Origin: Planococcus sp. PAMC 21323
Lineage (GTDB): Bacteria > Bacillota > Bacilli > Bacillales_A > Planococcaceae
DNA length: 64,000 nt
Assembly: GCF_000785555.1 (NCBI RefSeq)
Contig: NZ_CP009129.1
Coordinates: 2,170,001 to 2,234,000 of the forward strand
Reading direction: 5' to 3'
Positions 1-64,000 of the stretch are shown one piece after another. The notes under the pieces are model-generated. The model saw nothing but the letters and a program-made list of their open reading frames with translations. It had not been told where the DNA came from and made no database searches. Both the position numbers and the translations under genes were made by a program. The stretch's first letter is position 1. Each line of letters begins with the position of its first letter.

Positions 1-170
1 CAATCAGGACACTTCTCGGCTCCGACTGTACTACAAATCGGACAACCTGCTTCTATCCGTTCAAACTCTGTTTGACATCGTAAACAAATGACTTCTTGCC
101 GTTCATTAAAAAAGATACTTCTCCAAGTTACCTGAAGTGGTATACATCGATCACATAAATAACAATTCAT
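1..170 (-). CDS. comFC: ComFC N-terminus (partial)
   Basis: This is the first 56 codons of a minus-strand gene that leaves the window at base 1. The ATG at 170 lies one base after the comFA stop and its GGGGGAG-like site sits inside the end of comFA, so the two are translationally coupled. The peptide starts MNCYLCDRC and carries further cysteine pairs (CLRC, CPIC), the zinc-finger-like start typical of ComFC/ComF phosphoribosyltransferase-fold proteins needed for natural transformation. The catalytic domain is outside the window, so the call rests on the N-terminal cysteines and on position directly after comFA. In Bacillus subtilis a comFB gene lies between them; here it is absent. Confidence 0.8.
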   Translation of the reverse strand, partial: MNCYLCDRCIPLQVTWRSIFFNERQEVICLRCQTEFERIEAGCPICSTVGAEKCPD

Positions 171-171
171 C

Positions 172-1494
172 TTATACTCCCCCGTTATAGGAAATAATCT
201 TTTTTTTAGCTTTGTCCATTTGTCGTGTTATACCATCATGGAAAAAGATGATTTCACCAGTTGGATAATCACTCGATCTACCTACTCGGCCAGAAATCTG
301 AATCAATGCTGCAGCGTCGTAAATAGCTTGTTCTGTGCCTACCACTGCAACTTGTAAATTCGGTATCGTAATACCACGTTCTAATATGGTAGACGTTAAC
401 AACCCTGGAATTTCTCCATGACGTAACTTCATGACTTTTTCTTTTCTATCTGCATCTTGTGAATGCACGGCCTCGAGAGTTGGATACTTTTTTTGAAAAA
501 TGACAATTGCTTGTTCAATCAAATCGATTGTCGGAAAAAATAAGAGGAATGGTTCTTCTTTAGCTAGTTTTTCATCAACCCACACGGATAATTTCTTAGG
601 AATTTGCCCTTTCGCAAACGCTTGATTATATCTCCATAAAGGCGCAAACTTCGGAACCGGTAATGAATGTCCGTGAAATCGCTTAAATATTTGGGATACA
701 TTTGTTACTTGTTTTACTAACTGATTTGAAGGTGTTGCCGAGACATACACAATTGGGGTATCTTTTTTCTTTGCTTTGACTACAGCTCTTTTTAATGATT
801 TTTCATAGGAATAAGGGAACGCATCTGCCTCATCTACAATCATGACATCAAAAGCATTTTCAAAACGATACAATTGATGTGTCGTTGCAATTACCAACTG
901 CGCAAAACCCAGTTCTGCAGGAGCATCTCCATATAAACTATGAATAGTGGTGGTCGGAAACGCCTCACGTAATCGTGGAGTCAATTCTAATACTACATCT
1001 GTTCTGGGGGCGGCAAGACAAACACGCAACCCCATTTTTAAAGCTTCAAAGATTGGGGGAAACAATAACTCAGTTTTACCCGCTCCGCAAACTGCATAAA
1101 GAAGATGATCATTTTTCTGTAGAATACTTTGTTGAATTTCGTGTGAGGCTCTTTGTTGTAGGGGAGTTAAGTTGCCAATCCAACTAAATGAATGACTTTG
1201 AAGAAGATTTGTTGAGGGAAGCGCCCACGTAAGCAATTCTGTACAAGAACTGATGCGCCCCATTTTGATACAATGCCGACAATAATGACAAATTTGTTTG
1301 CATGCATCGCAATAAAATGAAACTATTTTTCCAGTTGATTGTTCGAGGCATCTTATACATTGTTTTTCGTCTGTAATTCCGAAACGAGTACTGATGGAGC
1401 CATCTAATATCGCTTGTTCTACTTGCTCTTTTGGGACAGGCATAAAATCTCTATGCCATATTCTCCCCGTTAGAAATTCTTCTAATTGTTTCAT
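172..1494 (-). CDS. comFA: ComFA, competence DNA-uptake ATPase
   Basis: A 440-residue DEAD-box-like helicase/translocase, thought to power inward movement of single-stranded DNA during transformation. A cysteine cluster near residues 46-85 (CIRC, CDAC, CHYC, CRHC) is the ComFA zinc-binding region. It is followed by Walker A (VCGAGKTELL, about 137-146), a DEAD box (MIVDEADAF, about 218-226) and the late helicase motifs ILERGITIP and QISGRVGRS. The frame extends two codons upstream to a TTG at 1500, but AGGTGG sits six bases before the ATG at 1494 and directly abuts the TTG, so the ATG is preferred. It lies downstream of degV on the same strand, as in Bacillus. Confidence 0.93.
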   Translation of the reverse strand: MKQLEEFLTGRIWHRDFMPVPKEQVEQAILDGSISTRFGITDEKQCIRCLEQSTGKIVSFYCDACKQICHYCRHCIKMGRISSCTELLTWALPSTNLLQSHSFSWIGNLTPLQQRASHEIQQSILQKNDHLLYAVCGAGKTELLFPPIFEALKMGLRVCLAAPRTDVVLELTPRLREAFPTTTIHSLYGDAPAELGFAQLVIATTHQLYRFENAFDVMIVDEADAFPYSYEKSLKRAVVKAKKKDTPIVYVSATPSNQLVKQVTNVSQIFKRFHGHSLPVPKFAPLWRYNQAFAKGQIPKKLSVWVDEKLAKEEPFLLFFPTIDLIEQAIVIFQKKYPTLEAVHSQDADRKEKVMKLRHGEIPGLLTSTILERGITIPNLQVAVVGTEQAIYDAAALIQISGRVGRSSDYPTGEIIFFHDGITRQMDKAKKKIISYNGGV

Positions 1495-1534
1495 TTTCAA
1501 CCACCTTTCGATAGAGAAAAAGCCTTAGCAGGTA

Positions 1535-2368
1535 TTATTTTTCTACCCAACCAAGACCCATCGCTCCTTCTCCTAAATGTGTACCAATAACTGGTCCAAA
1601 ACATGAAATTTCAAATTCTACATGCGGGCAACTAATTTGCAATTCTTTTTGCCACTGCTTGGCTTCTTCCAACCGATTTGCATGTATGACTGTTGCTTTT
1701 AGCTTTTTATCATCTTTACTCGCATCTTTTAATAAGCCAACTATGCGATTCATCGCTTTTTTGCGTGTTCTAATTTTTTCAAATGGAACAATAACTTTGT
1801 CTTGGAAATGTAAAATCGGTTTGATTTGTAACATCCCTCCAACTAAAGCTTGTGCACCGGATAATCGTCCTCCACGCTGCAAATGCTTTAAATCTTCAAC
1901 CATGAAATATGCACGCAATGTTTTTTTCATTTCATGTAATTCGGCTAAAATTTCTTGAGCACTTGCTCCATCCTTAGCCATTTCGGCTGCCTTTACTGCA
2001 TAAAATCCTTGCAATGCACACGCCAACTCAGAATCGAACGAATAAACTTTTACGCCACCTACCATTTCAGCTGCCTGCATTGAACCTGCATACGTTCCAC
2101 TGATGCCACTTGATAAATGAATGGAAATAACCTCATCATAGTCAACTGAAAGTTGCTCATATAATTTAACGAATTCGCCTAATGATGGCTGTGAAGTTTT
2201 TGGAAGTTCTTCCTTAGATTTTTGATAAAATTCTTCTACTATTAAATCAACTTCCTTAAAAGATTGATTTCCAAAAGTGACTTCCAAAGAAATCGTATGA
2301 ATATCGAGCTTTTCTAGTGTTTCTTTCGGTAAATAAGACGTACTATCTGTTACAATTACTATTTTCAT
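1535..2368 (-). CDS. degV: DegV family fatty-acid-binding protein
   Basis: A 277-residue DegV protein. Family members bind a fatty acid in the cleft between two domains and some serve as FakB subunits of fatty acid kinase; the specific role here is not shown by sequence. The start MKIVIVTDSTSYL is the classic DegV opening, with SSGISGTY near residue 90 and RGGRLSGAQALVGG near 155-170. The frame is open further upstream, but GAGGAGG ten bases before the ATG at 2368 and the family's usual length (about 280) fix this start. It precedes comFA by 40 bases on the same strand, matching the Bacillus degV-comF arrangement. Confidence 0.92.
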   Translation of the reverse strand: MKIVIVTDSTSYLPKETLEKLDIHTISLEVTFGNQSFKEVDLIVEEFYQKSKEELPKTSQPSLGEFVKLYEQLSVDYDEVISIHLSSGISGTYAGSMQAAEMVGGVKVYSFDSELACALQGFYAVKAAEMAKDGASAQEILAELHEMKKTLRAYFMVEDLKHLQRGGRLSGAQALVGGMLQIKPILHFQDKVIVPFEKIRTRKKAMNRIVGLLKDASKDDKKLKATVIHANRLEEAKQWQKELQISCPHVEFEISCFGPVIGTHLGEGAMGLGWVEK

Positions 2369-2435
2369 TAATAAATCAGCCTCCTCTCTTAGTTTATCAA
2401 AATTTACCATGGAAATGACATAAATAAAAAAGACT

Positions 2436-2469
2436 AAATGAAAAAGCCCCCGCAACACGCGGAAGACTT
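2436..2469 (-). terminator. Terminator of the lipoprotein gene
   Basis: Read on the minus strand, AAAAGTCTTCCGC, a GTGTT loop and GCGGGGGCTTTTT form a stem with G-U pairs and one bulge, followed by a T-rich tail. It starts at the stop codon of the upstream lipoprotein gene and separates it from degV. Confidence 0.7.
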
Positions 2470-3051
2470 TTATTGATCGCCAACGAGATGCACGCCGCTT
2501 ACTTTCCATTCATCGTCTTCTTTTTTAAAAACAACTACTTGGCGGGCCGACTGTTCGATAGCATCATCGGAATTTGCAGCTTTCATTTTCACATTTAAAG
2601 CAGCAAAAACTTCGGCGCGGTTTTCTTCGTATTTTACGATGGTTTCATCACTTGTCTCATATACACTATCATAGGCTTTAAAAGCTTGAGTTAAAGCTTC
2701 TTTATCTTCTTCCCGATCAAATCCATCAGGGTTTTGTGCAATCGTGTTCATATAACGATCAATATCTTCAGAGTTAAATGCCGCGATATATTCTTTATAA
2801 GCAGCAAATAATTCGTTAGCCGGCTCTTCTGGTACTTCCGCTGCTATAATATTACCTTCATCATCTACAGTAAAACCAACATCTTTTTTCTTTTCTTCTT
2901 TATCTTCAACAATGCCGTGATCGATCGCATTGTTTTCATTAGCTGCATTTCCATCTTCAACCGTATTTTCATTGACTGAAGACTCATCGGAATCCGAACA
3001 TGCAGCGAGCGTTACAATAATACCAATCGCTAATAACATTTTTTTCATCAT
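2470..3051 (-). CDS. Lipoprotein with NTF2-like domain
   Basis: A 193-residue lipoprotein. MMKKMLLAIGIIVTLAACS is a type II signal peptide with lipobox LAAC. An acidic, Asn/Glu-rich linker of about 60 residues leads to a domain (about 85-190) whose pattern, a helix with YIAAFNSEDIDRYM, then EVFAALNVKM and RQVVVFKKEDDEWKVSGVH, resembles the SnoaL/NTF2-like cone fold often found in secreted Bacillales proteins. That assignment is by pattern only and no catalytic residues are claimed. AGGAGG precedes the two tandem ATGs at 3051. It is a single-gene unit with its own terminator, lying between degV and the exonuclease gene. Confidence 0.75.
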   Translation of the reverse strand: MMKKMLLAIGIIVTLAACSDSDESSVNENTVEDGNAANENNAIDHGIVEDKEEKKKDVGFTVDDEGNIIAAEVPEEPANELFAAYKEYIAAFNSEDIDRYMNTIAQNPDGFDREEDKEALTQAFKAYDSVYETSDETIVKYEENRAEVFAALNVKMKAANSDDAIEQSARQVVVFKKEDDEWKVSGVHLVGDQ

Positions 3052-3180
3052 GCATTCCTCCTGCGCTTTATTTTGCCATAGGGAGATAGCGAATACAATG
3101 AAGAAACTGTGTCATCTGTCAAAACGGAATTTTTTTCTATTTTGCGATACACTAGTACATACATAAAAGGAGGGGCTCAT

Positions 3181-3789
3181 TTGGAAAAAAGAGATGCTCG
3201 ACAAATTCTGGAACAAAAAATGAAAGAAACACGTCCACAGTGGCGCCGGAAACAAACTGCACAACCTAAAAAATATAAATCAAGTATGCAAAAGGTAGAA
3301 AACTATGTAGTCTTGGATTTTGAAACTACTGGCTTACGTGCAGGAAATGATAAAATCATTCAAATCGGTGCCGTTAAATACATGAACCATGAGCGGAAAG
3401 ACACAATGTATTTAATGGTCAATCCTCAATGTTTTATTTCTAGTACCATTACTCGTATAACTGGAATTACCAATAAAGATGTAGAAAATGCGCCAGTTAT
3501 TGAAGAAATTGCCCCCGAGCTCGTTGCATTTATTGATGGGTTGCCGATTATTGCACACAACGCACCTTTTGATATGGGTTTTCTCTATGCGCTTGAAGAC
3601 ATTACACCGATTCCCGAATACACAGTAATAGACACCGTTCGTTTAGCAAGAAAAGCGATCACGCAAACACCTAATCACAAACTAACAACCTTGACCGCCT
3701 TTTTAAAACTCGAACACGATGCCCACGATGCACTTGGCGATTGCTTAGCAACTGCAGCCATCTATCAATACTGCTACGACAGGTTATAA
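3181..3789 (+). CDS. DEDDh 3'-5' exonuclease, DnaQ/PolC-type
   Basis: A 202-residue exonuclease-fold protein with all five DEDDh residues: D46 and E48 in VLDFETTGL, D131 in AHNAPFDMG, and H182 and D187 in HDALGD. Proteins of this size act on 3' ends of DNA or RNA, as proofreading epsilon-like subunits or stand-alone nucleases; the substrate cannot be told from sequence. A basic N-terminal tail (residues 1-38, rich in Lys/Arg) precedes the domain. The start is the TTG at 3181 with AAAAGGAGGGG just upstream; the frame is open further 5' but without a site. It is transcribed against its neighbours and followed directly by the repeat array. Confidence 0.88.
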   Translation: MEKRDARQILEQKMKETRPQWRRKQTAQPKKYKSSMQKVENYVVLDFETTGLRAGNDKIIQIGAVKYMNHERKDTMYLMVNPQCFISSTITRITGITNKDVENAPVIEEIAPELVAFIDGLPIIAHNAPFDMGFLYALEDITPIPEYTVIDTVRLARKAITQTPNHKLTTLTAFLKLEHDAHDALGDCLATAAIYQYCYDRL

Positions 3790-4241
3790 GAAAAGCGGAA
3801 GCAGCCGTCTTAGATTCGACGGGCATAAGACACTTCAGCGGAGCGGCATCTTTTCAGCCGCACAGCTGGAGTGACTTATGACCCTAGAATCTGGCTGCTG
3901 GAGCCTGGACATAGAAAAGCGGAGGCGTCTGTTCAGCTCCGACAGGCATAAGACAGACCAGCAGTGTGGCGTTCTTTGCCACGCAGTTGGTCTGGCTTAT
4001 GTCCCGAGGAGCTAGGCGCTGGAGCCTGGACATAGAAAAGCGGAAGTGCCTGTTCAGCTCCGACAGGCATAAGACAGACCAGCAGTGTGGCGTTCTTTGC
4101 CACGCAGTTGGTCTGGCTTATGTCCCAAGGAGCTAGGCGCTGGAGCCTGGAAATAGAAAAGCGGAAGCAGCCGTCTTAGATTCGACGGGCATAAGACACT
4201 TCAGCGGAGCAGCATCTTTTCAGCCGCACAGCTGGAGTGAC
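3790..4241. repeat. Array of four structured intergenic repeats (A-B-B-A')
   Basis: Four head-to-tail units each begin with GAAAAGCGG: unit 1 3790-3913 (124 bp), unit 2 3914-4034 (121 bp), unit 3 4035-4155 (121 bp) and unit 4 4156-4241 (86 bp, truncated). Units 2 and 3 differ at five positions; units 1 and 4 differ at one over the shared 86 bp. The full units end in GGAGCCTGG. Each is a long imperfect inverted repeat: CATAAGAC pairs with the later CTTATG, AGCTCC or AGATTC pairs with GGAGCT or GAATCT, and family B has the apical hairpin GTGGC-GTTCTTT-GCCAC. No plausible protein is encoded. It resembles multicopy intergenic palindromes I associate with Planococcaceae genomes. Confidence 0.85.
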
Positions 4242-4280
4242 ATTTTTCGATAGAAATCGCTCAACAGTAATAAACAAAAA

Positions 4281-4318
4281 AATGAGGAATCTGCCTAAAG
4301 GCAAATTCCTCATTTTTT
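4281..4318 (-). terminator. degU terminator
   Basis: AATGAGGAATCTGCC-TAAA-GGCAAATTCCTCATT is a 15-bp hairpin with one mismatch, ending one base before the degU stop codon and flanked by A/T tracts on both sides. Confidence 0.88.
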
Positions 4319-4319
4319 A

Positions 4320-4994
4320 TTATCTAACTTCAACCCAACCATTTTTGATAGCAGTTACAACTGCTTGAGTTCGGTCATTCACTTGCATTTTCTGCAAAAT
4401 ACTTGATACGTGGTTTTTGACTGTTTTTTCAGAGATAAATAAGGTTTCACCAATCACACGATTACTTTGACCGTCTGTTAATAGTTGAAGTACTTCGCTT
4501 TCGCGTTTTGTCAACAGGTGATATGGGCGACGAATTTCCGTTTGATGGAAAGAACCTTTGTTTTCACGTTCGCTTAAACGACGGAATTCCATTACCAAGT
4601 TGCGCGTAACTTTAGGGTGTAAATAAGATCCACCTTTTGCTACCACTTTAATCGCTTGAATAATAGCATCTGCATCCATTTCTTTCAACATATAACCTAA
4701 AGCACCGGTTTTCAAAGCATGAGTTACATACGACTCATCATCGTGAATCGACAGCATAATGACTTTAGCGTCAGGGAATTGAGCAATCAATTCCGCTGTA
4801 GCCTCTACACCATTTTTTTGTGGCATATTGATATCCATCAAAACTACATCCGGTCTGTTTTCTTCGTATAATTTAATAACTTCGCCACCGTCGCCACCTT
4901 CAGCAACGACTTCAAACGAACTTTCAAAATCTAAAATTCTTTTTACACCTTCACGAAATAATTGGTGATCGTCAATGATAATTATTTTTGTCAT
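4320..4994 (-). CDS. degU: DegU response regulator
   Basis: A 224-residue NarL/FixJ-family regulator controlling exoenzymes, competence and motility in Bacillus. The receiver domain (1-120) has the acidic pocket D8/D9, phospho-acceptor D54 in VLMDINMP, and the switch lysine K104 in YMLKEMD. A linker leads to a LuxR-type HTH (about 158-210: [26 protein letters not shown]). The length equals that of known DegU. It follows degS by 27 bases, so the pair is one operon read from upstream of degS. A strong terminator follows. Confidence 0.97.
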
Positions 4995-5021
4995 TATGTC
5001 GTCCTCCTCGATTACCCTAAC

Positions 5022-6167
5022 TTACATACCCTTTTTAAAAGGTATATGAAACATTAATATCGTTCCGTTACCAGGTGAGGAATTGATAATCAATTTGCCT
5101 TCGACTAACTCAATTCGTTCTCTCATGCCTGTTAATCCAAAAGACTGATTTTTCACAATACCTTGATCAAAACCCGCACCATTGTCTGTAACTATAATTT
5201 GCACTTGGTTCTTTAGCCATTTCATCTCTATTGTAATGTCATTCGATTTGCCATGGCGGATTGCATTTGATATTCCCTCTTGAACGAGGCGGAAAATGGT
5301 TGTTTCATAATTATTAGGCAACCGAACTTCTTTTCCGCTTGAAAGAAACTGTAAATTAATATCTTTATTGTATTCTTCAATTGTGTCCACGTACTTCCTT
5401 AAAGTTGGTACAAGTCCAAGATCATCTAAAGTCATAGGTCGCAAATCGTAAATAATTCTTCTCACTTCAGTTAATGCTTGTCTTACCATGTCTTTCAATG
5501 AAGTAATTTCCTGAAATGCAGGTTCAGGACCTTTTTCGCGATACGTTCTCTCAATTAGATCAGAACGAAGCAGAACATTCGCCATCATCTGAGCTGGTCC
5601 ATCATGAATTTCTCTAGATAATCTTTTTCTTTCTTCTTCTTGCACCTCGATAATACGGAGGCTATAATCTTGAAATGACTTATTCTTGTCGATAGCTTCG
5701 TCGACATCTTCATAATCTGAAGTCAAATAACTACTAGCGACATTTATTTGATTGACAAAACGTTCTGTTCGTTCAATCGTTTGAAGTAACACTTGAAGCC
5801 GCCGTTGCAACTTATCCCGTTTTTGACGACATTTTTTTTCTTCGTTTCGATTTAGGGATAATTCTAATTGAAGAGCGTTTGCCTGTTCGTATACTTGACG
5901 CACTTGACTCTCTGTAAAAGAGCTGAAAAACTGAGACACTTCTGCTAAACGCCTTCTAGCTGCACGCGTTTTTTCTTCTAAAAGATCACCTGCTTCAACA
6001 ATAATTGAAATTTCCACACGAACATCTTCTAGTTCATTTTTCATCTCTTCATAACTTTGGCGACTTTCTTCACTAATGACGAAAATATCTTGTTTTGCCT
6101 GTTCCATTCCTGCAACCATCGCATCAAAAATAGAATCAGGTGCATTTCCACTGATTTTTTTTGTCAT
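5022..6167 (-). CDS. degS: DegS sensor histidine kinase
   Basis: A 381-residue cytoplasmic kinase without membrane segments, partner of DegU. Residues 1-160 hold an N-terminal sensor region with a coiled coil (about 40-135, rich in Lys, Glu and Arg heptads). The HisKA_3 box SREIHDGPAQ places the phospho-accepting histidine at H188. The ATPase domain has the N box around N301 (EGISNAIRHGKS), DNGAGFD at 328-334 and the glycine-rich SFGLTGMRER at 342-351. The arrangement and length match Bacillus DegS. The ATG at 6167 is followed by MTKKISGNAPD. Transcription diverges from yvyE. Confidence 0.97.
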   Translation of the reverse strand: MTKKISGNAPDSIFDAMVAGMEQAKQDIFVISEESRQSYEEMKNELEDVRVEISIIVEAGDLLEEKTRAARRRLAEVSQFFSSFTESQVRQVYEQANALQLELSLNRNEEKKCRQKRDKLQRRLQVLLQTIERTERFVNQINVASSYLTSDYEDVDEAIDKNKSFQDYSLRIIEVQEEERKRLSREIHDGPAQMMANVLLRSDLIERTYREKGPEPAFQEITSLKDMVRQALTEVRRIIYDLRPMTLDDLGLVPTLRKYVDTIEEYNKDINLQFLSSGKEVRLPNNYETTIFRLVQEGISNAIRHGKSNDITIEMKWLKNQVQIIVTDNGAGFDQGIVKNQSFGLTGMRERIELVEGKLIINSSPGNGTILMFHIPFKKGM

Positions 6168-6322
6168 TTTAAAACCGCCTTAGCTTTACTGACTGTGTCT
6201 AGGTATATGACTTGCTTCTTTATACCTTGTCGGTTGTAATAAGTATATCACTATATACGCAAGTCAATGTTAAATATACATTACAAATTATCTGATTTCA
6301 TTTTACAACAGGAGGAGTTAAA

Positions 6323-6958
6323 TTGCGAGAAAATTACACAACTGTAGGTGATTCTGGCAGTGCAGAAATACTTATCCAAAAATCTAGGTTCATTGGGCAT
6401 GTTGCACGGGCTGAAACTGAACAGCAAGCCATTGCATTTATCGATTCTATAAAACTCCTACATAAAACTGCTACCCACAATTGTTCAGCTTACATGATTG
6501 GCGAGCACGACTCAATTCAAAAGGCAAATGACGACGGTGAACCAAGTGGCACTGCTGGATTTCCCATGCTCGAAGTTTTAAAAAAGCAGGGATTAAAAGA
6601 TACTGTTGTGGTTGTTACACGTTATTACGGTGGTATCAAACTCGGCAGTGGCGGATTGATAAGAGCATACGGCAAAGCCGTGTCTTCCGCACTTTCATCA
6701 GTTGGAATAGTTGACAGAAAGATGCATCATCTTATAAAGACTTCTATTGACTACACATGGCTTGGAAAGCTTGAAAATGAAATTCGCCAGTCACCCTTTC
6801 CACTTGATCACTTAGAATACACTGAAGGGGTAGACCTGTATATTTATGTCCCTATTGAAAAAGAAAAAGAATTTATCGAATGGATAAACGGATTAACAAA
6901 TGGACAGGCACAGATTAGGATTGTTGACAGTCAATTCCTCGAATTTAAATTACCTTGA
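6323..6958 (+). CDS. yvyE: YigZ/IMPACT family protein YvyE
   Basis: A 211-residue member of the UPF0029/IMPACT family. The N-terminal domain carries the family signature DDGEPSGTAGFPML (about 72-85) and TRYYGGIKLGSGGLIRAYGKA (about 98-118); the C-terminal DUF1949-like ferredoxin fold ends in QAQIRIVDSQFLEF. The biochemical role in bacteria is not settled; yeast and mammalian relatives modulate translation control. The start is TTG at 6323 with GGAGGAG six bases upstream. It is divergent from degS with about 155 bases between, as in Bacillus. Confidence 0.92.
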   Translation: MRENYTTVGDSGSAEILIQKSRFIGHVARAETEQQAIAFIDSIKLLHKTATHNCSAYMIGEHDSIQKANDDGEPSGTAGFPMLEVLKKQGLKDTVVVVTRYYGGIKLGSGGLIRAYGKAVSSALSSVGIVDRKMHHLIKTSIDYTWLGKLENEIRQSPFPLDHLEYTEGVDLYIYVPIEKEKEFIEWINGLTNGQAQIRIVDSQFLEFKLP

Positions 6959-6968
6959 ATTGTTTTCG

Positions 6969-6997
6969 TTTACGCATTCCCCAAACCACTGTATAAT
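6969..6997 (+). promoter_or_regulatory. SigA-type promoter of lytR
   Basis: TTTACG (6969-6974), a 17-base spacer and a perfect TATAAT (6992-6997), 128 bases before the lytR start. It is a good match to the vegetative consensus. The leader between it and lytR contains a short stretch (ATAGAAAAGCGG at about 7061) resembling the start of the repeats at 3790. Confidence 0.75.
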
Positions 6998-7125
6998 ATC
7001 AAAAGCACAGAAAAATGAAATAATCACCTTACTAAATGGAGTTAAAAACTCATCATACAAATAGAAAAGCGGATTGATCTGACCTAAGAACTCGGCCATC
7101 CTATAATGCATAGAGGAGCAATTAC

Positions 7126-8160
7126 ATGAACCGGAAATATCATCGGGAAACTAAAAACGACAAGAAACGAACCATCCTTATAATAATTGCTACCTTAGCT
7201 GCTTCTTTACTTATTTGTGTTTCTGCATATGGTATATATTTAATCAAAAAAGCGGAAACTGCTGTTGATACCGCCTTTGAACCAGTCGGCAACTTAAATG
7301 AGGACATTGAGCCACTAACGGATAATGTCTCCATTTTATTTATTGGTGTAGATGATAGCGAGGAACGTAATCAAAGCAACAACAATATTAGATCCGACGC
7401 ACTAGTCCTTGCGACTTTAAACAATGAAGACAAATCAATTAAACTGGTTAGTATCCCACGCGACACATATACTTTTATTCCTGATAGTGGAAAAGAAGAT
7501 AAAATTACTCATGCCTATGCTTATAATGGTCCAAGTTCTACTATTGAAAGTGTTGAAAATCTATTAGAAGTTCCGGTTGATTATTATCTTCGGATGAACT
7601 TTGATGCATTTATCGAAGTTGTTGACGCTCTCGGCGGGATTAAGGTCGAAGTGCCATACGATATTACTGAACAAGATGAAAATGACTCACAAGATGCAAT
7701 CGAATTAAAAGAAGGAATCCAATTTCTCAACGGCAGTGAGGCACTTGCTCTTGCAAGAACTCGACATTATGATAACGATATCGAACGTGGGAAACGTCAA
7801 CAGGCGATACTAGAATCCATTATGAACAGAGCTTTATCAGTTGGCTCTATCGCAAAGTACGGAGATGTTTTTCAAGCAGTCGGAGACAACATGAAAACAG
7901 ATCTCTCTTTTAAAAACATAAGCTCGTTGTTTGAATATGCTAAAAACGGTAAGCCAGATATAGAGATGATAACGCTTGATGGCTATGATGATATGTCTAC
8001 AGGAATTTACTATTACAAGCTTAAAGAAGAATCATTGACAGAAATACAAGACATTCTACAAAGTCATCTTGGATTAAAATCTGACACATCGAATTTAACC
8101 CAAGTGGAAACAAATTTAGAAATTGCAGACTTTCAAACTGAAGATATAAAAACACCATAG
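7126..8160 (+). CDS. lytR: LytR-CpsA-Psr (LCP) wall-polymer ligase
   Basis: A 344-residue membrane-anchored LCP protein. A basic cytoplasmic tail and one membrane helix (about 16-40) are followed by the extracellular LCP domain. Visible hallmarks are LFIGVDDS (71-78), the arginine and aspartate of IRSDALVLATL (88-98), VSIPRDTY (108-115) with the phosphate-binding Arg, and ALARTRHYDNDIERGKRQQ near residue 205-223. LCP enzymes move teichoic acid or other glycopolymers from undecaprenyl phosphate to peptidoglycan. It faces tagO, which starts wall teichoic acid synthesis, so the two probably act in the same pathway. GAGGAG precedes the ATG. Confidence 0.93.
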   Translation: MNRKYHRETKNDKKRTILIIIATLAASLLICVSAYGIYLIKKAETAVDTAFEPVGNLNEDIEPLTDNVSILFIGVDDSEERNQSNNNIRSDALVLATLNNEDKSIKLVSIPRDTYTFIPDSGKEDKITHAYAYNGPSSTIESVENLLEVPVDYYLRMNFDAFIEVVDALGGIKVEVPYDITEQDENDSQDAIELKEGIQFLNGSEALALARTRHYDNDIERGKRQQAILESIMNRALSVGSIAKYGDVFQAVGDNMKTDLSFKNISSLFEYAKNGKPDIEMITLDGYDDMSTGIYYYKLKEESLTEIQDILQSHLGLKSDTSNLTQVETNLEIADFQTEDIKTP

Positions 8161-8173
8161 TGAATAGGTAGTG

Positions 8174-8219
8174 ACCCCTTAATGTTAGAGTTCAAATCTA
8201 ACTTTCGGGGTATTTTTTT
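8174..8219 (+). terminator. lytR terminator
   Basis: ACCCC...GTTAGA-gttcaaa-TCTAAC...GGGGT followed by ATTTTTTTA, 13 bases after the lytR stop. Confidence 0.85.
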
Positions 8220-8264
8220 ATCCAAATTACTTCCCCCGAAATAGCTTCATCCTATTTCTCAAAA

Positions 8265-8308
8265 AAAAAGAGTAAATTTGAAGCATATGCTTCAAATTTA
8301 CTCTTTTT
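8265..8308 (-). terminator. tagO terminator
   Basis: A perfect 44-base palindrome centred on GCATATGC, with arms of the type AAAAAGAGTAAATTTGAAG, overlaps the tagO stop codon at 8307-8309. Runs of A on the left give a T-tail on the minus strand, and T-runs on the right would also serve transcripts from lytR. Confidence 0.9.
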
Positions 8309-9383
8309 ACTTACCAATTAATCGTACTAAATTTAACAAAGGACGATAATTCTTTCCTGCTAATCCGACAACCTCTACAAAAAGTTCTATGGCGAGTAGC
8401 ATTACCCCTATTAGCAAGATGCCTCCCCATAAAGTTGCCTGAGAGAACAACAATGCGGCTAAGCCAAACAACGCTGCAATGCCGTATATGATTAACACCG
8501 TTTGACTATGTGAAAAACCAATATTTAATAAACAATGGTGAAGGTGTGATTTATCCGCTTCAGAAATCGATTTTTTCTCCCGTACTCGACGGACAATTGC
8601 AAAAAACGTATCTGAAATCGGAACACCTAACATAATAATGGGAATGATTAACGCGACAACTGTTACGTTTTTAAAACCCATCAAGGCCAATACTGAAATC
8701 ATAAACCCTAGGAATAATGCGCCTGTATCTCCCATAAAAATCTTCGCGGGATAGAAGTTATAAACTAAGAATCCTGATGTACTCGCTGCTAATAATGCGG
8801 CCATAGACATAACGTAAACATCACCCATAATAAAAGCCATTGCTGCTAAAGTTAGTAAAGCAACAGTTGATACACCTGCAGCTAAACCATCTAAACCATC
8901 AATTAAATTAATGGCGTTCGTAATTCCAACAATCCAAAGAATCGTTAACGGAATACTAAAGTATCCGAAATCCAAGACTCCTCCAAAAGGTAAATTGACA
9001 AAAGAAATTTCAAGGCCGCCGCCAACAACGACTATTCCAGCGGCTACTAATTGTCCAATTAATTTCAATTTGGCACTAATCTCATACATATCATCTAGTA
9101 CACCTGTAATAATAATCAATAACGCGCCAATAATGATCGCTGTTTCGATTGGTATAAATGAAGCTTCAATAGCATTTGAAATTGGATCTTGAGGTTTTAA
9201 TATGAAATATGCGATTAAAAATGAACCAAAAATGGCCAACCCGCCTAAACGCGGCATAATCCTCGCATGAACTTTTCGATAATTTGGTCGGTCGACTGCT
9301 CCTACACGAAAGGCAATGCGTTTAACAATCGGTGTTAGCACAATCGAAGCAATAAATGCCAAGACCATCATGAGGTATAGCAT
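8307..9383 (-). CDS. tagO: Undecaprenyl-P GlcNAc-1-P transferase TagO
   Basis: A 358-residue polytopic membrane enzyme of the WecA/MraY family, moving GlcNAc-1-phosphate from UDP-GlcNAc to undecaprenyl phosphate, the first step of wall teichoic acid synthesis. About ten hydrophobic segments run through it. Signature residues are DDMYEIS (the Mg-binding Asp pair, near residue 105), NAINLIDGLDGLAAG (about 150-165), GDTGALFLGF (about 208-217) and the cytoplasmic loop HLHHCLLNIG. The frame is open to 9416, but AAGGAGG sits seven bases before the ATG at 9383. Position next to lytR and yvyE matches Bacillus. Confidence 0.95.
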   Translation of the reverse strand: MLYLMMVLAFIASIVLTPIVKRIAFRVGAVDRPNYRKVHARIMPRLGGLAIFGSFLIAYFILKPQDPISNAIEASFIPIETAIIIGALLIIITGVLDDMYEISAKLKLIGQLVAAGIVVVGGGLEISFVNLPFGGVLDFGYFSIPLTILWIVGITNAINLIDGLDGLAAGVSTVALLTLAAMAFIMGDVYVMSMAALLAASTSGFLVYNFYPAKIFMGDTGALFLGFMISVLALMGFKNVTVVALIIPIIMLGVPISDTFFAIVRRVREKKSISEADKSHLHHCLLNIGFSHSQTVLIIYGIAALFGLAALLFSQATLWGGILLIGVMLLAIELFVEVVGLAGKNYRPLLNLVRLIGK

Positions 9384-9732
9384 GTCTTCCCTCCTTAAAT
9401 TAACTTCTACACACACTTATTCTTTGACATTATAACATGACTAGTCAATAAATAAAGCAATTCTTACTTATATACAGTGTTTTATTCTGGTTAAACTGAA
9501 ATATATAGACGCTTCTTTTCTTTAATAAGTTTCTTTCCTTTTATAGATTTAGTTAAACTGCGTCGCTTTTAATCCCTTTAACACATCTTTTTCATGCTTA
9601 TTTTTAAAAAAAGTCATATTACCTATGAATATCCTCCTTAAATAAGTAATATAGATTACTTTTTCATCATTATGTGATATATTAAACAGACTATAATAAA
9701 TATTTAATTATTTTATTAGGGGTGTAAACCAA
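9384..9732. other. AT-rich intergenic region
   Basis: About 350 bases without a supported gene. It separates divergent tagO and the small gene at 9733. A TATAAT at 9692-9697 may be the -10 of the latter, but its -35 (around ATTATG, 17 bases upstream) is weak. No clear RNA or repeat was seen. Confidence 0.5.
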
Positions 9733-10026
9733 ATGGACGATACGCTTCAAAACTATTCATTGAAAAAGGTGTGGACGCCTTGGGATGAAGCTGCTGTATT
9801 GAAAATGGATTACCAGTCCCGTGCCAATCTCGCAAAGACGATTAACTGCCAAGGGCTACTTGTTGATTTGTCTATGGATCAGCATGCCGAGGTACGGTCA
9901 GGTGTTGCAACAAATATTCATACGCCTCTTCGCACCTTAACAAGGCTTAGTAATGAAGATTTATGTATCACAGTAAAAAATACGGCTAGGCAAACATTAG
10001 TAAGCCTTCAGTTAACATCAAAATAG
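9733..10026 (+). CDS. Small LRV-repeat-like protein
   Basis: A 97-residue cytoplasmic protein. Residues about 28-92 show a helical repeat pattern, RANLAKTINCQGLLVDLS then AEVRSGVATNIHTPLRTLTRLS then ITVKNTARQ. This resembles leucine-rich-repeat-variant (LRV) and HEAT-like units, whose consensus contains VRxxVAxN and TPxxxLxxL. LRV proteins usually mediate protein binding; no function is claimed. AGGGGTGT lies ten bases before the ATG. It sits just upstream of the SigB-like csbD promoter, but I saw no stress promoter of its own. Confidence 0.6.
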   Translation: MDDTLQNYSLKKVWTPWDEAAVLKMDYQSRANLAKTINCQGLLVDLSMDQHAEVRSGVATNIHTPLRTLTRLSNEDLCITVKNTARQTLVSLQLTSK

Positions 10027-10035
10027 TCAACTGAT

Positions 10036-10061
10036 GTTTAGTTATTACAAAAGACGGTTAT
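10036..10061 (+). promoter_or_regulatory. SigB-like promoter of csbD
   Basis: GTTTAG (10036-10041), a 14-base spacer and GGTTAT (10056-10061) fit the general-stress sigma factor consensus (GTTTAA, 12-15 bases, GGGTAT) with one mismatch in each box. The gene behind it is a CsbD protein, a known SigB regulon member. An inverted repeat overlaps it: TTTAGTTATTAC at 10038-10049 and its complement at 10066-10077. Confidence 0.75.
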
Positions 10062-10097
10062 TGTAGTAATAACTAAAATCTGAAGGAGGAACTATTA

Positions 10098-10283
10098 ATG
10101 AGTGATAATAACGGTTTTTCAGACAAATTAAAAGGTGCAGTGAACAAAACTAAAGGCGAGATTAAAGACCAGGTTGGAAACGCTACAAATGATACGAATA
10201 AACAAGCCGAAGGTAAAATGGACAAAACAAAAGGTAATGTTCAAGATAAAATCGGCGACTTTAAAAATAATAACGAAAAATAA
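10098..10283 (+). CDS. csbD: CsbD family stress protein
   Basis: A 61-residue, highly charged, predicted largely disordered or helical CsbD protein. The pattern KLKGAVNKTKGEIKDQVG followed by AEGKMDKTKGNVQDKIGD is two copies of the family motif. CsbD proteins are abundant under stress and controlled by SigB in Bacillus; their molecular role is unknown. GAAGGAGG is placed eight bases before the ATG. It is a single-gene unit with a SigB-like promoter upstream and a strong terminator downstream. Confidence 0.9.
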   Translation: MSDNNGFSDKLKGAVNKTKGEIKDQVGNATNDTNKQAEGKMDKTKGNVQDKIGDFKNNNEK

Positions 10284-10284
10284 T

Positions 10285-10318
10285 AAAACCCCAGCTAAAA
10301 AGCTGGGGTTTTATTATT
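10285..10318 (+). terminator. csbD terminator
   Basis: AAAACCCCAGC-taaaa-GCTGGGGTTTT followed by ATTATTTTATTTT, directly after the csbD stop. Confidence 0.9.
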
Positions 10319-10332
10319 TTATTTTTTAAAGT

Positions 10333-10361
10333 TTTCAAATATTAAATCACTCTGCTATAAT
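10333..10361 (+). promoter_or_regulatory. SigA-type promoter of brnQ
   Basis: TTTCAA (10333-10338), 17 bases and TATAAT (10356-10361), 40 bases before the brnQ start. Confidence 0.65.
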
Positions 10362-10401
10362 AAATAACCGTGTTCAAATGTTATTTATTGAGGAGCTTAT
10401 A

Positions 10402-11727
10402 ATGAAAAAGAATGCGCTTACAAAAATAGATATTTTAACTTTAGGACTGATGCTTTTCGCTTTGTTTTTAGGAGCTGGGAATATTATCTTCCCCCCTTAT
10501 TTAGGTCAACTAGCAGGTGATCAGCTAGTTATAGCAATAATTGGCTTTTTACTAACAGGTGTTGGCCTTCCTTTACTCGGAATTTTAGCAATTGCTAAAG
10601 CGGGTGGTGACTTGCAGTCTATTGCAGGACGTGTCCATCCTATTTTCGGAATCATTTTCACGTTAATTGTTTACTTAGCCATCGGTCCATTCTTTGGAAT
10701 CCCACGTACAGCTACTGTGGCATTCGAAATTGGTGCAGCACCTTTTTTACCTGCATCTCTTTCTGATTCTTTTTGGCCATTAGCAATTTTCACATTGGCT
10801 TTCTTTACGATTACGGTTTTATTTGCGATGAATCCTACAAAACTTGTTGATCGAATTGGAAAAATTTTAACTCCTTTATTGATTGCAGTTATTGGTTTGC
10901 TCGCGATAAAAAGTTTTTTAACACCTATGGGATCTATAAACTCTCCTGTTGGAAATTATGATACTGAAGCTTTTTTCGAAAGCTTTTTACAAGGTTACCT
11001 AACGATGGATGCCATTGCTGCTTTAGTATTTGGAATCGTTATCATCCAATCAATTCGAAGTAAAGGCGTTACAGATACTCGAGTTATTTTAAAGACTACT
11101 GCGTATGCCGGATTTATTGCAGCTATTGGCTTGTCTACCGTTTACTTATCTTTAAGTTATATTGGAGCGACGAGTGTCGAAGCTATCGGTTTACAAGATA
11201 ATGGCGGTATCATTATTGCTATGGCTTCACGAGTGCTTTATGGTGAAATCGGAGGAATAATTTTATCTGTCGCAATCACTTTTGCCTGTTTAACCACATC
11301 TATTGGTCTGGTATCAGCTACTGCACAATTTTCGTTTAAAATTTTCCCTAAAATTTCCTATATGACTTATGTTTTATTCTTTGCGATTTTCTCTGCCTTT
11401 ATAGCAAACATTGGATTAACACAATTGATTACAATTTCACTTCCAGTGTTGCTAGCTATATATCCAGTCGCTATAGTTTTAGTGATTTTATCATTTTTTG
11501 ATCGTATTTTTTACCAAAAACCTTTTGTTTACATACTTGCATTGTCTACAACGGCGATTATTAGTATATTTGACGCTTTACGCTCATCAGGCATTGCTTT
11601 TGAGCAGTTAGACACTATTTTCCGCTTCCTTCCGCTCTTTGAGCAGGGGATTGGTTGGATTCTACCAGCTACAATTGCAACCTCAGTAGGCATCATAATC
11701 GCCCGAAAGATGCACAAAAATAAATAG
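10402..11727 (+). CDS. brnQ: Branched-chain amino acid transporter BrnQ
   Basis: A 441-residue integral membrane protein with about twelve hydrophobic segments, of the LIVCS (BrnQ) family of cation-coupled importers for leucine, isoleucine and valine. The N-terminal FALFLGAGNIIFPPYLGQLAG is the family signature, and IGPFFGIPRTATVAFEIG near residue 95 is also characteristic. The frame opens at 10378 but GAGGAG eight bases before the ATG at 10402 selects that start. Single gene with its own promoter and a terminator shared with the convergent stress gene. Confidence 0.93.
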   Translation: MKKNALTKIDILTLGLMLFALFLGAGNIIFPPYLGQLAGDQLVIAIIGFLLTGVGLPLLGILAIAKAGGDLQSIAGRVHPIFGIIFTLIVYLAIGPFFGIPRTATVAFEIGAAPFLPASLSDSFWPLAIFTLAFFTITVLFAMNPTKLVDRIGKILTPLLIAVIGLLAIKSFLTPMGSINSPVGNYDTEAFFESFLQGYLTMDAIAALVFGIVIIQSIRSKGVTDTRVILKTTAYAGFIAAIGLSTVYLSLSYIGATSVEAIGLQDNGGIIIAMASRVLYGEIGGIILSVAITFACLTTSIGLVSATAQFSFKIFPKISYMTYVLFFAIFSAFIANIGLTQLITISLPVLLAIYPVAIVLVILSFFDRIFYQKPFVYILALSTTAIISIFDALRSSGIAFEQLDTIFRFLPLFEQGIGWILPATIATSVGIIIARKMHKNK

Positions 11728-11763
11728 AAAAACGTTCCCGAAATTTATCGGGAACGTTTTTTA
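11728..11763. terminator. Bidirectional terminator, brnQ / 17M-like gene
   Basis: AAAAACGTTCCCG-aaattta-CGGGAACGTTTTTT, with T-runs in both directions, between convergent genes. Confidence 0.9.
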
Positions 11764-11767
11764 TTGT

Positions 11768-12613
11768 TTAAAATAGTCTTGGAGTCGGTGGATTAGTATT
11801 ATCAGAATCTCGTTTATGTTTTATTTCACGATGTTCATTAGGATTGTGTCCTTGCTCATTTTCTGTTTTATTAACATCTTTACCAAATGGAGCAGGTCCT
11901 AAGTCCGGATCAACTCCTGCTGAAGAACTTTCTTGTTTAGTGTTAATACCTTTCCCACCTAAAAACTCGTCTTCATCATGTTTACTTTGAAGTCCTGGCT
12001 CATGATCCATTTCTTTTTGTTGCTCCGTTGGCACTTCTTTAGTTAACCCATTAGTCGGATGAATTTCATCGCCTTTTAATCGAGAATCTTGAAAACGATC
12101 GTTTTGAGCAGCACGGGCATGTTGATCTTCTCGAGAAACTTCACGCGCATATATTTCGTCTGGATCACGATGTTCTTCTGTATGTCGAGAAACAGATTTC
12201 GAACCTGGAGTCCCCGCTATTTCTGCTTCTAAATCCATTGGTGCACGAGATTCATCTAATGAAGATGAATGCTCATCTTTAGTTGTTAACGCCTCTCCAT
12301 CTGTATATAGAAGTACAGCGCCCTTTTCAATTCTACGTTCATAATCATCCGTTTTTTCTTTACTCAAATTAAAGTGTTCCAACTCTTTTCTGACTATGTC
12401 CTTGCCACTTAGAAATGATTTAAATCGATTTGAAAAAGAGTTTGCTTGGTCAGCATAGACTCCTGATTTCCCGGCAGATTCTATAAGTTCTTTATCGTTG
12501 GCCAAAACATGAATATCTTTTTTATGATACCCTTTTGCCTCTAAGGTTTGTAACACGTGTTCCATTTCTGATTTACTATATACAATTTCAAACTCTTGGT
12601 TTCCTGATTTCAT
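11768..12613 (-). CDS. General stress protein 17M-like (YflT domain), long
   Basis: A 281-residue protein whose first 110 residues form a YflT/17M-type domain: FEIVYSKSEMEHVLQTLEAKGYHKKDIHVLA, then a VLLYTDGE strand near residue 105. The rest is a charged, low-complexity tail rich in Glu, Asp, His, Lys and Asn, probably disordered. Homologous proteins in Bacillus are SigB-induced; their molecular function is unknown. AGGAGG precedes the ATG at 12613 by nine bases; an in-frame upstream extension lacks a site and would overrun its own promoter. It is paralogous to the next upstream gene. Confidence 0.8.
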   Translation of the reverse strand: MKSGNQEFEIVYSKSEMEHVLQTLEAKGYHKKDIHVLANDKELIESAGKSGVYADQANSFSNRFKSFLSGKDIVRKELEHFNLSKEKTDDYERRIEKGAVLLYTDGEALTTKDEHSSSLDESRAPMDLEAEIAGTPGSKSVSRHTEEHRDPDEIYAREVSREDQHARAAQNDRFQDSRLKGDEIHPTNGLTKEVPTEQQKEMDHEPGLQSKHDEDEFLGGKGINTKQESSSAGVDPDLGPAPFGKDVNKTENEQGHNPNEHREIKHKRDSDNTNPPTPRLF

Positions 12614-12648
12614 TGTTTTGTACCTCCTGTGTACTAGATTACTTTTAC

Positions 12649-12675
12649 TTACCCTTTCTCTCATGCCACTAAAAC
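12649..12675 (-). promoter_or_regulatory. SigB-like promoter of the long 17M paralogue
   Basis: On the minus strand, GTTTTA (12670-12675), a 15-base spacer and GGGTAA (12649-12654), 36 bases before the start codon. This fits the general-stress sigma consensus. Confidence 0.65.
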
Positions 12676-12720
12676 CTCTTTATAGAACGACATTACTGCT
12701 ATTTCATATACAATAAGACT

Positions 12721-13314
12721 TTATTTATATTTTTTGTCATTTTGACTATGTTTTTCAGCTTCGCTAGATCCGCCTCTAGAATTTTGAATTTCTGGATTTT
12801 CTTCCGTTGTGAAAGAATTGTGATGTTCGTCTTTAATTAAGGTTGCATCTTGCATAAATGTTTCTCCTCGTGCAAAGCGGTCTTCTTGCTCATCGAAATT
12901 ATTATCAACTGAATTGACAAATTGTTGTCTTTGCTGATCGTTGGGATCTTTCTGTTCTAATCCATCTTCGTCGCCAGAAATTTCATCTAATATTGTCTTT
13001 TGATCTTCATCTTCGTAGATAAGTATTCCACCCTTTGCAAGGTCACTTGTGTAACGTGAAGTTTCTTCTTCAGAAAGCTTTAACGATTTCACTCCTGCGC
13101 GAACACCACTATCTCCTGTAACGAAGCCTTTAAATTTATCCGTAAAGGTATCGACATCTGTTCCTTCTATAGAAATACTCTCAAAATGCTGTGTGTCTTT
13201 AGCCATAATGTGGAGATCTTTCTCTTTGTATCCTGAACCTTTTAACTCATTAATCTTTTCTAGTAAGTCATTTTCTGAAAATACCACTGCTAACACTTTA
13301 ATGTGTGATTTCAT
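12721..13314 (-). CDS. General stress protein 17M-like (YflT domain), short
   Basis: A 197-residue paralogue of the neighbouring gene, with the same N-terminal domain (KVLAVVFSENDLLEKINELKGSGYKEKDLHIMAKD, shown here in parts: KVLAVVFSENDLL, GYKEKDLHIMA) and GILIYEDED near 100, then an acidic Gln/Asp/Glu-rich tail. The sequence pair suggests a tandem duplication with independent promoters. GGAGG lies seven bases before the ATG at 13314; the frame extends ten codons upstream without a site. Role unknown; stress induction is inferred from the promoter and the family. Confidence 0.8.
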   Translation of the reverse strand: MKSHIKVLAVVFSENDLLEKINELKGSGYKEKDLHIMAKDTQHFESISIEGTDVDTFTDKFKGFVTGDSGVRAGVKSLKLSEEETSRYTSDLAKGGILIYEDEDQKTILDEISGDEDGLEQKDPNDQQRQQFVNSVDNNFDEQEDRFARGETFMQDATLIKDEHHNSFTTEENPEIQNSRGGSSEAEKHSQNDKKYK

Positions 13315-13772
13315 ATAAAAACCTCCATCGATTTGATAAACCATTCTATTCTATCTTTACCCATTCCTGTATGATCATTAACTTGCTTATATTAGATTTC
13401 CATAATGATTTCATATTTAGATGTAAAACATTGAAAGACAGAAGTCACAACTTACCATTTATAACCATTTCAAAATACCTAACAAAATGACTAATTTGGA
13501 ATTTTTTTAATTTACACATGTTGTAGTAAGCATATTTTCCCTTTTTTTCAAATTCGCCCATTTCTAAAATAAAAAAGCAGTTTATTTTGAAAATTGATGA
13601 TATCATAGATGTAAGATAACAAAAAAGTGAAATATAAGATGTGGAGGCGGCTATTATCGTACTTGGCGATCTATTTTCTTCTTACTTTTCGGATGGCCCG
13701 AGGAAGACGGAAAACAATTCTCCTACATGGCTGACAGAAGTACTGCCCTTACAGAAGGAAAGGAGAGCAGTA
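13315..13772. other. Intergenic region before the HTH-TPR regulator
   Basis: A 458-base AT-rich gap between divergent genes. It holds the SigB-like promoter at 13357-13382 for the minus-strand stress gene. Near the regulator it has a perfect palindrome ATGATATCAT (13597-13606), which could be an operator. A 31-codon frame (13639-13734, starting MWRRLLSYLAIYFLL) and an in-frame GTG extension of the regulator at 13641 both lack a good ribosome site. No confident promoter for the regulator was found. Confidence 0.5.
13357..13382 (-). promoter_or_regulatory. SigB-like promoter of the short 17M paralogue
   Basis: On the minus strand, GTTAAT (13377-13382), a 14-base spacer and GGGTAA (13357-13362), 43 bases before the start codon. 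This is a strong fit to the general-stress sigma consensus. Confidence 0.7.
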
Positions 13773-15068
13773 ATGGATACGGGAATGCGTTTAAAATACC
13801 ATCGATTAAAACAAAAAATTAGTTTAGAAGAATTCTCCTCTGGCATACTGTCTTCCAGAGAGCTGAAGAAAATTGAAAGTGGCGCTAAAGACCCAGCATT
13901 AAAAGACCTCGAAGCTTTATGCAAGAAACTAGCTATATCTCTGGCTCCTAAAGATAATCCAATCGGAAAAGTTCTCGTAAAGAACTTTAAAAACTCTTTA
14001 TTGCATCCTCAAAACAAAGCTGAAATCATGGAGCAGTATAACGATATTCAGGGACATCCCCTATTACATGCAGATGAGGATGTCGAGTTAGAATATAGCA
14101 TTCAACAAATCAGGTATTTTATCATTACCGGAGATTTGGATAGTGCCGAGGAAAAAATTAAAGAAATGGAACGTTTTAAAGAATTTATGAGTCAGGAACA
14201 GTTTTACTTATTCCATAAATACAACGGCAACTATAATTACGTACTCAACGATTTCGAGAAAGCTTTAAAAACTTATTTGGTAGCGGAAAAAATTGCGCCA
14301 AATACCATTTCTGCTTCAGAAATTGGCGACCTTTACTATTCCATTGGCATTTCTAGCACGAAATGCAGAGAAACTGATAAGGCTTTCAAGTATACCGAAA
14401 TGGCTTTAAAAATTTATCAACAAGAGTTTATTCCAAAGCGTATTGTTGAATGTCATTTAAACATCGCAATAACCCATCAGCATTTTGGCAATTTTAAAAT
14501 GTCGATGGATCATTATAAAAACGCTTTAACTATTGGAAATAAATTAGAAATTGATATTTTGAAGTTTACTACTGAATTTAATCTAGGCTATTCGTATTTC
14601 TTGTTCCAAAATTATAAGCTGTCTATTACTCATATGGAAAATTCATTGAAATACATTCACCCAGAATATACTGCTGATCTTTTGTTAAGTTACTGTATTT
14701 TAATTAAGTGTCAATATGAAGTAGGAAACTCTGATGCAGCAAGAGATTGGCTTCGCAAAGGCATGGATATTGTTGAAAACAAAAAGCTGAACATCAATTC
14801 GCCGACTAACCACATATTCAAAGAAGCATATATCGAATTTATATGTTTAGTGCATCTCTTGGATGAAAACTTCAAAGATTTCGAAGATTATGTACTGAAC
14901 CAATTGATCCCAAGCCTTGAAGCTACAGACAATTATTTTGAAAGCGGATATTATTTCGGACATTTGGGTAAGATATATTATGAACAAGAACGCTACAAAG
15001 AATCAGCTGAAATTTTGAACAAAGCAAAAGAATCATATAAGAAAATAAATACATTATTTGGGGAGTGA
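13773..15068 (+). CDS. HTH-TPR (RRNPP-type) peptide-sensing regulator
   Basis: A 431-residue protein with the PlcR/NprR architecture. An N-terminal XRE-type HTH (about 5-58: RLKYHRLKQKISLEEF, SRELKKIESGAKDPALKDLE) is followed by a long all-helical region with recognisable TPR units, such as LYYSIGISSTKCRETDKAF, LNIAITHQHFGNFKMSMD, LGYSYFLFQNYKLSITHM and LGKIYYEQERYKESAEIL. RRNPP regulators bind a short re-imported peptide in the TPR groove and then change DNA binding. AAAGGAG lies seven bases before the ATG at 13773, and the HTH starts there. The very next gene, five bases after the stop, encodes a secreted repeat peptide, the standard partner arrangement. The target genes are unknown. Confidence 0.87.
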   Translation: MDTGMRLKYHRLKQKISLEEFSSGILSSRELKKIESGAKDPALKDLEALCKKLAISLAPKDNPIGKVLVKNFKNSLLHPQNKAEIMEQYNDIQGHPLLHADEDVELEYSIQQIRYFIITGDLDSAEEKIKEMERFKEFMSQEQFYLFHKYNGNYNYVLNDFEKALKTYLVAEKIAPNTISASEIGDLYYSIGISSTKCRETDKAFKYTEMALKIYQQEFIPKRIVECHLNIAITHQHFGNFKMSMDHYKNALTIGNKLEIDILKFTTEFNLGYSYFLFQNYKLSITHMENSLKYIHPEYTADLLLSYCILIKCQYEVGNSDAARDWLRKGMDIVENKKLNINSPTNHIFKEAYIEFICLVHLLDENFKDFEDYVLNQLIPSLEATDNYFESGYYFGHLGKIYYEQERYKESAEILNKAKESYKKINTLFGE

Positions 15069-15073
15069 ATGTA

Positions 15074-15505
15074 ATGAAAAAAGGTATCACTATTCTATTT
15101 TTCTCAGTTCTCGCTATTAGCAGTTTATCTCTTAGTAACAATGTAAATTCTGAAAATGAAGTCGCTGTTCAAGCTCGTGTTCCTGAACCTTGGGCTGTCG
15201 GTACTGAAGTCGCTGTCCAAGCTCGTGTTCCTGAACCTTGGGCTGTCGGTACTGAAGTCGCTGTTCAAGCTCGTGTTCCTGAACCTTGGGCTGTCGGTAC
15301 TGAAGTCGCTGTCCAAGCTCGTGTTCCTGAACCTTGGGCTGTTGGTACTGAAGTCGCTGTCCAAGCTCGTGTTCCTGAACCTTGGGCTGTTGGTACTGAA
15401 GTCGCTGTCCAAGCTCGTGTTCCTGAGCCTTGGGCTGTTGGTACTGAAGTCGCTGTCCAAGCTCGTGTTCCTGAGCCTTGGGCTGTTAAATCTCAACAAG
15501 CATAA
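15074..15505 (+). CDS. Secreted seven-repeat signalling propeptide (putative)
   Basis: A 143-residue precursor. MKKGITILFFSVLAISSLSLS is a Sec signal peptide; after NNVNSEN come seven tandem copies of a 16-residue unit, EVAVQARVPEPWAVGT, the last ending WAVKSQQA. The 14 residues EVAVQARVPEPWAV are identical in every copy. The ATG at 15074 has GGGGAG eight bases upstream, overlapping the end of the regulator gene; a GTG at 15065 overlaps the regulator stop but lacks a site. By analogy with PapR, NprX and Phr, the product would be exported, cut into short peptides, re-imported and bound by the adjacent TPR regulator. Cleavage points and the mature peptide are inference. I do not recognise this propeptide. 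Confidence 0.85.
   Translation: MKKGITILFFSVLAISSLSLSNNVNSENEVAVQARVPEPWAVGTEVAVQARVPEPWAVGTEVAVQARVPEPWAVGTEVAVQARVPEPWAVGTEVAVQARVPEPWAVGTEVAVQARVPEPWAVGTEVAVQARVPEPWAVKSQQA
15158..15487 (+). repeat. 48-bp tandem repeat, seven copies
   Basis: Copies start at 15158, 15206, 15254, 15302, 15350, 15398 and 15446; the last is 42 bp before it diverges. Only three columns vary and all are synonymous: GTT/GTC in VAV, GAA/GAG in PEP and GTC/GTT in WAV. The variants change stepwise along the array (GTC to GTT after copy 3, GAA to GAG after copy 5), as expected from successive duplications. Confidence 0.95.
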
Positions 15506-15514
15506 GTTTATAAT

Positions 15515-15557
15515 AAAAAGAAGGAAGCTGCTCATCTTGAACAGCTTCCTTCTTTTT
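15515..15557. terminator. Bidirectional terminator after the propeptide gene
   Basis: AAAAAGAAGGAAGCTG and CAGCTTCCTTCTTTTT form a 16-bp stem between convergent genes. Confidence 0.9.
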
Positions 15558-16290
15558 ATTGATTTTGTCCCTTGTCTATTAAACACTCTTCAACAAATCG
15601 GTTGAAAATATTCATTGAAGCTTCGTCTTCTTGAAGAGCAAATTCTTCTGGATGCCATTGAATTCCCATAGCAAATTGATGATGTTTGCTTTCTAGCGCC
15701 TCTACAAGTCCATCCGAAGCACGAGCAGCTACAGTTAGTTGTGGCGAAACATCCTTTACGCCTTGATGGTGAAAAGAATTAACATTGAATTTTTTCTCTT
15801 TCATAATTTCATATAGTAGACTATCATCTTCTAAAGTTACAGAATGCGTTCGATGCGTTCGCATTGCATTTTGCTTATGTTGATGTAATTCTCCTTCGAA
15901 TTGAGCTTCTAAATCTTGATAATTAGTACCACCCAAAGAAATATTGAACATTTGTAAACCTCGGCACATACCGATAAACGGCTTATCCATTTCAAGAAAT
16001 TTTAATATCAATTCTTTTTCATACTTATCACCCCCTGGATAAACAGCTCCAAGCTTTACATGTGGTTCTTCACCATATAATGTCGGGTTAATATCGCCGC
16101 CCCCAGTAACTATTAGACCGTCTAACCGTTCACATAGTAACGGAATATCTTCTTCATCTACAATAGGTACGATTAATGGCAATCCTCCTGCGCGCAGAAT
16201 TGCTCTGCCATACACAGGATCAAGTGAATAGGTTTGATTTTCTTCTACGCGTGCTGTTATGCCAATTACTGGTTTATCTTTCTTAGTCAT
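15556..16290 (-). CDS. Peptidase C26, gamma-Glu-GABA hydrolase-like
   Basis: A 244-residue class I glutamine-amidotransferase-fold hydrolase. The nucleophile is C109 in GMCRGLQMFN, and the His/Glu of IQWHPEEFA complete the triad. VTGGGDINPTLYGEE (about 61-75) is characteristic of the PuuD-like peptidase C26 group, which cleaves gamma-glutamyl-GABA or similar gamma-glutamyl amides. No other putrescine genes are adjacent, so the substrate is open. GAAGAGGG precedes the ATG at 16290, and the motif-rich product starts there; the frame is open 25 codons further upstream without support. Confidence 0.88.
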   Translation of the reverse strand: MTKKDKPVIGITARVEENQTYSLDPVYGRAILRAGGLPLIVPIVDEEDIPLLCERLDGLIVTGGGDINPTLYGEEPHVKLGAVYPGGDKYEKELILKFLEMDKPFIGMCRGLQMFNISLGGTNYQDLEAQFEGELHQHKQNAMRTHRTHSVTLEDDSLLYEIMKEKKFNVNSFHHQGVKDVSPQLTVAARASDGLVEALESKHHQFAMGIQWHPEEFALQEDEASMNIFNRFVEECLIDKGQNQ

Positions 16291-16459
16291 TTTTTCCCTC
16301 TTCTCCAATTGTTTTATTTCTCTATAAATAATGTATACCCTATTGTCAAAAGTATATAAACACATAAAGCTATTACATATTCTTTACAAATAACTCAGTA
16401 TACGAGCGTTGAGGATTTCACAAACCAGGCTTAGCATTGCTACTTGTGCATAAAAATAA

Positions 16460-16481
16460 GCCAATTCACTAGTGAATTGAC
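16460..16481 (-). terminator. Terminator of the atl-wzz operon (candidate)
   Basis: A perfect 18-base palindrome CAATTCACTAGTGAATTG (16462-16479), flanked by G-C pairs, is followed on the minus strand by GCTTATTTTTATG. It lies about 90 bases after the operon's last stop codon. The remaining gap from 16291 to 16566 shows nothing else clear. Confidence 0.6.
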
Positions 16482-16566
16482 CTCTATGTTTTGCTATTTA
16501 TATCGCTTTACTTCAGAGCAATGTCTACCTCTTTTAAGAACAGCTTTAGTAAATTTTTTCTAATGT

Positions 16567-16878
16567 CTAATCCGAGAAATTGAAACGAAACCGCGCTAAA
16601 TCTATCAGATTGCTACGATCCAACTCTACTCCTTCTTCTTGGAGTTTCTCTATTTGGAAAGTTCTCGCTCCTTCATCTTTAAGTGCGATTTCCCCTTGTT
16701 TATTAACGATTCTATGCCAAGGTAAATTATGTTTAGAACTCATACTATGAAGAATTCGCGTCACTTGCCTAGCAGCTCTTGGACTACCAGCTGCGGCTGC
16801 AACTTGTCCATACGTCATAACTTTACCTGGTGGAATCTGTTTTATAATATTTACTGCTTTATCAGTGAAGGTTTGCAT
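16567..16878 (-). CDS. Alkyltransferase-like protein (ATL)
   Basis: A 103-residue member of the O6-alkylguanine-DNA alkyltransferase family in which the reactive cysteine of PCHR is replaced by tryptophan (PWHRI, residues 53-57, W54). Such ATL proteins bind O6-alkylguanine lesions, flip the base and pass it to nucleotide-excision repair instead of dealkylating it. The HTH and arginine finger region GSPRAARQVTRIL (31-43) is intact. AGGATGG lies seven bases before the ATG. It is the last gene of a tightly packed operon with wzz, although its function is unrelated. Confidence 0.9.
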   Translation of the reverse strand: MQTFTDKAVNIIKQIPPGKVMTYGQVAAAAGSPRAARQVTRILHSMSSKHNLPWHRIVNKQGEIALKDEGARTFQIEKLQEEGVELDRSNLIDLARFRFNFSD

Positions 16879-16890
16879 TTAACTACCATC

Positions 16891-17370
16891 CTATTGTACT
16901 TTTTCCTTTTGATTCTCTGCTTCATTTAATAAATCTCCATTTTTATACTTCTCCACAATTTCTTGAACAAATTCATACAATGGCAAATTCCCTGTATCTG
17001 TCGCAAGCCCATTGCTTTCAGCATGCACGTACTTATAGTACTCTACCATTCTACCAACCAACTCTTCAAGACCTTCAAGCGTTTGTTCATTTTTATGTTG
17101 AAATGGCCGCTTGAAGTCTATACTTTTGGCTTCATTTAAATAAAGAAATTTCATTTGATCCATTTGATCGACAGTTTGATCAAATAACTGTTGGGTTCGG
17201 TCTAGACGATAAAAACTTCTCCAATAAACAAAAACTTCTTTTGCGACTCCCAATTTTTTTGCTCCGAGGGAAGAATTCAACCCTTCTATAACACAGATTT
17301 CATGCATAATTTTTCTTAAAGACTTTTTATACTCTCTTTCAACTACACCTTTATATTGTATGTATTTCAT
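16891..17370 (-). CDS. Unknown 159-residue cytoplasmic protein
   Basis: I do not recognise this gene. It encodes a basic N-terminus (residues 1-20), a helical segment IMHEICVIEGLNSSLGAKKLGVAKEVF (in parts: IMHEICVIEGL, LGAKKLGVAKEV) that could form a helix-turn-helix, and a charged, helical C-terminal half. No membrane segment or signal peptide is present. GAGGAGG lies seven bases before the ATG. It starts 20 bases after the FemAB-like gene and ends 12 bases before the ATL gene, so it belongs to that operon. Confidence 0.65.
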   Translation of the reverse strand: MKYIQYKGVVEREYKKSLRKIMHEICVIEGLNSSLGAKKLGVAKEVFVYWRSFYRLDRTQQLFDQTVDQMDQMKFLYLNEAKSIDFKRPFQHKNEQTLEGLEELVGRMVEYYKYVHAESNGLATDTGNLPLYEFVQEIVEKYKNGDLLNEAENQKEKVQ

Positions 17371-17390
17371 ATTTTTTCCTCCTCGGATTA

Positions 17391-18404
17391 TTAAATATTT
17401 CTATATCTACGTATAATATCTTCCTCTTCAATCGTTACTAATTTATCGTAATTTTGCTGATCATGAATTTGTTGTCCTATATAAAAAATATTTGGTTCAC
17501 AATTGGCAATCTCTTTTTTAATGTGCTTGTCATTTGTAACGTCTCCCTGAAAGTCGCCACCCAGATGGAAAAAAGAATAGTAGTTTTCTTCTCCCCACTC
17601 TGCAATTTTTAACAATAAGGTCTGCATAGTACTTTCGCTATACTCTTTTGTTAAACTACCTTCGAGATGATAAAAGATGGTATCTCCCATCGCTAGCACG
17701 TAGCAAGCTGATACTAATTTATCTTCATGATATGCACCAAACAAGTGGAGATCTGATCCCATTGAACTGATTAGCGTTTCAAAATAATCATTAGTAAAAA
17801 AATAATAACTGTCCGCTTCTTCTCTTCTTCTAGCAGCTGCATAATACAGCACTAGAAATTCAAACATATGTCTTACCGTACCTAGTTTTTTTACTATTAA
17901 GTCTGCACTGTTTATATTTTTTAAGTTTTTATTTTTTATCTTTTTTTCAACAAGAGCCTTTTTGTTCTTTAAATTTATGGTATAGGTTTCAAAAAGTGGA
18001 GAAACTTTCATACTGTTTTGAAAATAGGAGGCATTTTCTTTTAATGGATGAAAGCGAATATATTCAGCAATGATTTTTTCACTTTGACAATATGACTCGA
18101 AAGCTTTTCTGAAATTAGCAGCTAAGTTTGCACAGTTTTTTTCCACCTTAAATAATGGACCACCATATCCGAAAGGAGTTGTAACATCATAGAAAGGAGT
18201 ACCTACCTCATTAACTGGCCTTTTAATAAATGGATAAATGACCTCACCGTCAACATCCTTATAATGAAAGAGCCATGCTTCTCCAGGATCTAATTTTAAC
18301 GCTCCTAAAAAGTATTGGTTCGTATAATAAATATCCGTAACGTGTACCGTATCAAGTATTTTTTTCCAGCGACTGCGATCTTGTATCGATATTAGTTCAT
18401 ACAT
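17391..18404 (-). CDS. FemAB-like GNAT acyltransferase
   Basis: A 337-residue protein with a C-terminal GNAT/FemAB-type acyltransferase fold (about 145-310). Characteristic stretches are TPFGYGGPLF (about 75-84), LYYAAARRREEADSYYFF, LVSACYVLAMGDTIFYHLEGS and FFHLGGDFQGD. Proteins of this type add an aminoacyl or acyl group to peptidoglycan or surface polysaccharide. Relatives with the same length sit in capsule and exopolysaccharide loci. It follows the wzz-like gene by 27 bases, which supports a role in modifying a surface polymer. The acyl donor cannot be told. Confidence 0.75.
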   Translation of the reverse strand: MYELISIQDRSRWKKILDTVHVTDIYYTNQYFLGALKLDPGEAWLFHYKDVDGEVIYPFIKRPVNEVGTPFYDVTTPFGYGGPLFKVEKNCANLAANFRKAFESYCQSEKIIAEYIRFHPLKENASYFQNSMKVSPLFETYTINLKNKKALVEKKIKNKNLKNINSADLIVKKLGTVRHMFEFLVLYYAAARRREEADSYYFFTNDYFETLISSMGSDLHLFGAYHEDKLVSACYVLAMGDTIFYHLEGSLTKEYSESTMQTLLLKIAEWGEENYYSFFHLGGDFQGDVTNDKHIKKEIANCEPNIFYIGQQIHDQQNYDKLVTIEEEDIIRRYRNI

Positions 18405-18431
18405 TCATTCCACCCCTACTTCACCTTAAAA

Positions 18432-19100
18432 TCATTTGAAAACGGTTTGTAATCGCAGATCTTTTTTCCTTTTTTCTATCTCTCTTCTACTCATCACTTT
18501 TTTTAGACGATTAATACCAAATACTAAAAGAGTACTGAACGTAAAAGCTAATATTGTCGTGATTGCCGTACCAATGACTATATTTCTTTGACTTGGCTTT
18601 ATACTTTCCCCTTCAGACAATGCTAATGAAATAATAGAGATATTGTCTTTGTTTAACGAAGCCTTTACCTCTTGTTTAAAAACATATGCTAATGTATTGG
18701 CAATTTTTTCAGATTCGTTTTTCACGTCGGATGAAGAAGTGATCGTTAAAACTGGCGAATTTTTTGTATGGCTAATATGTACTTGTTTTTGGAGTTCAGA
18801 AATGGATTTTGTAAAGTTTATCTCTTGCTTAACTTTCTCCAAAACTTGTGTGCTTTTCATAAAAGCGGCATACCCTTCTACCATTTGAGAATCTATCGGG
18901 CTATTTTCTTTTTCAAGTTGCGAAATTGTTAAAGAAGATTTTCCAATTAGTATTTGGCTTGTAGATTGATATTCAGGTTTGACGAGAAAAATAAAAATGA
19001 ACAATGTTGTCAGCATTAAACAAAAAGTAAAGCTAAAAATAATAAAAAGCCGAGTTTTATTATTTGTTATTAGCTTTTTTATGACTTTAAAATCATTCAT
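18432..19100 (-). CDS. Wzz/CapA-like polysaccharide chain-length regulator
   Basis: A 222-residue membrane protein of the polysaccharide co-polymerase family. A cytoplasmic N-terminus, first membrane helix (about 19-41), an extracellular region starting KPEYQSTSQILIG, and a second helix (about 173-197) after the SEGESIKPSQRN motif match YveK/CapA/Wzz. In capsule clusters such proteins activate a BY-type tyrosine kinase, but none is encoded nearby. AGGAGG lies upstream of the ATG. A TATAAT (19159-19164 on the minus strand) may be its -10, with a weak -35. Confidence 0.83.
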   Translation of the reverse strand: MNDFKVIKKLITNNKTRLFIIFSFTFCLMLTTLFIFIFLVKPEYQSTSQILIGKSSLTISQLEKENSPIDSQMVEGYAAFMKSTQVLEKVKQEINFTKSISELQKQVHISHTKNSPVLTITSSSDVKNESEKIANTLAYVFKQEVKASLNKDNISIISLALSEGESIKPSQRNIVIGTAITTILAFTFSTLLVFGINRLKKVMSRREIEKRKKDLRLQTVFK

Positions 19101-19430
19101 CGCATTCTCCTCCTAGCTCAAAACCTTCACCTTATCGTTATTTCTAAAAATTCAGATTATTATAGTTCATTTATATCATATTTTAATGGTTCTATCTACA
19201 CTTTTCTCTATTCTTTTGAAATATTAAGTTTTATTCATATGAAAATAGACTAAATATTTTTTTGTTTTAATAATATATTTGCAAAAAAATAGGTATTAAT
19301 GCACATTAAGTTCATTTTAAAGGTTTTTAATTTTTATGTTTTATTTATTGCTTTAAGCTCAATTGATAGTTGATCTTTTTGTCAATAGAAAAGGCATCTC
19401 TCGAATAAATGAGAGATGCCTTTTCTACTA
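19101..19430. other. AT-rich gap with a terminator
   Basis: 330 very AT-rich bases between divergent gene pairs. It holds the candidate -10 of the wzz operon at 19159-19164 and, at 19389-19424, the hairpin AAAAGGCATCTCTC-gaataaat-GAGAGATGCCTTTT that ends the gene at 19431. Nothing else is recognisable. Confidence 0.6.
19389..19424 (-). terminator. Terminator of the winged-helix gene
   Basis: A 14-bp perfect stem with A/T runs on both sides, seven bases after the stop codon at 19431. Confidence 0.88.
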
Positions 19431-19727
19431 TTATTTCCACAAACCAATAATTCCGTTTCTACGATAAATCATTTCTTTAGACTCTAAGGTTTTCAGCACT
19501 TTAGTTAAGGTTTGGTGTGAAATATTAATTTCAGCCGTAATTTCTTTGATTGTTTTAAAAAGTACACCTTCTGCCGAAGCATTTTTCAAAAAATATTGAA
19601 TAAACCTCTCTCCAATTTCTGCCATTTTTTCAGTTTCTGATGAGAAGTGCTCACGACAATCGTTTAAGATTTTTTCTTCTGGAAATACGTTCGCTTTATT
19701 GTATGTCTGATCTTCCAATACTTTCAC
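19431..19727 (-). CDS. Lone winged-helix protein, RepL-like
   Basis: A 98-residue protein. Residues about 42-98 form a winged-helix domain: FIQYFLKN, then KEITAEINISHQTLTKVLKTLE as the recognition region, and MIYRRNGIIGLWK as the wing. This pattern resembles the C-terminal half of Firmicute RepL plasmid replication proteins and Crp-type regulators, but the protein is much shorter and no plasmid features are nearby. The start is a GTG at 19727 behind GGAGGTGG. It is a single-gene unit. It may be a small DNA-binding regulator or a remnant of a replication gene. Confidence 0.6.
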   Translation of the reverse strand: MKVLEDQTYNKANVFPEEKILNDCREHFSSETEKMAEIGERFIQYFLKNASAEGVLFKTIKEITAEINISHQTLTKVLKTLESKEMIYRRNGIIGLWK

Positions 19728-19873
19728 CTAACCACCTCCAAAAACTACTATCTTTTAGCTTACTCTTATTATATCTATACCCTTTCAGTATTAAAATATA
19801 CATACTATTTCAGATAGTACTGATAATTCCAAAAATATTTTTTAAATACCATTTAAAAGATATTTTAATTACT

Positions 19874-19921
19874 AAAAAAGACAGCAAACAACTCGAATAA
19901 ATCGAGTTTGTTTGCTGTCTG
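19874..19921 (-). terminator. Terminator of the M20 operon
   Basis: AGACAGCAAAC...CTCGA-ataaa-TCGAG...TTTGCTGTCT is a long hairpin followed by TTTTTTAG on the minus strand. Confidence 0.88.
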
Positions 19922-19965
19922 AATAAAAAAACTTTTATATTAATTCGGATGCAAATCATCACGTT

Positions 19966-21267
19966 TTATCGTTTCATTGCATCTTCGATAAAATCTTTTA
20001 AAACATGAACTCCCATCACACAATCGTTTAAACTAGACCATTCTTTAGGGTTATGACTAATTCCATCTTTACTTCTAACAAAAAGCATCGCGACAGGAAT
20101 CGTACGGCCCAGATTCATTGCATCATGGCCAGCCCCGCTTGGAATGTAGGTTGGGGTAATATCAAATTTGCTTAAAGAAGTTGCAAGTCGATTCTGTAAA
20201 TCATTGGCGATTGGAACAGGCTTGATGCGAGTATTCAAGTTTGTCGTTACATGTACCTCATGATTAGTAGCTATTTTTTTTGCTTGCTCGATTAATTGCT
20301 CAATTAAAAGATCTCTTGGCTCTTCATTAATATCTCGAATATCCACAAGCATTTCCACTTTCTCGGGTATTACATTTGCCCCGTTAGGAAAAACTTCTAG
20401 TTTCCCTACCGTAGCAACGGCGGTGTCATTAATTGCTTTTGGAAATGTTGGAATGGACTGAAGATAATCTGCTGCTGCCACTAAACAGTCTTTCCTACCA
20501 ATCATTGGCGTGTTTCCTGCATGTCCAGCTTCACCTACAAATATAACTTTGAGCCAAGCAGGTCCCGCAATTCCATTTACAATTCCAACGGGTTGACCGG
20601 CTTGTTCAAGTTTTTTACCTTGTTCAATATGTACTTCTACAAATAGTTCTAGTTCCGATAAATTTCGTTTAGCCTCTTTAAAAGATTCAAGCGAGCTCCC
20701 GTAATGAGTTAGAACTTGCTCTAACGTAGCTCCATTAAAATCACGAAGCCTTGCTATCTCTTCATCAGAAATTGAACCAATCATGGCTTGACTGCCTGTT
20801 AATCCACTGTTAAAGCGTGAACCTTCTTCATCTGAAAAAATAATAACCTCAAAAGGTTTGTCTGGAGTATAGCCCGTTTCTTTCCATGATTCTACTACTT
20901 CAAGTGCGGATAATACACCTAGTGGACCATCAAAATTTCCGCCATTCGGAACACTGTCTACGTGTGAACCAGAAGCAATAGCTGGGGCTTTTTGCAAACC
21001 TTCTAAGCGAGCTATAACATTACCCGCTCCATCCTCAGATACTTGCAAACCAGCTTGTTTCATCCAACCTTTAACTAGTGTTTTCGCAGCTTTTTCTTCA
21101 TCTGAAAAACCAGGTCGTTTTATACCGCCAACTTGAACAAAACCAATCTGAGACAATTCAAACAACCGTTTCGCAAGACGCTCACCGTTAACACCTGAAT
21201 GGTTAAGCTTATTATCGTAATCTTTTCGTAATTCCTCGTATAAAGGGTTGTCATTCATTTTTGGCAT
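19966..21267 (-). CDS. M20-family amidase, N-carbamoyl-amino acid hydrolase-like
   Basis: A 433-residue zinc hydrolase of the hydantoinase/carbamoylase branch of M20 (HyuC, AllC, Amb-type). Metal-binding motifs are SGSHVDSVPNGGNFDG (about 101-116), FSDEEGSRF (about 148-156), VEVHIEQGKKLE and GAGHDAMNLG; GHAGNTPM belongs to the dimerisation domain. Members remove carbamoyl or ureido groups from N-carbamoyl amino acids or allantoate. Last gene of a three-gene operon with a second M20 enzyme and a membrane transporter, suggesting a scavenging route for N-substituted amino acids. AAGGAGG lies five bases before the ATG. Confidence 0.87.
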   Translation of the reverse strand: MPKMNDNPLYEELRKDYDNKLNHSGVNGERLAKRLFELSQIGFVQVGGIKRPGFSDEEKAAKTLVKGWMKQAGLQVSEDGAGNVIARLEGLQKAPAIASGSHVDSVPNGGNFDGPLGVLSALEVVESWKETGYTPDKPFEVIIFSDEEGSRFNSGLTGSQAMIGSISDEEIARLRDFNGATLEQVLTHYGSSLESFKEAKRNLSELELFVEVHIEQGKKLEQAGQPVGIVNGIAGPAWLKVIFVGEAGHAGNTPMIGRKDCLVAAADYLQSIPTFPKAINDTAVATVGKLEVFPNGANVIPEKVEMLVDIRDINEEPRDLLIEQLIEQAKKIATNHEVHVTTNLNTRIKPVPIANDLQNRLATSLSKFDITPTYIPSGAGHDAMNLGRTIPVAMLFVRSKDGISHNPKEWSSLNDCVMGVHVLKDFIEDAMKR

Positions 21268-21286
21268 AATATCCTCCTTGTTTTTG

Positions 21287-22462
21287 TTATTTTGTTAAGA
21301 AAGACCATGCATATTGAGCGTAAAGTTCTGCACCTACTGTCATTGAATCTTCATCTACATTAAACTTCCCATGATGATGTGCCCATTGTGTATCTTTCTC
21401 AGTGTTACCACTTCCGACTAATGCAAAGCTTCCTGGAACTTCATCTAAATAGAAAGAAAAATCTTCTCCACCCATTGTTGGTTCTTCAACATAAAGAGCG
21501 TTTTCACCGAAGGCTTCAATAGCCACTTCTTGCACTAATTTCGCACTCTCTGTTCCATTAATAACGGCTTGTGTTCCGCGAATATATTCGACTTCTGCAG
21601 TACCACCATAAATTGCAGCTGTATGATTGGCATAAACTTGCAATTGCTTCTCAATATGATCACGAATCGCTGGATCAAAACATCTTACTGTCCCTTCGAT
21701 CTCTGCATTTTCAGCAATAATGTTAAAGCGAGTCCCGACAACCATTTTGCCGATTGTCACAACTGCGGACTGCATGGGATCTACTGTTCGAGAGACGACT
21801 GATTGTACATTCATGACGAATGAAGATGCAATAATTGCGGCATCGATGCAAGCTTGGGGCATTGCGCCATGTCCGCCCCGCCCTTTAAAATGGACTTTAA
21901 AAATATCAGCAGAAGCAAATGCAGGTCCTGGACTACAAGCTACTGCACCCGTTGCAGCTTGAGACCATATATGAATGCCGAAAACATCGTCAACTCCTTC
22001 AACAGCACCTTGTTCTACCATTGCTTTAGCACCCGTCGCCACTTCTTCAGCAGGCTGGAAGATAAAACGAACAGTGCCTGGAATATCCTCTTTAACGCTG
22101 ACCAATGCTTTAGCTGCTGATAATAGCATTGCCGTATGGACGTCGTGTCCACATGCATGCATTTTGCCATGTACTTTTGACTTATACGACAAGTCTGAAT
22201 TTAGTTCTTCTACAGACAAAGCATCCATATCCGCACGTAGGGCAACCGTTTTTCCTTGTTGTCCACCTTTGAGCTCTCCGATAACTCCCGTTGGTTCTGT
22301 CTTGCGTACCTCGATTCCTAGCTTTGTTAAGTAATCATATACAAACTGTGAAGTTTCAAACTCTTCCCATGATAATTCAGGTTCACTATGAAGCTTGCGG
22401 CGGATTTGAATCATTTCTGCACTATTTTCTTTTATGGCATTTTTTATTGTTTGGTTGATCAT
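21287..22462 (-). CDS. M20-family amidohydrolase, N-acyl-amino acid type
   Basis: A 391-residue metal-dependent amidohydrolase of the IAA-amino acid hydrolase / N-acetyl-diaminopimelate deacetylase group. MHACGHDVHTAML (about 101-113) and FIFQPAEEVATGAKAMVEQG hold the metal ligands, with MGGEDFSFYL near 330 completing the site; a satellite domain starts near GRGGHGAMP. Members deacylate N-acyl or aromatic amino acid conjugates. GGAGTGA lies upstream of the ATG. It lies 71 bases after the transporter gene and 19 bases before the carbamoylase-like gene, on the same strand. Confidence 0.87.
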   Translation of the reverse strand: MINQTIKNAIKENSAEMIQIRRKLHSEPELSWEEFETSQFVYDYLTKLGIEVRKTEPTGVIGELKGGQQGKTVALRADMDALSVEELNSDLSYKSKVHGKMHACGHDVHTAMLLSAAKALVSVKEDIPGTVRFIFQPAEEVATGAKAMVEQGAVEGVDDVFGIHIWSQAATGAVACSPGPAFASADIFKVHFKGRGGHGAMPQACIDAAIIASSFVMNVQSVVSRTVDPMQSAVVTIGKMVVGTRFNIIAENAEIEGTVRCFDPAIRDHIEKQLQVYANHTAAIYGGTAEVEYIRGTQAVINGTESAKLVQEVAIEAFGENALYVEEPTMGGEDFSFYLDEVPGSFALVGSGNTEKDTQWAHHHGKFNVDEDSMTVGAELYAQYAWSFLTK

Positions 22463-22533
22463 GCTGTATTCACTCCGATTTCTATTAAATCTAACTTAAC
22501 ATTTCCACTAAATTGCTCAATTGTGATTTCTGT

Positions 22534-23730
22534 TTATAGGAACCCTACAAATATACCGGCTAAAATAACAGAAACAATCGTAACAGTAATAAAGCCTGCT
22601 ACTAGCATCGGAGGCAACATATGACTTGTTAAAACTTCACGTTCTTCTTCATCTTTAGTTAAGGAATTGATGACTTCCACAGTAATAATATAGTCTGCCG
22701 GGAATCCATAAAGAGCGGTCAAAGATACTGCAAATGCCATTTCTTTACTAACTTTAAGAAGTTTTCCGACGATAAGTGAAAAAATATACATACCAGCCAC
22801 ACCGATTACAATACAGCCAATAAGTGGATACATTATTTCTAACATCATACTTGGTGTAGCATTTTTTAAACCATCAAAGATGAACAGTAATAAGCCCATA
22901 ATCGCGAACCCAAAACCATTTGCTTTTTGTAATGGATGACGCTCAAGGAAACCGATACTACGCGCGATAACACCAAATAGCAGACACAAAACAAATGGGC
23001 TGATTCCTACTACTGGAGTCAAAAGAACAGATGTTAAATAAGCAAGATAACCTACCAATGCTAGACGGAAAAACTTAAAGAAATCAGTATTGTATTTATC
23101 TGGCATTCTTGCAAACATACGAGGTTCTTTTACTACTTTATCTGCCGTTTCTTGTTGTTCACCAGGCATTTGTTTAGCTGTCAATTCATTATTTCTGAAT
23201 TTCTCTAGAAGATTTTTACCTTCCTTTTTCAACATAATCGATGTTAATGGATATCCTGCAAACCCTTGTACAACATAAATAACGATAGCAAAGACTGCTA
23301 ATGTTGGAAGTCCTGCAGCAGCTGCTCCTTCTGACATGATCAAAGCTGATACCAATCCACCAACGAGAGGTGGAATAGCAACTACAACTGTTTCAAAATC
23401 GAACAGCAAAGTACCAATGCCGAATAACGCAGCTATGATTCCTAAAATTCCTGATATTGCAATTAGAATTGTCTTCCATTGGCTTTTAAGCTCTTGTAAA
23501 GACAGTAAAGTTCCCATGTTTGTAATTAGTAAATAAATAAGCATTACAGCTACAGCTGGCGGTACACCCGCAAGTGTAACAATTTCAGGAGGAAAGAACG
23601 TCCAAAATCCAAGTAAGAATAAAACCCCACTGACAAAAATTGAAGGAATCCATGCTTTTGTGCGAATTGAAACTGCTTCGCCGATAAATAATACTAAAAT
23701 CAAAATAGCTAATGCCAGCATTTGAGACAT
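22534..23730 (-). CDS. Putative transporter linked to M20 hydrolases
   Basis: A 398-residue polytopic membrane protein with about ten to eleven hydrophobic segments and a hydrophilic loop in the middle (about 185-225). I do not recognise the exact family; the organisation resembles glutamate/sodium and 2-hydroxycarboxylate symporters, with short glycine-rich loops such as PPLVGGLVSALIMSEGAAAAGLP near 120-145. Being first in an operon with two amidohydrolases it probably imports their substrate. The start at 23730 (MSQMLALAIL) has AGGGGG upstream; an in-frame extension of 31 polar codons is unlikely. A TGCTATTAT extended -10 lies about 85 bases upstream. Confidence 0.65.
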   Translation of the reverse strand: MSQMLALAILILVLFIGEAVSIRTKAWIPSIFVSGVLFLLGFWTFFPPEIVTLAGVPPAVAVMLIYLLITNMGTLLSLQELKSQWKTILIAISGILGIIAALFGIGTLLFDFETVVVAIPPLVGGLVSALIMSEGAAAAGLPTLAVFAIVIYVVQGFAGYPLTSIMLKKEGKNLLEKFRNNELTAKQMPGEQQETADKVVKEPRMFARMPDKYNTDFFKFFRLALVGYLAYLTSVLLTPVVGISPFVLCLLFGVIARSIGFLERHPLQKANGFGFAIMGLLLFIFDGLKNATPSMMLEIMYPLIGCIVIGVAGMYIFSLIVGKLLKVSKEMAFAVSLTALYGFPADYIITVEVINSLTKDEEEREVLTSHMLPPMLVAGFITVTIVSVILAGIFVGFL

Positions 23731-24064
23731 ATTTATTTCCCCCTTTTTTCTTTTTTCAGCAAATAAAAAGACATCCCTAAGGTTATAAGCTGAATTTTTT
23801 CTAATATCGAAATAATAGCACAATTTAATTCATAAATACATGGAATAAAAAGACTATTCCGAAATAATATTAAATTTATTTATATACATTTTATTGAAAC
23901 CCTTCTATAACGATATATATTGCATATTACAATATAATTCTAGCCCCTCCTAATTGTGTACATTCTGTGAACACGATTATCCGTGATCCTGGACAAACGT
24001 TTACACAATAACAATAAGAGGTATTTATGAGGATAAGTGTAAATTAAAAGGAGGATTCCGAAAA
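23731..24064. other. Divergent promoter region, transporter / gabD
   Basis: 334 AT-rich bases between divergent genes. An inverted repeat GTGTACA-ttctg-TGAACAC (23956-23974) could be an operator for either direction. TTTACA at about 24009 with ATTTAT 17 bases on is a possible gabD promoter. Toward the transporter only a TG-extended TATTAT was seen. No gene is evident. Confidence 0.45.
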
Positions 24065-25489
24065 ATGAATGGTAGACATTATATTAATGGCGACTGGACG
24101 GATACAGGAGATGGACAGATTGACGTAATAAATCCCGCAACTGGTAAAGTCGTCGGTTCTGTACCTAACGGAGGCGAACAAGAAGCCACAGCCGCCATCG
24201 AAGCTGCAGCTGCAGCTTTTCCAGAATGGTCAAAAACAACAGCATACTACCGTGCAGATCTATTAATGAAATGGCATGATTTATTACTTGAACATAAAGA
24301 AGAAATTGGTGAGATTTTGACAAAAGAAATGGGCAAACCTCTCGCTGAAGCAATTGGTGAAGTAGAGTATTCCGCTTCATTCGTGTCATGGTTTGCTGAA
24401 GAAGGCAAGCGCATGTACGGTCGCACAATTCCAGCCACGAAGGAAGGCAAACGGATACAGATTAATAAACAGCCAGTTGGAGTTGTAGTATCCATCACAC
24501 CTTGGAATTTCCCGGCTGCTATGATGGCGAGGAAAATGGCGCCTGCACTTGCTGCTGGATGCACATTCGTAGCGAAACCAGCGAAGATGACTCCTCTTAC
24601 GGCAGTGAAGATGTATGAACTGGCAATAGAAGCCGGGTTCCCTAAAGGCGTCATCAATTTAGTAACTGGAAGTGCTAGTAAAATTGGAAAAGTATTTACT
24701 AGTCATCCTGATGTTCGTAAACTTACTTTTACCGGGTCTACTGAGATTGGTAAAGAGTTGATGAAACAAGCATCTGAAACCATGTTAAATTTGTCTCTTG
24801 AATTAGGTGGACACGCCCCAATTATCGTTTTAGAAGATGCAGATATCGAGTTGGCCATTGAAGGCGTCATTGCATCGAAATTCCGTAATGCTGGGCAAAC
24901 ATGTGTATGTGGTAACCGAATTTATGTCCAGCAAAGCATTGCAGAAGAGTTTTCTAGAAAACTTGGTGAAGCTGCAAGCAAGTTAAAAGTCGGCAATGGC
25001 TTAGAAGAAGGCGTAAAAATTGGTCCATTGGTCGATAAAGACGGCTATGACAAAGTAGAAAAACATGTTCAAGATGCTGTTGACAGAGGTGCCAAAGTAA
25101 TCGTCGGTGGAGATGGACGCATTGAAAACAATGCCTACTTCTATAACCCTACCGTTTTAACGAATGCTACATCGGATATGCTAGTTATGAATGAGGAAAC
25201 GTTTGGTCCTGTTGCGCCTATAATGACGTTTGAAAAGGATGAAGAAGCAATTGAATTGGCGAATAATACACGCTTTGGATTAGCCGCTTACTTTTTCACT
25301 GAAAGCATGTCGCGTGGTACGTATCTCGCTGAAAACTTAGATTACGGCATTGTCGGATGGAACGACGGTGCACCATCTACTGCCCAAGCTCCCTTTGGTG
25401 GCATGAAAGAAAGTGGCGTTGGACGTGAAGGTGGACAAGAAGGATTAGATGCCTTCCTCGAAACCAAATATATTTCGATCAAAGTTTAA
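24065..25489 (+). CDS. gabD: NAD(P) succinate-semialdehyde dehydrogenase
   Basis: A 474-residue aldehyde dehydrogenase of the GabD group. ITPWNFP (144-150), FTGSTEIG (222-229), the general base E246 in LELGGHAP and the catalytic cysteine C280 in NAGQTCVC are all present; the CVC pair near the nucleophile is typical of succinate-semialdehyde dehydrogenases. It converts succinate semialdehyde to succinate, the last step of GABA breakdown. No GABA transaminase is adjacent, so a wider aldehyde range is possible. AAGGAGG lies before the ATG at 24065. It diverges from the M20 operon. Confidence 0.9.
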   Translation: MNGRHYINGDWTDTGDGQIDVINPATGKVVGSVPNGGEQEATAAIEAAAAAFPEWSKTTAYYRADLLMKWHDLLLEHKEEIGEILTKEMGKPLAEAIGEVEYSASFVSWFAEEGKRMYGRTIPATKEGKRIQINKQPVGVVVSITPWNFPAAMMARKMAPALAAGCTFVAKPAKMTPLTAVKMYELAIEAGFPKGVINLVTGSASKIGKVFTSHPDVRKLTFTGSTEIGKELMKQASETMLNLSLELGGHAPIIVLEDADIELAIEGVIASKFRNAGQTCVCGNRIYVQQSIAEEFSRKLGEAASKLKVGNGLEEGVKIGPLVDKDGYDKVEKHVQDAVDRGAKVIVGGDGRIENNAYFYNPTVLTNATSDMLVMNEETFGPVAPIMTFEKDEEAIELANNTRFGLAAYFFTESMSRGTYLAENLDYGIVGWNDGAPSTAQAPFGGMKESGVGREGGQEGLDAFLETKYISIKV

Positions 25490-25497
25490 CGCATACA

Positions 25498-25537
25498 AAA
25501 AAGAAGTTGCTCTGGAATCCAGAGCAACTTCTTTTTT
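25498..25537. terminator. Bidirectional terminator, gabD / thrB
   Basis: AAAAAAGAAGTTGCTCTGG-aat-CCAGAGCAACTTCTTTTTTT between convergent genes. Confidence 0.92.
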
Positions 25538-26442
25538 TATAGCACTGTTTCACATATCTTAATTCCTTTAGAGGATGGTTTTGTAATTAGGCTTTCATAA
25601 AGCGGGAATTTTTCCGCTAAGTGTGCAGCTATTATTTTTTCTTGTCCTTTTTCTACAGCGATAAATAATGATGGTCCCGCTCCGCTAATAGCCATGCCAT
25701 AAACTTCAAGCTCTGAGCAGGTTTTTTGAATCTGTTCGAAATCTTGAAACTTACTTTTACGATAAGGTTCATGATAAACATCCTTTTGCATCATACGTCC
25801 AGCAGTTTCCCAATCTCCCTTTACTAAAGCGGCGGCTAAAACATTTCCTGATGCACCACCTCGTGTTGCCGTTTTATGCAACAAGCTTTCAGGCAGTAAA
25901 TTTCGTGAGTCTGAAGTTAAAAACTCAGTAGGCGGAACCAAAATGACTACACCAATTTCAACTTCTGGTACGTGGATAACTTCTAAATTTTCCTCATCAA
26001 AATACGAAATCGTCAATCCACCAAGAAGTGATGCTGAAACGTTATCTGGATGTCCTTCCATTTCAGTCCCGATTTTCAGTTTTTCTTTCATCGAAAGCTG
26101 CAAACCAATTAATCGGTCCGCAATTTCTATACCTGCAGCAATGGCTGATGCACTGCTACCGAGTCCTCTACTTAATGGAATTTCTGTATCGATGATCAAT
26201 TTTGCAGTTGGTAATGTCCGCTTGTATTGGTCCGCAACTGCTTGGGCTGTTGCAACGATTAAATTGTCAGTGCCCGTTGCAAGCTGCTTGTATCCTGAAT
26301 CTTTGTATTCAACATGCCACGTAGACGAGGGAGAGACATGAACAAACATATGAAGGTCTAAAGCCAGACCAATCGAATCAAATCCAGGACCAAGATTTGC
26401 AGTAGAAGCTGGAACCGTCACTGAAAATTCTTTCCAACTCAT
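25537..26442 (-). CDS. thrB: Homoserine kinase
   Basis: A 301-residue GHMP kinase converting homoserine to O-phosphohomoserine. The start [17 protein letters not shown] is the family's motif 1, and the ATP-binding motif [16 protein letters not shown] lies near 85-100; ISGAGPSLF near 255 is motif 3. AGGAG lies seven bases before the ATG at 26442, whose ATG overlaps the thrC stop (ATGA), so translation is coupled. Last gene of the hom-thrC-thrB operon. Confidence 0.96.
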
Positions 26443-27500
26443 ACGTTCACTCCTTTTTTTAAATCCTCCCAAAATTGTTCCATGTCTTCAGGAACGAGTA
26501 GCGCTTTGTGCTGATTAACTGAGATCGCAGTTTCTGGATCTTTTAGTCCATTACCCGTTAATACTGCAACTACTTTCGATCCTTTTTCCAGAAGACCATT
26601 TTCAACTTGCTTTTTAATGCCCGCAATCGACGCACATGAAGCCGGCTCTGCAAAAACCCCTTCAGTTGAAGCTAACATTTGATAAGCTTCAAGAATTTCT
26701 TCATCAGTAGCCGCTAAAATTGTGCCGTTTGATTCATCTAAAGCATTGAGAGCTAACTGCCAACTTGCTGGATTGCCGATACGGATAGCTGTAGCGACAG
26801 TTTCTGGGTTTTCCACGACTTTATTGTGGACGATTGGTGCTGCACCAGCTGCCTGAATGCCGAGAAGTACTGGTCTTTTTTCACCAGTACGCTCTGCGTA
26901 TTCTGTGAAACCTTTCCAAGATGCTGAGATATTGCCAGCATTGCCCACTGGTAAGGCAAAGACGTCTGGCACTTGCCCTAATTGATTGATGACTTCAAAG
27001 GCGATTGTTTTTTGCCCTTCTAAACGGTATGGATTTACGGAGTTAACTAATGCGATTCCCGCTTCTTGACCGACTTCTCTTACCATTTGAAGAGCTTCAT
27101 CAAAATTCCCTTTAATCTCAAGAATTTCTGCTCCGTACATCTTAGCTTGTGCTAATTTCCCGAGTGCAATACGACCTTCTGGAATCACCACAATAGTGCG
27201 CATACCTGCTCTGGCACCGTAAGCTGCAGCTGATGCGGAAGTATTTCCTGTTGATGCACAGATCAATACTGTTTTACCTTCTTCTTTTGCTTTAGCAACC
27301 GCCATTACCATACCGCGGTCTTTAAATGAACCTGTTGGATTTGCACCTTCTAATTTCACGTAAAGCTCAATGCCCCATTCTTTTGATAGCTTCTCCAAAT
27401 GTACGAGCGGCGTATTACCCTCTTGTAAAGTTAGTGAAGGGGTATTATCTGTAACCGGTAACCACTCTTTATGTTCTTCAATTAGTCCTTGCCATCTCAT
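26439..27500 (-). CDS. thrC: Threonine synthase
   Basis: A 353-residue PLP enzyme making threonine from O-phosphohomoserine. The PLP lysine is in GSFKDRGM (about 57-64), followed by [15 protein letters not shown] (about 82-96) that contacts the substrate, and a phosphate-binding loop near [11 protein letters not shown]. Its length fits the short (class II) threonine synthases of Bacillus. Start and stop overlap hom and thrB by four bases each. Confidence 0.96.
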
Positions 27501-28789
27501 GCTGTTTCCTCCCCTTCTACGCGGTAATGGCTAATGACGCTTGCCGTTCCTTCTACATCTTTTAACACATCTAAATGTTGCTGACGTGAAATTTGATGTG
27601 TTAATAACACTAGTTCTGCTTTGCCTTGTTCACCTGCTGGCGATTGAATTACTGATTGAATACTTGCCCCATGTTTACTGTATATTGATGTCATTTTTGA
27701 TAGCACACCAACTTCATCATTTACGAGCAAGCGGTGACAATATTTCGCAAAGCATTTTGCTTCTGGTTTGATGACACGTTCGTGCTGTGCAGCATGGGCA
27801 CGTTTACCGTTAACACCTAATTGTAAATTACGGCAAGCTGCAATAATGTCAGACACGACAGACGTTGCGGTCGGTAAAGACCCCGCTCCTGGCCCATATA
27901 ACATCGTTTCTCCTACAGCATCTCCGTATATGTATACTGCGTTAAATTCATTGTTTACTGACGCCAGTGGATGTGAGTTGGCTAGGAAGATTGGTTCTAC
28001 GGAAACTTCGATGCCATCTTCGTCTTTTGTCGAAGATCCAACCATTTTCATCGTATAGCCAAATTTATTTGCTAGCTCTAAATCTCCGTCGCGAATTTCC
28101 TTCATGCCTCTAACAAGAACATCATCTAAATGAACTTCCGTTGAAAATGCCAGCGAAGATAAAATAACCATTTTGCGTGCAGCATCGAGACCATCTACGT
28201 CTGCTGACGGATCAGCTTCTGCATAACCCAATGCAGTAGCTTCAGCCAAAGCATCTTCATATGTCATATTTTCTTTTTTCATTTTTGTCAAAATAAAGTT
28301 TGTTGTGCCGTTAACGATTCCCATTAAACTAGAAATACGATCCGAAGCTAATCCATCTTCTAATGTACGGATGATCGGTACACCACCTGCTACACTTGCT
28401 TCATAAAACAGGTCGCATTTTTCAGCATCTGCTAGCTTTAATAGATCGTGACCAAATTCTGCCATGATGTCTTTATTGGCTGTGACCACTTGCTTGCCTG
28501 CTTTGAGTGCTTTTTCAATAGCTGTTTTCGCGCCATTTACACCACCCATAACTTCAACGATGATATCGAGAGAAGAATCATTTAAGATTTCTTCTATATC
28601 TGTAGTAAAAACACTCGGATCTAAGCTAGAAAGCCGATCTTTTGTTGTATCTCTGACCAGTACTTTCTTGATTGAAACTTGGGCACCTAATTTATGACGC
28701 AGATCCTGCTGATGCTGCTGAATGATTGTAGCAACTCCGCTGCCCACCGTTCCAAGACCTAATAATCCGATTGATATTTCGTTTTTCAT
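27497..28789 (-). CDS. hom: Homoserine dehydrogenase
   Basis: A 430-residue NAD(P)-dependent enzyme reducing aspartate semialdehyde to homoserine. [12 protein letters not shown] (about 8-19) is the nucleotide-binding loop, [13 protein letters not shown] and [13 protein letters not shown] hold the substrate site, and residues about 350-430 form an ACT domain typical of feedback-regulated forms. AGGAGG lies eight bases before the ATG. First gene of the operon with promoter at 28849-28877. Confidence 0.96.
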
Positions 28790-28835
28790 TGACGATTCCT
28801 CCTAGGGTGTGTACACTGTGAAAAAACAACTGTTT

Positions 28836-28864
28836 TTGTCATAGAGACATTATAGTATTATATT
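28836..28864 (+). promoter_or_regulatory. Aspartokinase promoter (overlaps hom promoter)
   Basis: TTGTCA (28836-28841), 17 bases and TATATT (28859-28864). The -10 of the opposing hom promoter lies inside this spacer, so only one polymerase can occupy the site at a time. Confidence 0.75.
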
Positions 28865-28877
28865 TAAGTTAAAACAA
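28849..28877 (-). promoter_or_regulatory. hom-thrC-thrB promoter
   Basis: On the minus strand, TTGTTT (28872-28877), 17 bases and perfect TATAAT (28849-28854), 60 bases before the hom start. A palindrome GTGTACAC lies between it and the gene, near 28808. Confidence 0.78.
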
Positions 28878-28916
28878 CCCTTTTACAGACTATTAAAAAA
28901 GATGGGACTTGATTGG

Positions 28917-30281
28917 ATGAAAGTAAGCAAATTTGGCGGAACTTCAGTAGCTTGTGCTCAACAAATAAAAAAAGTGGCCGCGATTGTTAAAGCTGAGCCA
29001 TCTCGTAAAATTGTCGTTGTCTCTGCACCTGGCAAACGATTTGCTGGAGACGTCAAGGTAACAGATTTGCTGATCAATTTATCAGCTGCTGCACTTCGTG
29101 ATGAACCAACAGATATTCCTCTTGCTAAAGTTGTGGAAAGATACGCACAAATCACAAGCGAATTAGGGTTAGATAACGAAATTACAACGATCATCGAAAC
29201 AGACCTCTTAAATCGTCTTCAAGCAGATAAAAGCTCTCCGCCTCTTTTTGCGGATTTGATCAAAGCTAGCGGTGAAGATAACTCTGCGAAACTGATTGCT
29301 GCTTACTTAACGTCAATCGGAATGCCTGCGGATTATGTTAATCCGTTCGATGCAGGTTTATTTGTTAATGACTTGCCAGAGCGTGCACAAGCTCTTCCAG
29401 AAGCTTACGAGCGACTAGCTGATTTGAAAAATAAAAATACCATAACGGTGTTCCCTGGCTTTTTCGGATATACAAAAGGCGGAACATTACGGACATTCGA
29501 ACGTGGCGGCTCCGATATTACTGGATCGATTCTTGCAGCTGCAGTAAAAGCCGAGCTTTATGAAAACTTTACCGACGTTGACTGTGTCTTTGCGGCGAAC
29601 CCGCAAGTAGTTGAGAATCCTGTGGAAATTCAGGAAATGACTTACCGAGAAATGCGAGAACTTTCATATGCAGGATTTGCTGTCTTGCATGACGAAGCAC
29701 TTATGCCTGTTTTTAAAGCTGCTGTTCCTTTATGCATCCGTAATACAAATAACCCTTCTGCACCGGGTACAATGATTGTCGCAGAGCGTGACCATTCACT
29801 CCGCCCAGTAACAGGGATATCAGCTGATAGTGGTTTCTCGACTTTATATGTTAGTAAATACTTAATGAACCGTGAAATTGGTTTTGGTCGCAAACTGCTT
29901 CAAATTTTAGAAGATGAAAATATTTCATACGAGCACATCCCATCTGGAATTGATAATTTATCCGTTATTTTACGTAGTCACCAATTAACAAAGGACAAAG
30001 AACAACGCATTATTGACCGTGTAAAATCTGAACTATGCGCTGATGACGTCCATATCCGAAGCGATTTTTCGATGATTGTTTTAGTTGGAGAAGGCATGAA
30101 CAACCAAAAGGGGTTAACAGCACGCGCAGCCAACGCATTTGCACGAACAGGCGTTAATATCGAGATGATTAACCAGGGATCTTCTGAAGTAAGTTTAGTG
30201 TTCGGCATACTAAAAGAAGACGAACAAAAAATTCTAAATGAATTGTATAAAGAGTTTTTTGAGCCTGCTTTGGTTCATTGA
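28917..30281 (+). CDS. Aspartokinase
   Basis: A 454-residue aspartate kinase of the single-chain type with two C-terminal ACT domains (about 305-450). KFGGTSVA (5-12) and FERGGSDITGSILAAA (about 192-207) form the kinase core. Divergent from hom-thrC-thrB, so it probably feeds homoserine synthesis, as in the threonine-linked aspartokinases such as YclM. The ATG at 28917 is preferred because the family starts MKVSKFGGTS; the site upstream is weak (GATGGGA), and the ATG at 28902 is an alternative. Confidence 0.93.
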   Translation: MKVSKFGGTSVACAQQIKKVAAIVKAEPSRKIVVVSAPGKRFAGDVKVTDLLINLSAAALRDEPTDIPLAKVVERYAQITSELGLDNEITTIIETDLLNRLQADKSSPPLFADLIKASGEDNSAKLIAAYLTSIGMPADYVNPFDAGLFVNDLPERAQALPEAYERLADLKNKNTITVFPGFFGYTKGGTLRTFERGGSDITGSILAAAVKAELYENFTDVDCVFAANPQVVENPVEIQEMTYREMRELSYAGFAVLHDEALMPVFKAAVPLCIRNTNNPSAPGTMIVAERDHSLRPVTGISADSGFSTLYVSKYLMNREIGFGRKLLQILEDENISYEHIPSGIDNLSVILRSHQLTKDKEQRIIDRVKSELCADDVHIRSDFSMIVLVGEGMNNQKGLTARAANAFARTGVNIEMINQGSSEVSLVFGILKEDEQKILNELYKEFFEPALVH

Positions 30282-30297
30282 ATCTTTGAAAATTATA

Positions 30298-30340
30298 AAA
30301 CAAAGCCCTTAGCCGAATTTGGCAAGGGCTTTGTTTTATT
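30298..30340 (+). terminator. Aspartokinase terminator
   Basis: AAACAAAGCCCTT-agccgaatttggc-AAGGGCTTTGTTT, with inner GCC/GGC pairs, then TATTTATAT. Confidence 0.9.
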
Positions 30341-30415
30341 TATATCCTGTTTTCGACCAGAAGAATTGTTACAGCTAAACCAATTTTTCAATTCTGCTTT
30401 ACGTTGATTCCCCTA

Positions 30416-31573
30416 TTACTCCAAAGTCTGGATAAACTGTTCTAATCGGTTCATTCCCTCTTCAAGAACAGCCATGCTGTAAGCATAAGAAATGCGCACA
30501 AATCCTTCGCCGTATTTTGTGAATGCAGAGCCTGGCACGGCAGCTACTCCACCTTCTTTTAGTAGCCGCATCGCAAAATCATAAGAAGGCATGCCAAATT
30601 TTTCAACCGAAGGAAAAATGTAAAACGCACCTTTTGGCAAAATTACATCGATTCCCATATCCGTTAATCGTTTATAAACAAAATCTCTTCGTTTGATGTA
30701 TTCGATGTTCATTACAGCGGGAACATGGCGCTGATTTTTCATCGCTTCAAGCGCCGCATATTGACTCGGCACAGCCGCACAAATTGCGTTGTATTGATGT
30801 ACCTTTAACACATGTTGCATATACATTTCCGGTCCTAATACAAAACCAATTCGCCAACCCGTCATCGAATGAGATTTTGATAAACCATGAACGAGGAATG
30901 TTCGGTCCCGTAATGTGTCAAAGCGCGCAAAAGTCGAATGCTTTTCTCCATACGAATTTTCGCTATAAATTTCATCGGTAACAATAAATACTTTATGCCT
31001 TTCGAGAACAGCTGCAACTTTTTCAAGTTGTGCTGATTCCATTGTGACCCCAGTTGGATTCGAAGGGAAATTCATCAATACCGCTTTCGTACGTTCTGTG
31101 ATTAAACTCTCAAGACGCTGTGGATCTGGTTGAAATCCAGTATCCGAAGTATCCAAATAAACTACCTTGCCTCCGCACAATTGAATAATTGGTTCATATC
31201 CGGGATACGCAGGTGCAGGCAAAATAACTTCATCTCCCTCTTCCAAAATCGATCGAAAAAGAGAATCTAATCCTTCACTAGCACCATTTGTCACAATGAT
31301 TTCTGTTTGTGGATTAAATGGTAATGCATATGTGTCTTGGAAAAAAAGAGCGATTTCTGCTCGCAATTCAAGTAACCCTGCGTTATGCGTATAGCTTGTT
31401 TGATTGTTCTCGATTGCTGTAATGGCCGCTTTTTTTACCGCTTCAGGAGTCGGAAAATCAGGCTGTCCGATTGTTAAGTTAATCGCGTCGGGATAATCAA
31501 TCAATTGATTTGAAAACTGACGAATACCTGAAATTTGAATAGACTCGATACGGCTATTAATCGATATGCTCAT
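30416..31573 (-). CDS. patA: PLP aminotransferase PatA-like
   Basis: A 385-residue class I/II aminotransferase. The PLP lysine is K233 in SKSHSMTGWR, with YTHNAGLLELR (61-71), NFPSNPTG (168-175) and the Asp in VTDEIYSE. It resembles Bacillus PatA, which makes N-acetyl-LL-diaminopimelate, though exact specificity is inferred. AGAGAGG lies nine bases before the ATG at 31573; a TTG three codons upstream abuts the site. It follows the TRAP operon on the same strand after a 17-bp inverted repeat. Confidence 0.86.
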   Translation of the reverse strand: MSISINSRIESIQISGIRQFSNQLIDYPDAINLTIGQPDFPTPEAVKKAAITAIENNQTSYTHNAGLLELRAEIALFFQDTYALPFNPQTEIIVTNGASEGLDSLFRSILEEGDEVILPAPAYPGYEPIIQLCGGKVVYLDTSDTGFQPDPQRLESLITERTKAVLMNFPSNPTGVTMESAQLEKVAAVLERHKVFIVTDEIYSENSYGEKHSTFARFDTLRDRTFLVHGLSKSHSMTGWRIGFVLGPEMYMQHVLKVHQYNAICAAVPSQYAALEAMKNQRHVPAVMNIEYIKRRDFVYKRLTDMGIDVILPKGAFYIFPSVEKFGMPSYDFAMRLLKEGGVAAVPGSAFTKYGEGFVRISYAYSMAVLEEGMNRLEQFIQTLE

Positions 31574-31595
31574 AGGTGACAACCTCTCTATTAAC

Positions 31596-31638
31596 TAAAT
31601 CGAACTAAAGAAAAGAAGCTCTTCTTTAGTTCGATTTA
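31596..31638 (-). terminator. 17-bp inverted repeat between dctM and patA
   Basis: TAAATCGAACTAAAGAA (31596-31612) and its exact complement (31622-31638) flank a nine-base loop. The stem is long and AT-rich and lacks a T-run on the minus strand, so it may be a weak terminator, an RNA-stability hairpin or an operator. Confidence 0.5.
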
Positions 31639-31653
31639 TCGTATAAATTTTCG

Positions 31654-32943
31654 TTATTCGTAAAGTCCCGGCAACCATAAAGATAAAGCCGGAATAAACG
31701 TGATAATTAACAAACAAACAATCATTGAAAGCAAGAACGGTATGACTGCGAAGGCAATTTTTTCAAACCGAACGCCTCCTACACTCGATGCAACAAATAA
31801 GTTTACACCAAGCGGTGGTGTAACAAATCCAATTGCCAAATTGGCTACAAGAATAACACCAAAATGCACAGGGTCTACGCCGACCGTTACAACAATCGGT
31901 AGCAAAATCGGCGTTAACACAACTAAGGCCGAAATTGTATCGATGAACATCCCAACTACAAGGAGCAATAAGTTAATTGCAAGTAAAATAACAAGCGGAT
32001 TGCTTGATAATGCAGTCAAATAATCAGAGATTTCTCCGGGAATTTGTTCAATTGTCATAAAGTAAGCAAAAGATACCGACAGTCCAATTATGATCATCGT
32101 AGTAGAGTTAATGACAATGGCTTGTCTAAAGCTTTCGTAAAGACCTTGCCAAGTTAATTCTTTGTAAACGAATTTGCCAATAATTATAGCATACACGACT
32201 GCAACAACGGCTGCTTCTGTAGGAGAAAAAATCCCGCCATATATTCCCCCGAGAATTATAACCGGGATCAGTAACGCCCATTTGGCATCCCAAAAAGTTA
32301 CTAATACATCTTTGAATTTAAAAGTTGAGTCTTTTCCTGGCTCGGGTTTGTACCCGCGTTTTTTTGAAATGATGTAAGCCGTTAACAATAAGCCAGATCC
32401 AATGATTATGCCTGGAATGATTCCCGCTAAAAACATGCTTCCGACTGATACTCCACCTATTACTCCGTAAAGTACAAATGGAATACTCGGTGGAATAATA
32501 ACACCTATCGATCCTGCAGCTGCAGCAACAGCTGAAGCAAAACCACCATCATATTTTCTGGCAACCATGGCAGGAATCATAAAGCCCCCGATAGCTGCTA
32601 CAGTTGCAGGACCTGATCCCGAAATAGCCGCAAAAAACATACAAGCGACAATAGTTACCATTCCTAAACCACCTGTCATCCATCCAACTAATGATGCTGC
32701 AAATGCGAGCAACCGCTTAGACACACCACCTTTGCCCATTAATATTCCAGCAAGCATAAAGAACGGTATTGCTAGTAACGGAAATGAATCGAGAGAAGTA
32801 AAAGCTTTTTGAGTAATGATGCTGAGCGGCAAAGTTGTACCAAAATAAATCGCTGTTAAAGCTGAAACACCTAAAGCAATGGCAATCGGTACACCGATTA
32901 ATAAACAAACGAATAAAGTTCCAAATAAGAGGGCTATTGTCAT
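31654..32943 (-). CDS. dctM: TRAP transporter large permease DctM
   Basis: A 429-residue membrane protein with about twelve hydrophobic segments, the large subunit of a tripartite ATP-independent periplasmic transporter. Family marks include IPFFMLAGILMGKGGVSKRLL (about 54-74), SGSGPATVAAIGGFMIPAM, and ATPPLGVNLFV-like GFVTPPLGVNLFVAS near the C-terminus. It couples sodium entry to uptake of a carboxylic acid. Its ATG overlaps the dctQ stop (ATGA). Confidence 0.94.
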   Translation of the reverse strand: MTIALLFGTLFVCLLIGVPIAIALGVSALTAIYFGTTLPLSIITQKAFTSLDSFPLLAIPFFMLAGILMGKGGVSKRLLAFAASLVGWMTGGLGMVTIVACMFFAAISGSGPATVAAIGGFMIPAMVARKYDGGFASAVAAAAGSIGVIIPPSIPFVLYGVIGGVSVGSMFLAGIIPGIIIGSGLLLTAYIISKKRGYKPEPGKDSTFKFKDVLVTFWDAKWALLIPVIILGGIYGGIFSPTEAAVVAVVYAIIIGKFVYKELTWQGLYESFRQAIVINSTTMIIIGLSVSFAYFMTIEQIPGEISDYLTALSSNPLVILLAINLLLLVVGMFIDTISALVVLTPILLPIVVTVGVDPVHFGVILVANLAIGFVTPPLGVNLFVASSVGGVRFEKIAFAVIPFLLSMIVCLLIITFIPALSLWLPGLYE

Positions 32944-33434
32944 GCCGGAAGGTCCCCTCCCTTATGCATTTCATAATCGCCTTGCCAAACTTTAACCAAT
33001 TGTTGGATTAGTCGAATACACATGCCAGCACCACCTATTGGAATCGCTAAAAATGGAATCCACATTGGTAGCTGCATCGCGGGTGTAACTTGGCCATTCG
33101 TGATACTGCTCAATACTAAGTCTGTTCCAAAATAAGCTAAAAACAACGCCATTCCAAACCAAATTACGAGCGTGATTGTTTCTAAAATTTTTCTTGGCAA
33201 TCCTTTAAAACGTGTAATAAAAGCTTCTACGCGAATATGCTCTCGCAATTTCACCGCATAACTTGCTCCTATCCATACTTGAAAGATATGTATATAACGC
33301 GCCATTTCTTCTGTCCAACTTGGTGCATTCGAAAATACATATCGGCCAATAACTTGGCCAAAAATTAAAGCGACCATCAGTACTAATGTAAAAACTAGAA
33401 AAGCCTCTTCTGCTTTCTCAAATTTCTTAATCAT
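32940..33434 (-). CDS. dctQ: TRAP transporter small permease DctQ
   Basis: A 164-residue small permease with four membrane helices. Hallmarks are VIGRYVFSNAPSWTEEMARYIHIFQVWIG (split: RYVFSNAPSWTEEMAR, about 32-47) and RLIQQL near the C-terminus. It pairs with DctM. GGAAG lies before the ATG at 33434; the frame is open 19 codons upstream but would include the hairpin after dctP. Four-base overlap with dctM. Confidence 0.92.
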   Translation of the reverse strand: MIKKFEKAEEAFLVFTLVLMVALIFGQVIGRYVFSNAPSWTEEMARYIHIFQVWIGASYAVKLREHIRVEAFITRFKGLPRKILETITLVIWFGMALFLAYFGTDLVLSSITNGQVTPAMQLPMWIPFLAIPIGGAGMCIRLIQQLVKVWQGDYEMHKGGDLPA

Positions 33435-33457
33435 GCATGCACTTCCTTTCATAAAAC

Positions 33458-33489
33458 GAAAAATCAAGGAATTTCTCCCTTGATTTTTC
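33458..33489 (-). terminator. Intercistronic hairpin between dctP and dctQ
   Basis: GAAAAATCAAGG-gagaaatt-CCTTGATTTTTC (minus strand), followed by GTTTTATG, between dctP stop and dctQ start. It probably gives partial termination or stabilises dctP mRNA, so that more binding protein than permease is made. Confidence 0.75.
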
Positions 33490-33494
33490 AACTA

Positions 33495-34520
33495 TTATTC
33501 ATTTGCTGCTAATGCTTGGTCGATCAATTCTTTCCCAATTTGATCTTCGTATTTTGTGTAAACCGATTTTGCCGCTTCACGGAATTCGTCGCGTTGCTCA
33601 TCTGTTAAATCGTTTACTTGCATACCTTCATCTTTAATTTTGTCAAGGAACTCTCCATCTTGTTGCTGAGCCAATTCACGTTGTTCTGTACGGAATTCCT
33701 CTGCTGCTGCTGTCATAATTTCTTGTAAATCTTCTGGTAGATCGTTGTAAACATCATCATTAATAAGTAAAGCCGTTGCTGCGTAAACATGACCTGTTAA
33801 CGTTAAGTAATCTTGTACTTCGTAAAATTTATTTGTGTAGTAAAGAGAAACCGGGCAATCCATTGCATCGTAAGTTCCTTGCTGTAAAGCCGTATAAAGT
33901 TCACCAAAAGCAAATGGAGATGCATTTGCACCAAATGCATTAAATGTATCTGTGTGTAATGGGCTTTCTAAGGTCCTCATTTTCAAACCTGCCATATCTT
34001 CTGGAGATTCGATAGGTCCCTCGTTATTCGAAACGTGGCGGAATCCATTTTCACCAAAAACCAATCCTTTTAAATCATTGTTTTTAAGATCCGCCATTAA
34101 TTCCTGGCCAAGCTCTCCATCCAACGCTTTGTATGCTGCTTCGTTGTTATTAAACAAGAATGGCAAGTCAAATACTTGGAACTTTTCATTAAACGAAGCC
34201 ATTGCTGCAACAGCGGGAATCGTCATTTCGATGTTACCCAGCTGTACGGCTTCAATCGCTTCTCGGTCAGAGCCGTATAATTGGCCATTCGGGTATAATT
34301 CAACGATCAAGCGTCCATCTGATTCTGACTCTAGTCTTTCTTTAAACGCTACTGCTGCAACATGAGAAGATTGTTCCTCTGGTACTAAATGGGCAAGTCG
34401 CAACGTGTATGTATCTTCCCCGGCTTCCCCATCTTCTGTTGTTGTCGTTCCACTGTCCGGTCTACCGCATGCAGATAAGATGAATATACCAATAAGTAAT
34501 AATCCGAGTAATTTTTTCAT
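33495..34520 (-). CDS. dctP: TRAP transporter solute-binding lipoprotein DctP
   Basis: A 341-residue extracytoplasmic binding protein anchored by lipid at C18 (lipobox LSAC). LRLAHLVPEEQSSH (about 38-51), LYPNGQLYGSDREAIEAVQ and MAGLKMRTLESPLH, with the carboxylate-binding arginine, identify the DctP/TAXI-like TRAP family. The ligand is probably an organic acid; the adjacent glycolate-oxidase-like gene suggests a 2-hydroxy acid. AGGAGG precedes the ATG inside the end of the GntR gene. Confidence 0.93.
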   Translation of the reverse strand: MKKLLGLLLIGIFILSACGRPDSGTTTTEDGEAGEDTYTLRLAHLVPEEQSSHVAAVAFKERLESESDGRLIVELYPNGQLYGSDREAIEAVQLGNIEMTIPAVAAMASFNEKFQVFDLPFLFNNNEAAYKALDGELGQELMADLKNNDLKGLVFGENGFRHVSNNEGPIESPEDMAGLKMRTLESPLHTDTFNAFGANASPFAFGELYTALQQGTYDAMDCPVSLYYTNKFYEVQDYLTLTGHVYAATALLINDDVYNDLPEDLQEIMTAAAEEFRTEQRELAQQQDGEFLDKIKDEGMQVNDLTDEQRDEFREAAKSVYTKYEDQIGKELIDQALAANE

Positions 34521-35182
34521 AGTTCCTCCTGTGTACTGTATTTTAATAGCCGACTTTCAATATTGTCTAAGTGAATGTTTAGCTGCTGTTTGGCTTTTTC
34601 TACATCCCCTTGCTTTATTGCTTCGAGAATTGATAAATGTTCTTCATATGCTTTTTTTGAACTATCGGCTGCAGTATCAGATAGCAATAAAAAAGCTCTG
34701 CTACCTCCGCTATTAACATTATTTATCATTTCTTTTAAACGGTTATTGCGGTGGTTTTGATACAATAACGAATGAAATTCTTGGTCTAAATCCATAAATT
34801 CCACTACTTTTTTTTCTTCTACCGCCTGCAATTGTCGTTTAATATTATTTGTTAACCTATCGATAGCCGGTCGTTGTTTATCATCTGTGAGATTTTCGAG
34901 TCCTTTAATTTCGAGTAGTCGGCGAAGTTCCATAATCTCAACGATATCTTGAGATGTAAAAGCCGCTACTATTGCGGGTTTAGGTTTTCTTAACTCGATC
35001 AAGGCATCAATCGCCAATCGTTTTAACGCTTCTCGTAAAGGAGTCCTGCTGATGCCAAGTTCATGCGCTAATTTTTCCTCTGGCAACTCTTGTCCAGGCT
35101 TTAGCTCTCCCGTAATAATCATTTTTTTGATATATTCGTAGGCTCGATCTGCCAACGTAGCTTGTTTCGTAATCTTTTCCAT
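34517..35182 (-). CDS. GntR-family (FadR/FCD) regulator
   Basis: A 221-residue regulator with a winged-helix domain (about 10-75: GELKPGQELPEEKLAHELGIS, shown in parts: PGQELPEEKLAHEL, SRTPLREALKRL) and an FCD ligand domain (about 85-215), which usually binds a carboxylate through a metal. First gene of the TRAP operon; its stop overlaps the dctP ATG. GGGAGG lies before its ATG at 35182. The palindrome at 35216-35230 just downstream of its probable -10 suggests autorepression relieved by the transported acid. Confidence 0.9.
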   Translation of the reverse strand: MEKITKQATLADRAYEYIKKMIITGELKPGQELPEEKLAHELGISRTPLREALKRLAIDALIELRKPKPAIVAAFTSQDIVEIMELRRLLEIKGLENLTDDKQRPAIDRLTNNIKRQLQAVEEKKVVEFMDLDQEFHSLLYQNHRNNRLKEMINNVNSGGSRAFLLLSDTAADSSKKAYEEHLSILEAIKQGDVEKAKQQLNIHLDNIESRLLKYSTQEEL

Positions 35183-35215
35183 AATTCCTCCCTTCTTAAT
35201 AATTAATCTACAGGT

Positions 35216-35239
35216 TGTATACTGTATACAGAAAGTATA
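35216..35239 (-). promoter_or_regulatory. GntR operator and -10 of the TRAP operon
   Basis: TGTATAC-T-GTATACA (35216-35230) is a perfect 7-bp inverted repeat, the size and style of FadR-type GntR sites. On the minus strand it directly follows TATACT (35234-35239), a likely -10, so bound repressor would cover the start point. Confidence 0.65.
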
Positions 35240-35360
35240 GAATAGACAGAACTATTTGTATAGAGAAAATCGAAATTTTCTAATAACTTCCCCCTTTTTT
35301 ATTAGTACCAATAAAACGGATAGCTACTACACTTTTTTTACGTGAAGGAGATGCAATTTT

Positions 35361-36725
35361 ATGGAGAGCACATGGATTGACCAATTACAAAACACATTAA
35401 AAATAGATCAATATTCAACAAGTGTTAGCGAGTTGTATCGACATAGCCACGATGAATCGGATCATCCCGCTGTAGAACCTAAAATTGTGTGCTTTCCAGA
35501 ATCCAAAGAAGATGTGCTAGCAATTATGAAAATTGCTCGTGAAGCATCGATTCCTGTTACACCGTTTGGCAGCGGCTCTGGTTTAGAAGGACAAGCGATT
35601 CCAATGAAAGGCGGTATTTCACTAAACTTCGAGCGCATGAATCAGGTCGTGAAATTCTCACCCGAAGATTTACTGGTAACCGTACAACCAGGCATCACTC
35701 GCCTTCAATTAAATAGCATTGTTAATCGACATGGCTTGCAGTTCCCAGTAGACCCAGGTGCAGATGCTACAATTGGCGGCATGACCGCTACTAATGCTAG
35801 TGGAACGACCGCAGTTCGTTACGGTGTGATGCGAGACCAGATTATTGATTTGGAAATCGTTTTAGCAGACGGTACCCTCCTACATACAGGAACAAAAGCA
35901 AAAAAATCATCTTCAGGCTATCATTTGACTGGATTGTTTACTGGATCAGAAGGAACGCTTGGCATCATTACAGAAATCACGTTAAAACTTCACGGTATTC
36001 CAGAGCATACGATTGCTGCTAGCTGTACGTTTGAAACACCTCATCAATGTGCTGATGCAGCTCATATGATTCTACTTAGCGGCATCCCTGTACAACGCAT
36101 GGAATTTGTTGACGCATATAGCATTGCCAAAGTGAACGATTACGGTAATTATGGACTTCCTGAAAAACACTCATTATTTTTTGAGTTTGCTGGCATGAAA
36201 ATTGCAGCAGAAGAAGAAGCCACATTAGCACACGAATTGTTAGTGGATATGAATTGTGAAAACTGGCGGATTGCGGCAGATTCTGAAGAGCGCGCATCCA
36301 TTTGGAAAGCACGTCACGAAATGGCTTACGCTTACCGGCATCAAGCAGGAATGACCATCACAGGAGGAGATGTATGTGTTCCAATTTCTAAATTGCCAGA
36401 ACTAATCGATTATGCTCGTGAACTGATTGCTGAAAGTGGATTAGAAGGCGGTGTTTTAGGTCATATTGGTGACGGCAATTTTCATACTTCAATTGCATAC
36501 GATGCCAAAGACCCTAAACAGCAACTTGCCGCTGAAAAAATAAACGAAAAATTAGCTTATCGTGCCATTAGACTCGAAGGCACTTGCACAGGTGAGCACG
36601 GTGTGGGACTTGGCAAAATGAAGTATCAAGATGCAGAACACGGATCTGCAGTTGCTATTATGAAAAATATGAAACAAATGTTGGATCCAAATAATTTACT
36701 AAATCCAGGAAAAATATTCATATAA
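35361..36725 (+). CDS. FAD-linked 2-hydroxyacid oxidase, GlcD-type
   Basis: A 454-residue FAD-binding type 4 dehydrogenase. PFGSGSGLEGQAIPMKGGI (about 72-90) and GATIGGMTATNASG-like ATIGGMTATNASGTTAVRYG (about 138-157) bind FAD; TCTGEHGVGLGKM near 413 is the C-terminal signature. Such enzymes oxidise glycolate, D-lactate or D-2-hydroxyglutarate. The adjacent TRAP importer and malate synthase favour glycolate to glyoxylate, but D-lactate cannot be excluded. GAAGGAG lies before the ATG; it is divergent from the GntR gene. Single subunit, without GlcE/F partners here. Confidence 0.87.
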   Translation: MESTWIDQLQNTLKIDQYSTSVSELYRHSHDESDHPAVEPKIVCFPESKEDVLAIMKIAREASIPVTPFGSGSGLEGQAIPMKGGISLNFERMNQVVKFSPEDLLVTVQPGITRLQLNSIVNRHGLQFPVDPGADATIGGMTATNASGTTAVRYGVMRDQIIDLEIVLADGTLLHTGTKAKKSSSGYHLTGLFTGSEGTLGIITEITLKLHGIPEHTIAASCTFETPHQCADAAHMILLSGIPVQRMEFVDAYSIAKVNDYGNYGLPEKHSLFFEFAGMKIAAEEEATLAHELLVDMNCENWRIAADSEERASIWKARHEMAYAYRHQAGMTITGGDVCVPISKLPELIDYARELIAESGLEGGVLGHIGDGNFHTSIAYDAKDPKQQLAAEKINEKLAYRAIRLEGTCTGEHGVGLGKMKYQDAEHGSAVAIMKNMKQMLDPNNLLNPGKIFI

Positions 36726-36762
36726 AAGCCAGCTGGGACTATTCTCTCCTAGCTGGCTTTTA
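36724..36762. terminator. Bidirectional terminator after the GlcD-type gene
   Basis: AAAAGCCAGCT-gggactattctctcct-AGCTGGCTTTTAT between convergent genes. Confidence 0.85.
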
Positions 36763-36771
36763 TGCGAGTAA

Positions 36772-37422
36772 TTAGAATCCGAGACGTTCCCTGACGCTAG
36801 CCGCATAGTTTTGACTAACCGGTAAAATTGAGCCATCTTTAAGCATCAATTGATAATTCGATGCAATGTCTCGAGAAATTTCTTCTATATAGTCGATGTT
36901 GACGATATAAGATCGATGAATCGGTAAAAAATTATCAGGTAATTGATGCTTTAAATTTTTCAATGTATGTATTGCACAATACGTTTCATCTTCTGAATAA
37001 AACCATGTTTTCTTTTGACTGCTTTCGATATGAGAAACTTTATTGACAGCAACAGGACGCCAAGTATCTTCATACTTACCCGTTAGAAATCGGATCGTTT
37101 TATTTTTACGAACTAAATAATCTGGCGGCAAAATAACAACGAGTACACCTTTTTTCTCACCTAACTTGACTGGGTAGCCAATGCCATAATAAGGCGTTCC
37201 GAAAATAGACTCTTCAACAAACATTTCCATTCGTTGTCCTTCTTTTTTCGCACGTGCCGCGATACTGCCAGGAAGTACTGATTGACCTTCTCGAATCTGC
37301 AAATCATGAACTCCGGCTTTATAGTAGATATAACGATCTTCTACCGCAATTGCAATCGACGCTTCTTTCGGAATCCAGTCCCCAATTATAAAACCCATTT
37401 GTTCCAACATCGTGTTCTCCAT
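36772..37422 (-). CDS. LytTR-domain regulator without receiver
   Basis: A 216-residue protein. The C-terminal 100 residues form a LytTR DNA-binding domain (SHIESSQKKTWFYSEDETYCA, shown in parts: SHIESSQKKTWFYS, FLPIHRSYIVNIDYIEEI, LPVSQNYAASVRERLGF). Instead of a response-regulator receiver it has an N-terminal domain (about 1-100) with the look of a PAS/GAF-like sensor (ITIAVEDRYIYYKAG-type start, GIGYPVKLGEKKGVLVVILP). It is divergent from malate synthase and so a candidate regulator of it. GGGGAG precedes the ATG at 37422. Confidence 0.83.
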   Translation of the reverse strand: MENTMLEQMGFIIGDWIPKEASIAIAVEDRYIYYKAGVHDLQIREGQSVLPGSIAARAKKEGQRMEMFVEESIFGTPYYGIGYPVKLGEKKGVLVVILPPDYLVRKNKTIRFLTGKYEDTWRPVAVNKVSHIESSQKKTWFYSEDETYCAIHTLKNLKHQLPDNFLPIHRSYIVNIDYIEEISRDIASNYQLMLKDGSILPVSQNYAASVRERLGF

Positions 37423-37522
37423 CCCCGACTCCCCTTTCTAATGTGCTTATCGCCAAATAGTCGCTTTTATCGCTAATTATTCCTTTTTGTCCTGTTTAGA
37501 AGACAGTTAGAATTTTCTGTTA

Positions 37523-37560
37523 TATATTAATATACATCAAAACATACTGTATTAATACAG
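37523..37560 (+). promoter_or_regulatory. Paired palindromes upstream of aceB
   Basis: TATATTAATATA (37523-37534) and CTGTATTAATACAG (37547-37560) are perfect palindromes with the same TATTAATA core, 25 bases apart, and 33 bases before aceB. They could bind the LytTR or GntR protein; the outer CTGTAT/ATACAG half sites also occur in the TRAP operon operator (CTGTATACAG, 35222-35231). Confidence 0.45.
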
Positions 37561-37592
37561 ATGATTAATTTTTTTCAGAAAGGGATGATTTT

Positions 37593-39185
37593 TTGTTAAC
37601 AAAAACGACGATGACGATAAAGGGTCAAGAAATTCCAGGAATGGAAACGATTTTAACGCCTGAAGCATTAGCGTTTATCGAGAAGCTACATATTAATTTT
37701 GATAAACAACGCGTCAAACTTTTAGAAAAACGTCAAGTACGTCAACAAGAAATTGATGCCGGAAAAAAATTAGATTTTTTGCCAGAAACGAAACATATTC
37801 GCAATAACAACTGGACGATCGCTCCGCTTCCAGAAGATATGAAAGATCGCCGCGTTGAAATTACAGGTCCGACAAACCGTAAAATGCTCATTAATGCCTT
37901 AAACTCTGGAGCTAAAATGTTTATGGCAGATTTAGAAGACGCTACTTCACCTAACTGGTTTAATGTCATTGACGGCCAAATCAACTTACGCGATGCGGTT
38001 CGACGTCAAATTGATTTTGAAGCTCCTGAAACTGGTAAAAAATATGCGTTAAATGAGCAAACGGCTGTATTAATGGTTCGCCCTCGTGGATGGCATTTGC
38101 TTGAAAAAAACATTCTTATCGATGGAAAGGCAATTTCGGGTAGTTTAGTCGATTTCGGATTGTATTTTTTCCACAATGCGAAAGAATTGATTGAACGCGG
38201 GACAGGTCCTTATTTCTATCTTCCAAAAATGGAAAGTCATTTAGAAGCACGCCTTTGGAATGATGTATTCGTTTTCGCACAAAATGAATTAGGAATTCCT
38301 CAAGGATCGATACGCGCAACCGTATTAATTGAAACTATTATGGCTGCTTTTGAAATGGATGAAATTTTATACGAATTACGCGAACATTCAGCTGGTCTAA
38401 ACTGCGGTCGTTGGGATTATATTTTTAGTGTCATCAAGCGAATGAGAAATTTACCAGAATATCTTTTTCCAAATCGTTCACAAGTGACTATGACTGTTCC
38501 ATTTATGCGTGCTTACACACAATTGTGTATTAAAACTTGTCATAGAAGGAATGCACCAGCACTCGGCGGAATGGCTGCACAAATTCCTGTTAAAGGAGAT
38601 GATGAAGCCAATGCAGCTGCTTTCCAAAAAGTAGCTGAAGACAAGCGACGTGAAGCCATGGACGGTCACGATGGAACATGGGTGGCGCATCCCGGAATGG
38701 TTGCGATTGCGATGGAGCAGTTTGACGAACATATGCTTACGCCAAACCAAATCGATAAGAAGCGTGAGGACGTTCAAGTTACGGCTGAACAGTTAGTTGA
38801 AGTACCAACCGGTACCATTACAGAGGACGGATTACGTTCGAATATTTCAGTTGGCATTCAATACATCGCTTCTTGGTTGTCTGGTAATGGCGCAGCTCCG
38901 ATTAATAACTTGATGGAAGATGCTGCGACAGCTGAAATTTCCCGCTCTCAAGTATGGCAATGGGTTCGACATCCTAAAGGAGTTTTAGAAGATGGACGAA
39001 ATATCGACATTCCTTTATTCCACGAGGTGATCGAAGAAGAAACAGCTAACATCAAACAAACAGTTGGAGACACACGATATTCATCCGGTAATTTTGAGGA
39101 AGCGCGTGAGTTGTTTACAAATCTTACGTTACAAAGTGAATTTGCTGAATTTTTGACACTGCCAGGTTATGAAAAACTAAACTAA
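37593..39185 (+). CDS. aceB: Malate synthase A
   Basis: A 530-residue enzyme that condenses glyoxylate and acetyl-CoA to malate. [16 protein letters not shown] (about 90-105), [14 protein letters not shown] (about 109-122), the glyoxylate-binding [12 protein letters not shown] near 270 and [11 protein letters not shown] near 358 are family signatures. Isocitrate lyase, the usual partner, is not adjacent, which fits glyoxylate being supplied by the GlcD-type oxidase. The start is a TTG at 37593, eight bases after AAAGGG. It is co-transcribed with the small gene at 39205. Confidence 0.95.
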
Positions 39186-39204
39186 ACTATTGGAGGAGAT
39201 CAAA

Positions 39205-39333
39205 ATGAAAAACACTCAAACTTTCAAAAAACGGACGAAAAAAGAATGCCGGGAATGTGGCTGCGAAATCAAAGAACGCCGTGAATCCATTATTTACGAA
39301 TGCGAACGTTGCATTGCCAATGTAGAAGAATAA
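39205..39333 (+). CDS. YhfH-like small zinc-ribbon protein
   Basis: A 42-residue protein with two pairs of cysteines, CRECGC (residues 15-20) and CERC (33-36), and a charged remainder (MKNTQTFKKRTKKE start, end IANVEE). The spacing matches the small YhfH-like family of Bacillales. GGAGGAG lies eight bases before the ATG, 19 bases after the aceB stop, so it is translated from the same transcript. Function unknown; one zinc ion probably binds the four cysteines. Confidence 0.72.
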   Translation: MKNTQTFKKRTKKECRECGCEIKERRESIIYECERCIANVEE

Positions 39334-39337
39334 TGAA

Positions 39338-39375
39338 AAAAGAGGAAAACCAATAAATATGGTTTTCCTCTTCTT
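39338..39375. terminator. aceB operon terminator
   Basis: AAGAGGAAAACC-aataaatat-GGTTTTCCTCTT, facing the convergent lipoprotein gene. Confidence 0.85.
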
Positions 39376-39380
39376 CGTTA

Positions 39381-39983
39381 CTATCTTATTTTCTCTAATA
39401 GTCTTTCTTGGTCATCAACTTGATATTTGCCAATTTCCCCTGCTGTCGGAACGATGGCCTCGCCTTTAAAATCAAAGGTTTCGGTTTCGTCTATGTCGTT
39501 TTCATACATAACTTGGAAAGTGAATGTATACAAGGTTTTCTCTACTTCATTTTGGTTGATTTCAATATTGGCTGTTTTTAGTTTGTATTCTTGATCTGAA
39601 AAACTATACAAAAATGCATCTGTCTTGCTAAAAGTTTCATACGCGTTGTCAGTAAAATAAGGAGCGTAAGTATCACTCATATAATCCATTAATGCTTTAT
39701 ATTCTGGTGAATTCAACCAAGCATTATATTGTTCCTCATCCATATCACCCGTTTGACTGTCCATTGCGGTATTCCATAATTCGCGGTACTCTTCATCTGG
39801 ACCGTTAAATTGTTTTTCAATCACAGCTTGAATCGCTGATTTGTCTTTTTCAACAGAATCTGTAATTTTTTCAGTTTCTACTTCTTTGGCTTCACCATTT
39901 TCTGAACAACCCGCAATTAGTAAAAAAGAAATGAGCATTAGCACAATCCCCATAAGTTTTTTACTCCTTATGAACTTCCCCAT
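39381..39983 (-). CDS. Unknown lipoprotein
   Basis: A 200-residue lipoprotein; MGKFIRSKKLMGIVLMLIS leads to the lipobox IAGC with the cysteine at residue 26. After an acidic linker the mature domain starts at about residue 45 and contains a Tyr-rich helix region (YNAWLNSPEYKALMDYM) and a strand-rich end (TFTFQVMYENDIDETETFDF). I do not recognise it; the pattern is compatible with an NTF2-like fold. GGGGGAA precedes the ATG at 39983. It is a single-gene unit, convergent with aceB. Confidence 0.65.
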   Translation of the reverse strand: MGKFIRSKKLMGIVLMLISFLLIAGCSENGEAKEVETEKITDSVEKDKSAIQAVIEKQFNGPDEEYRELWNTAMDSQTGDMDEEQYNAWLNSPEYKALMDYMSDTYAPYFTDNAYETFSKTDAFLYSFSDQEYKLKTANIEINQNEVEKTLYTFTFQVMYENDIDETETFDFKGEAIVPTAGEIGKYQVDDQERLLEKIR

Positions 39984-40112
39984 ACATATTCCCCCTTTAG
40001 TCTGTAGAAAGTAATTAACAATTATACGAATCAAATCTCAAAAAGTTCCAATTATTCCATAAAAATTACTTTTGCTTTGTAGAATGAAAGATATTCCTTT
40101 AAAAACAAAAAT

Positions 40113-40146
40113 ATCCCTTAACATCACAGTCATGACGTTAAGGGAA
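40113..40146 (-). terminator. Terminator after the 97-residue unknown
   Basis: TCCCTTAAC...GTTAAGGGA hairpin followed on the minus strand by TATTTTTGTTTTT. Confidence 0.82.
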
Positions 40147-40156
40147 AGCTTTATCT

Positions 40157-40450
40157 TTACTCTTGATTGGATGATTTAAACCGGTACCTTGTATCCTCTT
40201 CAAGTTTATTGAAAACTTCAATGTAACGAGTACCACCTTGCTCGCGCGCGTTTGGCGTATCCTCGCCTTCAAGAATTTCTTCTAGCGGTCGTGCTTCGGG
40301 TTCAATGATTACTGAATCATAGTCGTCCATTAACCCTTGAAGTTCATTATAGTTTTCGATGTCTTTGTCTTTTCTCACTTCTTCAAATAGTCGATCTGAT
40401 TCGTCTTGTGTTAGTTCTACGTATCCGACTGTGATCTGCTTTTTCTCCAT
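40157..40450 (-). CDS. Unknown 97-residue acidic protein
   Basis: I do not recognise this product. It is soluble and acidic (ELTQDESDRLFEEVRKD near the start, EPEARPLEEILEGEDTPN in the middle), with no signal or membrane segment. A good AGGAGG lies seven bases before the ATG, and a terminator follows ten bases after the stop, so it is a genuine single-gene unit. Confidence 0.65.
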   Translation of the reverse strand: MEKKQITVGYVELTQDESDRLFEEVRKDKDIENYNELQGLMDDYDSVIIEPEARPLEEILEGEDTPNAREQGGTRYIEVFNKLEEDTRYRFKSSNQE

Positions 40451-40597
40451 TTTGTAACCTCCTGTAACTTAGCCGTTATTTCTTATTCCATACCCTGAAA
40501 ATCAAAATACATAAACCTACAACTGTCGCTTACTGGAAGATAGCTCTAGTTTCCGCTATGATAAAAGCTATAGAAAAAAGAACTGGAGTTGATTTTT

Positions 40598-41257
40598 TTG
40601 CGCGTAGCGATATTCGATTTTGACGGAACATTGTATTCAAAAGAAACTTTCCAGTTAATGATGAACCATTTAAAAAACCATCCTGAACACAGCTCACGCT
40701 ACCGGCAATTTTACCGGGCTATTATGCCGCCTTATATCGGGCATCGGCTCAAAATTTATCCTGAATGGAAAATGCGTGAACGTTCCGTCCAAGCTTACTT
40801 GTCTTCATTAGAAACTTTTACAAAGACTGAACTCGAACAATTTTTCAGTGAAATTGCAGATCAAATGCACGGGGATATGAATCCAACGGTCGTAGAGCGA
40901 TTAAAAGAACACGTAGCTAATAACGATTACGTTATGCTCGTCTCCGGTGCCTTTACGCCACTGCTTCATGCCGTTACAAAGCAATTACCAATTAAGACCA
41001 TTATCGGGACAGAAGTACTCTACATTAATAATATTTTAGATCATAAAACTCCTTTGTCACATGTTCAAGGTCAGCTGAAAACAAAAAAAATCAAAGAAGC
41101 ATTACAAGGCTGGGATATTGACTGGGCTAACAGTTATGCATACGGAGACAGCCCTTCAGACTTACCTGTTCTTGAACTTGTTGGCCACCCTGTAGCTGTA
41201 CAACCAAAGCCAAAACTACGAACAGTTGCCGAGCGGCGCAATTGGGAAATTATTTAA
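40598..41257 (+). CDS. HAD-family phosphatase (class IB, SerB-like)
   Basis: A 219-residue HAD hydrolase. Motif I is IFDFDGTLY (5-13), with the nucleophilic Asp and the acid Asp two residues on; motif II is VSGAF near 111, motif III the lysine in TKKIKEAL, and motif IV YGDSPSDLPVLE near 186-197. The helical cap between motifs I and II (with PPYIGHRLKIYPEW) is of the C1/SerB-like type. Substrate unknown. The start is the TTG at 40598, nine bases after GGAG; an earlier TTG abuts the site. Confidence 0.85.
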   Translation: MRVAIFDFDGTLYSKETFQLMMNHLKNHPEHSSRYRQFYRAIMPPYIGHRLKIYPEWKMRERSVQAYLSSLETFTKTELEQFFSEIADQMHGDMNPTVVERLKEHVANNDYVMLVSGAFTPLLHAVTKQLPIKTIIGTEVLYINNILDHKTPLSHVQGQLKTKKIKEALQGWDIDWANSYAYGDSPSDLPVLELVGHPVAVQPKPKLRTVAERRNWEII

Positions 41258-41262
41258 CCATC

Positions 41263-41297
41263 AAAAAAACGGATCGCAAATTGCGATCCGTTTTTTT
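41263..41297. terminator. Bidirectional terminator, HAD / pcp
   Basis: AAAAACGGATCGCAA-ATTGCGATCCGTTTTT between convergent genes. Confidence 0.92.
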
Positions 41298-41904
41298 ATG
41301 CTTCTTCTAACACTTCAATACATAGTTGAATACCTTTAACAAGATCCTCATATGACCAGCTTGGAATCCGGCCGTGCTGGATCGCTAATTCATGTGACGC
41401 CGGAATATGGATAAAGCCCGTCTTCAAAGTGGGTTTTTTATGCTTGGCATAATGCAATCCTTCATACATAACGTTATTACATAAATAGGCACCCGCTGTA
41501 TTTGATATTTCTGCTGGCAAGCCATTAGCTAGTAGATGATCCACCATTTTACGTACCGGCAAGGTCGACATATAAGCTGCTTCTCCTTCTTTGCGGATTG
41601 GCTCATCAACAGGTTTATTGCCTTCGTTATCAACATCTCCATCTTTGACATTTAAGGCGATTCGTTCTGGAGTAATTTTATATCGTCCCGCTGCGAGTCC
41701 AAGTGAAATAACAGCATCTGGATTTTCTTCTTCGATAAATTGGAGTAAAAACTCTCCAGACACATTAAAGTCTACAGGCATAATTTTGCCGACCACTTGG
41801 TAATTACCGATTGTTTTTCCATCTAATGCTTCAACTATTTTCATCGTTGGATTCACTGTATAATCTAAAAATGGTTCAAAGCCCGTTAACAGTAATTTTT
41901 TCAC
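41296..41904 (-). CDS. pcp: Pyroglutamyl-peptidase I
   Basis: A 202-residue cysteine peptidase (C15) removing N-terminal pyroglutamate from peptides. The opening LLTGFEPFLDYTVNP, the glutamate of ITPERIALN (about 78-86), the catalytic cysteine in SNTAGAYLCNN (about C144) and the histidine in TGFIHIPASHE complete the triad. A normal start, MKKLLLTGF, and typical length support the call. No partner genes nearby. Confidence 0.95.
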   Translation of the reverse strand: MKKLLLTGFEPFLDYTVNPTMKIVEALDGKTIGNYQVVGKIMPVDFNVSGEFLLQFIEEENPDAVISLGLAAGRYKITPERIALNVKDGDVDNEGNKPVDEPIRKEGEAAYMSTLPVRKMVDHLLANGLPAEISNTAGAYLCNNVMYEGLHYAKHKKPTLKTGFIHIPASHELAIQHGRIPSWSYEDLVKGIQLCIEVLEEA

Positions 41905-42089
41905 TAGTATCGCCTCCTACTCACTATTATACGCAATCCCTCTTTCCTTTCCTAACACTCTATTGTGTATTCATGTAAATATCAGAAAATATAAACTTTT
42001 AGTTTATCGGAAAAAAACTTCCCAAACTCATTTCTATGTGTTAAAATTCATTAAAATGAATAAACATACAAAAATCAGGGGGAATATAC

Positions 42090-42869
42090 ATGATTAAGAA
42101 ATTATCATTTATCACGTTATTTGCATCATCTGCGTTAGTACTGGGAGCTTGCGGAAGTTCTAGCGAAAAAGAATCAGGCTCTTCAGAGAAAAAAGAAACA
42201 TTAGAAATGGGAACATCTGCAGAATTTGCTCCATTCGAATCACGTAACCCTGAAGGCGATATTGTAGGCTTCGATATTGACCTTGCCAACCACATTGCAG
42301 ACGAACTAGGATACGAATTAGAAATTACAGATATGAAATTCGATGGCTTGATCGGTGCTTTGCAAAATGATCGTGTCGATATGGTTATTGCCGGTATGTC
42401 TGCAACTGATTCCCGTAAAGAAAACGTTGATTTCTCTACAGAATATAATCATTCGGGCGAAATGTTTGTGACAGCTAATGGATCTGAGCTATCAAGTCTT
42501 GAATCATTAGAAGGCAAAACAGTTGGTGTTCAGCTTGGAACAATACAAGAAGAAGGTGCGAAGAGCATCATCGCTGATGAGGGCATCAATTTTGAATTAA
42601 AAGCTTTAGACGATTCAGGCGCATTAATCCAAGAAATTTTGTCAGGCCGTATCGATGCTGCCTATATGGACAAGCAAGTTGCACTTGGTTATATCGAAGC
42701 GCAAGACCTTGGTGCATTTGATGACCCGACAACCGCTTCACCTGGTATGGCTGTGGCATTTCCTAAAGGCAGCGAGCTTGTAGAAGATGTCAATGCTATT
42801 CTCGCTGAAATGGAAGAAAGCGGCGCATTGGATGAATTAAAAGAAAAATGGTTGTCTGAAGAAGAGTAA
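42090..42869 (+). CDS. Polar amino acid ABC binding lipoprotein
   Basis: A 259-residue family 3 solute-binding protein, lipidated at C21 (LGAC). The ligand domain holds TSAEFAPFE (about 46-54), GFDIDLANHIADELGY (about 65-80), FDGLIGALQNDRVDMVIAGMS and the C-terminal AVAFPKGS. The residues resemble arginine/histidine/glutamine binders, but the ligand is not certain. GGGGGAA precedes the ATG. First gene of a three-gene importer operon. Confidence 0.92.
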   Translation: MIKKLSFITLFASSALVLGACGSSSEKESGSSEKKETLEMGTSAEFAPFESRNPEGDIVGFDIDLANHIADELGYELEITDMKFDGLIGALQNDRVDMVIAGMSATDSRKENVDFSTEYNHSGEMFVTANGSELSSLESLEGKTVGVQLGTIQEEGAKSIIADEGINFELKALDDSGALIQEILSGRIDAAYMDKQVALGYIEAQDLGAFDDPTTASPGMAVAFPKGSELVEDVNAILAEMEESGALDELKEKWLSEEE

Positions 42870-42897
42870 ATTTACTAGCAGAAAAGAGATGTAATCT

Positions 42898-43557
42898 ATG
42901 AATCTTGATTTTTCACAAATAGTTCCTTATATCCCTTTCATGTTGGAAGGGATATGGGTTACGTTAAAATTCGTGTTTTTCGCGATTATACTTGGATCGA
43001 TTCTCGGAACTTTATTGGCGTTATTTAAAATTGGTAGCATCAAACCGTTACGGTGGTTTGCTGATGCTTATACATCTATATTTCGTGGAACGCCGTTGAT
43101 TTTACAATTAATGATTATTTACTACTCGATCCCTCAGTTGACAGGGTTTGATATTTCACCATTCTTGTCAGCAATATTGGCATTTGGTCTTAATTCGTCT
43201 GCTTATATCTCGGAAATTATCCGGGCCGGAATTCAAGCAGTTGATAAAGGGCAAGTAGAAGCAGCACAAGCTCTAGGTGTTCCTTATAGCGCTATGATGA
43301 AAGACATCATTTTGCCTCAGGCTTTGAAAAACATTCTCCCTGCACTTATGAATGAATTTATCACTTTGACGAAAGAATCTGCGATTGTTTCAACCATTGG
43401 CTATCTTGATCTGATGAGACGTGCACAAGTAGTCGGTGCTGATTTGTTCCGAAACTTTGAGCCTTTATTATTTGTCGGTGTCATATATTGGTGTCTTGTA
43501 ATGGGCTTAACGATGATTGGACGAGTGTTTGAACGGAGGTTGAAACAAAGTGATTGA
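42898..43557 (+). CDS. Polar amino acid ABC permease
   Basis: A 219-residue permease with about five membrane helices and the HisM/GlnP signature: [20 protein letters not shown] (about 62-81), [19 protein letters not shown] (about 101-119) and EAAQALG followed by the coupling EAA loop. Forms a homodimer with the ATPase encoded next. It ends overlapping the ATPase start by eight bases. Confidence 0.94.
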
Positions 43558-44272
43558 TGTACAAAATTTATACAAAAAGTTTGGCACGAACGAAGTACTT
43601 AGTGATATTTCAGCTACTGTTAAAAAAGGTGAAGTCGTTTCGATTATCGGTCCCTCTGGTTCCGGTAAATCTACTTTCTTGCGTTGCTTAAATTTGTTGG
43701 AAGTTCCGACTTCTGGTTCTATTGAAATTAACGGCAAAAGCTTAACTGCTTCTAAAAAAACAATTCACAAAATCCGTCAAGAAATTGGGATGGTGTTTCA
43801 GCACTTTCATTTATTCCCTCATTTAACGGTGCTGGAGAATCTAACATACGCCCCGATTAAAGCAAAAGGGATGAAAAAAGCAGAAGCAGAAATGAAAGCT
43901 CGACTTTTACTTGAACGCGTCGGCTTATCGGAAAAAGAAAAAGCATATCCAAATAGCTTGTCTGGTGGTCAGAAACAGCGTGTAGCAATTGCTCGTGCGT
44001 TGGCAATGGAACCGGAACTCATGCTGTTTGATGAACCGACATCCGCTCTTGATCCTGAAATGGTGAAAGAAGTGCTCGACGTAATGAAAGATTTAGCGCA
44101 ATCGGGTATGACAATGGTTGTAGTAACACATGAGATGGGCTTTGCTCGTGAAGTTGCGGACCGCGTTTTATTTTTAGATCACGGTGTACTAGTCGAAGAA
44201 GGGCAACCGATTGAATTTTTCAGTAACCCCAAAACCACACGTGCAAAAGATTTTCTGGATAAAGTGCTGTAA
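43550..44272 (+). CDS. Polar amino acid ABC ATPase
   Basis: A 240-residue ATP-binding subunit. Walker [13 protein letters not shown] (about 32-43), Q-loop [11 protein letters not shown], signature LSGGQKQR, Walker [15 protein letters not shown] and the switch histidine in VVVTHEMG. The start is a GTG at 43550, ten bases after GGAGG, within the permease gene. Closest in character to GlnQ/ArtP/HisP. Confidence 0.95.
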
Positions 44273-44303
44273 CAGGTGTCCTCTGGGGCACCTGCTTTTT
44301 TTG
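44273..44303 (+). terminator. Terminator of the amino acid ABC operon
   Basis: ACAGGTGTCC-tct-GGGGCACCTGCTTTTTTT, directly after the operon's last stop. Confidence 0.87.
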
Positions 44304-44347
44304 TTCATTCGATGCTCAAATGTTGAACGAATCTTCTACCTTACACA

Positions 44348-44356
44348 TGTTATAAT
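44348..44356 (+). promoter_or_regulatory. Extended -10 promoter of the membrane-anchored unknown
   Basis: TGTTATAAT (44348-44356) is an extended -10 element; no good -35 lies at the usual distance. The downstream gene starts 39 bases later. Confidence 0.5.
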
Positions 44357-44394
44357 CAGTTCTGGTAATCTTGCAGAAAACAGAGGTGGAAAAC

Positions 44395-45279
44395 GTGTTT
44401 AGAAAAATAGTGATTTTAATAGGAGTAGTATTTTTCATGTCGCTGTTCATTTTTACAGCCGTCATGTTTTTAAAAAACGAAGTGGAACTTTACTCAAAAG
44501 ACAATGTAATTTTAACACTTGATAAACCAACGTTCATTACGCTAAATGAACCTGATGTAAGTAAGAACGGGTCCGACACTAGACAACTTTATGAAATGAC
44601 ATTTCTCGGCTTGAATGTTGGAACTTATACACTTGTTGACCGTTCACTTTCTAACGGGACTTCGATTATTTTTGAAGAAATCGATAATACTAGTTGGATT
44701 CCTTACACATTTTCAATGAATATTAACGGTCTTGCAGATTCAGATTTTAAATCGTGGAACCCCGAACCAATAGTCCGACTCGATGAAGCAGTTTATGGTT
44801 CTGACCCGACTACTAATCCTTATGGCACCTTCACCACTCCAAACGGCGAAATGCTCATTGGGAATGTGTATGTATCACGAAATCTTCAACTTGGTAATGG
44901 CAATTGGGTTCAGGAATTGCGTCATGAAATTACCGATCTTACGCTTGAAGAAGGTGTCTTATCGAAAAACCTTTGGCTCCCTCCTAAACACATAAGCCAA
45001 ACTTGGTTAATGGCTTCATCAGCGCCTTTATTTGATAATGAAGAAATAGAAGATGATTGGATTGACTTTTCACTAAAAAATCGTCTATCTCAGTCCAACT
45101 GGCTTACACCTGAAGGTCCTTTAGTTAAACTCGAATTGACTGATGATCCTCGCACTCAGCTCGCTTACTCATACATTGATAAGCGAACAGCTGACTTAAC
45201 TTCTTTAGAATGGTATGAAACATCACCTAGCTTATTTTTTGAATCCATGGTGTTAAATGCAGAAACAAACCAACAATAA
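44395..45279 (+). CDS. Unknown membrane-anchored extracellular protein
   Basis: A 294-residue protein with one N-terminal membrane helix (about 5-28: IVILIGVVFFMSLFIFTAV) and a large, mainly beta-type outer part. No cysteine lipobox is present, so it is anchored by an uncleaved signal. I do not recognise any family motif. The start is a GTG at 44395 behind AGAGGTGG; the frame is open to 44371 without a site. It stands alone between the amino acid importer and a small unknown gene, with its own -10 and terminator. Confidence 0.65.
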   Translation: MFRKIVILIGVVFFMSLFIFTAVMFLKNEVELYSKDNVILTLDKPTFITLNEPDVSKNGSDTRQLYEMTFLGLNVGTYTLVDRSLSNGTSIIFEEIDNTSWIPYTFSMNINGLADSDFKSWNPEPIVRLDEAVYGSDPTTNPYGTFTTPNGEMLIGNVYVSRNLQLGNGNWVQELRHEITDLTLEEGVLSKNLWLPPKHISQTWLMASSAPLFDNEEIEDDWIDFSLKNRLSQSNWLTPEGPLVKLELTDDPRTQLAYSYIDKRTADLTSLEWYETSPSLFFESMVLNAETNQQ

Positions 45280-45282
45280 AAC

Positions 45283-45330
45283 CGATGCTTTAAAAGTCTA
45301 TGAACAATGACTTTTAAAGCATCTCTTTTA
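45283..45330 (+). terminator. Terminator of the membrane-anchored unknown
   Basis: GATGCTTTAAAAGTC-tatgaacaat-GACTTTTAAAGCATC then TCTTTTATT. Confidence 0.9.
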
Positions 45331-45462
45331 TTGATATTAATCAACGTTAGTAAAGCCATTCCTTCGCTATTAAACAAAATATTCTGTATAATAGAGATGA
45401 AGGGTAATTCTTGTTTTAGTTGTCCCATGATTGGTGATTATTAAATGAGGAGGTTGGTCATA

Positions 45463-45633
45463 ATGGAACACAAAGTACTTGATCCACGTGAAGTTGAACT
45501 TCGTCTAGATGAAGATTTTAATGCGATTCTGAATATGATTGGCGAAGGAGCACCTGTATTTTCATTTGATGAAAAAGAAAAAATATTTAGAGCACAACAA
45601 CGTGATGAAAAGATAGCTAAAGAACTTCACTAA
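45463..45633 (+). CDS. Small unknown protein, 56 residues
   Basis: MEHKVLDPREVELRLDEDF begins a soluble, charged 56-residue protein ending AQQRDEKIAKELH. GAGGAGG lies nine bases before the ATG at 45463; a TATAAT at 45389-45394 may be its -10. A good terminator follows. The expression signals make it a real gene; I do not know its family or role. Confidence 0.65.
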   Translation: MEHKVLDPREVELRLDEDFNAILNMIGEGAPVFSFDEKEKIFRAQQRDEKIAKELH

Positions 45634-45643
45634 TAAAGCTAAG

Positions 45644-45676
45644 TCGCTTTTCCAAAATAGGGAAAAGCGATTTTTT
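45644..45676 (+). terminator. Terminator of the 56-residue gene
   Basis: TCGCTTTTCC-aaaata-GGGAAAAGCGATTTTTT. Confidence 0.88.
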
Positions 45677-45680
45677 ATGC

Positions 45681-45712
45681 AAAAAAAACTCCTGCTCTGA
45701 GAACAGGAGTTT
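45681..45712 (-). terminator. Terminator of the LLM oxidoreductase gene
   Basis: On the minus strand, AACTCCTG-ttctcagag-CAGGAGTTTTTTTT, just after the stop at 45716. Confidence 0.87.
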
Positions 45713-45715
45713 CAT

Positions 45716-46723
45716 TTATTTCATCATTTCCGCCAAATAATTGTATGATTGGAGCCGCTCTTCATGATAGAAGATCGGTGAATGGACAATCACTTCATGG
45801 GCACGTGTTTTTAAGATAAAGTTTTTCAACTTTTGCTTAACAAGGTCAGGTGTTCCGACAATCATCGATTCAGAATTTAATTTATCTCGGAAAATGGCAA
45901 TTTCACGGTCTGACCAAACATCTTCTAATTTATCAATTGGTGGTTGGAATGTTGTTGGTTCCCCTCTCATTAATGAGAACATTTGTTGTTGCGAAGAAGT
46001 CGCTAACCATTCCGCGCGTTCTTGTGTTTCGGCAACAATTACATTCACACCTAGCATTGCATATGGTTCGGCCAACGCTTTTGACGGTTTAAAGTTTTGA
46101 TGATAAAGCTGTAAGGCTTGCATCATATAATCTGGTGCAAAATGACTTGCAAATGAAAACGGCAACCCTTTTAATGCAGCAAGCTGTGCACTAAACCCGC
46201 TCGATCCAAGAAGCCACAGTGGCACGTTCATATTTGTTCCCGGGAAAGCGCGCACGCGGCCCACTGGATTTTCTGAAAAGTAATTTTCTAATTCTGCTAC
46301 TTGTTGCGGAAAATCTTCGCCATTGCTTTGCAAACTACGGCGCAATGCATGAGCGGTCGCTTGGTCACTTCCTGGCGCACGCCCTAAGCCTAAGTCGATG
46401 CGTCCTGGATAAATGGTTTCCAGCGTACCAAACTGTTCAGCAATCACCAATGGTGCGTGATTTGGAAGCATAACGCCACCTGAACCTACACGAATCGAGT
46501 TGGTTGCTCCTGCAATGTGACCGATCAGTACAGAAGTAGCCGAACTACCAATTCCCGGCATGTTGTGATGTTCAGCTAACCAAAAACGATTAAAACCTAG
46601 TGACTCCACGTGTTGAGCCAAATCCACACTATTTTTGAATGCTTGTGCCGTTTCAGCACCTTCATTGATTGGTGCTAAATCGAGGACAGACAATGGAATA
46701 TTTTCGAATTTCTTAATTTGCAT
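45716..46723 (-). CDS. Luciferase-like (LLM) flavin oxidoreductase
   Basis: A 335-residue TIM-barrel flavin-dependent oxidoreductase of the MsnO8/YvbT-like subgroup. [13 protein letters not shown] (about 10-22), [40 protein letters not shown] (in parts: [13 protein letters not shown]) and [15 protein letters not shown] are characteristic. Substrate unknown; relatives use FMN or FMNH2 supplied by a reductase. The ATG at 46723 is preferred over a GTG four codons upstream that overlaps the AGGAG site. Single gene, divergent from the methionine genes. Confidence 0.88.
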
Positions 46724-46874
46724 AATAACCTTCACTCCTATTCCTCTCCATTGTAGCGATGTTTAATGAATACATCCTTTTTTTTGCTCAGACTTTGAAA
46801 AATGGTAGCTGCATTATCGCTTCTAATCTGCTTGCCTCTTTTTTCTTTTTATTCAAACTAATTAAAATTCTTTC

Positions 46875-46903
46875 TTGCTTTCCTCTATCAAATGATTTAT
46901 GAT
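46875..46903 (+). promoter_or_regulatory. Promoter of the metI-metC leader
   Basis: TTGCTT (46875-46880), 17 bases and TATGAT (46898-46903), about 45 bases before the riboswitch aptamer. Confidence 0.7.
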
Positions 46904-46945
46904 AAGGAACATCGAAACAGTAACACCACCAATTTAATAAGATAT

Positions 46946-47050
46946 TTCTTATCTAGAGAGACGGAGGGATTTGGCCCTATGAAGTCTCAGCAACCAGTCT
47001 GACGAAGACTACGGTGCTAAATCCAATAGGCTTTGCCTAGCAGATGAGAA
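46946..47050 (+). ncRNA. SAM-I (S-box) riboswitch aptamer
   Basis: The leader shows the S-box core: P1 strands TTCTTATCT and AGATGAGAA enclose AGAGAGACGGAGGGA, the GCCCTATGAAGTCTCAGCAACC segment (in parts: CTATGAAGTCTCAGCAACC), and GGTGCTAAATCC before a P4 hairpin TAGGCTTTGCCTA. This order and these conserved bases are those of the SAM-I class, which turns off methionine and cysteine genes when S-adenosylmethionine is plentiful. Confidence 0.96.
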
Positions 47051-47064
47051 GAATGTGTTTCCTG

Positions 47065-47105
47065 ATAGGGGCTTTCTTCTTTTATGAAGAAAGCCCCTAT
47101 TTTAT
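47065..47105 (+). terminator. Riboswitch-controlled terminator
   Basis: ATAGGGGCTTTCTTC-ttttat-GAAGAAAGCCCCTAT then TTTATT, between the aptamer and metI. SAM binding is expected to favour it. Confidence 0.92.
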
Positions 47106-47124
47106 TGCGGAGAGGATGAGCAAA

Positions 47125-48258
47125 ATGACAAAGCAGAGTTTAGAAACTTTATTGGTTCAATTGGGTAATCGCAGTGATGACACAACTGGAGCAGTAAACC
47201 CACCTATATACTTATCCACCGCTTATGCGCATCAAGGACTGGGTCAATCAACTGGTTTTGATTACACTCGGACTAAAAATCCGACACGTTCTGTTTTAGA
47301 AGAAGGGTTTGCTAAACTTGAAGGGGCTGATGCTGCCTATGCTTGTAGTTCTGGAATGGCGGCTATTCAATTGGTTTTATCTTTGTTCCGTCCAGGTGAT
47401 GAATTATTAGTACCGGAAGATATTTACGGTGGTACATATCGTTTATTGGATCATTTTTCAGCGACTTATAATATCCATCCAATCTACGCTGAATTTAAAA
47501 ACGTACAAGATACAGAGAATAAAATAACGGCAAATACACGAGCTCTTTTTATCGAAACGCCTACAAATCCGCTTATGCAGGAAATCGACCTTATCGCTTT
47601 TGCTGCGTTAGCTAAAAAGCATAAACTTCTATTAATAGTAGATAATACGTTTTTAACCCCTTTTTTCCAACAACCAATTCAACTTGGAGCAGACATTGTA
47701 ATTCACAGCGCTACAAAATATATCGGGGGTCATAATGACGTATTGGCTGGACTTGTTGTCGCTAAAGGAGACAAAATTTGCGACAAACTCGCTACATTTC
47801 ATAACTCTGTTGGTGCTGTTCTCTCCCCTTTCGACTCTTGGCTATTGGTTCGAGGATTAAAGACATTACCCTTACGCATGAGACAGCACGAAGCGAATGC
47901 CAAAGCAATTGCAGAATTCTTATCTCGTCAGCCGCAAGTTTCAGACGTATTATATCCAGGTAAGGGCGGTATGCTATCTTTCCGGTTGCAGGAAGAATTT
48001 TGGATTGGACCATTCTTAGAAAGGATCAAGCTCATCACGTTTGCTGAAAGTCTTGGCGGCGTCGAAAGCTTTATCACTTACCCTGCCACTCAAACTCATG
48101 CAGATATTCCTTTTGAAGAACGTACAAAACGTGGCGTATGCAATCGTTTATTGCGCTTCTCTGTTGGCGTTGAACTAGTAGATGATTTAATCGCTGACCT
48201 AACACAAGCATTTTCAAAATTGAAAGAGGAGGTTGTTGAATATGACCGATCGTATTGA
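47125..48258 (+). CDS. metI: Cystathionine gamma-synthase / O-acetylhomoserine thiolyase
   Basis: A 377-residue PLP enzyme of the Cys/Met metabolism family, matching Bacillus MetI in length and motifs: SSGMAAIQLVLSLF (about 80-93), TPTNPLMQEIDL, the PLP lysine in VIHSATKYIGGHND, and the long MetI-specific YPGKGGMLSFRLQ and TFAESLGGVESFITYPATQTH (in parts). It makes cystathionine or homocysteine from an activated homoserine ester. The start at 47125 (MTKQSLETLL) is spaced eight bases from AGAGG; an ATG nine bases earlier abuts the site. Controlled by the SAM riboswitch. Confidence 0.95.
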   Translation: MTKQSLETLLVQLGNRSDDTTGAVNPPIYLSTAYAHQGLGQSTGFDYTRTKNPTRSVLEEGFAKLEGADAAYACSSGMAAIQLVLSLFRPGDELLVPEDIYGGTYRLLDHFSATYNIHPIYAEFKNVQDTENKITANTRALFIETPTNPLMQEIDLIAFAALAKKHKLLLIVDNTFLTPFFQQPIQLGADIVIHSATKYIGGHNDVLAGLVVAKGDKICDKLATFHNSVGAVLSPFDSWLLVRGLKTLPLRMRQHEANAKAIAEFLSRQPQVSDVLYPGKGGMLSFRLQEEFWIGPFLERIKLITFAESLGGVESFITYPATQTHADIPFEERTKRGVCNRLLRFSVGVELVDDLIADLTQAFSKLKEEVVEYDRSY

Positions 48259-49414
48259 AACCAAGTTTATTCACTCTACCGGAGTTGATCCAATCACTGG
48301 GGCCGTTAACGTACCGATCTATTTGTCTTCTACATTTCATCAGAAAAGCTTAGACTCATTTGGACCTTTTGATTATAGCCGCTCAGGTAACCCTACACGT
48401 CTCGCACTTGAAGAAACGATCGCAGAACTCGAAGGCGGCACGCGTGGTTTTGCCTTTTCCTCAGGGATGGCTGCTATCTCTTCTGCGTTTATGCTCCTAT
48501 CTTCCGGTGATCATGTCCTAGTTTCCGAAGACGTATATGGTGGAACTTATCGTTTTATCACTGAAGTTTTAGATAAATTCAAGATTGAGTATACATTTGT
48601 TAATATGACCGATTTAAATGCTATGGCCAATGCTATAAAACCTAATACAAAAGTTATTTATTTAGAAACACCTTCAAACCCTGTAATGAACATTACAGAT
48701 ATCGAAATTGCTGCAAAATTAGCAAAAGCCAATGGTTGCTTAACATTTGTCGACAATACATTTATGACACCCCTTTATCAAAACCCTTTAGAACTCGGTG
48801 CCGATATTGTTTTGCATAGCGCAACTAAATTTTTATCTGGTCATAGTGACATTATTGCCGGACTGGCCGTTACAAATGACGAAGATCTCGGCAATCGGTT
48901 AGGTTTTATCCAAAACACCTTTGGTTCTGTTTTAGGTGTTCAAGATTCTTATTTGCTAATTCAAGGCATTAAAACTTTAGGGGCGCGCTTAACTCAATCG
49001 ACCGAATCAGCTCGACTAATTGCTGAATTTTTACACAGCCATCCATTAATCGAAGAAGTTTATTATCCTGGATTTTCATTCCATCCGGGTAATCCGATTC
49101 ACGAACGTCAGGCGAAAAGCGCAGGAGCCGTCTTCTCCTTCCGCTTAGCTGATAAAAAATCGGCTCGTATTTTTGTTGAACACTTAAGAATCCCAATATT
49201 TGCGGTCAGTTTAGGTGCAGTTGAATCAATATTATCGTACCCGTCAACCATGTCCCACGGTTCTATGCCTCGAGAAGAACGTGAAAAACGCGGAATCACT
49301 GACGGCTTATTACGCTATTCAGTCGGCCTTGAACATTCCGACGACTTGATACAAGATTTAACTCAAGCGCTTGTGCAAGTCGCACGCCGTAAAGGTTTAA
49401 GTATCGCTAATTAA
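48242..49414 (+). CDS. metC: Cystathionine beta-lyase
   Basis: A 390-residue PLP enzyme, equal in length to Bacillus MetC, cleaving cystathionine to homocysteine. FDYSRSGNPTRLALEE (about 42-57), SSGMAAISSAF (about 76-86), the PLP lysine in VLHSATKFLSGHSD and SLGAVESILSYPSTMSHG near 325 are present. GAGGAGG lies nine bases before the ATG at 48242, inside metI, so the two genes overlap by 17 bases and are coupled. Confidence 0.95.
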   Translation: MTDRIETKFIHSTGVDPITGAVNVPIYLSSTFHQKSLDSFGPFDYSRSGNPTRLALEETIAELEGGTRGFAFSSGMAAISSAFMLLSSGDHVLVSEDVYGGTYRFITEVLDKFKIEYTFVNMTDLNAMANAIKPNTKVIYLETPSNPVMNITDIEIAAKLAKANGCLTFVDNTFMTPLYQNPLELGADIVLHSATKFLSGHSDIIAGLAVTNDEDLGNRLGFIQNTFGSVLGVQDSYLLIQGIKTLGARLTQSTESARLIAEFLHSHPLIEEVYYPGFSFHPGNPIHERQAKSAGAVFSFRLADKKSARIFVEHLRIPIFAVSLGAVESILSYPSTMSHGSMPREEREKRGITDGLLRYSVGLEHSDDLIQDLTQALVQVARRKGLSIAN

Positions 49415-49437
49415 ATAACTCCCTTACTAAATTGAAG

Positions 49438-49476
49438 ACATCTTCTACCAACTCGGTAAAAGATGTTTTTTGTTTT
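49438..49476 (+). terminator. metI-metC terminator
   Basis: ACATCTTctACC-aactc-GGTaaAAGATGT followed by TTTTTGTTTTTG. Confidence 0.85.
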
Positions 49477-49542
49477 TGAATCATTCAAATTTCATATTTT
49501 ACTTTTTTAGACACAACTCTAAAAAAAATCACATCCTTAGCT

Positions 49543-49561
49543 GATAATGATTGACATTCTC
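49543..49561 (+). promoter_or_regulatory. Fur box 1
   Basis: GATAATGATTGACATTCTC matches 15 of 19 bases of the Fur consensus (GATAATGATAATCATTATC). It covers the -35 of the iron transporter promoter. Confidence 0.8.
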
Positions 49562-49578
49562 AATTAGCTCTTTATAAT
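49551..49578 (+). promoter_or_regulatory. Promoter of the iron ABC operon
   Basis: Perfect TTGACA (49551-49556), 16 bases and perfect TATAAT (49573-49578), 60 bases before the binding-protein start. It is overlapped by Fur box 1 and followed by Fur box 2. Confidence 0.88.
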
Positions 49579-49585
49579 TGAGGTT

Positions 49586-49604
49586 GAGAATGATTTTCAT
49601 TTAC
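49586..49604 (+). promoter_or_regulatory. Fur box 2
   Basis: GAGAATGATTTTCATTTAC matches 14 of 19 bases of the Fur consensus and lies just downstream of the -10, around +2 to +20. Confidence 0.72.
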
Positions 49605-49637
49605 CTTCTCAACTACATATTAAAGGGAGAGACATCC

Positions 49638-50687
49638 ATGAAGAAATCTTTATACCTTATCATAGCGTTATTGCTTCTTGTTTTAACTGCATGCGGAACC
49701 GACGATGCAGCTGAACAAAAAGAAGAAACAGATAGCAATGAAGTTAACCTATATACAGCAAGACATTATGACGTAGACGACGAACTATATAAAAAATTCG
49801 AAGAAGAAACAGGTATTAAAGTTAACTTGATCAAAGGCGATGCAGACGAATTACTTGAACGCATCAAGCGTGAAGGCGACGCTACTGAAGCAGATTTATT
49901 CTTAACTGCTGATGCTGGTCGTTTATACCGTGCTAAAGAAGATGACTTATTGCAAGCTGTAACAAGTGACTTACTAGAAGAGCAAATTCCTGAAAACTAT
50001 CGTGATACAGACCAAATGTGGTACGGTTTAACTAAACGTGCTCGGGTGCTTGTTTATAACCAAGACACAGTAACACCTGAAGAGTTATCAACTTACGAAG
50101 CATTAACTGAAGACGAGTGGAATGGTCGTGTATTAATCCGTAGCTCTGAAAACATCTACAACCAATCTTTACTTGCTTCATTTATCGAAATTGATGGTGA
50201 AGAAAAAGCAAAAAAATGGGCTGCAGGATTAGTTAACAACTTCGCACGTGATCCTGAAGGTGGAGATCGTGACCAAGCAAAAGCGATTGCTGCTGGCATC
50301 GGTGATGTTGCAATCATGAACAGCTACTATTTCGGTCAAATGTTAAACTCTGAAGACGCTGCTGAAGTTGAAGTTGCAGAAGGTCTTGGAATTTACTTCC
50401 CGAACCAAGAAACTACTGGAACTCACGTTAACATTAGTGGGGCAGGTGTCATTAAAACTGCTAAAAACAAAGAAAATGCAATAAAATTACTTGAATTCCT
50501 TTCTGCACCTGAAGCTCAAGGGACTTTTGCAGAAGCTAACTATGAATACCCAGTAAACTCAAGCGTAGAACCTTCTGAGCTACTAACATCATGGGGTGAA
50601 TTCAAAGAACAAGATATCCCTCTTTCTTCACTAGGAGATAATAATGCCAAGTCGATTTTAATCTTTAACGAAGTAGGCTGGAAATAA
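49638..50687 (+). CDS. Fe(III) ABC binding lipoprotein (FutA/FbpA-like)
   Basis: A 349-residue lipoprotein with lipobox LTAC and a ferric-binding type 1 periplasmic fold. NLYTARHYDVDDELYKKFEEETG (shown in parts: LYTARHYDVDDEL) gives the first ligand-loop tyrosine/histidine; SENIYNQSLLASFI, IMNSYYFGQML near 230 supplies the paired tyrosines that bind iron. AAAGGGAGAG lies before the ATG at 49638; the frame extends to 49578 but that would put the start in the promoter. Binds ferric ion for the permease below. Fur boxes upstream support iron control. Confidence 0.9.
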   Translation: MKKSLYLIIALLLLVLTACGTDDAAEQKEETDSNEVNLYTARHYDVDDELYKKFEEETGIKVNLIKGDADELLERIKREGDATEADLFLTADAGRLYRAKEDDLLQAVTSDLLEEQIPENYRDTDQMWYGLTKRARVLVYNQDTVTPEELSTYEALTEDEWNGRVLIRSSENIYNQSLLASFIEIDGEEKAKKWAAGLVNNFARDPEGGDRDQAKAIAAGIGDVAIMNSYYFGQMLNSEDAAEVEVAEGLGIYFPNQETTGTHVNISGAGVIKTAKNKENAIKLLEFLSAPEAQGTFAEANYEYPVNSSVEPSELLTSWGEFKEQDIPLSSLGDNNAKSILIFNEVGWK

Positions 50688-50697
50688 TCTAAAAGCT

Positions 50698-50732
50698 ATT
50701 CCCTTGCCGTATCCTATAACGGCAAGGGATTT
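50698..50732 (+). terminator. Intercistronic hairpin after the iron binding protein
   Basis: TTCCCTTGCCGT-atcctata-ACGGCAAGGGAT followed by TTCTG. It likely limits readthrough into the permease genes or stabilises the binding-protein mRNA. Confidence 0.7.
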
Positions 50733-50759
50733 CTGACGATTGGAAAGGTGATTAATGCT

Positions 50760-52391
50760 ATGCAACGGAGACTCGCTAACATAAATATTTGGACAGTGGC
50801 AGCCATTATTATTATTGCTGCACTGTTTTTGCCAAACATGACCATTGTGACAGGTTTATTCACCCCTTCTAACGAAAATTGGGAGCATATGAAAGAATTC
50901 GTCCTTTGGTCGTTTGTTAAAAACTCTATGATCCTCGTTGTGGCTACAGCAGGTTCAACGATTTTCATCGGTCTGAGTTTAGCTTGGCTAATTGCCCAGT
51001 ATCAGTTTCCTTTCCGAAAGTTTTTGAAATGGGCTCTGATTTTGCCTCTTTCTATCCCTCCTTTCATTGGAGCGTACACTTATCATGGAATCTTCAATTA
51101 TACCGGGGTGATCCAGTCAACACTTCGCGAAAATTTTAACATGGAACTCAATCCGGCATACTTTGACATCATGAATTTACCGGGTGCCATTTTTATCTAC
51201 ACAGTTTTCTTGTATCCATACGTTTACACCATTACGCAAGTTTTCCTTTCTCAACAATCTGCTTCCTTAATCGAAAGTACGCGTCTTCTCGGAAAAGGTC
51301 CTTGGCGAACATTCTTCCAAGTAGTTGTTCCGATATCACGCATTTCGATTATTGCAGGCGCCAGCTTAGTCATACTAGAAGTATTAAACGATTATGGCGT
51401 CGTAAAATATTACGGCATTCAAACATTTACTACTGCGATCTTTCAAAGCTGGTTTGGTTTAGGAGATATTGAAACATCGATTAAACTCGCAGCCTCTTTA
51501 ATGGGATTTGTAATTATCATTTTGCTAATAGAAAAAATTCTTCGTGGAAAACGCCAATATAGCTATTCTTCCACCAAAGTACGTCCGTTGCCGCTCATTC
51601 GTTTAACTGGATGGAAAGCATTTGCAGCGGCCGGTTATGGATTTACAATATTAGCATTAGGTTTTTTCATCCCAATCATTCAGTTAATCGACTGGACAAT
51701 TTTAACTTTCGGAACCATTCCTTTAGATGAATTTATGTCTTATATAAAAAATTCAGTGTTTGTGGCAGGAATTAGCGCCGCTACCATAATCGTCTTTTCA
51801 CTGATTGTCGGTAACTTTGCACGACTTGTGCATGGCAGGCTTGCTAAATTGTTGCCAAAATTGACTGTTCTCGGTTACTCTATTCCTGGAGCTGTTATTG
51901 CAGTTGCCGTTGTAACTGCTTTTGTGGCATTAGATAATTTTTTAGCACCGCTTTATCAATTAGTGGGCACCAAATCGACGCTTGTACTTAGTGTTAGTCT
52001 TGTATTGCTTGTAACTGCTTATATCATTCGATTTTTTGCCATTGGCTATAGCTCGATCGAGACCGGTTACGATAAAATCGGAACTGATTTCCAAGATGCT
52101 TCTCGCCTATTAGGAGCGGGACTTACAAGAACATTCTTTAAAGTAGATATGCCGATGATGAAAGGCGCCATCATTAGCGGATTTATTCTAGTCTTTATCG
52201 ATGTATTAAAAGAAATTCCATTAACTTTAATTTTAAGACCATTTAATTTTGATACACTTTCTACGAAAGCTTTCCAATATGCCAGCGACGAAAAAATCAT
52301 GGAGGCTTCGCAAGCTTCCTTGTTGATCGTTGGTATTAGTGCTCTGGCAATTGTGGTCTTCTACAAGTTTTTGGAAAAGGAGTTGGATTAA
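50760..52391 (+). CDS. Fe(III) ABC permease, fused two-domain
   Basis: A 543-residue permease of the FbpB/ThiP type: two permease domains in one chain, each with about six helices and an EAA loop (ESTRLLGKGPWRTFFQVVVP near 185-204, DASRLLGAGLTRTFFKVDMP near 450-469). It probably pairs as a monomer with a dimeric ATPase. The ATG at 50760 is placed eight bases after AAAGGTGA; a GTG at 50748 is an alternative. It leaves one base before the ATPase ATG. Confidence 0.9.
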   Translation: MQRRLANINIWTVAAIIIIAALFLPNMTIVTGLFTPSNENWEHMKEFVLWSFVKNSMILVVATAGSTIFIGLSLAWLIAQYQFPFRKFLKWALILPLSIPPFIGAYTYHGIFNYTGVIQSTLRENFNMELNPAYFDIMNLPGAIFIYTVFLYPYVYTITQVFLSQQSASLIESTRLLGKGPWRTFFQVVVPISRISIIAGASLVILEVLNDYGVVKYYGIQTFTTAIFQSWFGLGDIETSIKLAASLMGFVIIILLIEKILRGKRQYSYSSTKVRPLPLIRLTGWKAFAAAGYGFTILALGFFIPIIQLIDWTILTFGTIPLDEFMSYIKNSVFVAGISAATIIVFSLIVGNFARLVHGRLAKLLPKLTVLGYSIPGAVIAVAVVTAFVALDNFLAPLYQLVGTKSTLVLSVSLVLLVTAYIIRFFAIGYSSIETGYDKIGTDFQDASRLLGAGLTRTFFKVDMPMMKGAIISGFILVFIDVLKEIPLTLILRPFNFDTLSTKAFQYASDEKIMEASQASLLIVGISALAIVVFYKFLEKELD

Positions 52392-52392
52392 T

Positions 52393-53139
52393 ATGTTCGT
52401 AACCATTGAAAATCTTTGTTTTTCTTATCCAAATACAAAAGCTGTTGCACTCGATAATTTCTCCTTGCAAATTGAAAAGGGTGAAGTTATCTCTATTCTT
52501 GGCCGAAGCGGAAGTGGAAAAAGCACGGTCCTTCGTCTTCTTGCCGGACTTGAAAATCCTTCAGTTGGTAAAGTAACGATTCAAGATCAAGTTCTCTGTG
52601 ATGATAATACATTTATACAGCCCGAAAAGCGTGGCATCGGTATGGTGTTTCAAGATTATGCACTTTTCCCTCATATGACGGTTGCTGATAACATCTTATT
52701 CGGATTGTTTCGTATGAAAAAGTCTGCCAAACAGAAACGTCTCCATGAAGTTTTGGAGCTTGTGGAATTGCAAGGATATGAAAATCGTTATCCTCACCAA
52801 TTGAGTGGTGGACAGCAACAGCGTGTAGCGATTGCTAGAGCGCTTGCTCCAAACCCTCATCTTCTCCTGCTTGATGAACCATTCAGTAATTTGGATGCAG
52901 AACTACAGGAAAAGATACGCAAAGAATTGCGTGATATTCTTAAAAAAGCCAATATCACTTCCATCTTTGTTACACACGATGAAAAAGATGCACATATTTT
53001 GGCTGACCGTATCGTAAAAATTAAAAATGGGCAAACTGACTTTATTGGTCGTCCATGTGATTTACTCGATGTATACCGTCAAGAAGGTCACAGTGAACCC
53101 TTTCCCGCTGTAGAAGAAAAAGAATTAGTTCATAGCTAA
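52393..53139 (+). CDS. Fe(III) ABC ATPase (FbpC/PotA-like)
   Basis: A 248-residue ATPase. Walker A ILGRSGSGKSTVL (about 35-47), Q-loop MVFQDYALFPHM, signature LSGGQQQR, Walker B LLLLDEPFSNLDAE and the switch histidine in FVTHDEKD. It lacks the long C-terminal regulatory domain of the largest members of this group. AAGGAG lies before the ATG at 52393, one base after the permease stop. Confidence 0.93.
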   Translation: MFVTIENLCFSYPNTKAVALDNFSLQIEKGEVISILGRSGSGKSTVLRLLAGLENPSVGKVTIQDQVLCDDNTFIQPEKRGIGMVFQDYALFPHMTVADNILFGLFRMKKSAKQKRLHEVLELVELQGYENRYPHQLSGGQQQRVAIARALAPNPHLLLLDEPFSNLDAELQEKIRKELRDILKKANITSIFVTHDEKDAHILADRIVKIKNGQTDFIGRPCDLLDVYRQEGHSEPFPAVEEKELVHS

Positions 53140-53188
53140 AAATAGCCAACACACCTTCTTAATAGAATGGTCTGTTGGCTATTTTTTT
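53139..53188 (+). terminator. Terminator of the iron ABC operon
   Basis: AAAATAGCCAACA...TGTTGGCTATTTTTTTC with a long 25-base loop. Confidence 0.85.
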
Positions 53189-53205
53189 CGTAATAAACTC
53201 CACAC

Positions 53206-53236
53206 AAAAACCATCCGAGAAAGCGGATGGTTTTTC
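53206..53236 (-). terminator. Malic enzyme terminator
   Basis: AAAAACCATCCG-agaaag-CGGATGGTTTTT, next to the stop at 53239. Confidence 0.85.
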
Positions 53237-53238
53237 TC

Positions 53239-54483
53239 TTAATTTTGATTTTCTCCAACTGCCGATAAACTAGCTGTTTTTTGCTTTAAGTCATCGATTG
53301 CAATGGTTTTCCGAGCTACTCCTGTTTCAATAGCTGCTTTAGCAACTGCCGCAGCAACTGCTGAAGCTACACGTAAATCAAATGGTTTTGGAATCACATA
53401 ATCTTCATGCAGCTCATCTGTTTCTAATAAGCCTGCAATTGCTTCAACAGCAGCAATTTTCATTGCATCGTTAATATCGGTAGCTAGTACATCTAACGCC
53501 CCTCTAAAGAGCCCAGGAAATGCTAAAACATTGTTAACTTGATTTGGAAAGTCAGAACGTCCTGTCCCAACAACTCGTGCTCCAGCTTGTTTTGCCAGGT
53601 GCGGTAGAATTTCAGGGTTCGGATTCGCCATAGCAAAGATGATCGCATCGCTATTCATCGTTCGCACCATATCTTCAGTTAATGCCCCTTCTGCTGATAC
53701 GCCGATAAAAACATCCGCACCTTGTATCACGTCCGCGAGTAAGCCTTCTTTCCGTTCGTAATTACTCATTTCAGCCACTTCTGCTTTAAATGGATTCATG
53801 CCATTCTTACGACCTTTATAGATGGCTCCTTTTGTATCACACATAATGAGATGAGCAAAGCCAAACTTACTTAGTAGTTTGACGATTGCAATTCCTGCAG
53901 CCCCTGCTCCGTTTACGACAATTTTTGTTTCCTGCACGTCTTTTCCAACCAATTTCAATGCATTAATCAAGCCTGCAAGTGTCACAATAGCCGTGCCATG
54001 TTGATCGTCATGAAATACTGGAATACCCATTTCTTTCTTTAACCGTTCTTCTACGATAAAACAAGTCGGAGCTGAGATATCCTCAAGGTTGACTCCGCCA
54101 AATCCTGGTTCAAGTAATTTCACAGTTTGAATGATGGTTTCAGCGTCTGTTGTGTCTAAACAAATCGGGAAAGCATCTACTCCTGCAAACTCTTTAAACA
54201 AAATTGCTTTTCCTTCCATGACGGGTAAAGATGCTAGAGGACCTATATTACCAAGACCTAGAACTGCAGTGCCATCTGTTACAACAGCAACCATATTGCT
54301 TTTCATCGTGTATTCATGAACTTTCGATGGATCAGCTGCAATTTCTCTGCACGGTTCTGCTACTCCTGGAGAATAAGCAAGACTCAAGTCCTTTTCATTT
54401 TCTACCGCTACTTTTGAACGGATTTCTAATTTCCCTTGATGCGCTCTATGCAATTGTAGCGAATCATTTTTTAGATTGGACAT
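53239..54483 (-). CDS. NAD(P)-dependent malic enzyme
   Basis: A 414-residue malic enzyme of the short bacterial type (YtsJ/MaeB-like core), oxidatively decarboxylating malate to pyruvate. LSLAYSPGVAEPCREIA (about 33-50) with the catalytic tyrosine, VVTDGTAVLGLGNIGP, FHDDQHGTAIV (about 155-166) with metal ligands, and NGAGAAGIAI for the nucleotide. AGGGAG lies nine bases before the ATG at 54483; another ATG at 54492 abuts the site. It is the only gene of its unit, next to the iron operon. Confidence 0.93.
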   Translation of the reverse strand: MSNLKNDSLQLHRAHQGKLEIRSKVAVENEKDLSLAYSPGVAEPCREIAADPSKVHEYTMKSNMVAVVTDGTAVLGLGNIGPLASLPVMEGKAILFKEFAGVDAFPICLDTTDAETIIQTVKLLEPGFGGVNLEDISAPTCFIVEERLKKEMGIPVFHDDQHGTAIVTLAGLINALKLVGKDVQETKIVVNGAGAAGIAIVKLLSKFGFAHLIMCDTKGAIYKGRKNGMNPFKAEVAEMSNYERKEGLLADVIQGADVFIGVSAEGALTEDMVRTMNSDAIIFAMANPNPEILPHLAKQAGARVVGTGRSDFPNQVNNVLAFPGLFRGALDVLATDINDAMKIAAVEAIAGLLETDELHEDYVIPKPFDLRVASAVAAAVAKAAIETGVARKTIAIDDLKQKTASLSAVGENQN

Positions 54484-54571
54484 TTGCCTCATCTCCCTTT
54501 TGTTTATAATAGTTCATTATAAAGAGTATTCAGATAATAGAAAGAGTTTTCAATCAATTTAAGTAATATTC

Positions 54572-54601
54572 AGACTTTAGGCGGATGGAGCATTAAAGTC
54601 T
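54572..54601 (-). terminator. Hairpin after the SDR gene
   Basis: AGACTTTA and TAAAGTCT (perfect 8-bp arms, 14-base loop) ten bases after the stop at 54612, without a T-run. Weak terminator or RNA 3' end. Confidence 0.5.
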
Positions 54602-54611
54602 TATATACATG

Positions 54612-55376
54612 TTAAATAGCCGTCCAACCCCCATCAACTTTAATCGTTTCGCCTGTGACAAAATTAGCTAAGTTCGACGCTAAATATAAGACAGCTCCTG
54701 AAATATCTTCGGGCTGTGACAAGCCATCAAGCAAAATTCTATTGTTGATATCGTTTTTAAATTCCTCATCCTCGAACATCCTAGCCGTCAGTTCTGTTTC
54801 GATGAAAGTCGGTGCCACTGCATTCACGCGAATGCCTTGCTTTGCCCATTCAACTGCTAGTGCTTTTGTTAGCTGCACTAAACCGCCCTTACTTGAACAA
54901 TAGGCTGCACGCTTAACATAGCCAACAAAAGCCATTTGAGAAGCTATGTTAATGATACGCCCACTTTTTTGTTGCAGCATATATTTGGCCGCAGCTTGAC
55001 TGGCAAAAAATGCGGATTTCAAATTTAAATCGAGTACAGCGTCCCAGTCTTCTTCTGTTACTTCTATAGCGGGTTTAGCGATATTGACACCAGCATTGTT
55101 GATCAATACGTCTATCGTGCCAAACTCTGAAGCCGCTTTGTCGATCAAGTTGCGGACTTCTGCGATATTGCTTAAGTCACCTGCAACCGCAATGCAGTTA
55201 GGATTATGCACTTTGAGTTCAGTTAGAACGGATTCGAGCACCGTTTTATTCCTACCGGATATCACTACATTGGCTTTTAATTTGGCAAACGTTAAAGCGA
55301 TGTCTTTACCAATGCCTTTGCTACCTCCCGTAACGACTACAGTTTTGTTTGCTAGTTCTGAAAAATATGCGCTCAT
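54612..55376 (-). CDS. SDR-family dehydrogenase
   Basis: A 254-residue short-chain dehydrogenase. TGGSKGIG (16-23) binds NAD(P), NNAGV is at 93-97, and S146, Y159 and K163 are the catalytic residues (YCSSK). It resembles gluconate 5-dehydrogenase and FabG-type enzymes. Last gene in the LacI-controlled cluster, where it would oxidise or reduce a hydroxyl or keto group of the hydroxy acid. AGGAGG precedes the ATG, ten bases after the 3-hydroxyacyl-CoA dehydrogenase-like gene. Confidence 0.9.
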   Translation of the reverse strand: MSAYFSELANKTVVVTGGSKGIGKDIALTFAKLKANVVISGRNKTVLESVLTELKVHNPNCIAVAGDLSNIAEVRNLIDKAASEFGTIDVLINNAGVNIAKPAIEVTEEDWDAVLDLNLKSAFFASQAAAKYMLQQKSGRIINIASQMAFVGYVKRAAYCSSKGGLVQLTKALAVEWAKQGIRVNAVAPTFIETELTARMFEDEEFKNDINNRILLDGLSQPEDISGAVLYLASNLANFVTGETIKVDGGWTAI

Positions 55377-55386
55377 CTTGTCCCTC

Positions 55387-56316
55387 CTATTTCAAATCTT
55401 TTTTCAAGAAATAAATTAAGGTTTGCTCTCGTTCTTCGTTTATCTCCGATGAAACTTTAGCATCCCACGAATAATAGCCTTCACCAGCTTTATCGCCAAG
55501 TTTGTTTTCATCTGCAAGTTGAGTCAAGATTTTACCTGAGCGTTGATCTGTTGCTAAATCTTCAAATAAATAATTGGAGATTGCAGAGAAGACATCCAGT
55601 CCACCCATATCAGCCGACATTAATGGCCCTGTCACAGGTAACCGGCGACCTATACTATATGTCACTGCCGCATCAATATCTTCTTTCGAAGCTGCTCCAG
55701 CATCTAATAACGCCTGTGCTTCACGGAATAATGCATATTGCAGACGGTTACCAATAAATCCGGGAATTTCTTTATGTAGTATTATTGCCTTCTTATTCAT
55801 TTTTTGTAATACTGCCATTGCTCGTTCGACCGTCTCTTCATCTGTGTGCTGACCTTTAACTACCTCCACTAATGGAATAAGATGCGCGGGATTCCAAAAA
55901 TGCGTGATAACGAACCGCTCAGGATGGTTCATATCCTCTGCTAACAAACTAGGTTTAAACCCTGAAGTGTTACTAGCAATGACAACCTGGTCATCTACTA
56001 AACTTTCTAATTTAGCGTATAATTCTTGCTTTAATTCTAATACCTCAGGCACTACTTCAATGATAAAAGTAGCCTCTAAAATGGCCTCTTCTAAAGAAGT
56101 AGTGAATTTAATGCGATCTCTAATTTCTTTAGCTTGTTCATTCGTAAACAATTCATTTTTCGCCATGACATTAAGTTTATTATTCAAACCTTTATCCGCA
56201 TTTTCTAAGTCTTGCTCATTAATGCCATAAACATTTACAGTTTGATTCGCCCATGCTGCTGATAAGGCAATCGAATGTCCCATCGTTCCTGCTCCAAGAA
56301 TTGAAATTTTCTCCAT
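55387..56316 (-). CDS. 3-hydroxyacyl-CoA dehydrogenase-like protein
   Basis: A 309-residue two-domain protein of the 3HCDH superfamily. ILGAGTMGHSIA (about 5-16) is the nucleotide site, SNTSGFKPS (about 117-125) and HFWNPAHLIPLVEVV (about 139-153) hold the catalytic His, and GFIGNRLQ (about 186-193) opens the C-terminal domain. The family also includes L-gulonate 3-dehydrogenase and L-carnitine dehydrogenase, which use free hydroxyacids. Beside a GntP permease a sugar-acid or hydroxy acid substrate is likelier than a CoA ester. AAAGGAG precedes the ATG at 56316. Confidence 0.82.
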   Translation of the reverse strand: MEKISILGAGTMGHSIALSAAWANQTVNVYGINEQDLENADKGLNNKLNVMAKNELFTNEQAKEIRDRIKFTTSLEEAILEATFIIEVVPEVLELKQELYAKLESLVDDQVVIASNTSGFKPSLLAEDMNHPERFVITHFWNPAHLIPLVEVVKGQHTDEETVERAMAVLQKMNKKAIILHKEIPGFIGNRLQYALFREAQALLDAGAASKEDIDAAVTYSIGRRLPVTGPLMSADMGGLDVFSAISNYLFEDLATDQRSGKILTQLADENKLGDKAGEGYYSWDAKVSSEINEEREQTLIYFLKKDLK

Positions 56317-56349
56317 CGTATACACTCCTTTAGTTTTATCTAGATAACA

Positions 56350-56393
56350 AAAATTGCCCAACAAACTTTTATAACAATGTTTGCTGGGCAATT
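56350..56393 (-). terminator. Hairpin between gntP-like and 3HCDH-like genes
   Basis: On the minus strand, AATTGCCCAgCAAAC...GTTTGtTGGGCAATTTTTG forms a long hairpin with a T-run inside the cluster. It probably gives partial termination before the last two genes. Confidence 0.75.
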
Positions 56394-56398
56394 ATATC

Positions 56399-57715
56399 TT
56401 ATAGTCCTAGTGAGAATAATACAACTGCAAGAACTGCTCCTATTAAAGGAACCACTACAGTCAAAGCACCAAACGCTGGGTATGCATCTTTATGCGTTTC
56501 ACCAGCAATTGAGCGGATTGTTGTTACGACATAACCGCCTTGAGGCATTGAATCTAATGACCCTGAAGAAATAGAAACTGTTCTGTGTAATGCTTCGGGA
56601 TCGACGCCCATGTCTAAATAATGAGGCGCCAGAAGTGGCAATGCAATTGCTTGTCCTCCAGAAGAAGAGCCAGTCAAGCCTGCAATAATAGCTACTGCTA
56701 AGGCACCGCCAATTAATGGACTACCTGGAATGCCCGTCATAACATCTACCGCTACTTCAAAAGAAGGAGTTGCTTTGACAACGCCACCAAATCCAACTAC
56801 TGCTGCCGTGTTGGCAATGGCAATAACAGCACCTAATGCACCTTCACTAAAAGCATGACCAATATCTCGGAAATATTTTCTATTAATAAAGTAAGTAGTT
56901 GCAATTCCTCCGGTTAATGCAATGATTAATGCTGAAGTTCCAAGTGAGTTGTGGAAAAGAAACGAAATTCCTAATACTACAAGCAATGGAACCATACTAA
57001 GTAGTGGATCTGGCAACTCTGTACGTGCTTCTGCAGATGGATCAGTTTTACGGGAAACAAAACGTTCTCCTTTTGCCATGGCTTTGGAAATCATTTTCTT
57101 TAACCACCAATAACCAAAAATCATCATGAACAGTGCAACTAGAATACTAACTTCCCAACCTGCATATGGAGAAGTTCCTAAAAATTCAATTGGAATCCAG
57201 TTTTGAATTTCTGGCGAACCAGCTGAAGTCATCGTAAATGTAGTAGAACCAAATGCAAGTGCTGCTGGTATAAAACGGCGCGGCAAATCTGCTTGTCTAA
57301 ACAAGCTGAGTGCCATCGGATATACGGAAAAAGCTACGACGAACAAACTAACGCCACCATAAGTCAAGACCGCACACGCTAGAACAACAGCTAACGCAGC
57401 TCGTTTCATCCCAATTTTTCCAACAATCCATTTAGAAACACTATCAGCTGCACCACTGTCTTCCATTACTTTACCGAATATCGCTCCCGTTAAAAACATC
57501 AAATACCAAGATGCGATAAACCCTGTAAAGCCAGTCATATAATTTGTTAAAAAGTTAGCTGCACCCTCCTCAGCGAGCTGAGGAAACAACGGCAGTCCAT
57601 TCAATAGTGCGACAAATAATGCTGTTAATGGTGCTGCAATCAGTAAGTTCATACCACGCATTGTTAAAATGATTAATAAAATTAAACCGCCAAACATTCC
57701 AATCATGCCAAGCAT
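56399..57715 (-). CDS. GntP-family permease
   Basis: A 438-residue membrane protein with about twelve hydrophobic segments, of the gluconate:H+ symporter (GntP) family. FLTGAIFGKVMEDSGAADSVS (about 75-95), TMTSAGSPEIQN (about 155-166), GLTGSSSGGQAIALPLLAP and ISSGSLDSMPQGGYVV are family motifs. It would import a sugar acid, hydroxy acid or similar anion for the adjacent dehydrogenases. GGGAGG precedes the ATG by eight bases. It follows the HisD-like gene by 31 bases. Confidence 0.9.
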   Translation of the reverse strand: MLGMIGMFGGLILLIILTMRGMNLLIAAPLTALFVALLNGLPLFPQLAEEGAANFLTNYMTGFTGFIASWYLMFLTGAIFGKVMEDSGAADSVSKWIVGKIGMKRAALAVVLACAVLTYGGVSLFVVAFSVYPMALSLFRQADLPRRFIPAALAFGSTTFTMTSAGSPEIQNWIPIEFLGTSPYAGWEVSILVALFMMIFGYWWLKKMISKAMAKGERFVSRKTDPSAEARTELPDPLLSMVPLLVVLGISFLFHNSLGTSALIIALTGGIATTYFINRKYFRDIGHAFSEGALGAVIAIANTAAVVGFGGVVKATPSFEVAVDVMTGIPGSPLIGGALAVAIIAGLTGSSSGGQAIALPLLAPHYLDMGVDPEALHRTVSISSGSLDSMPQGGYVVTTIRSIAGETHKDAYPAFGALTVVVPLIGAVLAVVLFSLGL

Positions 57716-57746
57716 ATAAACAACCTCCCATACCCCTCAGATTAAC

Positions 57747-59024
57747 TTATTTTTTACCGTATCTTCTTACTCTGAGAAGCGCTTGTTCAGCGTGCCCTGC
57801 GAAGTTTTCAAGTTGGCATAATCGTGCTGCATACTCACCAATATAAGCACTCGCTTCTGGTGTCACTTTTTGATAAGTAACGGTTTTAATAAACTTCCCA
57901 ACCCATAATCCGCCAGTATAACGAGCTGCACCTTTTGTCGGTAATGTGTGGTTAGTACCAATTACTTTATCTCCGTACGCTACATTCGTTTCTGGTCCAA
58001 GGAATAAGCAACCATAGTTCGTCATGTTTTCAAGGAAATAATCCGGATTTTCCGTTAAGATCTCAACATGTTCAAATGCTAAGCGATCTGCTTCAATACG
58101 TGCTTCTTCGATTGAATCGACCAATAAAATCTGTCCATAATCATCCCATGAAACACGTGCCACGTCTGCCGTTACTAATGTTTCTAATTGACGTTCAATT
58201 TCTTTAACAGTCTCATTCGCCAACTCTTCTGAAGTCGTGATTAATGCGCCTGGTGAAGTTGGTCCATGCTCACCTTGTCCTAGTAAATCTGTCGCTACCA
58301 TTTCAGCATCAGCCGTATGATCTGCAACAACTAAAGTTTCTGTTGGTCCAGCAAATAAATCGATCCCAACACGTCCGTACAATTGACGTTTAGCTTCAGC
58401 TACAAATGCGTTGCCAGGTCCAACAATCATGTCGACTGATTCGATTGTTTCAGTTCCAATTGCCATCGCCGCCATCGCCTGAATTCCGCCAAGCAAATAA
58501 ATTTCATCTGCTCCAGCAAGTGACATTGCTGCAATTGTCGCATTTGGAATTTCACCATTTATCGGTGGAGTACATGCGATGACACGTTTAACGCCTGCCA
58601 CTTTAGCCGTCATAACACTCATATGAGCCGAGGCAACCATTGGGTAACGTCCACCTGGGATATAACAACCTACACTATTAACTGGTATATTTTTATGTCC
58701 AAGAATAACCCCAGGAATGTTTTCAACTTCTACATCACTTAAAGAGGCTAATTGAGCTTCTGCAAATTCACGAATATTTTTCTGAGCAAACTTAATATCT
58801 TCAATCACATCATTTGGTACTTTGGAAACGATTTCATCAATCTCCTCTTGCGATAAACGGAATGATGCCGGTTCCCATTTGTCGAATTTCGCTGATAGCT
58901 CACGGACAGCCTCGTCTCCACGTGTTTCAACAGACTGTAAAGCTTCTGCTACAATTTTTGAAACCTGTGAGTCGTTAGCGCTTACTTCTTCTTGTGATTT
59001 ACCTGCTTTTAAAATTTTCACCAT
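57747..59024 (-). CDS. Histidinol dehydrogenase homologue, catabolic context
   Basis: A 425-residue HisD-family protein with zinc ligands Q250, H253 (GQGEHGP), D352 ([10 protein letters not shown]) and H411 (AGHAEQ) and catalytic pair E318-H319 (AFEHVEIL) all conserved. HisD oxidises an alcohol to an acid in two NAD steps through an aldehyde. No histidine gene is near; instead it is first in a cluster with GntP permease, two dehydrogenases and a LacI regulator. HisD relatives such as HpsN work in sulfopropanediol breakdown. The substrate here is probably a polyol or sulfonated/carboxylated alcohol and is not proven. GGGGGAA lies before the ATG. Confidence 0.85.
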
Positions 59025-59041
59025 ATAAAATTCCCCCTATT

Positions 59042-59055
59042 TGAATACGTATGCA
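59042..59055 (-). promoter_or_regulatory. Putative LacI-family operator
   Basis: TGAATACGTATGCA (minus strand reads TGCATACGTATTCA) is a 14-base palindrome with one mismatched pair and a central CG, the usual LacI/PurR-family layout. It lies about 16 bases downstream of the -10 of the HisD-like gene, so bound repressor would block transcription. Confidence 0.7.
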
Positions 59056-59071
59056 AAATGAATCTATTTAG

Positions 59072-59100
59072 ATAATATGGGAATTTTCAGTGAATGTCAA
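59072..59100 (-). promoter_or_regulatory. Promoter of the HisD-like cluster
   Basis: Perfect TTGACA (59095-59100 on the minus strand), 17 bases and TATTAT (59072-59077), immediately after the LacI stop codon. Confidence 0.82.
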
Positions 59101-59106
59101 TACCTT

Positions 59107-60093
59107 CTATGTTGTTTTCCGTTCGATCAACACCCCATCTATTTCAACAGACTCTACTAACCCTGTATACTCGCCTATTTCAGCTAATAAATAATTTACC
59201 GTTTCTTCTACCATTTTTTCGATTGGCTGTTCCCATGTCGTCAGTTCATAAGCTGGCCAAGAAGACATACTGATGTTATCGAAACCTATCACTTTCACTT
59301 GTTCGGGTACTTGAACTTTTTGTTTTCGTAATGCATCTAATACACCTAAAGCCATAATGTCATTCGCCACAAAAAAAGCTGATGGTAAGTTTCCTTGCTC
59401 ACCAATCAGTTGAGCTGTTTCGTAGCCACCTTCATATGTATAATCTGATGCATATTTTGTATAGTTGACTTTATGTTCTTCGAGTATTTCGCTAAACCCT
59501 TGCTCGCGCTCTATACTGGTAGATGTATCTTCATTGCCGGAAATATACACCGCATCCTTCATACCATTCTCAATCAAATAATGTGCGATTGCGCGTCCAG
59601 CATTTAAGTTATTGCAACAGACCGAATAAAAATTAGAACGGCTTAGTTTGCGGTTGAAAAATACGAGTGGAATTTGAGTTTCTTTAAAAATTTCTGCCAC
59701 ATTTAATGACATAGTAGCATCCGTAATAACAACTCCCGCTACGTTATAATTCAGCAAAGTTTCAATATCTTCAGTTTGGATTTCATCGCTATTTGTATGG
59801 ACAAACAAAACGCTATAGCCATGCTGTTTAAATGAGTTTGTAAATTGAGTTAATACTTGAGGATAAAAAGGATTTTGAACACCTTTCATAACCAATCCAA
59901 TAATTTTTGTTTGATTTGTGATTAGACTTCTCGCAAATTCATTTGGACGATAGCCCAACTCTTTTGCCGCAGCCAAAACTTTTTGACGTGTTTTTTCAGA
60001 AACTTTTGCTCCTTCAAAATACACTCTAGATACAGATGATTGTGAAACACCTGCGAGCTTTGCGACATCTTTTGCATTAATAGTAGACTTCAT
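59107..60093 (-). CDS. LacI-family repressor
   Basis: A 328-residue regulator. The DNA-binding domain (about 6-52) reads AKDVAKLAGVSQSSVSR then KLGYRPNEFAR-type hinge (ELGYRPNEFARSL), followed by a periplasmic-binding-like sensor domain with GLVMKGVQNPFYPQ (about 63-76), VVITDA and a normal C-terminal half. The usual valine-ser-arg recognition residues are retained. AAAGGG lies nine bases before the ATG at 60093. It is directly upstream of, and likely represses, the HisD-like cluster via the site at 59042-59055. Confidence 0.92.
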   Translation of the reverse strand: MKSTINAKDVAKLAGVSQSSVSRVYFEGAKVSEKTRQKVLAAAKELGYRPNEFARSLITNQTKIIGLVMKGVQNPFYPQVLTQFTNSFKQHGYSVLFVHTNSDEIQTEDIETLLNYNVAGVVITDATMSLNVAEIFKETQIPLVFFNRKLSRSNFYSVCCNNLNAGRAIAHYLIENGMKDAVYISGNEDTSTSIEREQGFSEILEEHKVNYTKYASDYTYEGGYETAQLIGEQGNLPSAFFVANDIMALGVLDALRKQKVQVPEQVKVIGFDNISMSSWPAYELTTWEQPIEKMVEETVNYLLAEIGEYTGLVESVEIDGVLIERKTT

Positions 60094-60171
60094 ATTATTC
60101 AACCCTTTTCTACAATTCTTTAACTCTAGCTTACATGATATTGACCAAGCTAGCACTCGTAGTTTTCTATC

Positions 60172-60202
60172 AAAAAAAGCCCACCCATTTCGGCAGGCTC
60201 AA
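60172..60202 (-). terminator. Terminator of the lipoprotein gene at 60213
   Basis: AGCCTGCC-gaaat-GGGTGGGCT, with G-U pairs, then TTTTTTTG on the minus strand. Confidence 0.75.
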
Positions 60203-60212
60203 ATCCTATTCG

Positions 60213-60893
60213 TTACTCCATTTCAATACTTTCTAATACAGAGGTCACGACAAATTCATCTTGCCCTTCTTCTTGCATTCGAAACTCGCGCTTAACTTCA
60301 CCATATCCTTCCACGAAGTAAGTTTTGTTCAATATATTTTCAGCTTCCTCATTTTCAAGGACAATCACATTCTCAAAATTTTCAAAAGGCGTTTCAACAT
60401 TCGCATTATTTCCAGTGACTGTCCACTCATCTATTACCATTCCGACTTCTAATGGAAATCTTAAATAGGTTCGAATTGGTTCTAACGCCTTTAATTCTTC
60501 TGAACTCGCAGTAAATTCTTCATAAAACTCGGCTTGCTGTTTCACTATTTCCACTGCATTGTCACTGATTCGATAGACTTTCAATGTCACTGTTCCACCG
60601 TTGTCTTCATAGGTGGCGATATGTTGATCATCCAGATAAACGGTTCGCAGTGTAAAGCTTGCATATTCATTGCCTTCGCCAAGGAATGTAGCTGTCGAAG
60701 CATCTGGCATAAAAAACTCAAACGGGTCTTCTGTTGCAGATTCTTCTTCACTAGTTGATTCTCCCACTGGGTCTTTCTCGTTTTCTTCTGTGACCTGGTT
60801 ATCAAGCTCTGGTAGATTTTGTTCGTATGAACTATTGGTTCCGCAAGCTGTTAGCAATAATAAAAATATACAGACGAAAGTTATTTTAGGCAT
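60213..60893 (-). CDS. Unknown lipoprotein
   Basis: A 226-residue lipoprotein; MPKITFVCIFLLLLTAC has its lipid cysteine at residue 17. After an acidic linker (to about 65) the mature domain begins DPFEFFMPDASTATF and ends with the strand-rich VEGYGEVKREFRMQEEG. The ...GYGxVKREF stretch is often seen in Bacillales lipoproteins of unknown function. GGGAG precedes the ATG at 60893 by nine bases. Single-gene unit. No function is claimed. Confidence 0.68.
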   Translation of the reverse strand: MPKITFVCIFLLLLTACGTNSSYEQNLPELDNQVTEENEKDPVGESTSEEESATEDPFEFFMPDASTATFLGEGNEYASFTLRTVYLDDQHIATYEDNGGTVTLKVYRISDNAVEIVKQQAEFYEEFTASSEELKALEPIRTYLRFPLEVGMVIDEWTVTGNNANVETPFENFENVIVLENEEAENILNKTYFVEGYGEVKREFRMQEEGQDEFVVTSVLESIEME

Positions 60894-60965
60894 ATGGATC
60901 TTCTCCCTCAAAAAAAAGAATGAAGTAATCTCTCATATTTTCGCCTTTCTTAATCTTCGTACAGT

Positions 60966-61295
60966 CTAAAGATGGAATGAATCGTCATATAAAGGCTTCA
61001 TGTGCAAATCATATTCTTTTTTTACATCTTCAATATCGTAAATGGTACCCCCTTGATCGGAACTATTCATTTGTTCAATTTGTTCATGAACTAAGTCGGC
61101 AAAATACTTTCCACAAGCAATATTATTTGGGTATTTAGATTTCACTTTTTCTACCAGTTCTTCGTCTAATGTTTGATTGAATGCATGGTACATCGCAGCA
61201 TTTACAATTGTCAGCGATTTCTTTGAAGCGTAAGATATCATGTAATAATTACCGTAACGATCCTTTAACAAATCTTTCTTCGGTATAATTTCCAT
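60966..61295 (-). CDS. Unknown 109-residue cytoplasmic protein
   Basis: A soluble protein opening MEIIPKKDLLKDRYGNYYMIS with a beta-type beginning and a helical middle (TLDEELVEKVKSKYPNN). I do not recognise the family. GAGGACG lies before the ATG at 61295. It lies between a lipoprotein and the polysaccharide-related genes. Confidence 0.6.
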   Translation of the reverse strand: MEIIPKKDLLKDRYGNYYMISYASKKSLTIVNAAMYHAFNQTLDEELVEKVKSKYPNNIACGKYFADLVHEQIEQMNSSDQGGTIYDIEDVKKEYDLHMKPLYDDSFHL

Positions 61296-61370
61296 AACTT
61301 CGTCCTCCTTTAGTCCAATACTCTTTCATACCCGCCCTCTCTTCCTAGAAAACAGTTTCAATAATCCACA

Positions 61371-61400
61371 AAAAAAAACCTTCCTAATGCAAAGGTTTTT
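61371..61400 (-). terminator. Terminator of the UDP-sugar dehydrogenase-like gene
   Basis: AAAAACCTT-tgcattagg-AAGGTTTTTTTTT on the minus strand, ten bases after the stop codon at 61410. Confidence 0.8.
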
Positions 61401-61409
61401 AACTTGAAA

Positions 61410-62696
61410 CTATAAACGCCATAATTGAATTTTTTCTGGCTTTGTAGTTACTTCTAACACACCTTTAATATCAATGACTATTCCTTGCTGTTCGATCAAC
61501 AAGCCTTCAAACAGCTTCCAACTAGTATCTTTGTAAGGTTTATGCGGAACAGCTAAAACAACTGCATGTGCCGGTTGCAGCTCTTGATGAGACGACAATT
61601 CTGTAGAATAATAACTATAAACATCTTCTGTAGAAGCATATGGGTCAGCTATTTGAACTTTGATACCGTGCAGTCTCAACTCTTTAACAATATCTACAAC
61701 TTTAGAATTCCGTAAGTCTGGAACATCTTCTTTAAAAGAAATTCCTAATATTGTTACAAGCCCTTTAGCTAAATCGATATTTTTTTGCATCATTTTCTTA
61801 ATTAATACTTTAGCTACAAATTGACCCATGCGATCATTTAATTTGCGGCCCTGTAAAATCACTTCAGATTGATGACCTAAAGCTTTCACTTGATCTGTCA
61901 AATAAAATGAAGCAAGTTCGATTTCTTTTCCACCGACAAGACTTGGGGCAACTTTTACAAAGTCGCGTTTACTTCCGGCTGTAGCAAGTACTTCCTGGGT
62001 ATCGATTTTTAAACGCTCACATATTAATGCCAGTTCGTTCATCAAAGCTATATTTACGTCTCGTTGAATATTTTCTATTAATTTTGCTGTTTCAGCGACA
62101 CGAATCGAAGGCGCCTTGTAAATTCCACCATTCACTACACTGCCATATACATGTGATAAGAACTCTGTCACTTCTGAACTTTGACTTGCAATCACTTTTT
62201 TCACTGTGTAAAAATTATTCTTTTTGTCGCCAGCCAATGTTCTTGGCGGAGAATAGCCGACAAAAAACTCTTTGCCATTTTCATACCCCGAATATTTTTC
62301 CAACAAAGGGATACAGACTTCTTCTGTCATTCCAGGTGCCACAATTGTTTCGTAAACCACTACCGCTCCTTTTTTCATGTGGTTTCCTACGAATTTACTC
62401 GCTTCTTTTAAAGCGGAGATATCCGGTATCTGATTTTCATCAATAGCTGATGGCACAGCTATAATGATAAAACCTGCTCTTTTCAAATCTAAAGGGTCCA
62501 TTGTAAAGTTGATTGATGAATTAGCCAATTCTTCACGACTTATTTCATTTGTTTTATCTACCCCTAATAACAGAGCCTGTATTCTGGCTTTACTTATGTC
62601 ATAGCCTGTAACTGGATATTTCTGATTAAAAGCAACCGCTACGGGCAATCCGACATAACCCAATCCAACTATTGCTATTTTTAGATTGTGTAACAT
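61410..62696 (-). CDS. UDP-sugar dehydrogenase homologue lacking catalytic Cys
   Basis: A 428-residue protein of the TviB/WbpA (UDP-N-acetyl sugar 6-dehydrogenase) family: GLGYVGLPVA (11-20), YETIVAPG, AETAKLIENIQRDVNIALMNE (in parts: AKLIENIQRDVNIALMNE, about 204-221), and the UDP-binding C-terminal domain. The active-site motif GGHCIPVDPYYL reads GGKEIELASFYL at 255-266, so the catalytic cysteine is E258. The SPER motif is also altered to SPPR (149-152). The protein is therefore probably unable to oxidise and may bind substrate as a regulator or partner. It may also be decaying. Overlap with an ancestral polysaccharide locus is likely. Confidence 0.88.
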   Translation of the reverse strand: MLHNLKIAIVGLGYVGLPVAVAFNQKYPVTGYDISKARIQALLLGVDKTNEISREELANSSINFTMDPLDLKRAGFIIIAVPSAIDENQIPDISALKEASKFVGNHMKKGAVVVYETIVAPGMTEEVCIPLLEKYSGYENGKEFFVGYSPPRTLAGDKKNNFYTVKKVIASQSSEVTEFLSHVYGSVVNGGIYKAPSIRVAETAKLIENIQRDVNIALMNELALICERLKIDTQEVLATAGSKRDFVKVAPSLVGGKEIELASFYLTDQVKALGHQSEVILQGRKLNDRMGQFVAKVLIKKMMQKNIDLAKGLVTILGISFKEDVPDLRNSKVVDIVKELRLHGIKVQIADPYASTEDVYSYYSTELSSHQELQPAHAVVLAVPHKPYKDTSWKLFEGLLIEQQGIVIDIKGVLEVTTKPEKIQLWRL

Positions 62697-62834
62697 AATG
62701 ACAGATTCCCCCCTTCTTCTACTCTCTTTACCTTTTCGGATTGCCCATTCAATAATTCAAATTTCTATTTAAACATCTTTAGGCAACTAAAGTAGACATC
62801 AAATGGATTTCAAGCAAAATTACGCCTCGCCACT

Positions 62835-63338
62835 TTACAATAAGTTTTCTTTCTCCTTTAACCAAGTAATTAAAATAGCCTTGCCTTTTGAATCGAGAGC
62901 CAATTTCCATGAAATCACATCGTCTACTTTATTTTGAATATGCAGGTTAATCGCATAAGATTTGAGTTTATCAAAATGAGGGATTTGACTTCCCTCAAAA
63001 ACAAAACGCGTTTGAGGATGCTTGTCGATTTTTTGAAGAGTTTTTAAATTATACGCATATGGCTTTAAATTCCCCTCTTGATCTAAGCCGCACGAAACTT
63101 CTCCAAGTTGCTCTTCAAATCCATTAGTACTATCTATTAAGCCTAGCTCTAGACTTCCCGATAATAATGCTACCGTGTTATTTTCGCAATAAGTGACCAA
63201 ATGGATAATATTCAACGAATATGGGTAAATTTTATTTAAATAGGGATGTTGTTCTATCATATCGTCATTTTGGAATGGCACATTTCCCCCAAAAACTTCG
63301 TCGAAAATATTTTCACTATGATATTTCTCTTCTCCCAT
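62835..63338 (-). CDS. Unknown 167-residue protein
   Basis: A soluble, acidic protein beginning MGEEKYHSENIFDEVFGG, with a beta-rich centre (NIIHLVTYCENNTVALLSG, LGEVSCGLDQEGNLKPYAYN) and a C-terminal helix. I do not recognise it. AAGGGTGG lies five bases before the ATG at 63338. It sits between the defective UDP-sugar dehydrogenase and the defective CapD-like gene, 18 bases after the latter, and is likely co-transcribed. Confidence 0.6.
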   Translation of the reverse strand: MGEEKYHSENIFDEVFGGNVPFQNDDMIEQHPYLNKIYPYSLNIIHLVTYCENNTVALLSGSLELGLIDSTNGFEEQLGEVSCGLDQEGNLKPYAYNLKTLQKIDKHPQTRFVFEGSQIPHFDKLKSYAINLHIQNKVDDVISWKLALDSKGKAILITWLKEKENLL

Positions 63339-63356
63339 TTTTTCCACCCTTCCGTT

Positions 63357-64000
63357 TTAATGCTTAATGATTGATATCATAAGTTCTTGTACTTCATCCT
63401 CAGAGGCTGATTTCAGCTGTTTTAATAGACGTGCCATTTCTATTTGACTAAGCTCTTTCTGCTTTGGAAGTTCTGTGTAAACAAATTTATTTTTGTTGTT
63501 AGTTAAGCTTCCTTTATCAAACGCAATCGTAGTACCGCCAACTTGAAGAATTTTATGAACTGCGATGATCACTTCTGTTTGCTGCTCAAATACTGTATAA
63601 AATTTTGATGCTAAATGGTCCGTATAAAAATTTTTAGGTAGTCGGATAATAATGTATTTTGTCAAACCAGTTTTGGCTATACTCTCGACAGTAATTTCAA
63701 CTAATTTTTTGGCAGTTCCTTTCAGATCGATTGGCTGTTCTGCCTGTTCAGAGGAAACGAGAATAAATACACCTACATGATATCGACTCGCCGCTTCTGC
63801 TATATTATTTGCACCTATCGCATGGTCATATACGGCTTCTACAAATTGTTCTTCCGTAAAATCAATTTGATGATTGCCCGCTGTATGATAGATAACATCT
63901 GGCATATATCTTTCAACAACTTCGAAAACTTTTTTCTTATCTTGTATATTAATGATAATAGGGATAATTTCTATTAGATCTCCTAATTGCTTTTTCAGCT
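63357..64000 (-). CDS. CapD-like nucleotide-sugar epimerase homologue (partial, degenerate)
   Basis: The C-terminal 214 codons of a gene entering at the window edge; the frame stays open to base 64000. PDVIYHTAGNHQIDFTEEQF (about 33-52 of the visible part) aligns with the PDxVFHAAAHKHVPLME region of CapD/PglF/FlaA1 dehydratases, and GANNIAEAA with the GTKNVAEAA helix. The catalytic TDKA stretch is replaced by SEQA (SSEQAEQPIDLKGTAKKLVE), so the essential Asp and Lys are lost. Probably inactive, like the neighbouring gene. The start is outside the window. Confidence 0.75.
   Translation of the reverse strand, partial: LKKQLGDLIEIIPIIINIQDKKKVFEVVERYMPDVIYHTAGNHQIDFTEEQFVEAVYDHAIGANNIAEAASRYHVGVFILVSSEQAEQPIDLKGTAKKLVEITVESIAKTGLTKYIIIRLPKNFYTDHLASKFYTVFEQQTEVIIAVHKILQVGGTTIAFDKGSLTNNKNKFVYTELPKQKELSQIEMARLLKQLKSASEDEVQELMISIIKH

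Follow-up and report, generated by a model that had tools for sequence, protein, structure and literature searches.

A gene pair in the chromosome of Planococcus sp. PAMC 21323 very probably forms a quorum-sensing cassette of the RRNPP type, shared by Planococcus and its near relatives, in which a peptide encoded in several copies within one precursor is sensed by the adjacent receptor. The window analysed spans 64,000 nucleotides (contig NZ_CP009129.1, positions 2,170,001 to 2,234,000), and all coordinates without a genome identifier refer to it. The receptor gene, encoding an NprR-like RRNPP protein of 431 aa, occupies positions 13773..15068 of the forward strand (ATG at 13773, stop ending at 15068). 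The predicted pheromone precursor gene, encoding 143 aa, lies on the same strand at 15074..15505, with its ATG at 15074. The first-pass annotation had proposed an HTH-TPR regulator followed five bases later by a precursor; the five-base gap between the receptor stop and the precursor ATG was confirmed and the coordinates were exact. A Shine-Dalgarno sequence is present ahead of both starts, and that of the precursor (GGGGAG, 15060..15065, forward strand) overlaps the 3′ end of the receptor gene. The unit is closed by a terminator-like hairpin between the precursor and a convergent gene (15520..15557, no strand assigned), composed of GAAGGAAGCTG / CAGCTTCCTTC with a loop of 11, TTTTT on one side and AAAAA on the other; the terminator scanner did not call it because its loop limit is 8.

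The receptor contains an HTH_3 DNA-binding domain (Pfam PF01381, residues 7-58, 13791..13946, forward strand), scoring 23.3 bits against a cut-off of 23, and the AlphaFold2 model (pLDDT 92.8) places helices at residues 3-53. In the same model residues 102-427 (14076..15053, forward strand) form a TPR superhelix of eight helix pairs, and Pfam matches TPR_12 at 5e-16. Profile searches yielded NprR at 1e-56, RapF at 6e-42 and PlcR at 4e-12, the last over residues 2-213. Among solved proteins, NprR was the nearest by sequence, followed by Rap, and the best 28 matches of a fold search with the predicted model were all NprR or Rap chains, pheromone-bound ones included, in line with a superhelix that has a concave peptide groove. 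The regulator had been assigned to the PlcR/NprR type; profile, sequence and fold uphold an NprR/Rap-like assignment, whereas the PlcR part is not sustained.

RRNPP (RRNPPA) receptors are defined by an N-terminal HTH domain (in all but Rap), five to nine TPRs with a concave peptide groove and a length of 250-500 aa. By sequence and model, the Planococcus protein has the HTH domain, the TPR superhelix and a size in this range, a conserved Asn and an adjacent propeptide gene. Together with the proximity to NprR and Rap and the strict receptor-precursor pairing within the genus, this bears out the RRNPP-type classification. With 143 aa, and as many as 255 aa in relatives, the precursor is longer than the propeptide default of RRNPP_detector (10-100 aa), which is a setting of that tool and sets no biological bound.

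The conserved Asn, N270 (codon 14580-14582, forward strand), lies in an A helix of the TPR superhelix. It does not vary among the 59 receptors compared, which reach from Planococcus to distant Bacilli, and it aligns with N275 of NprR and with the corresponding Asn of RapH and RapI. In Rap proteins this Asn holds the main chain of the peptide in place (Rap3T N226; PMC11343458), and the invariance and the alignment point to N270 as the anchor residue here. Peptide binding by NprR has also been tied to R126, W167 and H201 (PMC4970707). In the alignment, with NprR numbering fixed via Y223A/F225A, by which 5dbk and 4gpk differ, the positions of R126 and H201 are taken by G120 and K197, and the only counterpart of W167 is an aromatic position near F161. 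The receptor may bind its peptide in a mode different from that of NprR, and since R126 and H201 are not kept, we regard it as NprR-like and not as an NprR orthologue. Several receptor columns covary with the pheromone core, such as the acidic D261, E259, E126 and D91 when the core starts with R or K; as candidate specificity residues they were rejected, all of them being confounded with phylogeny.

The closest solved structure by both sequence and fold thus belongs to the NprR-NprX system of the Bacillus cereus group, which shares with the Planococcus pair the HTH domain, the long TPR domain, the propeptide gene adjacent downstream and the anchor Asn. Identity in the TPR region is, however, about 20%, and the PxPW core found here differs from the SSKPDIVG of NprX. 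Members of the NprR subfamily have a second role as Spo0F-binding inhibitors of sporulation. PlcR-PapR likewise combines an HTH-TPR transcription factor with an adjacent precursor, exported by the Sec route in the case of PapR and predicted to be so here. In the PlcR systems studied, the receptor carries five TPRs and PapR is encoded in one copy, whereas the Planococcus receptor, with about eight TPRs, is far nearer to NprR. Rap proteins, in contrast to this receptor, lack the HTH domain and act on protein partners.

The N-terminus of the precursor (15074..15151, forward strand, MKKGITILFFSVLAISSLSLSNNVNS) was recognised by inspection as a putative Sec-type signal peptide region, with a basic start and a hydrophobic stretch that are kept in the orthologues. 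It is followed by a seven-unit array, VAVQARVPEPWAV(GTE), at 15161..15487 of the forward strand, identified by Tandem Repeats Finder (48-bp period, 6.9 copies, 98% match, score 613) and by comparison of the copies. The predicted mature RVPEPW cores start at 15176 and recur every 48 bp. Seven identical 16-residue units had been described; six are indeed complete and all seven VAVQARVPEPWAV cores, spaced by GTE, are identical in protein, but the seventh unit shares only 13 residues and ends in KSQQA instead of GTE. Among the six full units there are four distinct DNA versions and zero amino-acid changes. The array is not a product of chance, since orthologous loci throughout the genus show the pattern again. 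Long repeat ORFs exist in another frame and on the other strand as well; they were rejected as the coding frame, the selection between copies fitting the annotated one. Matches of the precursor to cornifin and other unrelated repeat proteins in Pfam were below the cut-off and were dismissed as produced by the repeats.

Selection on the mature peptide had been proposed from the purely synonymous changes between units, and comparison of copies within the arrays of 39 species supports it: pN was 0.0095 and pS 0.168, giving a pN/pS of 0.057. At the core positions [RK][VIH]PEPW (offsets -2 to +3) no amino-acid differences between copies were found except for 0.8% at E, with silent differences at 7-32% for every position other than W, which is encoded by one codon only. 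The residue after the core W (S, A or F) differs between copies in 5% and the next one in 21%. These boundaries frame the mature peptide as RVPEPW or RVPEPW(S/A), and the mature pheromone is probably RVPEPW(S/A), with both ends placed by conservation alone. Between species, P, P and W of the core are fixed in the counted set, from which one species with the reading VTEPW (L045) was left out.

The ratio of 0.057 and the almost unchanged cores mean that all copies are selected or homogenised together, and homogenisation alone is not sufficient because synonymous differences between copies remain. The same observations bear on the reading of the repeats as a neutral by-product of slippage, with a single copy of any importance and the others carried along as passengers. 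Rapid change of copy number, with 7, 10 and 9 copies in three close relatives (L002-L004), is what slippage or unequal crossing-over would give. However, the low between-copy ratio, the cores nearly invariant in any copy, the silent differences that remain and the maintenance of the multi-copy state across the whole clade of receptors with PxPW cores make this reading very improbable.

The spacers carry a conserved element of their own. In 260 of 262 spacers a [VLFIM]A dipeptide is kept, whose usual place is behind E, Q or D, 1-3 residues ahead of the core; counting distinct spacers only, it occurs in 88 of 90 as against 36 expected on shuffling. We infer that this dipeptide is a candidate protease or processing site.

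It is also unlikely, if slightly less so than slippage, that the precursor acts outside the cell, as a secreted repeat protein or as the source of an antimicrobial peptide, with the HTH-TPR protein merely controlling its expression and perhaps sensing another peptide. Tandem arrays do occur in cell-surface and bacteriocin-like precursors, and the array gave the weak Pfam matches to unrelated repeat proteins mentioned above. The array unit, however, is neither cationic nor strongly amphipathic, and its most conserved piece is a core of six to seven residues, a typical pheromone size. Moreover, the core varies along with the receptor family (PEPW, PQPW, PHPW, PNPW and PPPW), and distant receptors of the same profile are accompanied by ordinary short single-copy propeptides. 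These points favor a pheromone sensed by the adjacent receptor.

The receptor was found at the same place in all 46 Planococcus genomes searched (Planomicrobium included), with 58-94% identity, the best named match being P. halocryophilus (94%), and next to the same upstream general-stress-like gene in every case. At every locus readable past the receptor, a tandem-repeat precursor lies directly downstream; three loci run into contig ends (L033, L039 and L044) and one is masked (L019). The pair is a core chromosomal locus of the genus, and the co-occurrence that the first-pass annotation asked to be sought in related genomes is present. Neither is the repeat gene widespread without a regulator: within the genus the precursor occurs only beside the main receptor or its paralog of 30% identity, which in five genomes is accompanied by arrays of HPNPWS or WPQPWS. 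Copy number ranges from 2 to 14, with 7 typical, and the unit varies between species; assemblies of one to three contigs have 4 to 14 copies, and collapsed repeats may make the numbers from draft genomes too low.

Outside Planococcus, arrays of IIPEPWS (G062) and MYPPPWS (G116) occur in two further genera of the family. The PxPW clade forms a single group (100/100) in the receptor tree and is multi-copy throughout. Over the tree the multi-copy label requires at least three changes, so that gains or losses of arrays occurred several times. A more distant paralog pair, recurrent in the genus, has single-copy propeptides ending in ILPPL, VLPPV or VLPPL. Its kind is represented in the genome of PAMC 21323 by a single-copy RRNPP-like pair (L062, G000:C1:718906-724613, receptor end at about 3236) with the propeptide MNKKFLFLSIMYTGLLSAVVLSGPNVLPPL, ending in GPNVLPPL. 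Distant Bacilli receptors of the same profile mostly have short single-copy propeptides, an exception being a precursor with three copies of SEPDHPKIV. No close relatives were found in phage, viral-contig and plasmid collections, where plasmid matches reached at most about 28% identity. An origin in mobile-element RRNPP systems (AimR arbitrium, phage or plasmid Rap) was rejected on these grounds and on the synteny of the chromosomal locus in 46 of 46 genomes.

In the working model of the cassette, the precursor would be translated just downstream of the receptor gene, from a ribosome-binding site of its own, and would leave the cell by the Sec route. Proteases outside the cell would then cut the spacers, probably near the [VLFIM]-A dipeptides, and yield about seven copies of one peptide with the core RVPEPW(A/S). 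The array would boost the signal yield per precursor. The peptide may re-enter the cell via an oligopeptide permease and bind the concave face of the TPR superhelix around N270. Binding would alter how the HTH domain acts on DNA, most likely in the manner of NprR, and the peptide-bound receptor would probably act on the promoter of the cassette too. It is conceivable, though rather doubtful, that array length serves as a fast-evolving gain control, whereby the copy number (2 to 14) sets the yield per precursor and hence the density threshold, with identical copies tying each one to the receptor. Under such gain control, a change of signal would have to sweep the whole array and the receptor groove, all copies being coupled to the same receptor.

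Alignment of the upstream regions of the 46 genomes revealed a conserved block, AAGCAGTTTATTTTGAAAATTGATGATATCAT (13575..13606, forward strand), which includes an extended -10-like element, TGnTATCAT (13598-13606, forward strand), and is likely the promoter and/or operator of the gene pair. The block occurs once in the genome, apart from one match with three mismatches inside a patatin-like coding gene, and a genus-wide scan found it nearly only at the receptor-precursor locus. A genome and genus scan with the 22-bp upstream block for a regulon with a shared operator returned no site beyond the cassette; since the 22-bp block is nearly confined to its own locus, no regulon can be derived from it.

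Between the block and the receptor ATG, the reading frame is open in 46 of 46 genomes over 44 codons, from a GTG at 13641 to the ATG at 13773 (13641..13772, forward strand), which makes a receptor form of 475 aa possible. The stretch has the consensus xVEAxIIVLxxL...NSPTWMxEVLPxQxERR in the 46 genomes, with a pN/pS of 0.55. Its pS is low (0.27 versus 0.76 in the HTH region), which argues for constraint on the DNA as well. The usual start codon is missing in some species. The leader also holds CTCTCCT, the complement of the receptor Shine-Dalgarno AGGAGAG, with which it could pair in a 7-bp stem according to the alignment. An RNA switch hiding the Shine-Dalgarno was nevertheless rejected, as the leader folded no better than its shuffles (z +0.95). 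Positions 13641-13772 are either a translated N-terminal extension or an RNA-constrained leader.

The first-pass annotation had described one copy as usual for the known partners and likened tandem multi-copy precursors to yeast alpha-factor. Here a correction applies: multi-copy RRNPP propeptides with up to six identical copies have been published for AimR, NprR, PlcR and Rap systems, and large propeptides of the NprR family are often repeated (17/17, up to six copies) (PMC9765709). For Phr, up to eight copies are reported, and Phr105 has two identical copies, both matured and active (PMC11343458). The principle is therefore known, although earlier descriptions of the multi-copy design are limited to scattered examples. 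In the duplicated Rap3T-Phr3T and Rap105-Phr105 systems, several pheromone copies are carried by one exported propeptide and released by extracellular proteases (PMC11343458), and the Planococcus precursor resembles them in its copies and, presumably, in export and release. The studied Rap-Phr duplications reside on phages, whereas the Planococcus family is chromosomal, syntenic and genus-wide. It also differs from NprR-NprX in reaching 14 copies and in having several copies wherever a locus of the genus could be read. The likeness to the yeast alpha-factor precursor, with tandem pheromone copies and spacers in a secreted protein, involves no homology. Alpha-factor passes through the eukaryotic secretory pathway with Kex2-type processing and acts on a surface GPCR.

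Searches of the full-text literature, supplementary tables lying outside their reach, retrieved no RRNPP system described for Planococcus and no PEPW pheromone; on quorum sensing or peptide pheromones in Planococcus they returned nothing beyond an unrelated genome paper. As far as the literature was searched, the family, its peptide and the genus-wide multi-copy state are new, and the copy number is the highest found. With the propeptide limit of 100 aa in RRNPP_detector (PMC10075063), automatic searches would skip most Planococcus members. The family shows that a whole bacterial genus, under strong selection, can be fixed for multi-copy pheromone precursors. Natural variants with 2 to 14 signal copies at a single chromosomal locus make the benefit of extra copies testable, the single-copy RRNPP-like pair of PAMC 21323 can serve as a control from one and the same genome, and RVPEPW(S/A) is a concrete peptide for synthesis.

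Several minor observations were made alongside. At an Indiicoccus locus (L053, G061) two diverged copies (TVPPPF / VTVPPPF) accompany a receptor split by a frame change, which could reflect decay or a sequencing error. In an unrelated Bacilli genome (L182, G614) a nine-copy precursor of SDNSPGIKSLRLA lies downstream of an HTH-TPR receptor, apparently an independent expansion. On a plasmid of Mesobacillus foraminis (L138, 2763-3176), a precursor annotated as a hypothetical protein repeats E(E)LPPPLAP/EEFPPPLAP beside an HTH-TPR regulator. Elsewhere in the window, at 3789-4219, an intergenic 121-bp unit is present in 3.5 tandem copies, and a piece of this unit occurs at least three more times in the genome; it looks like a dispersed repeat element.
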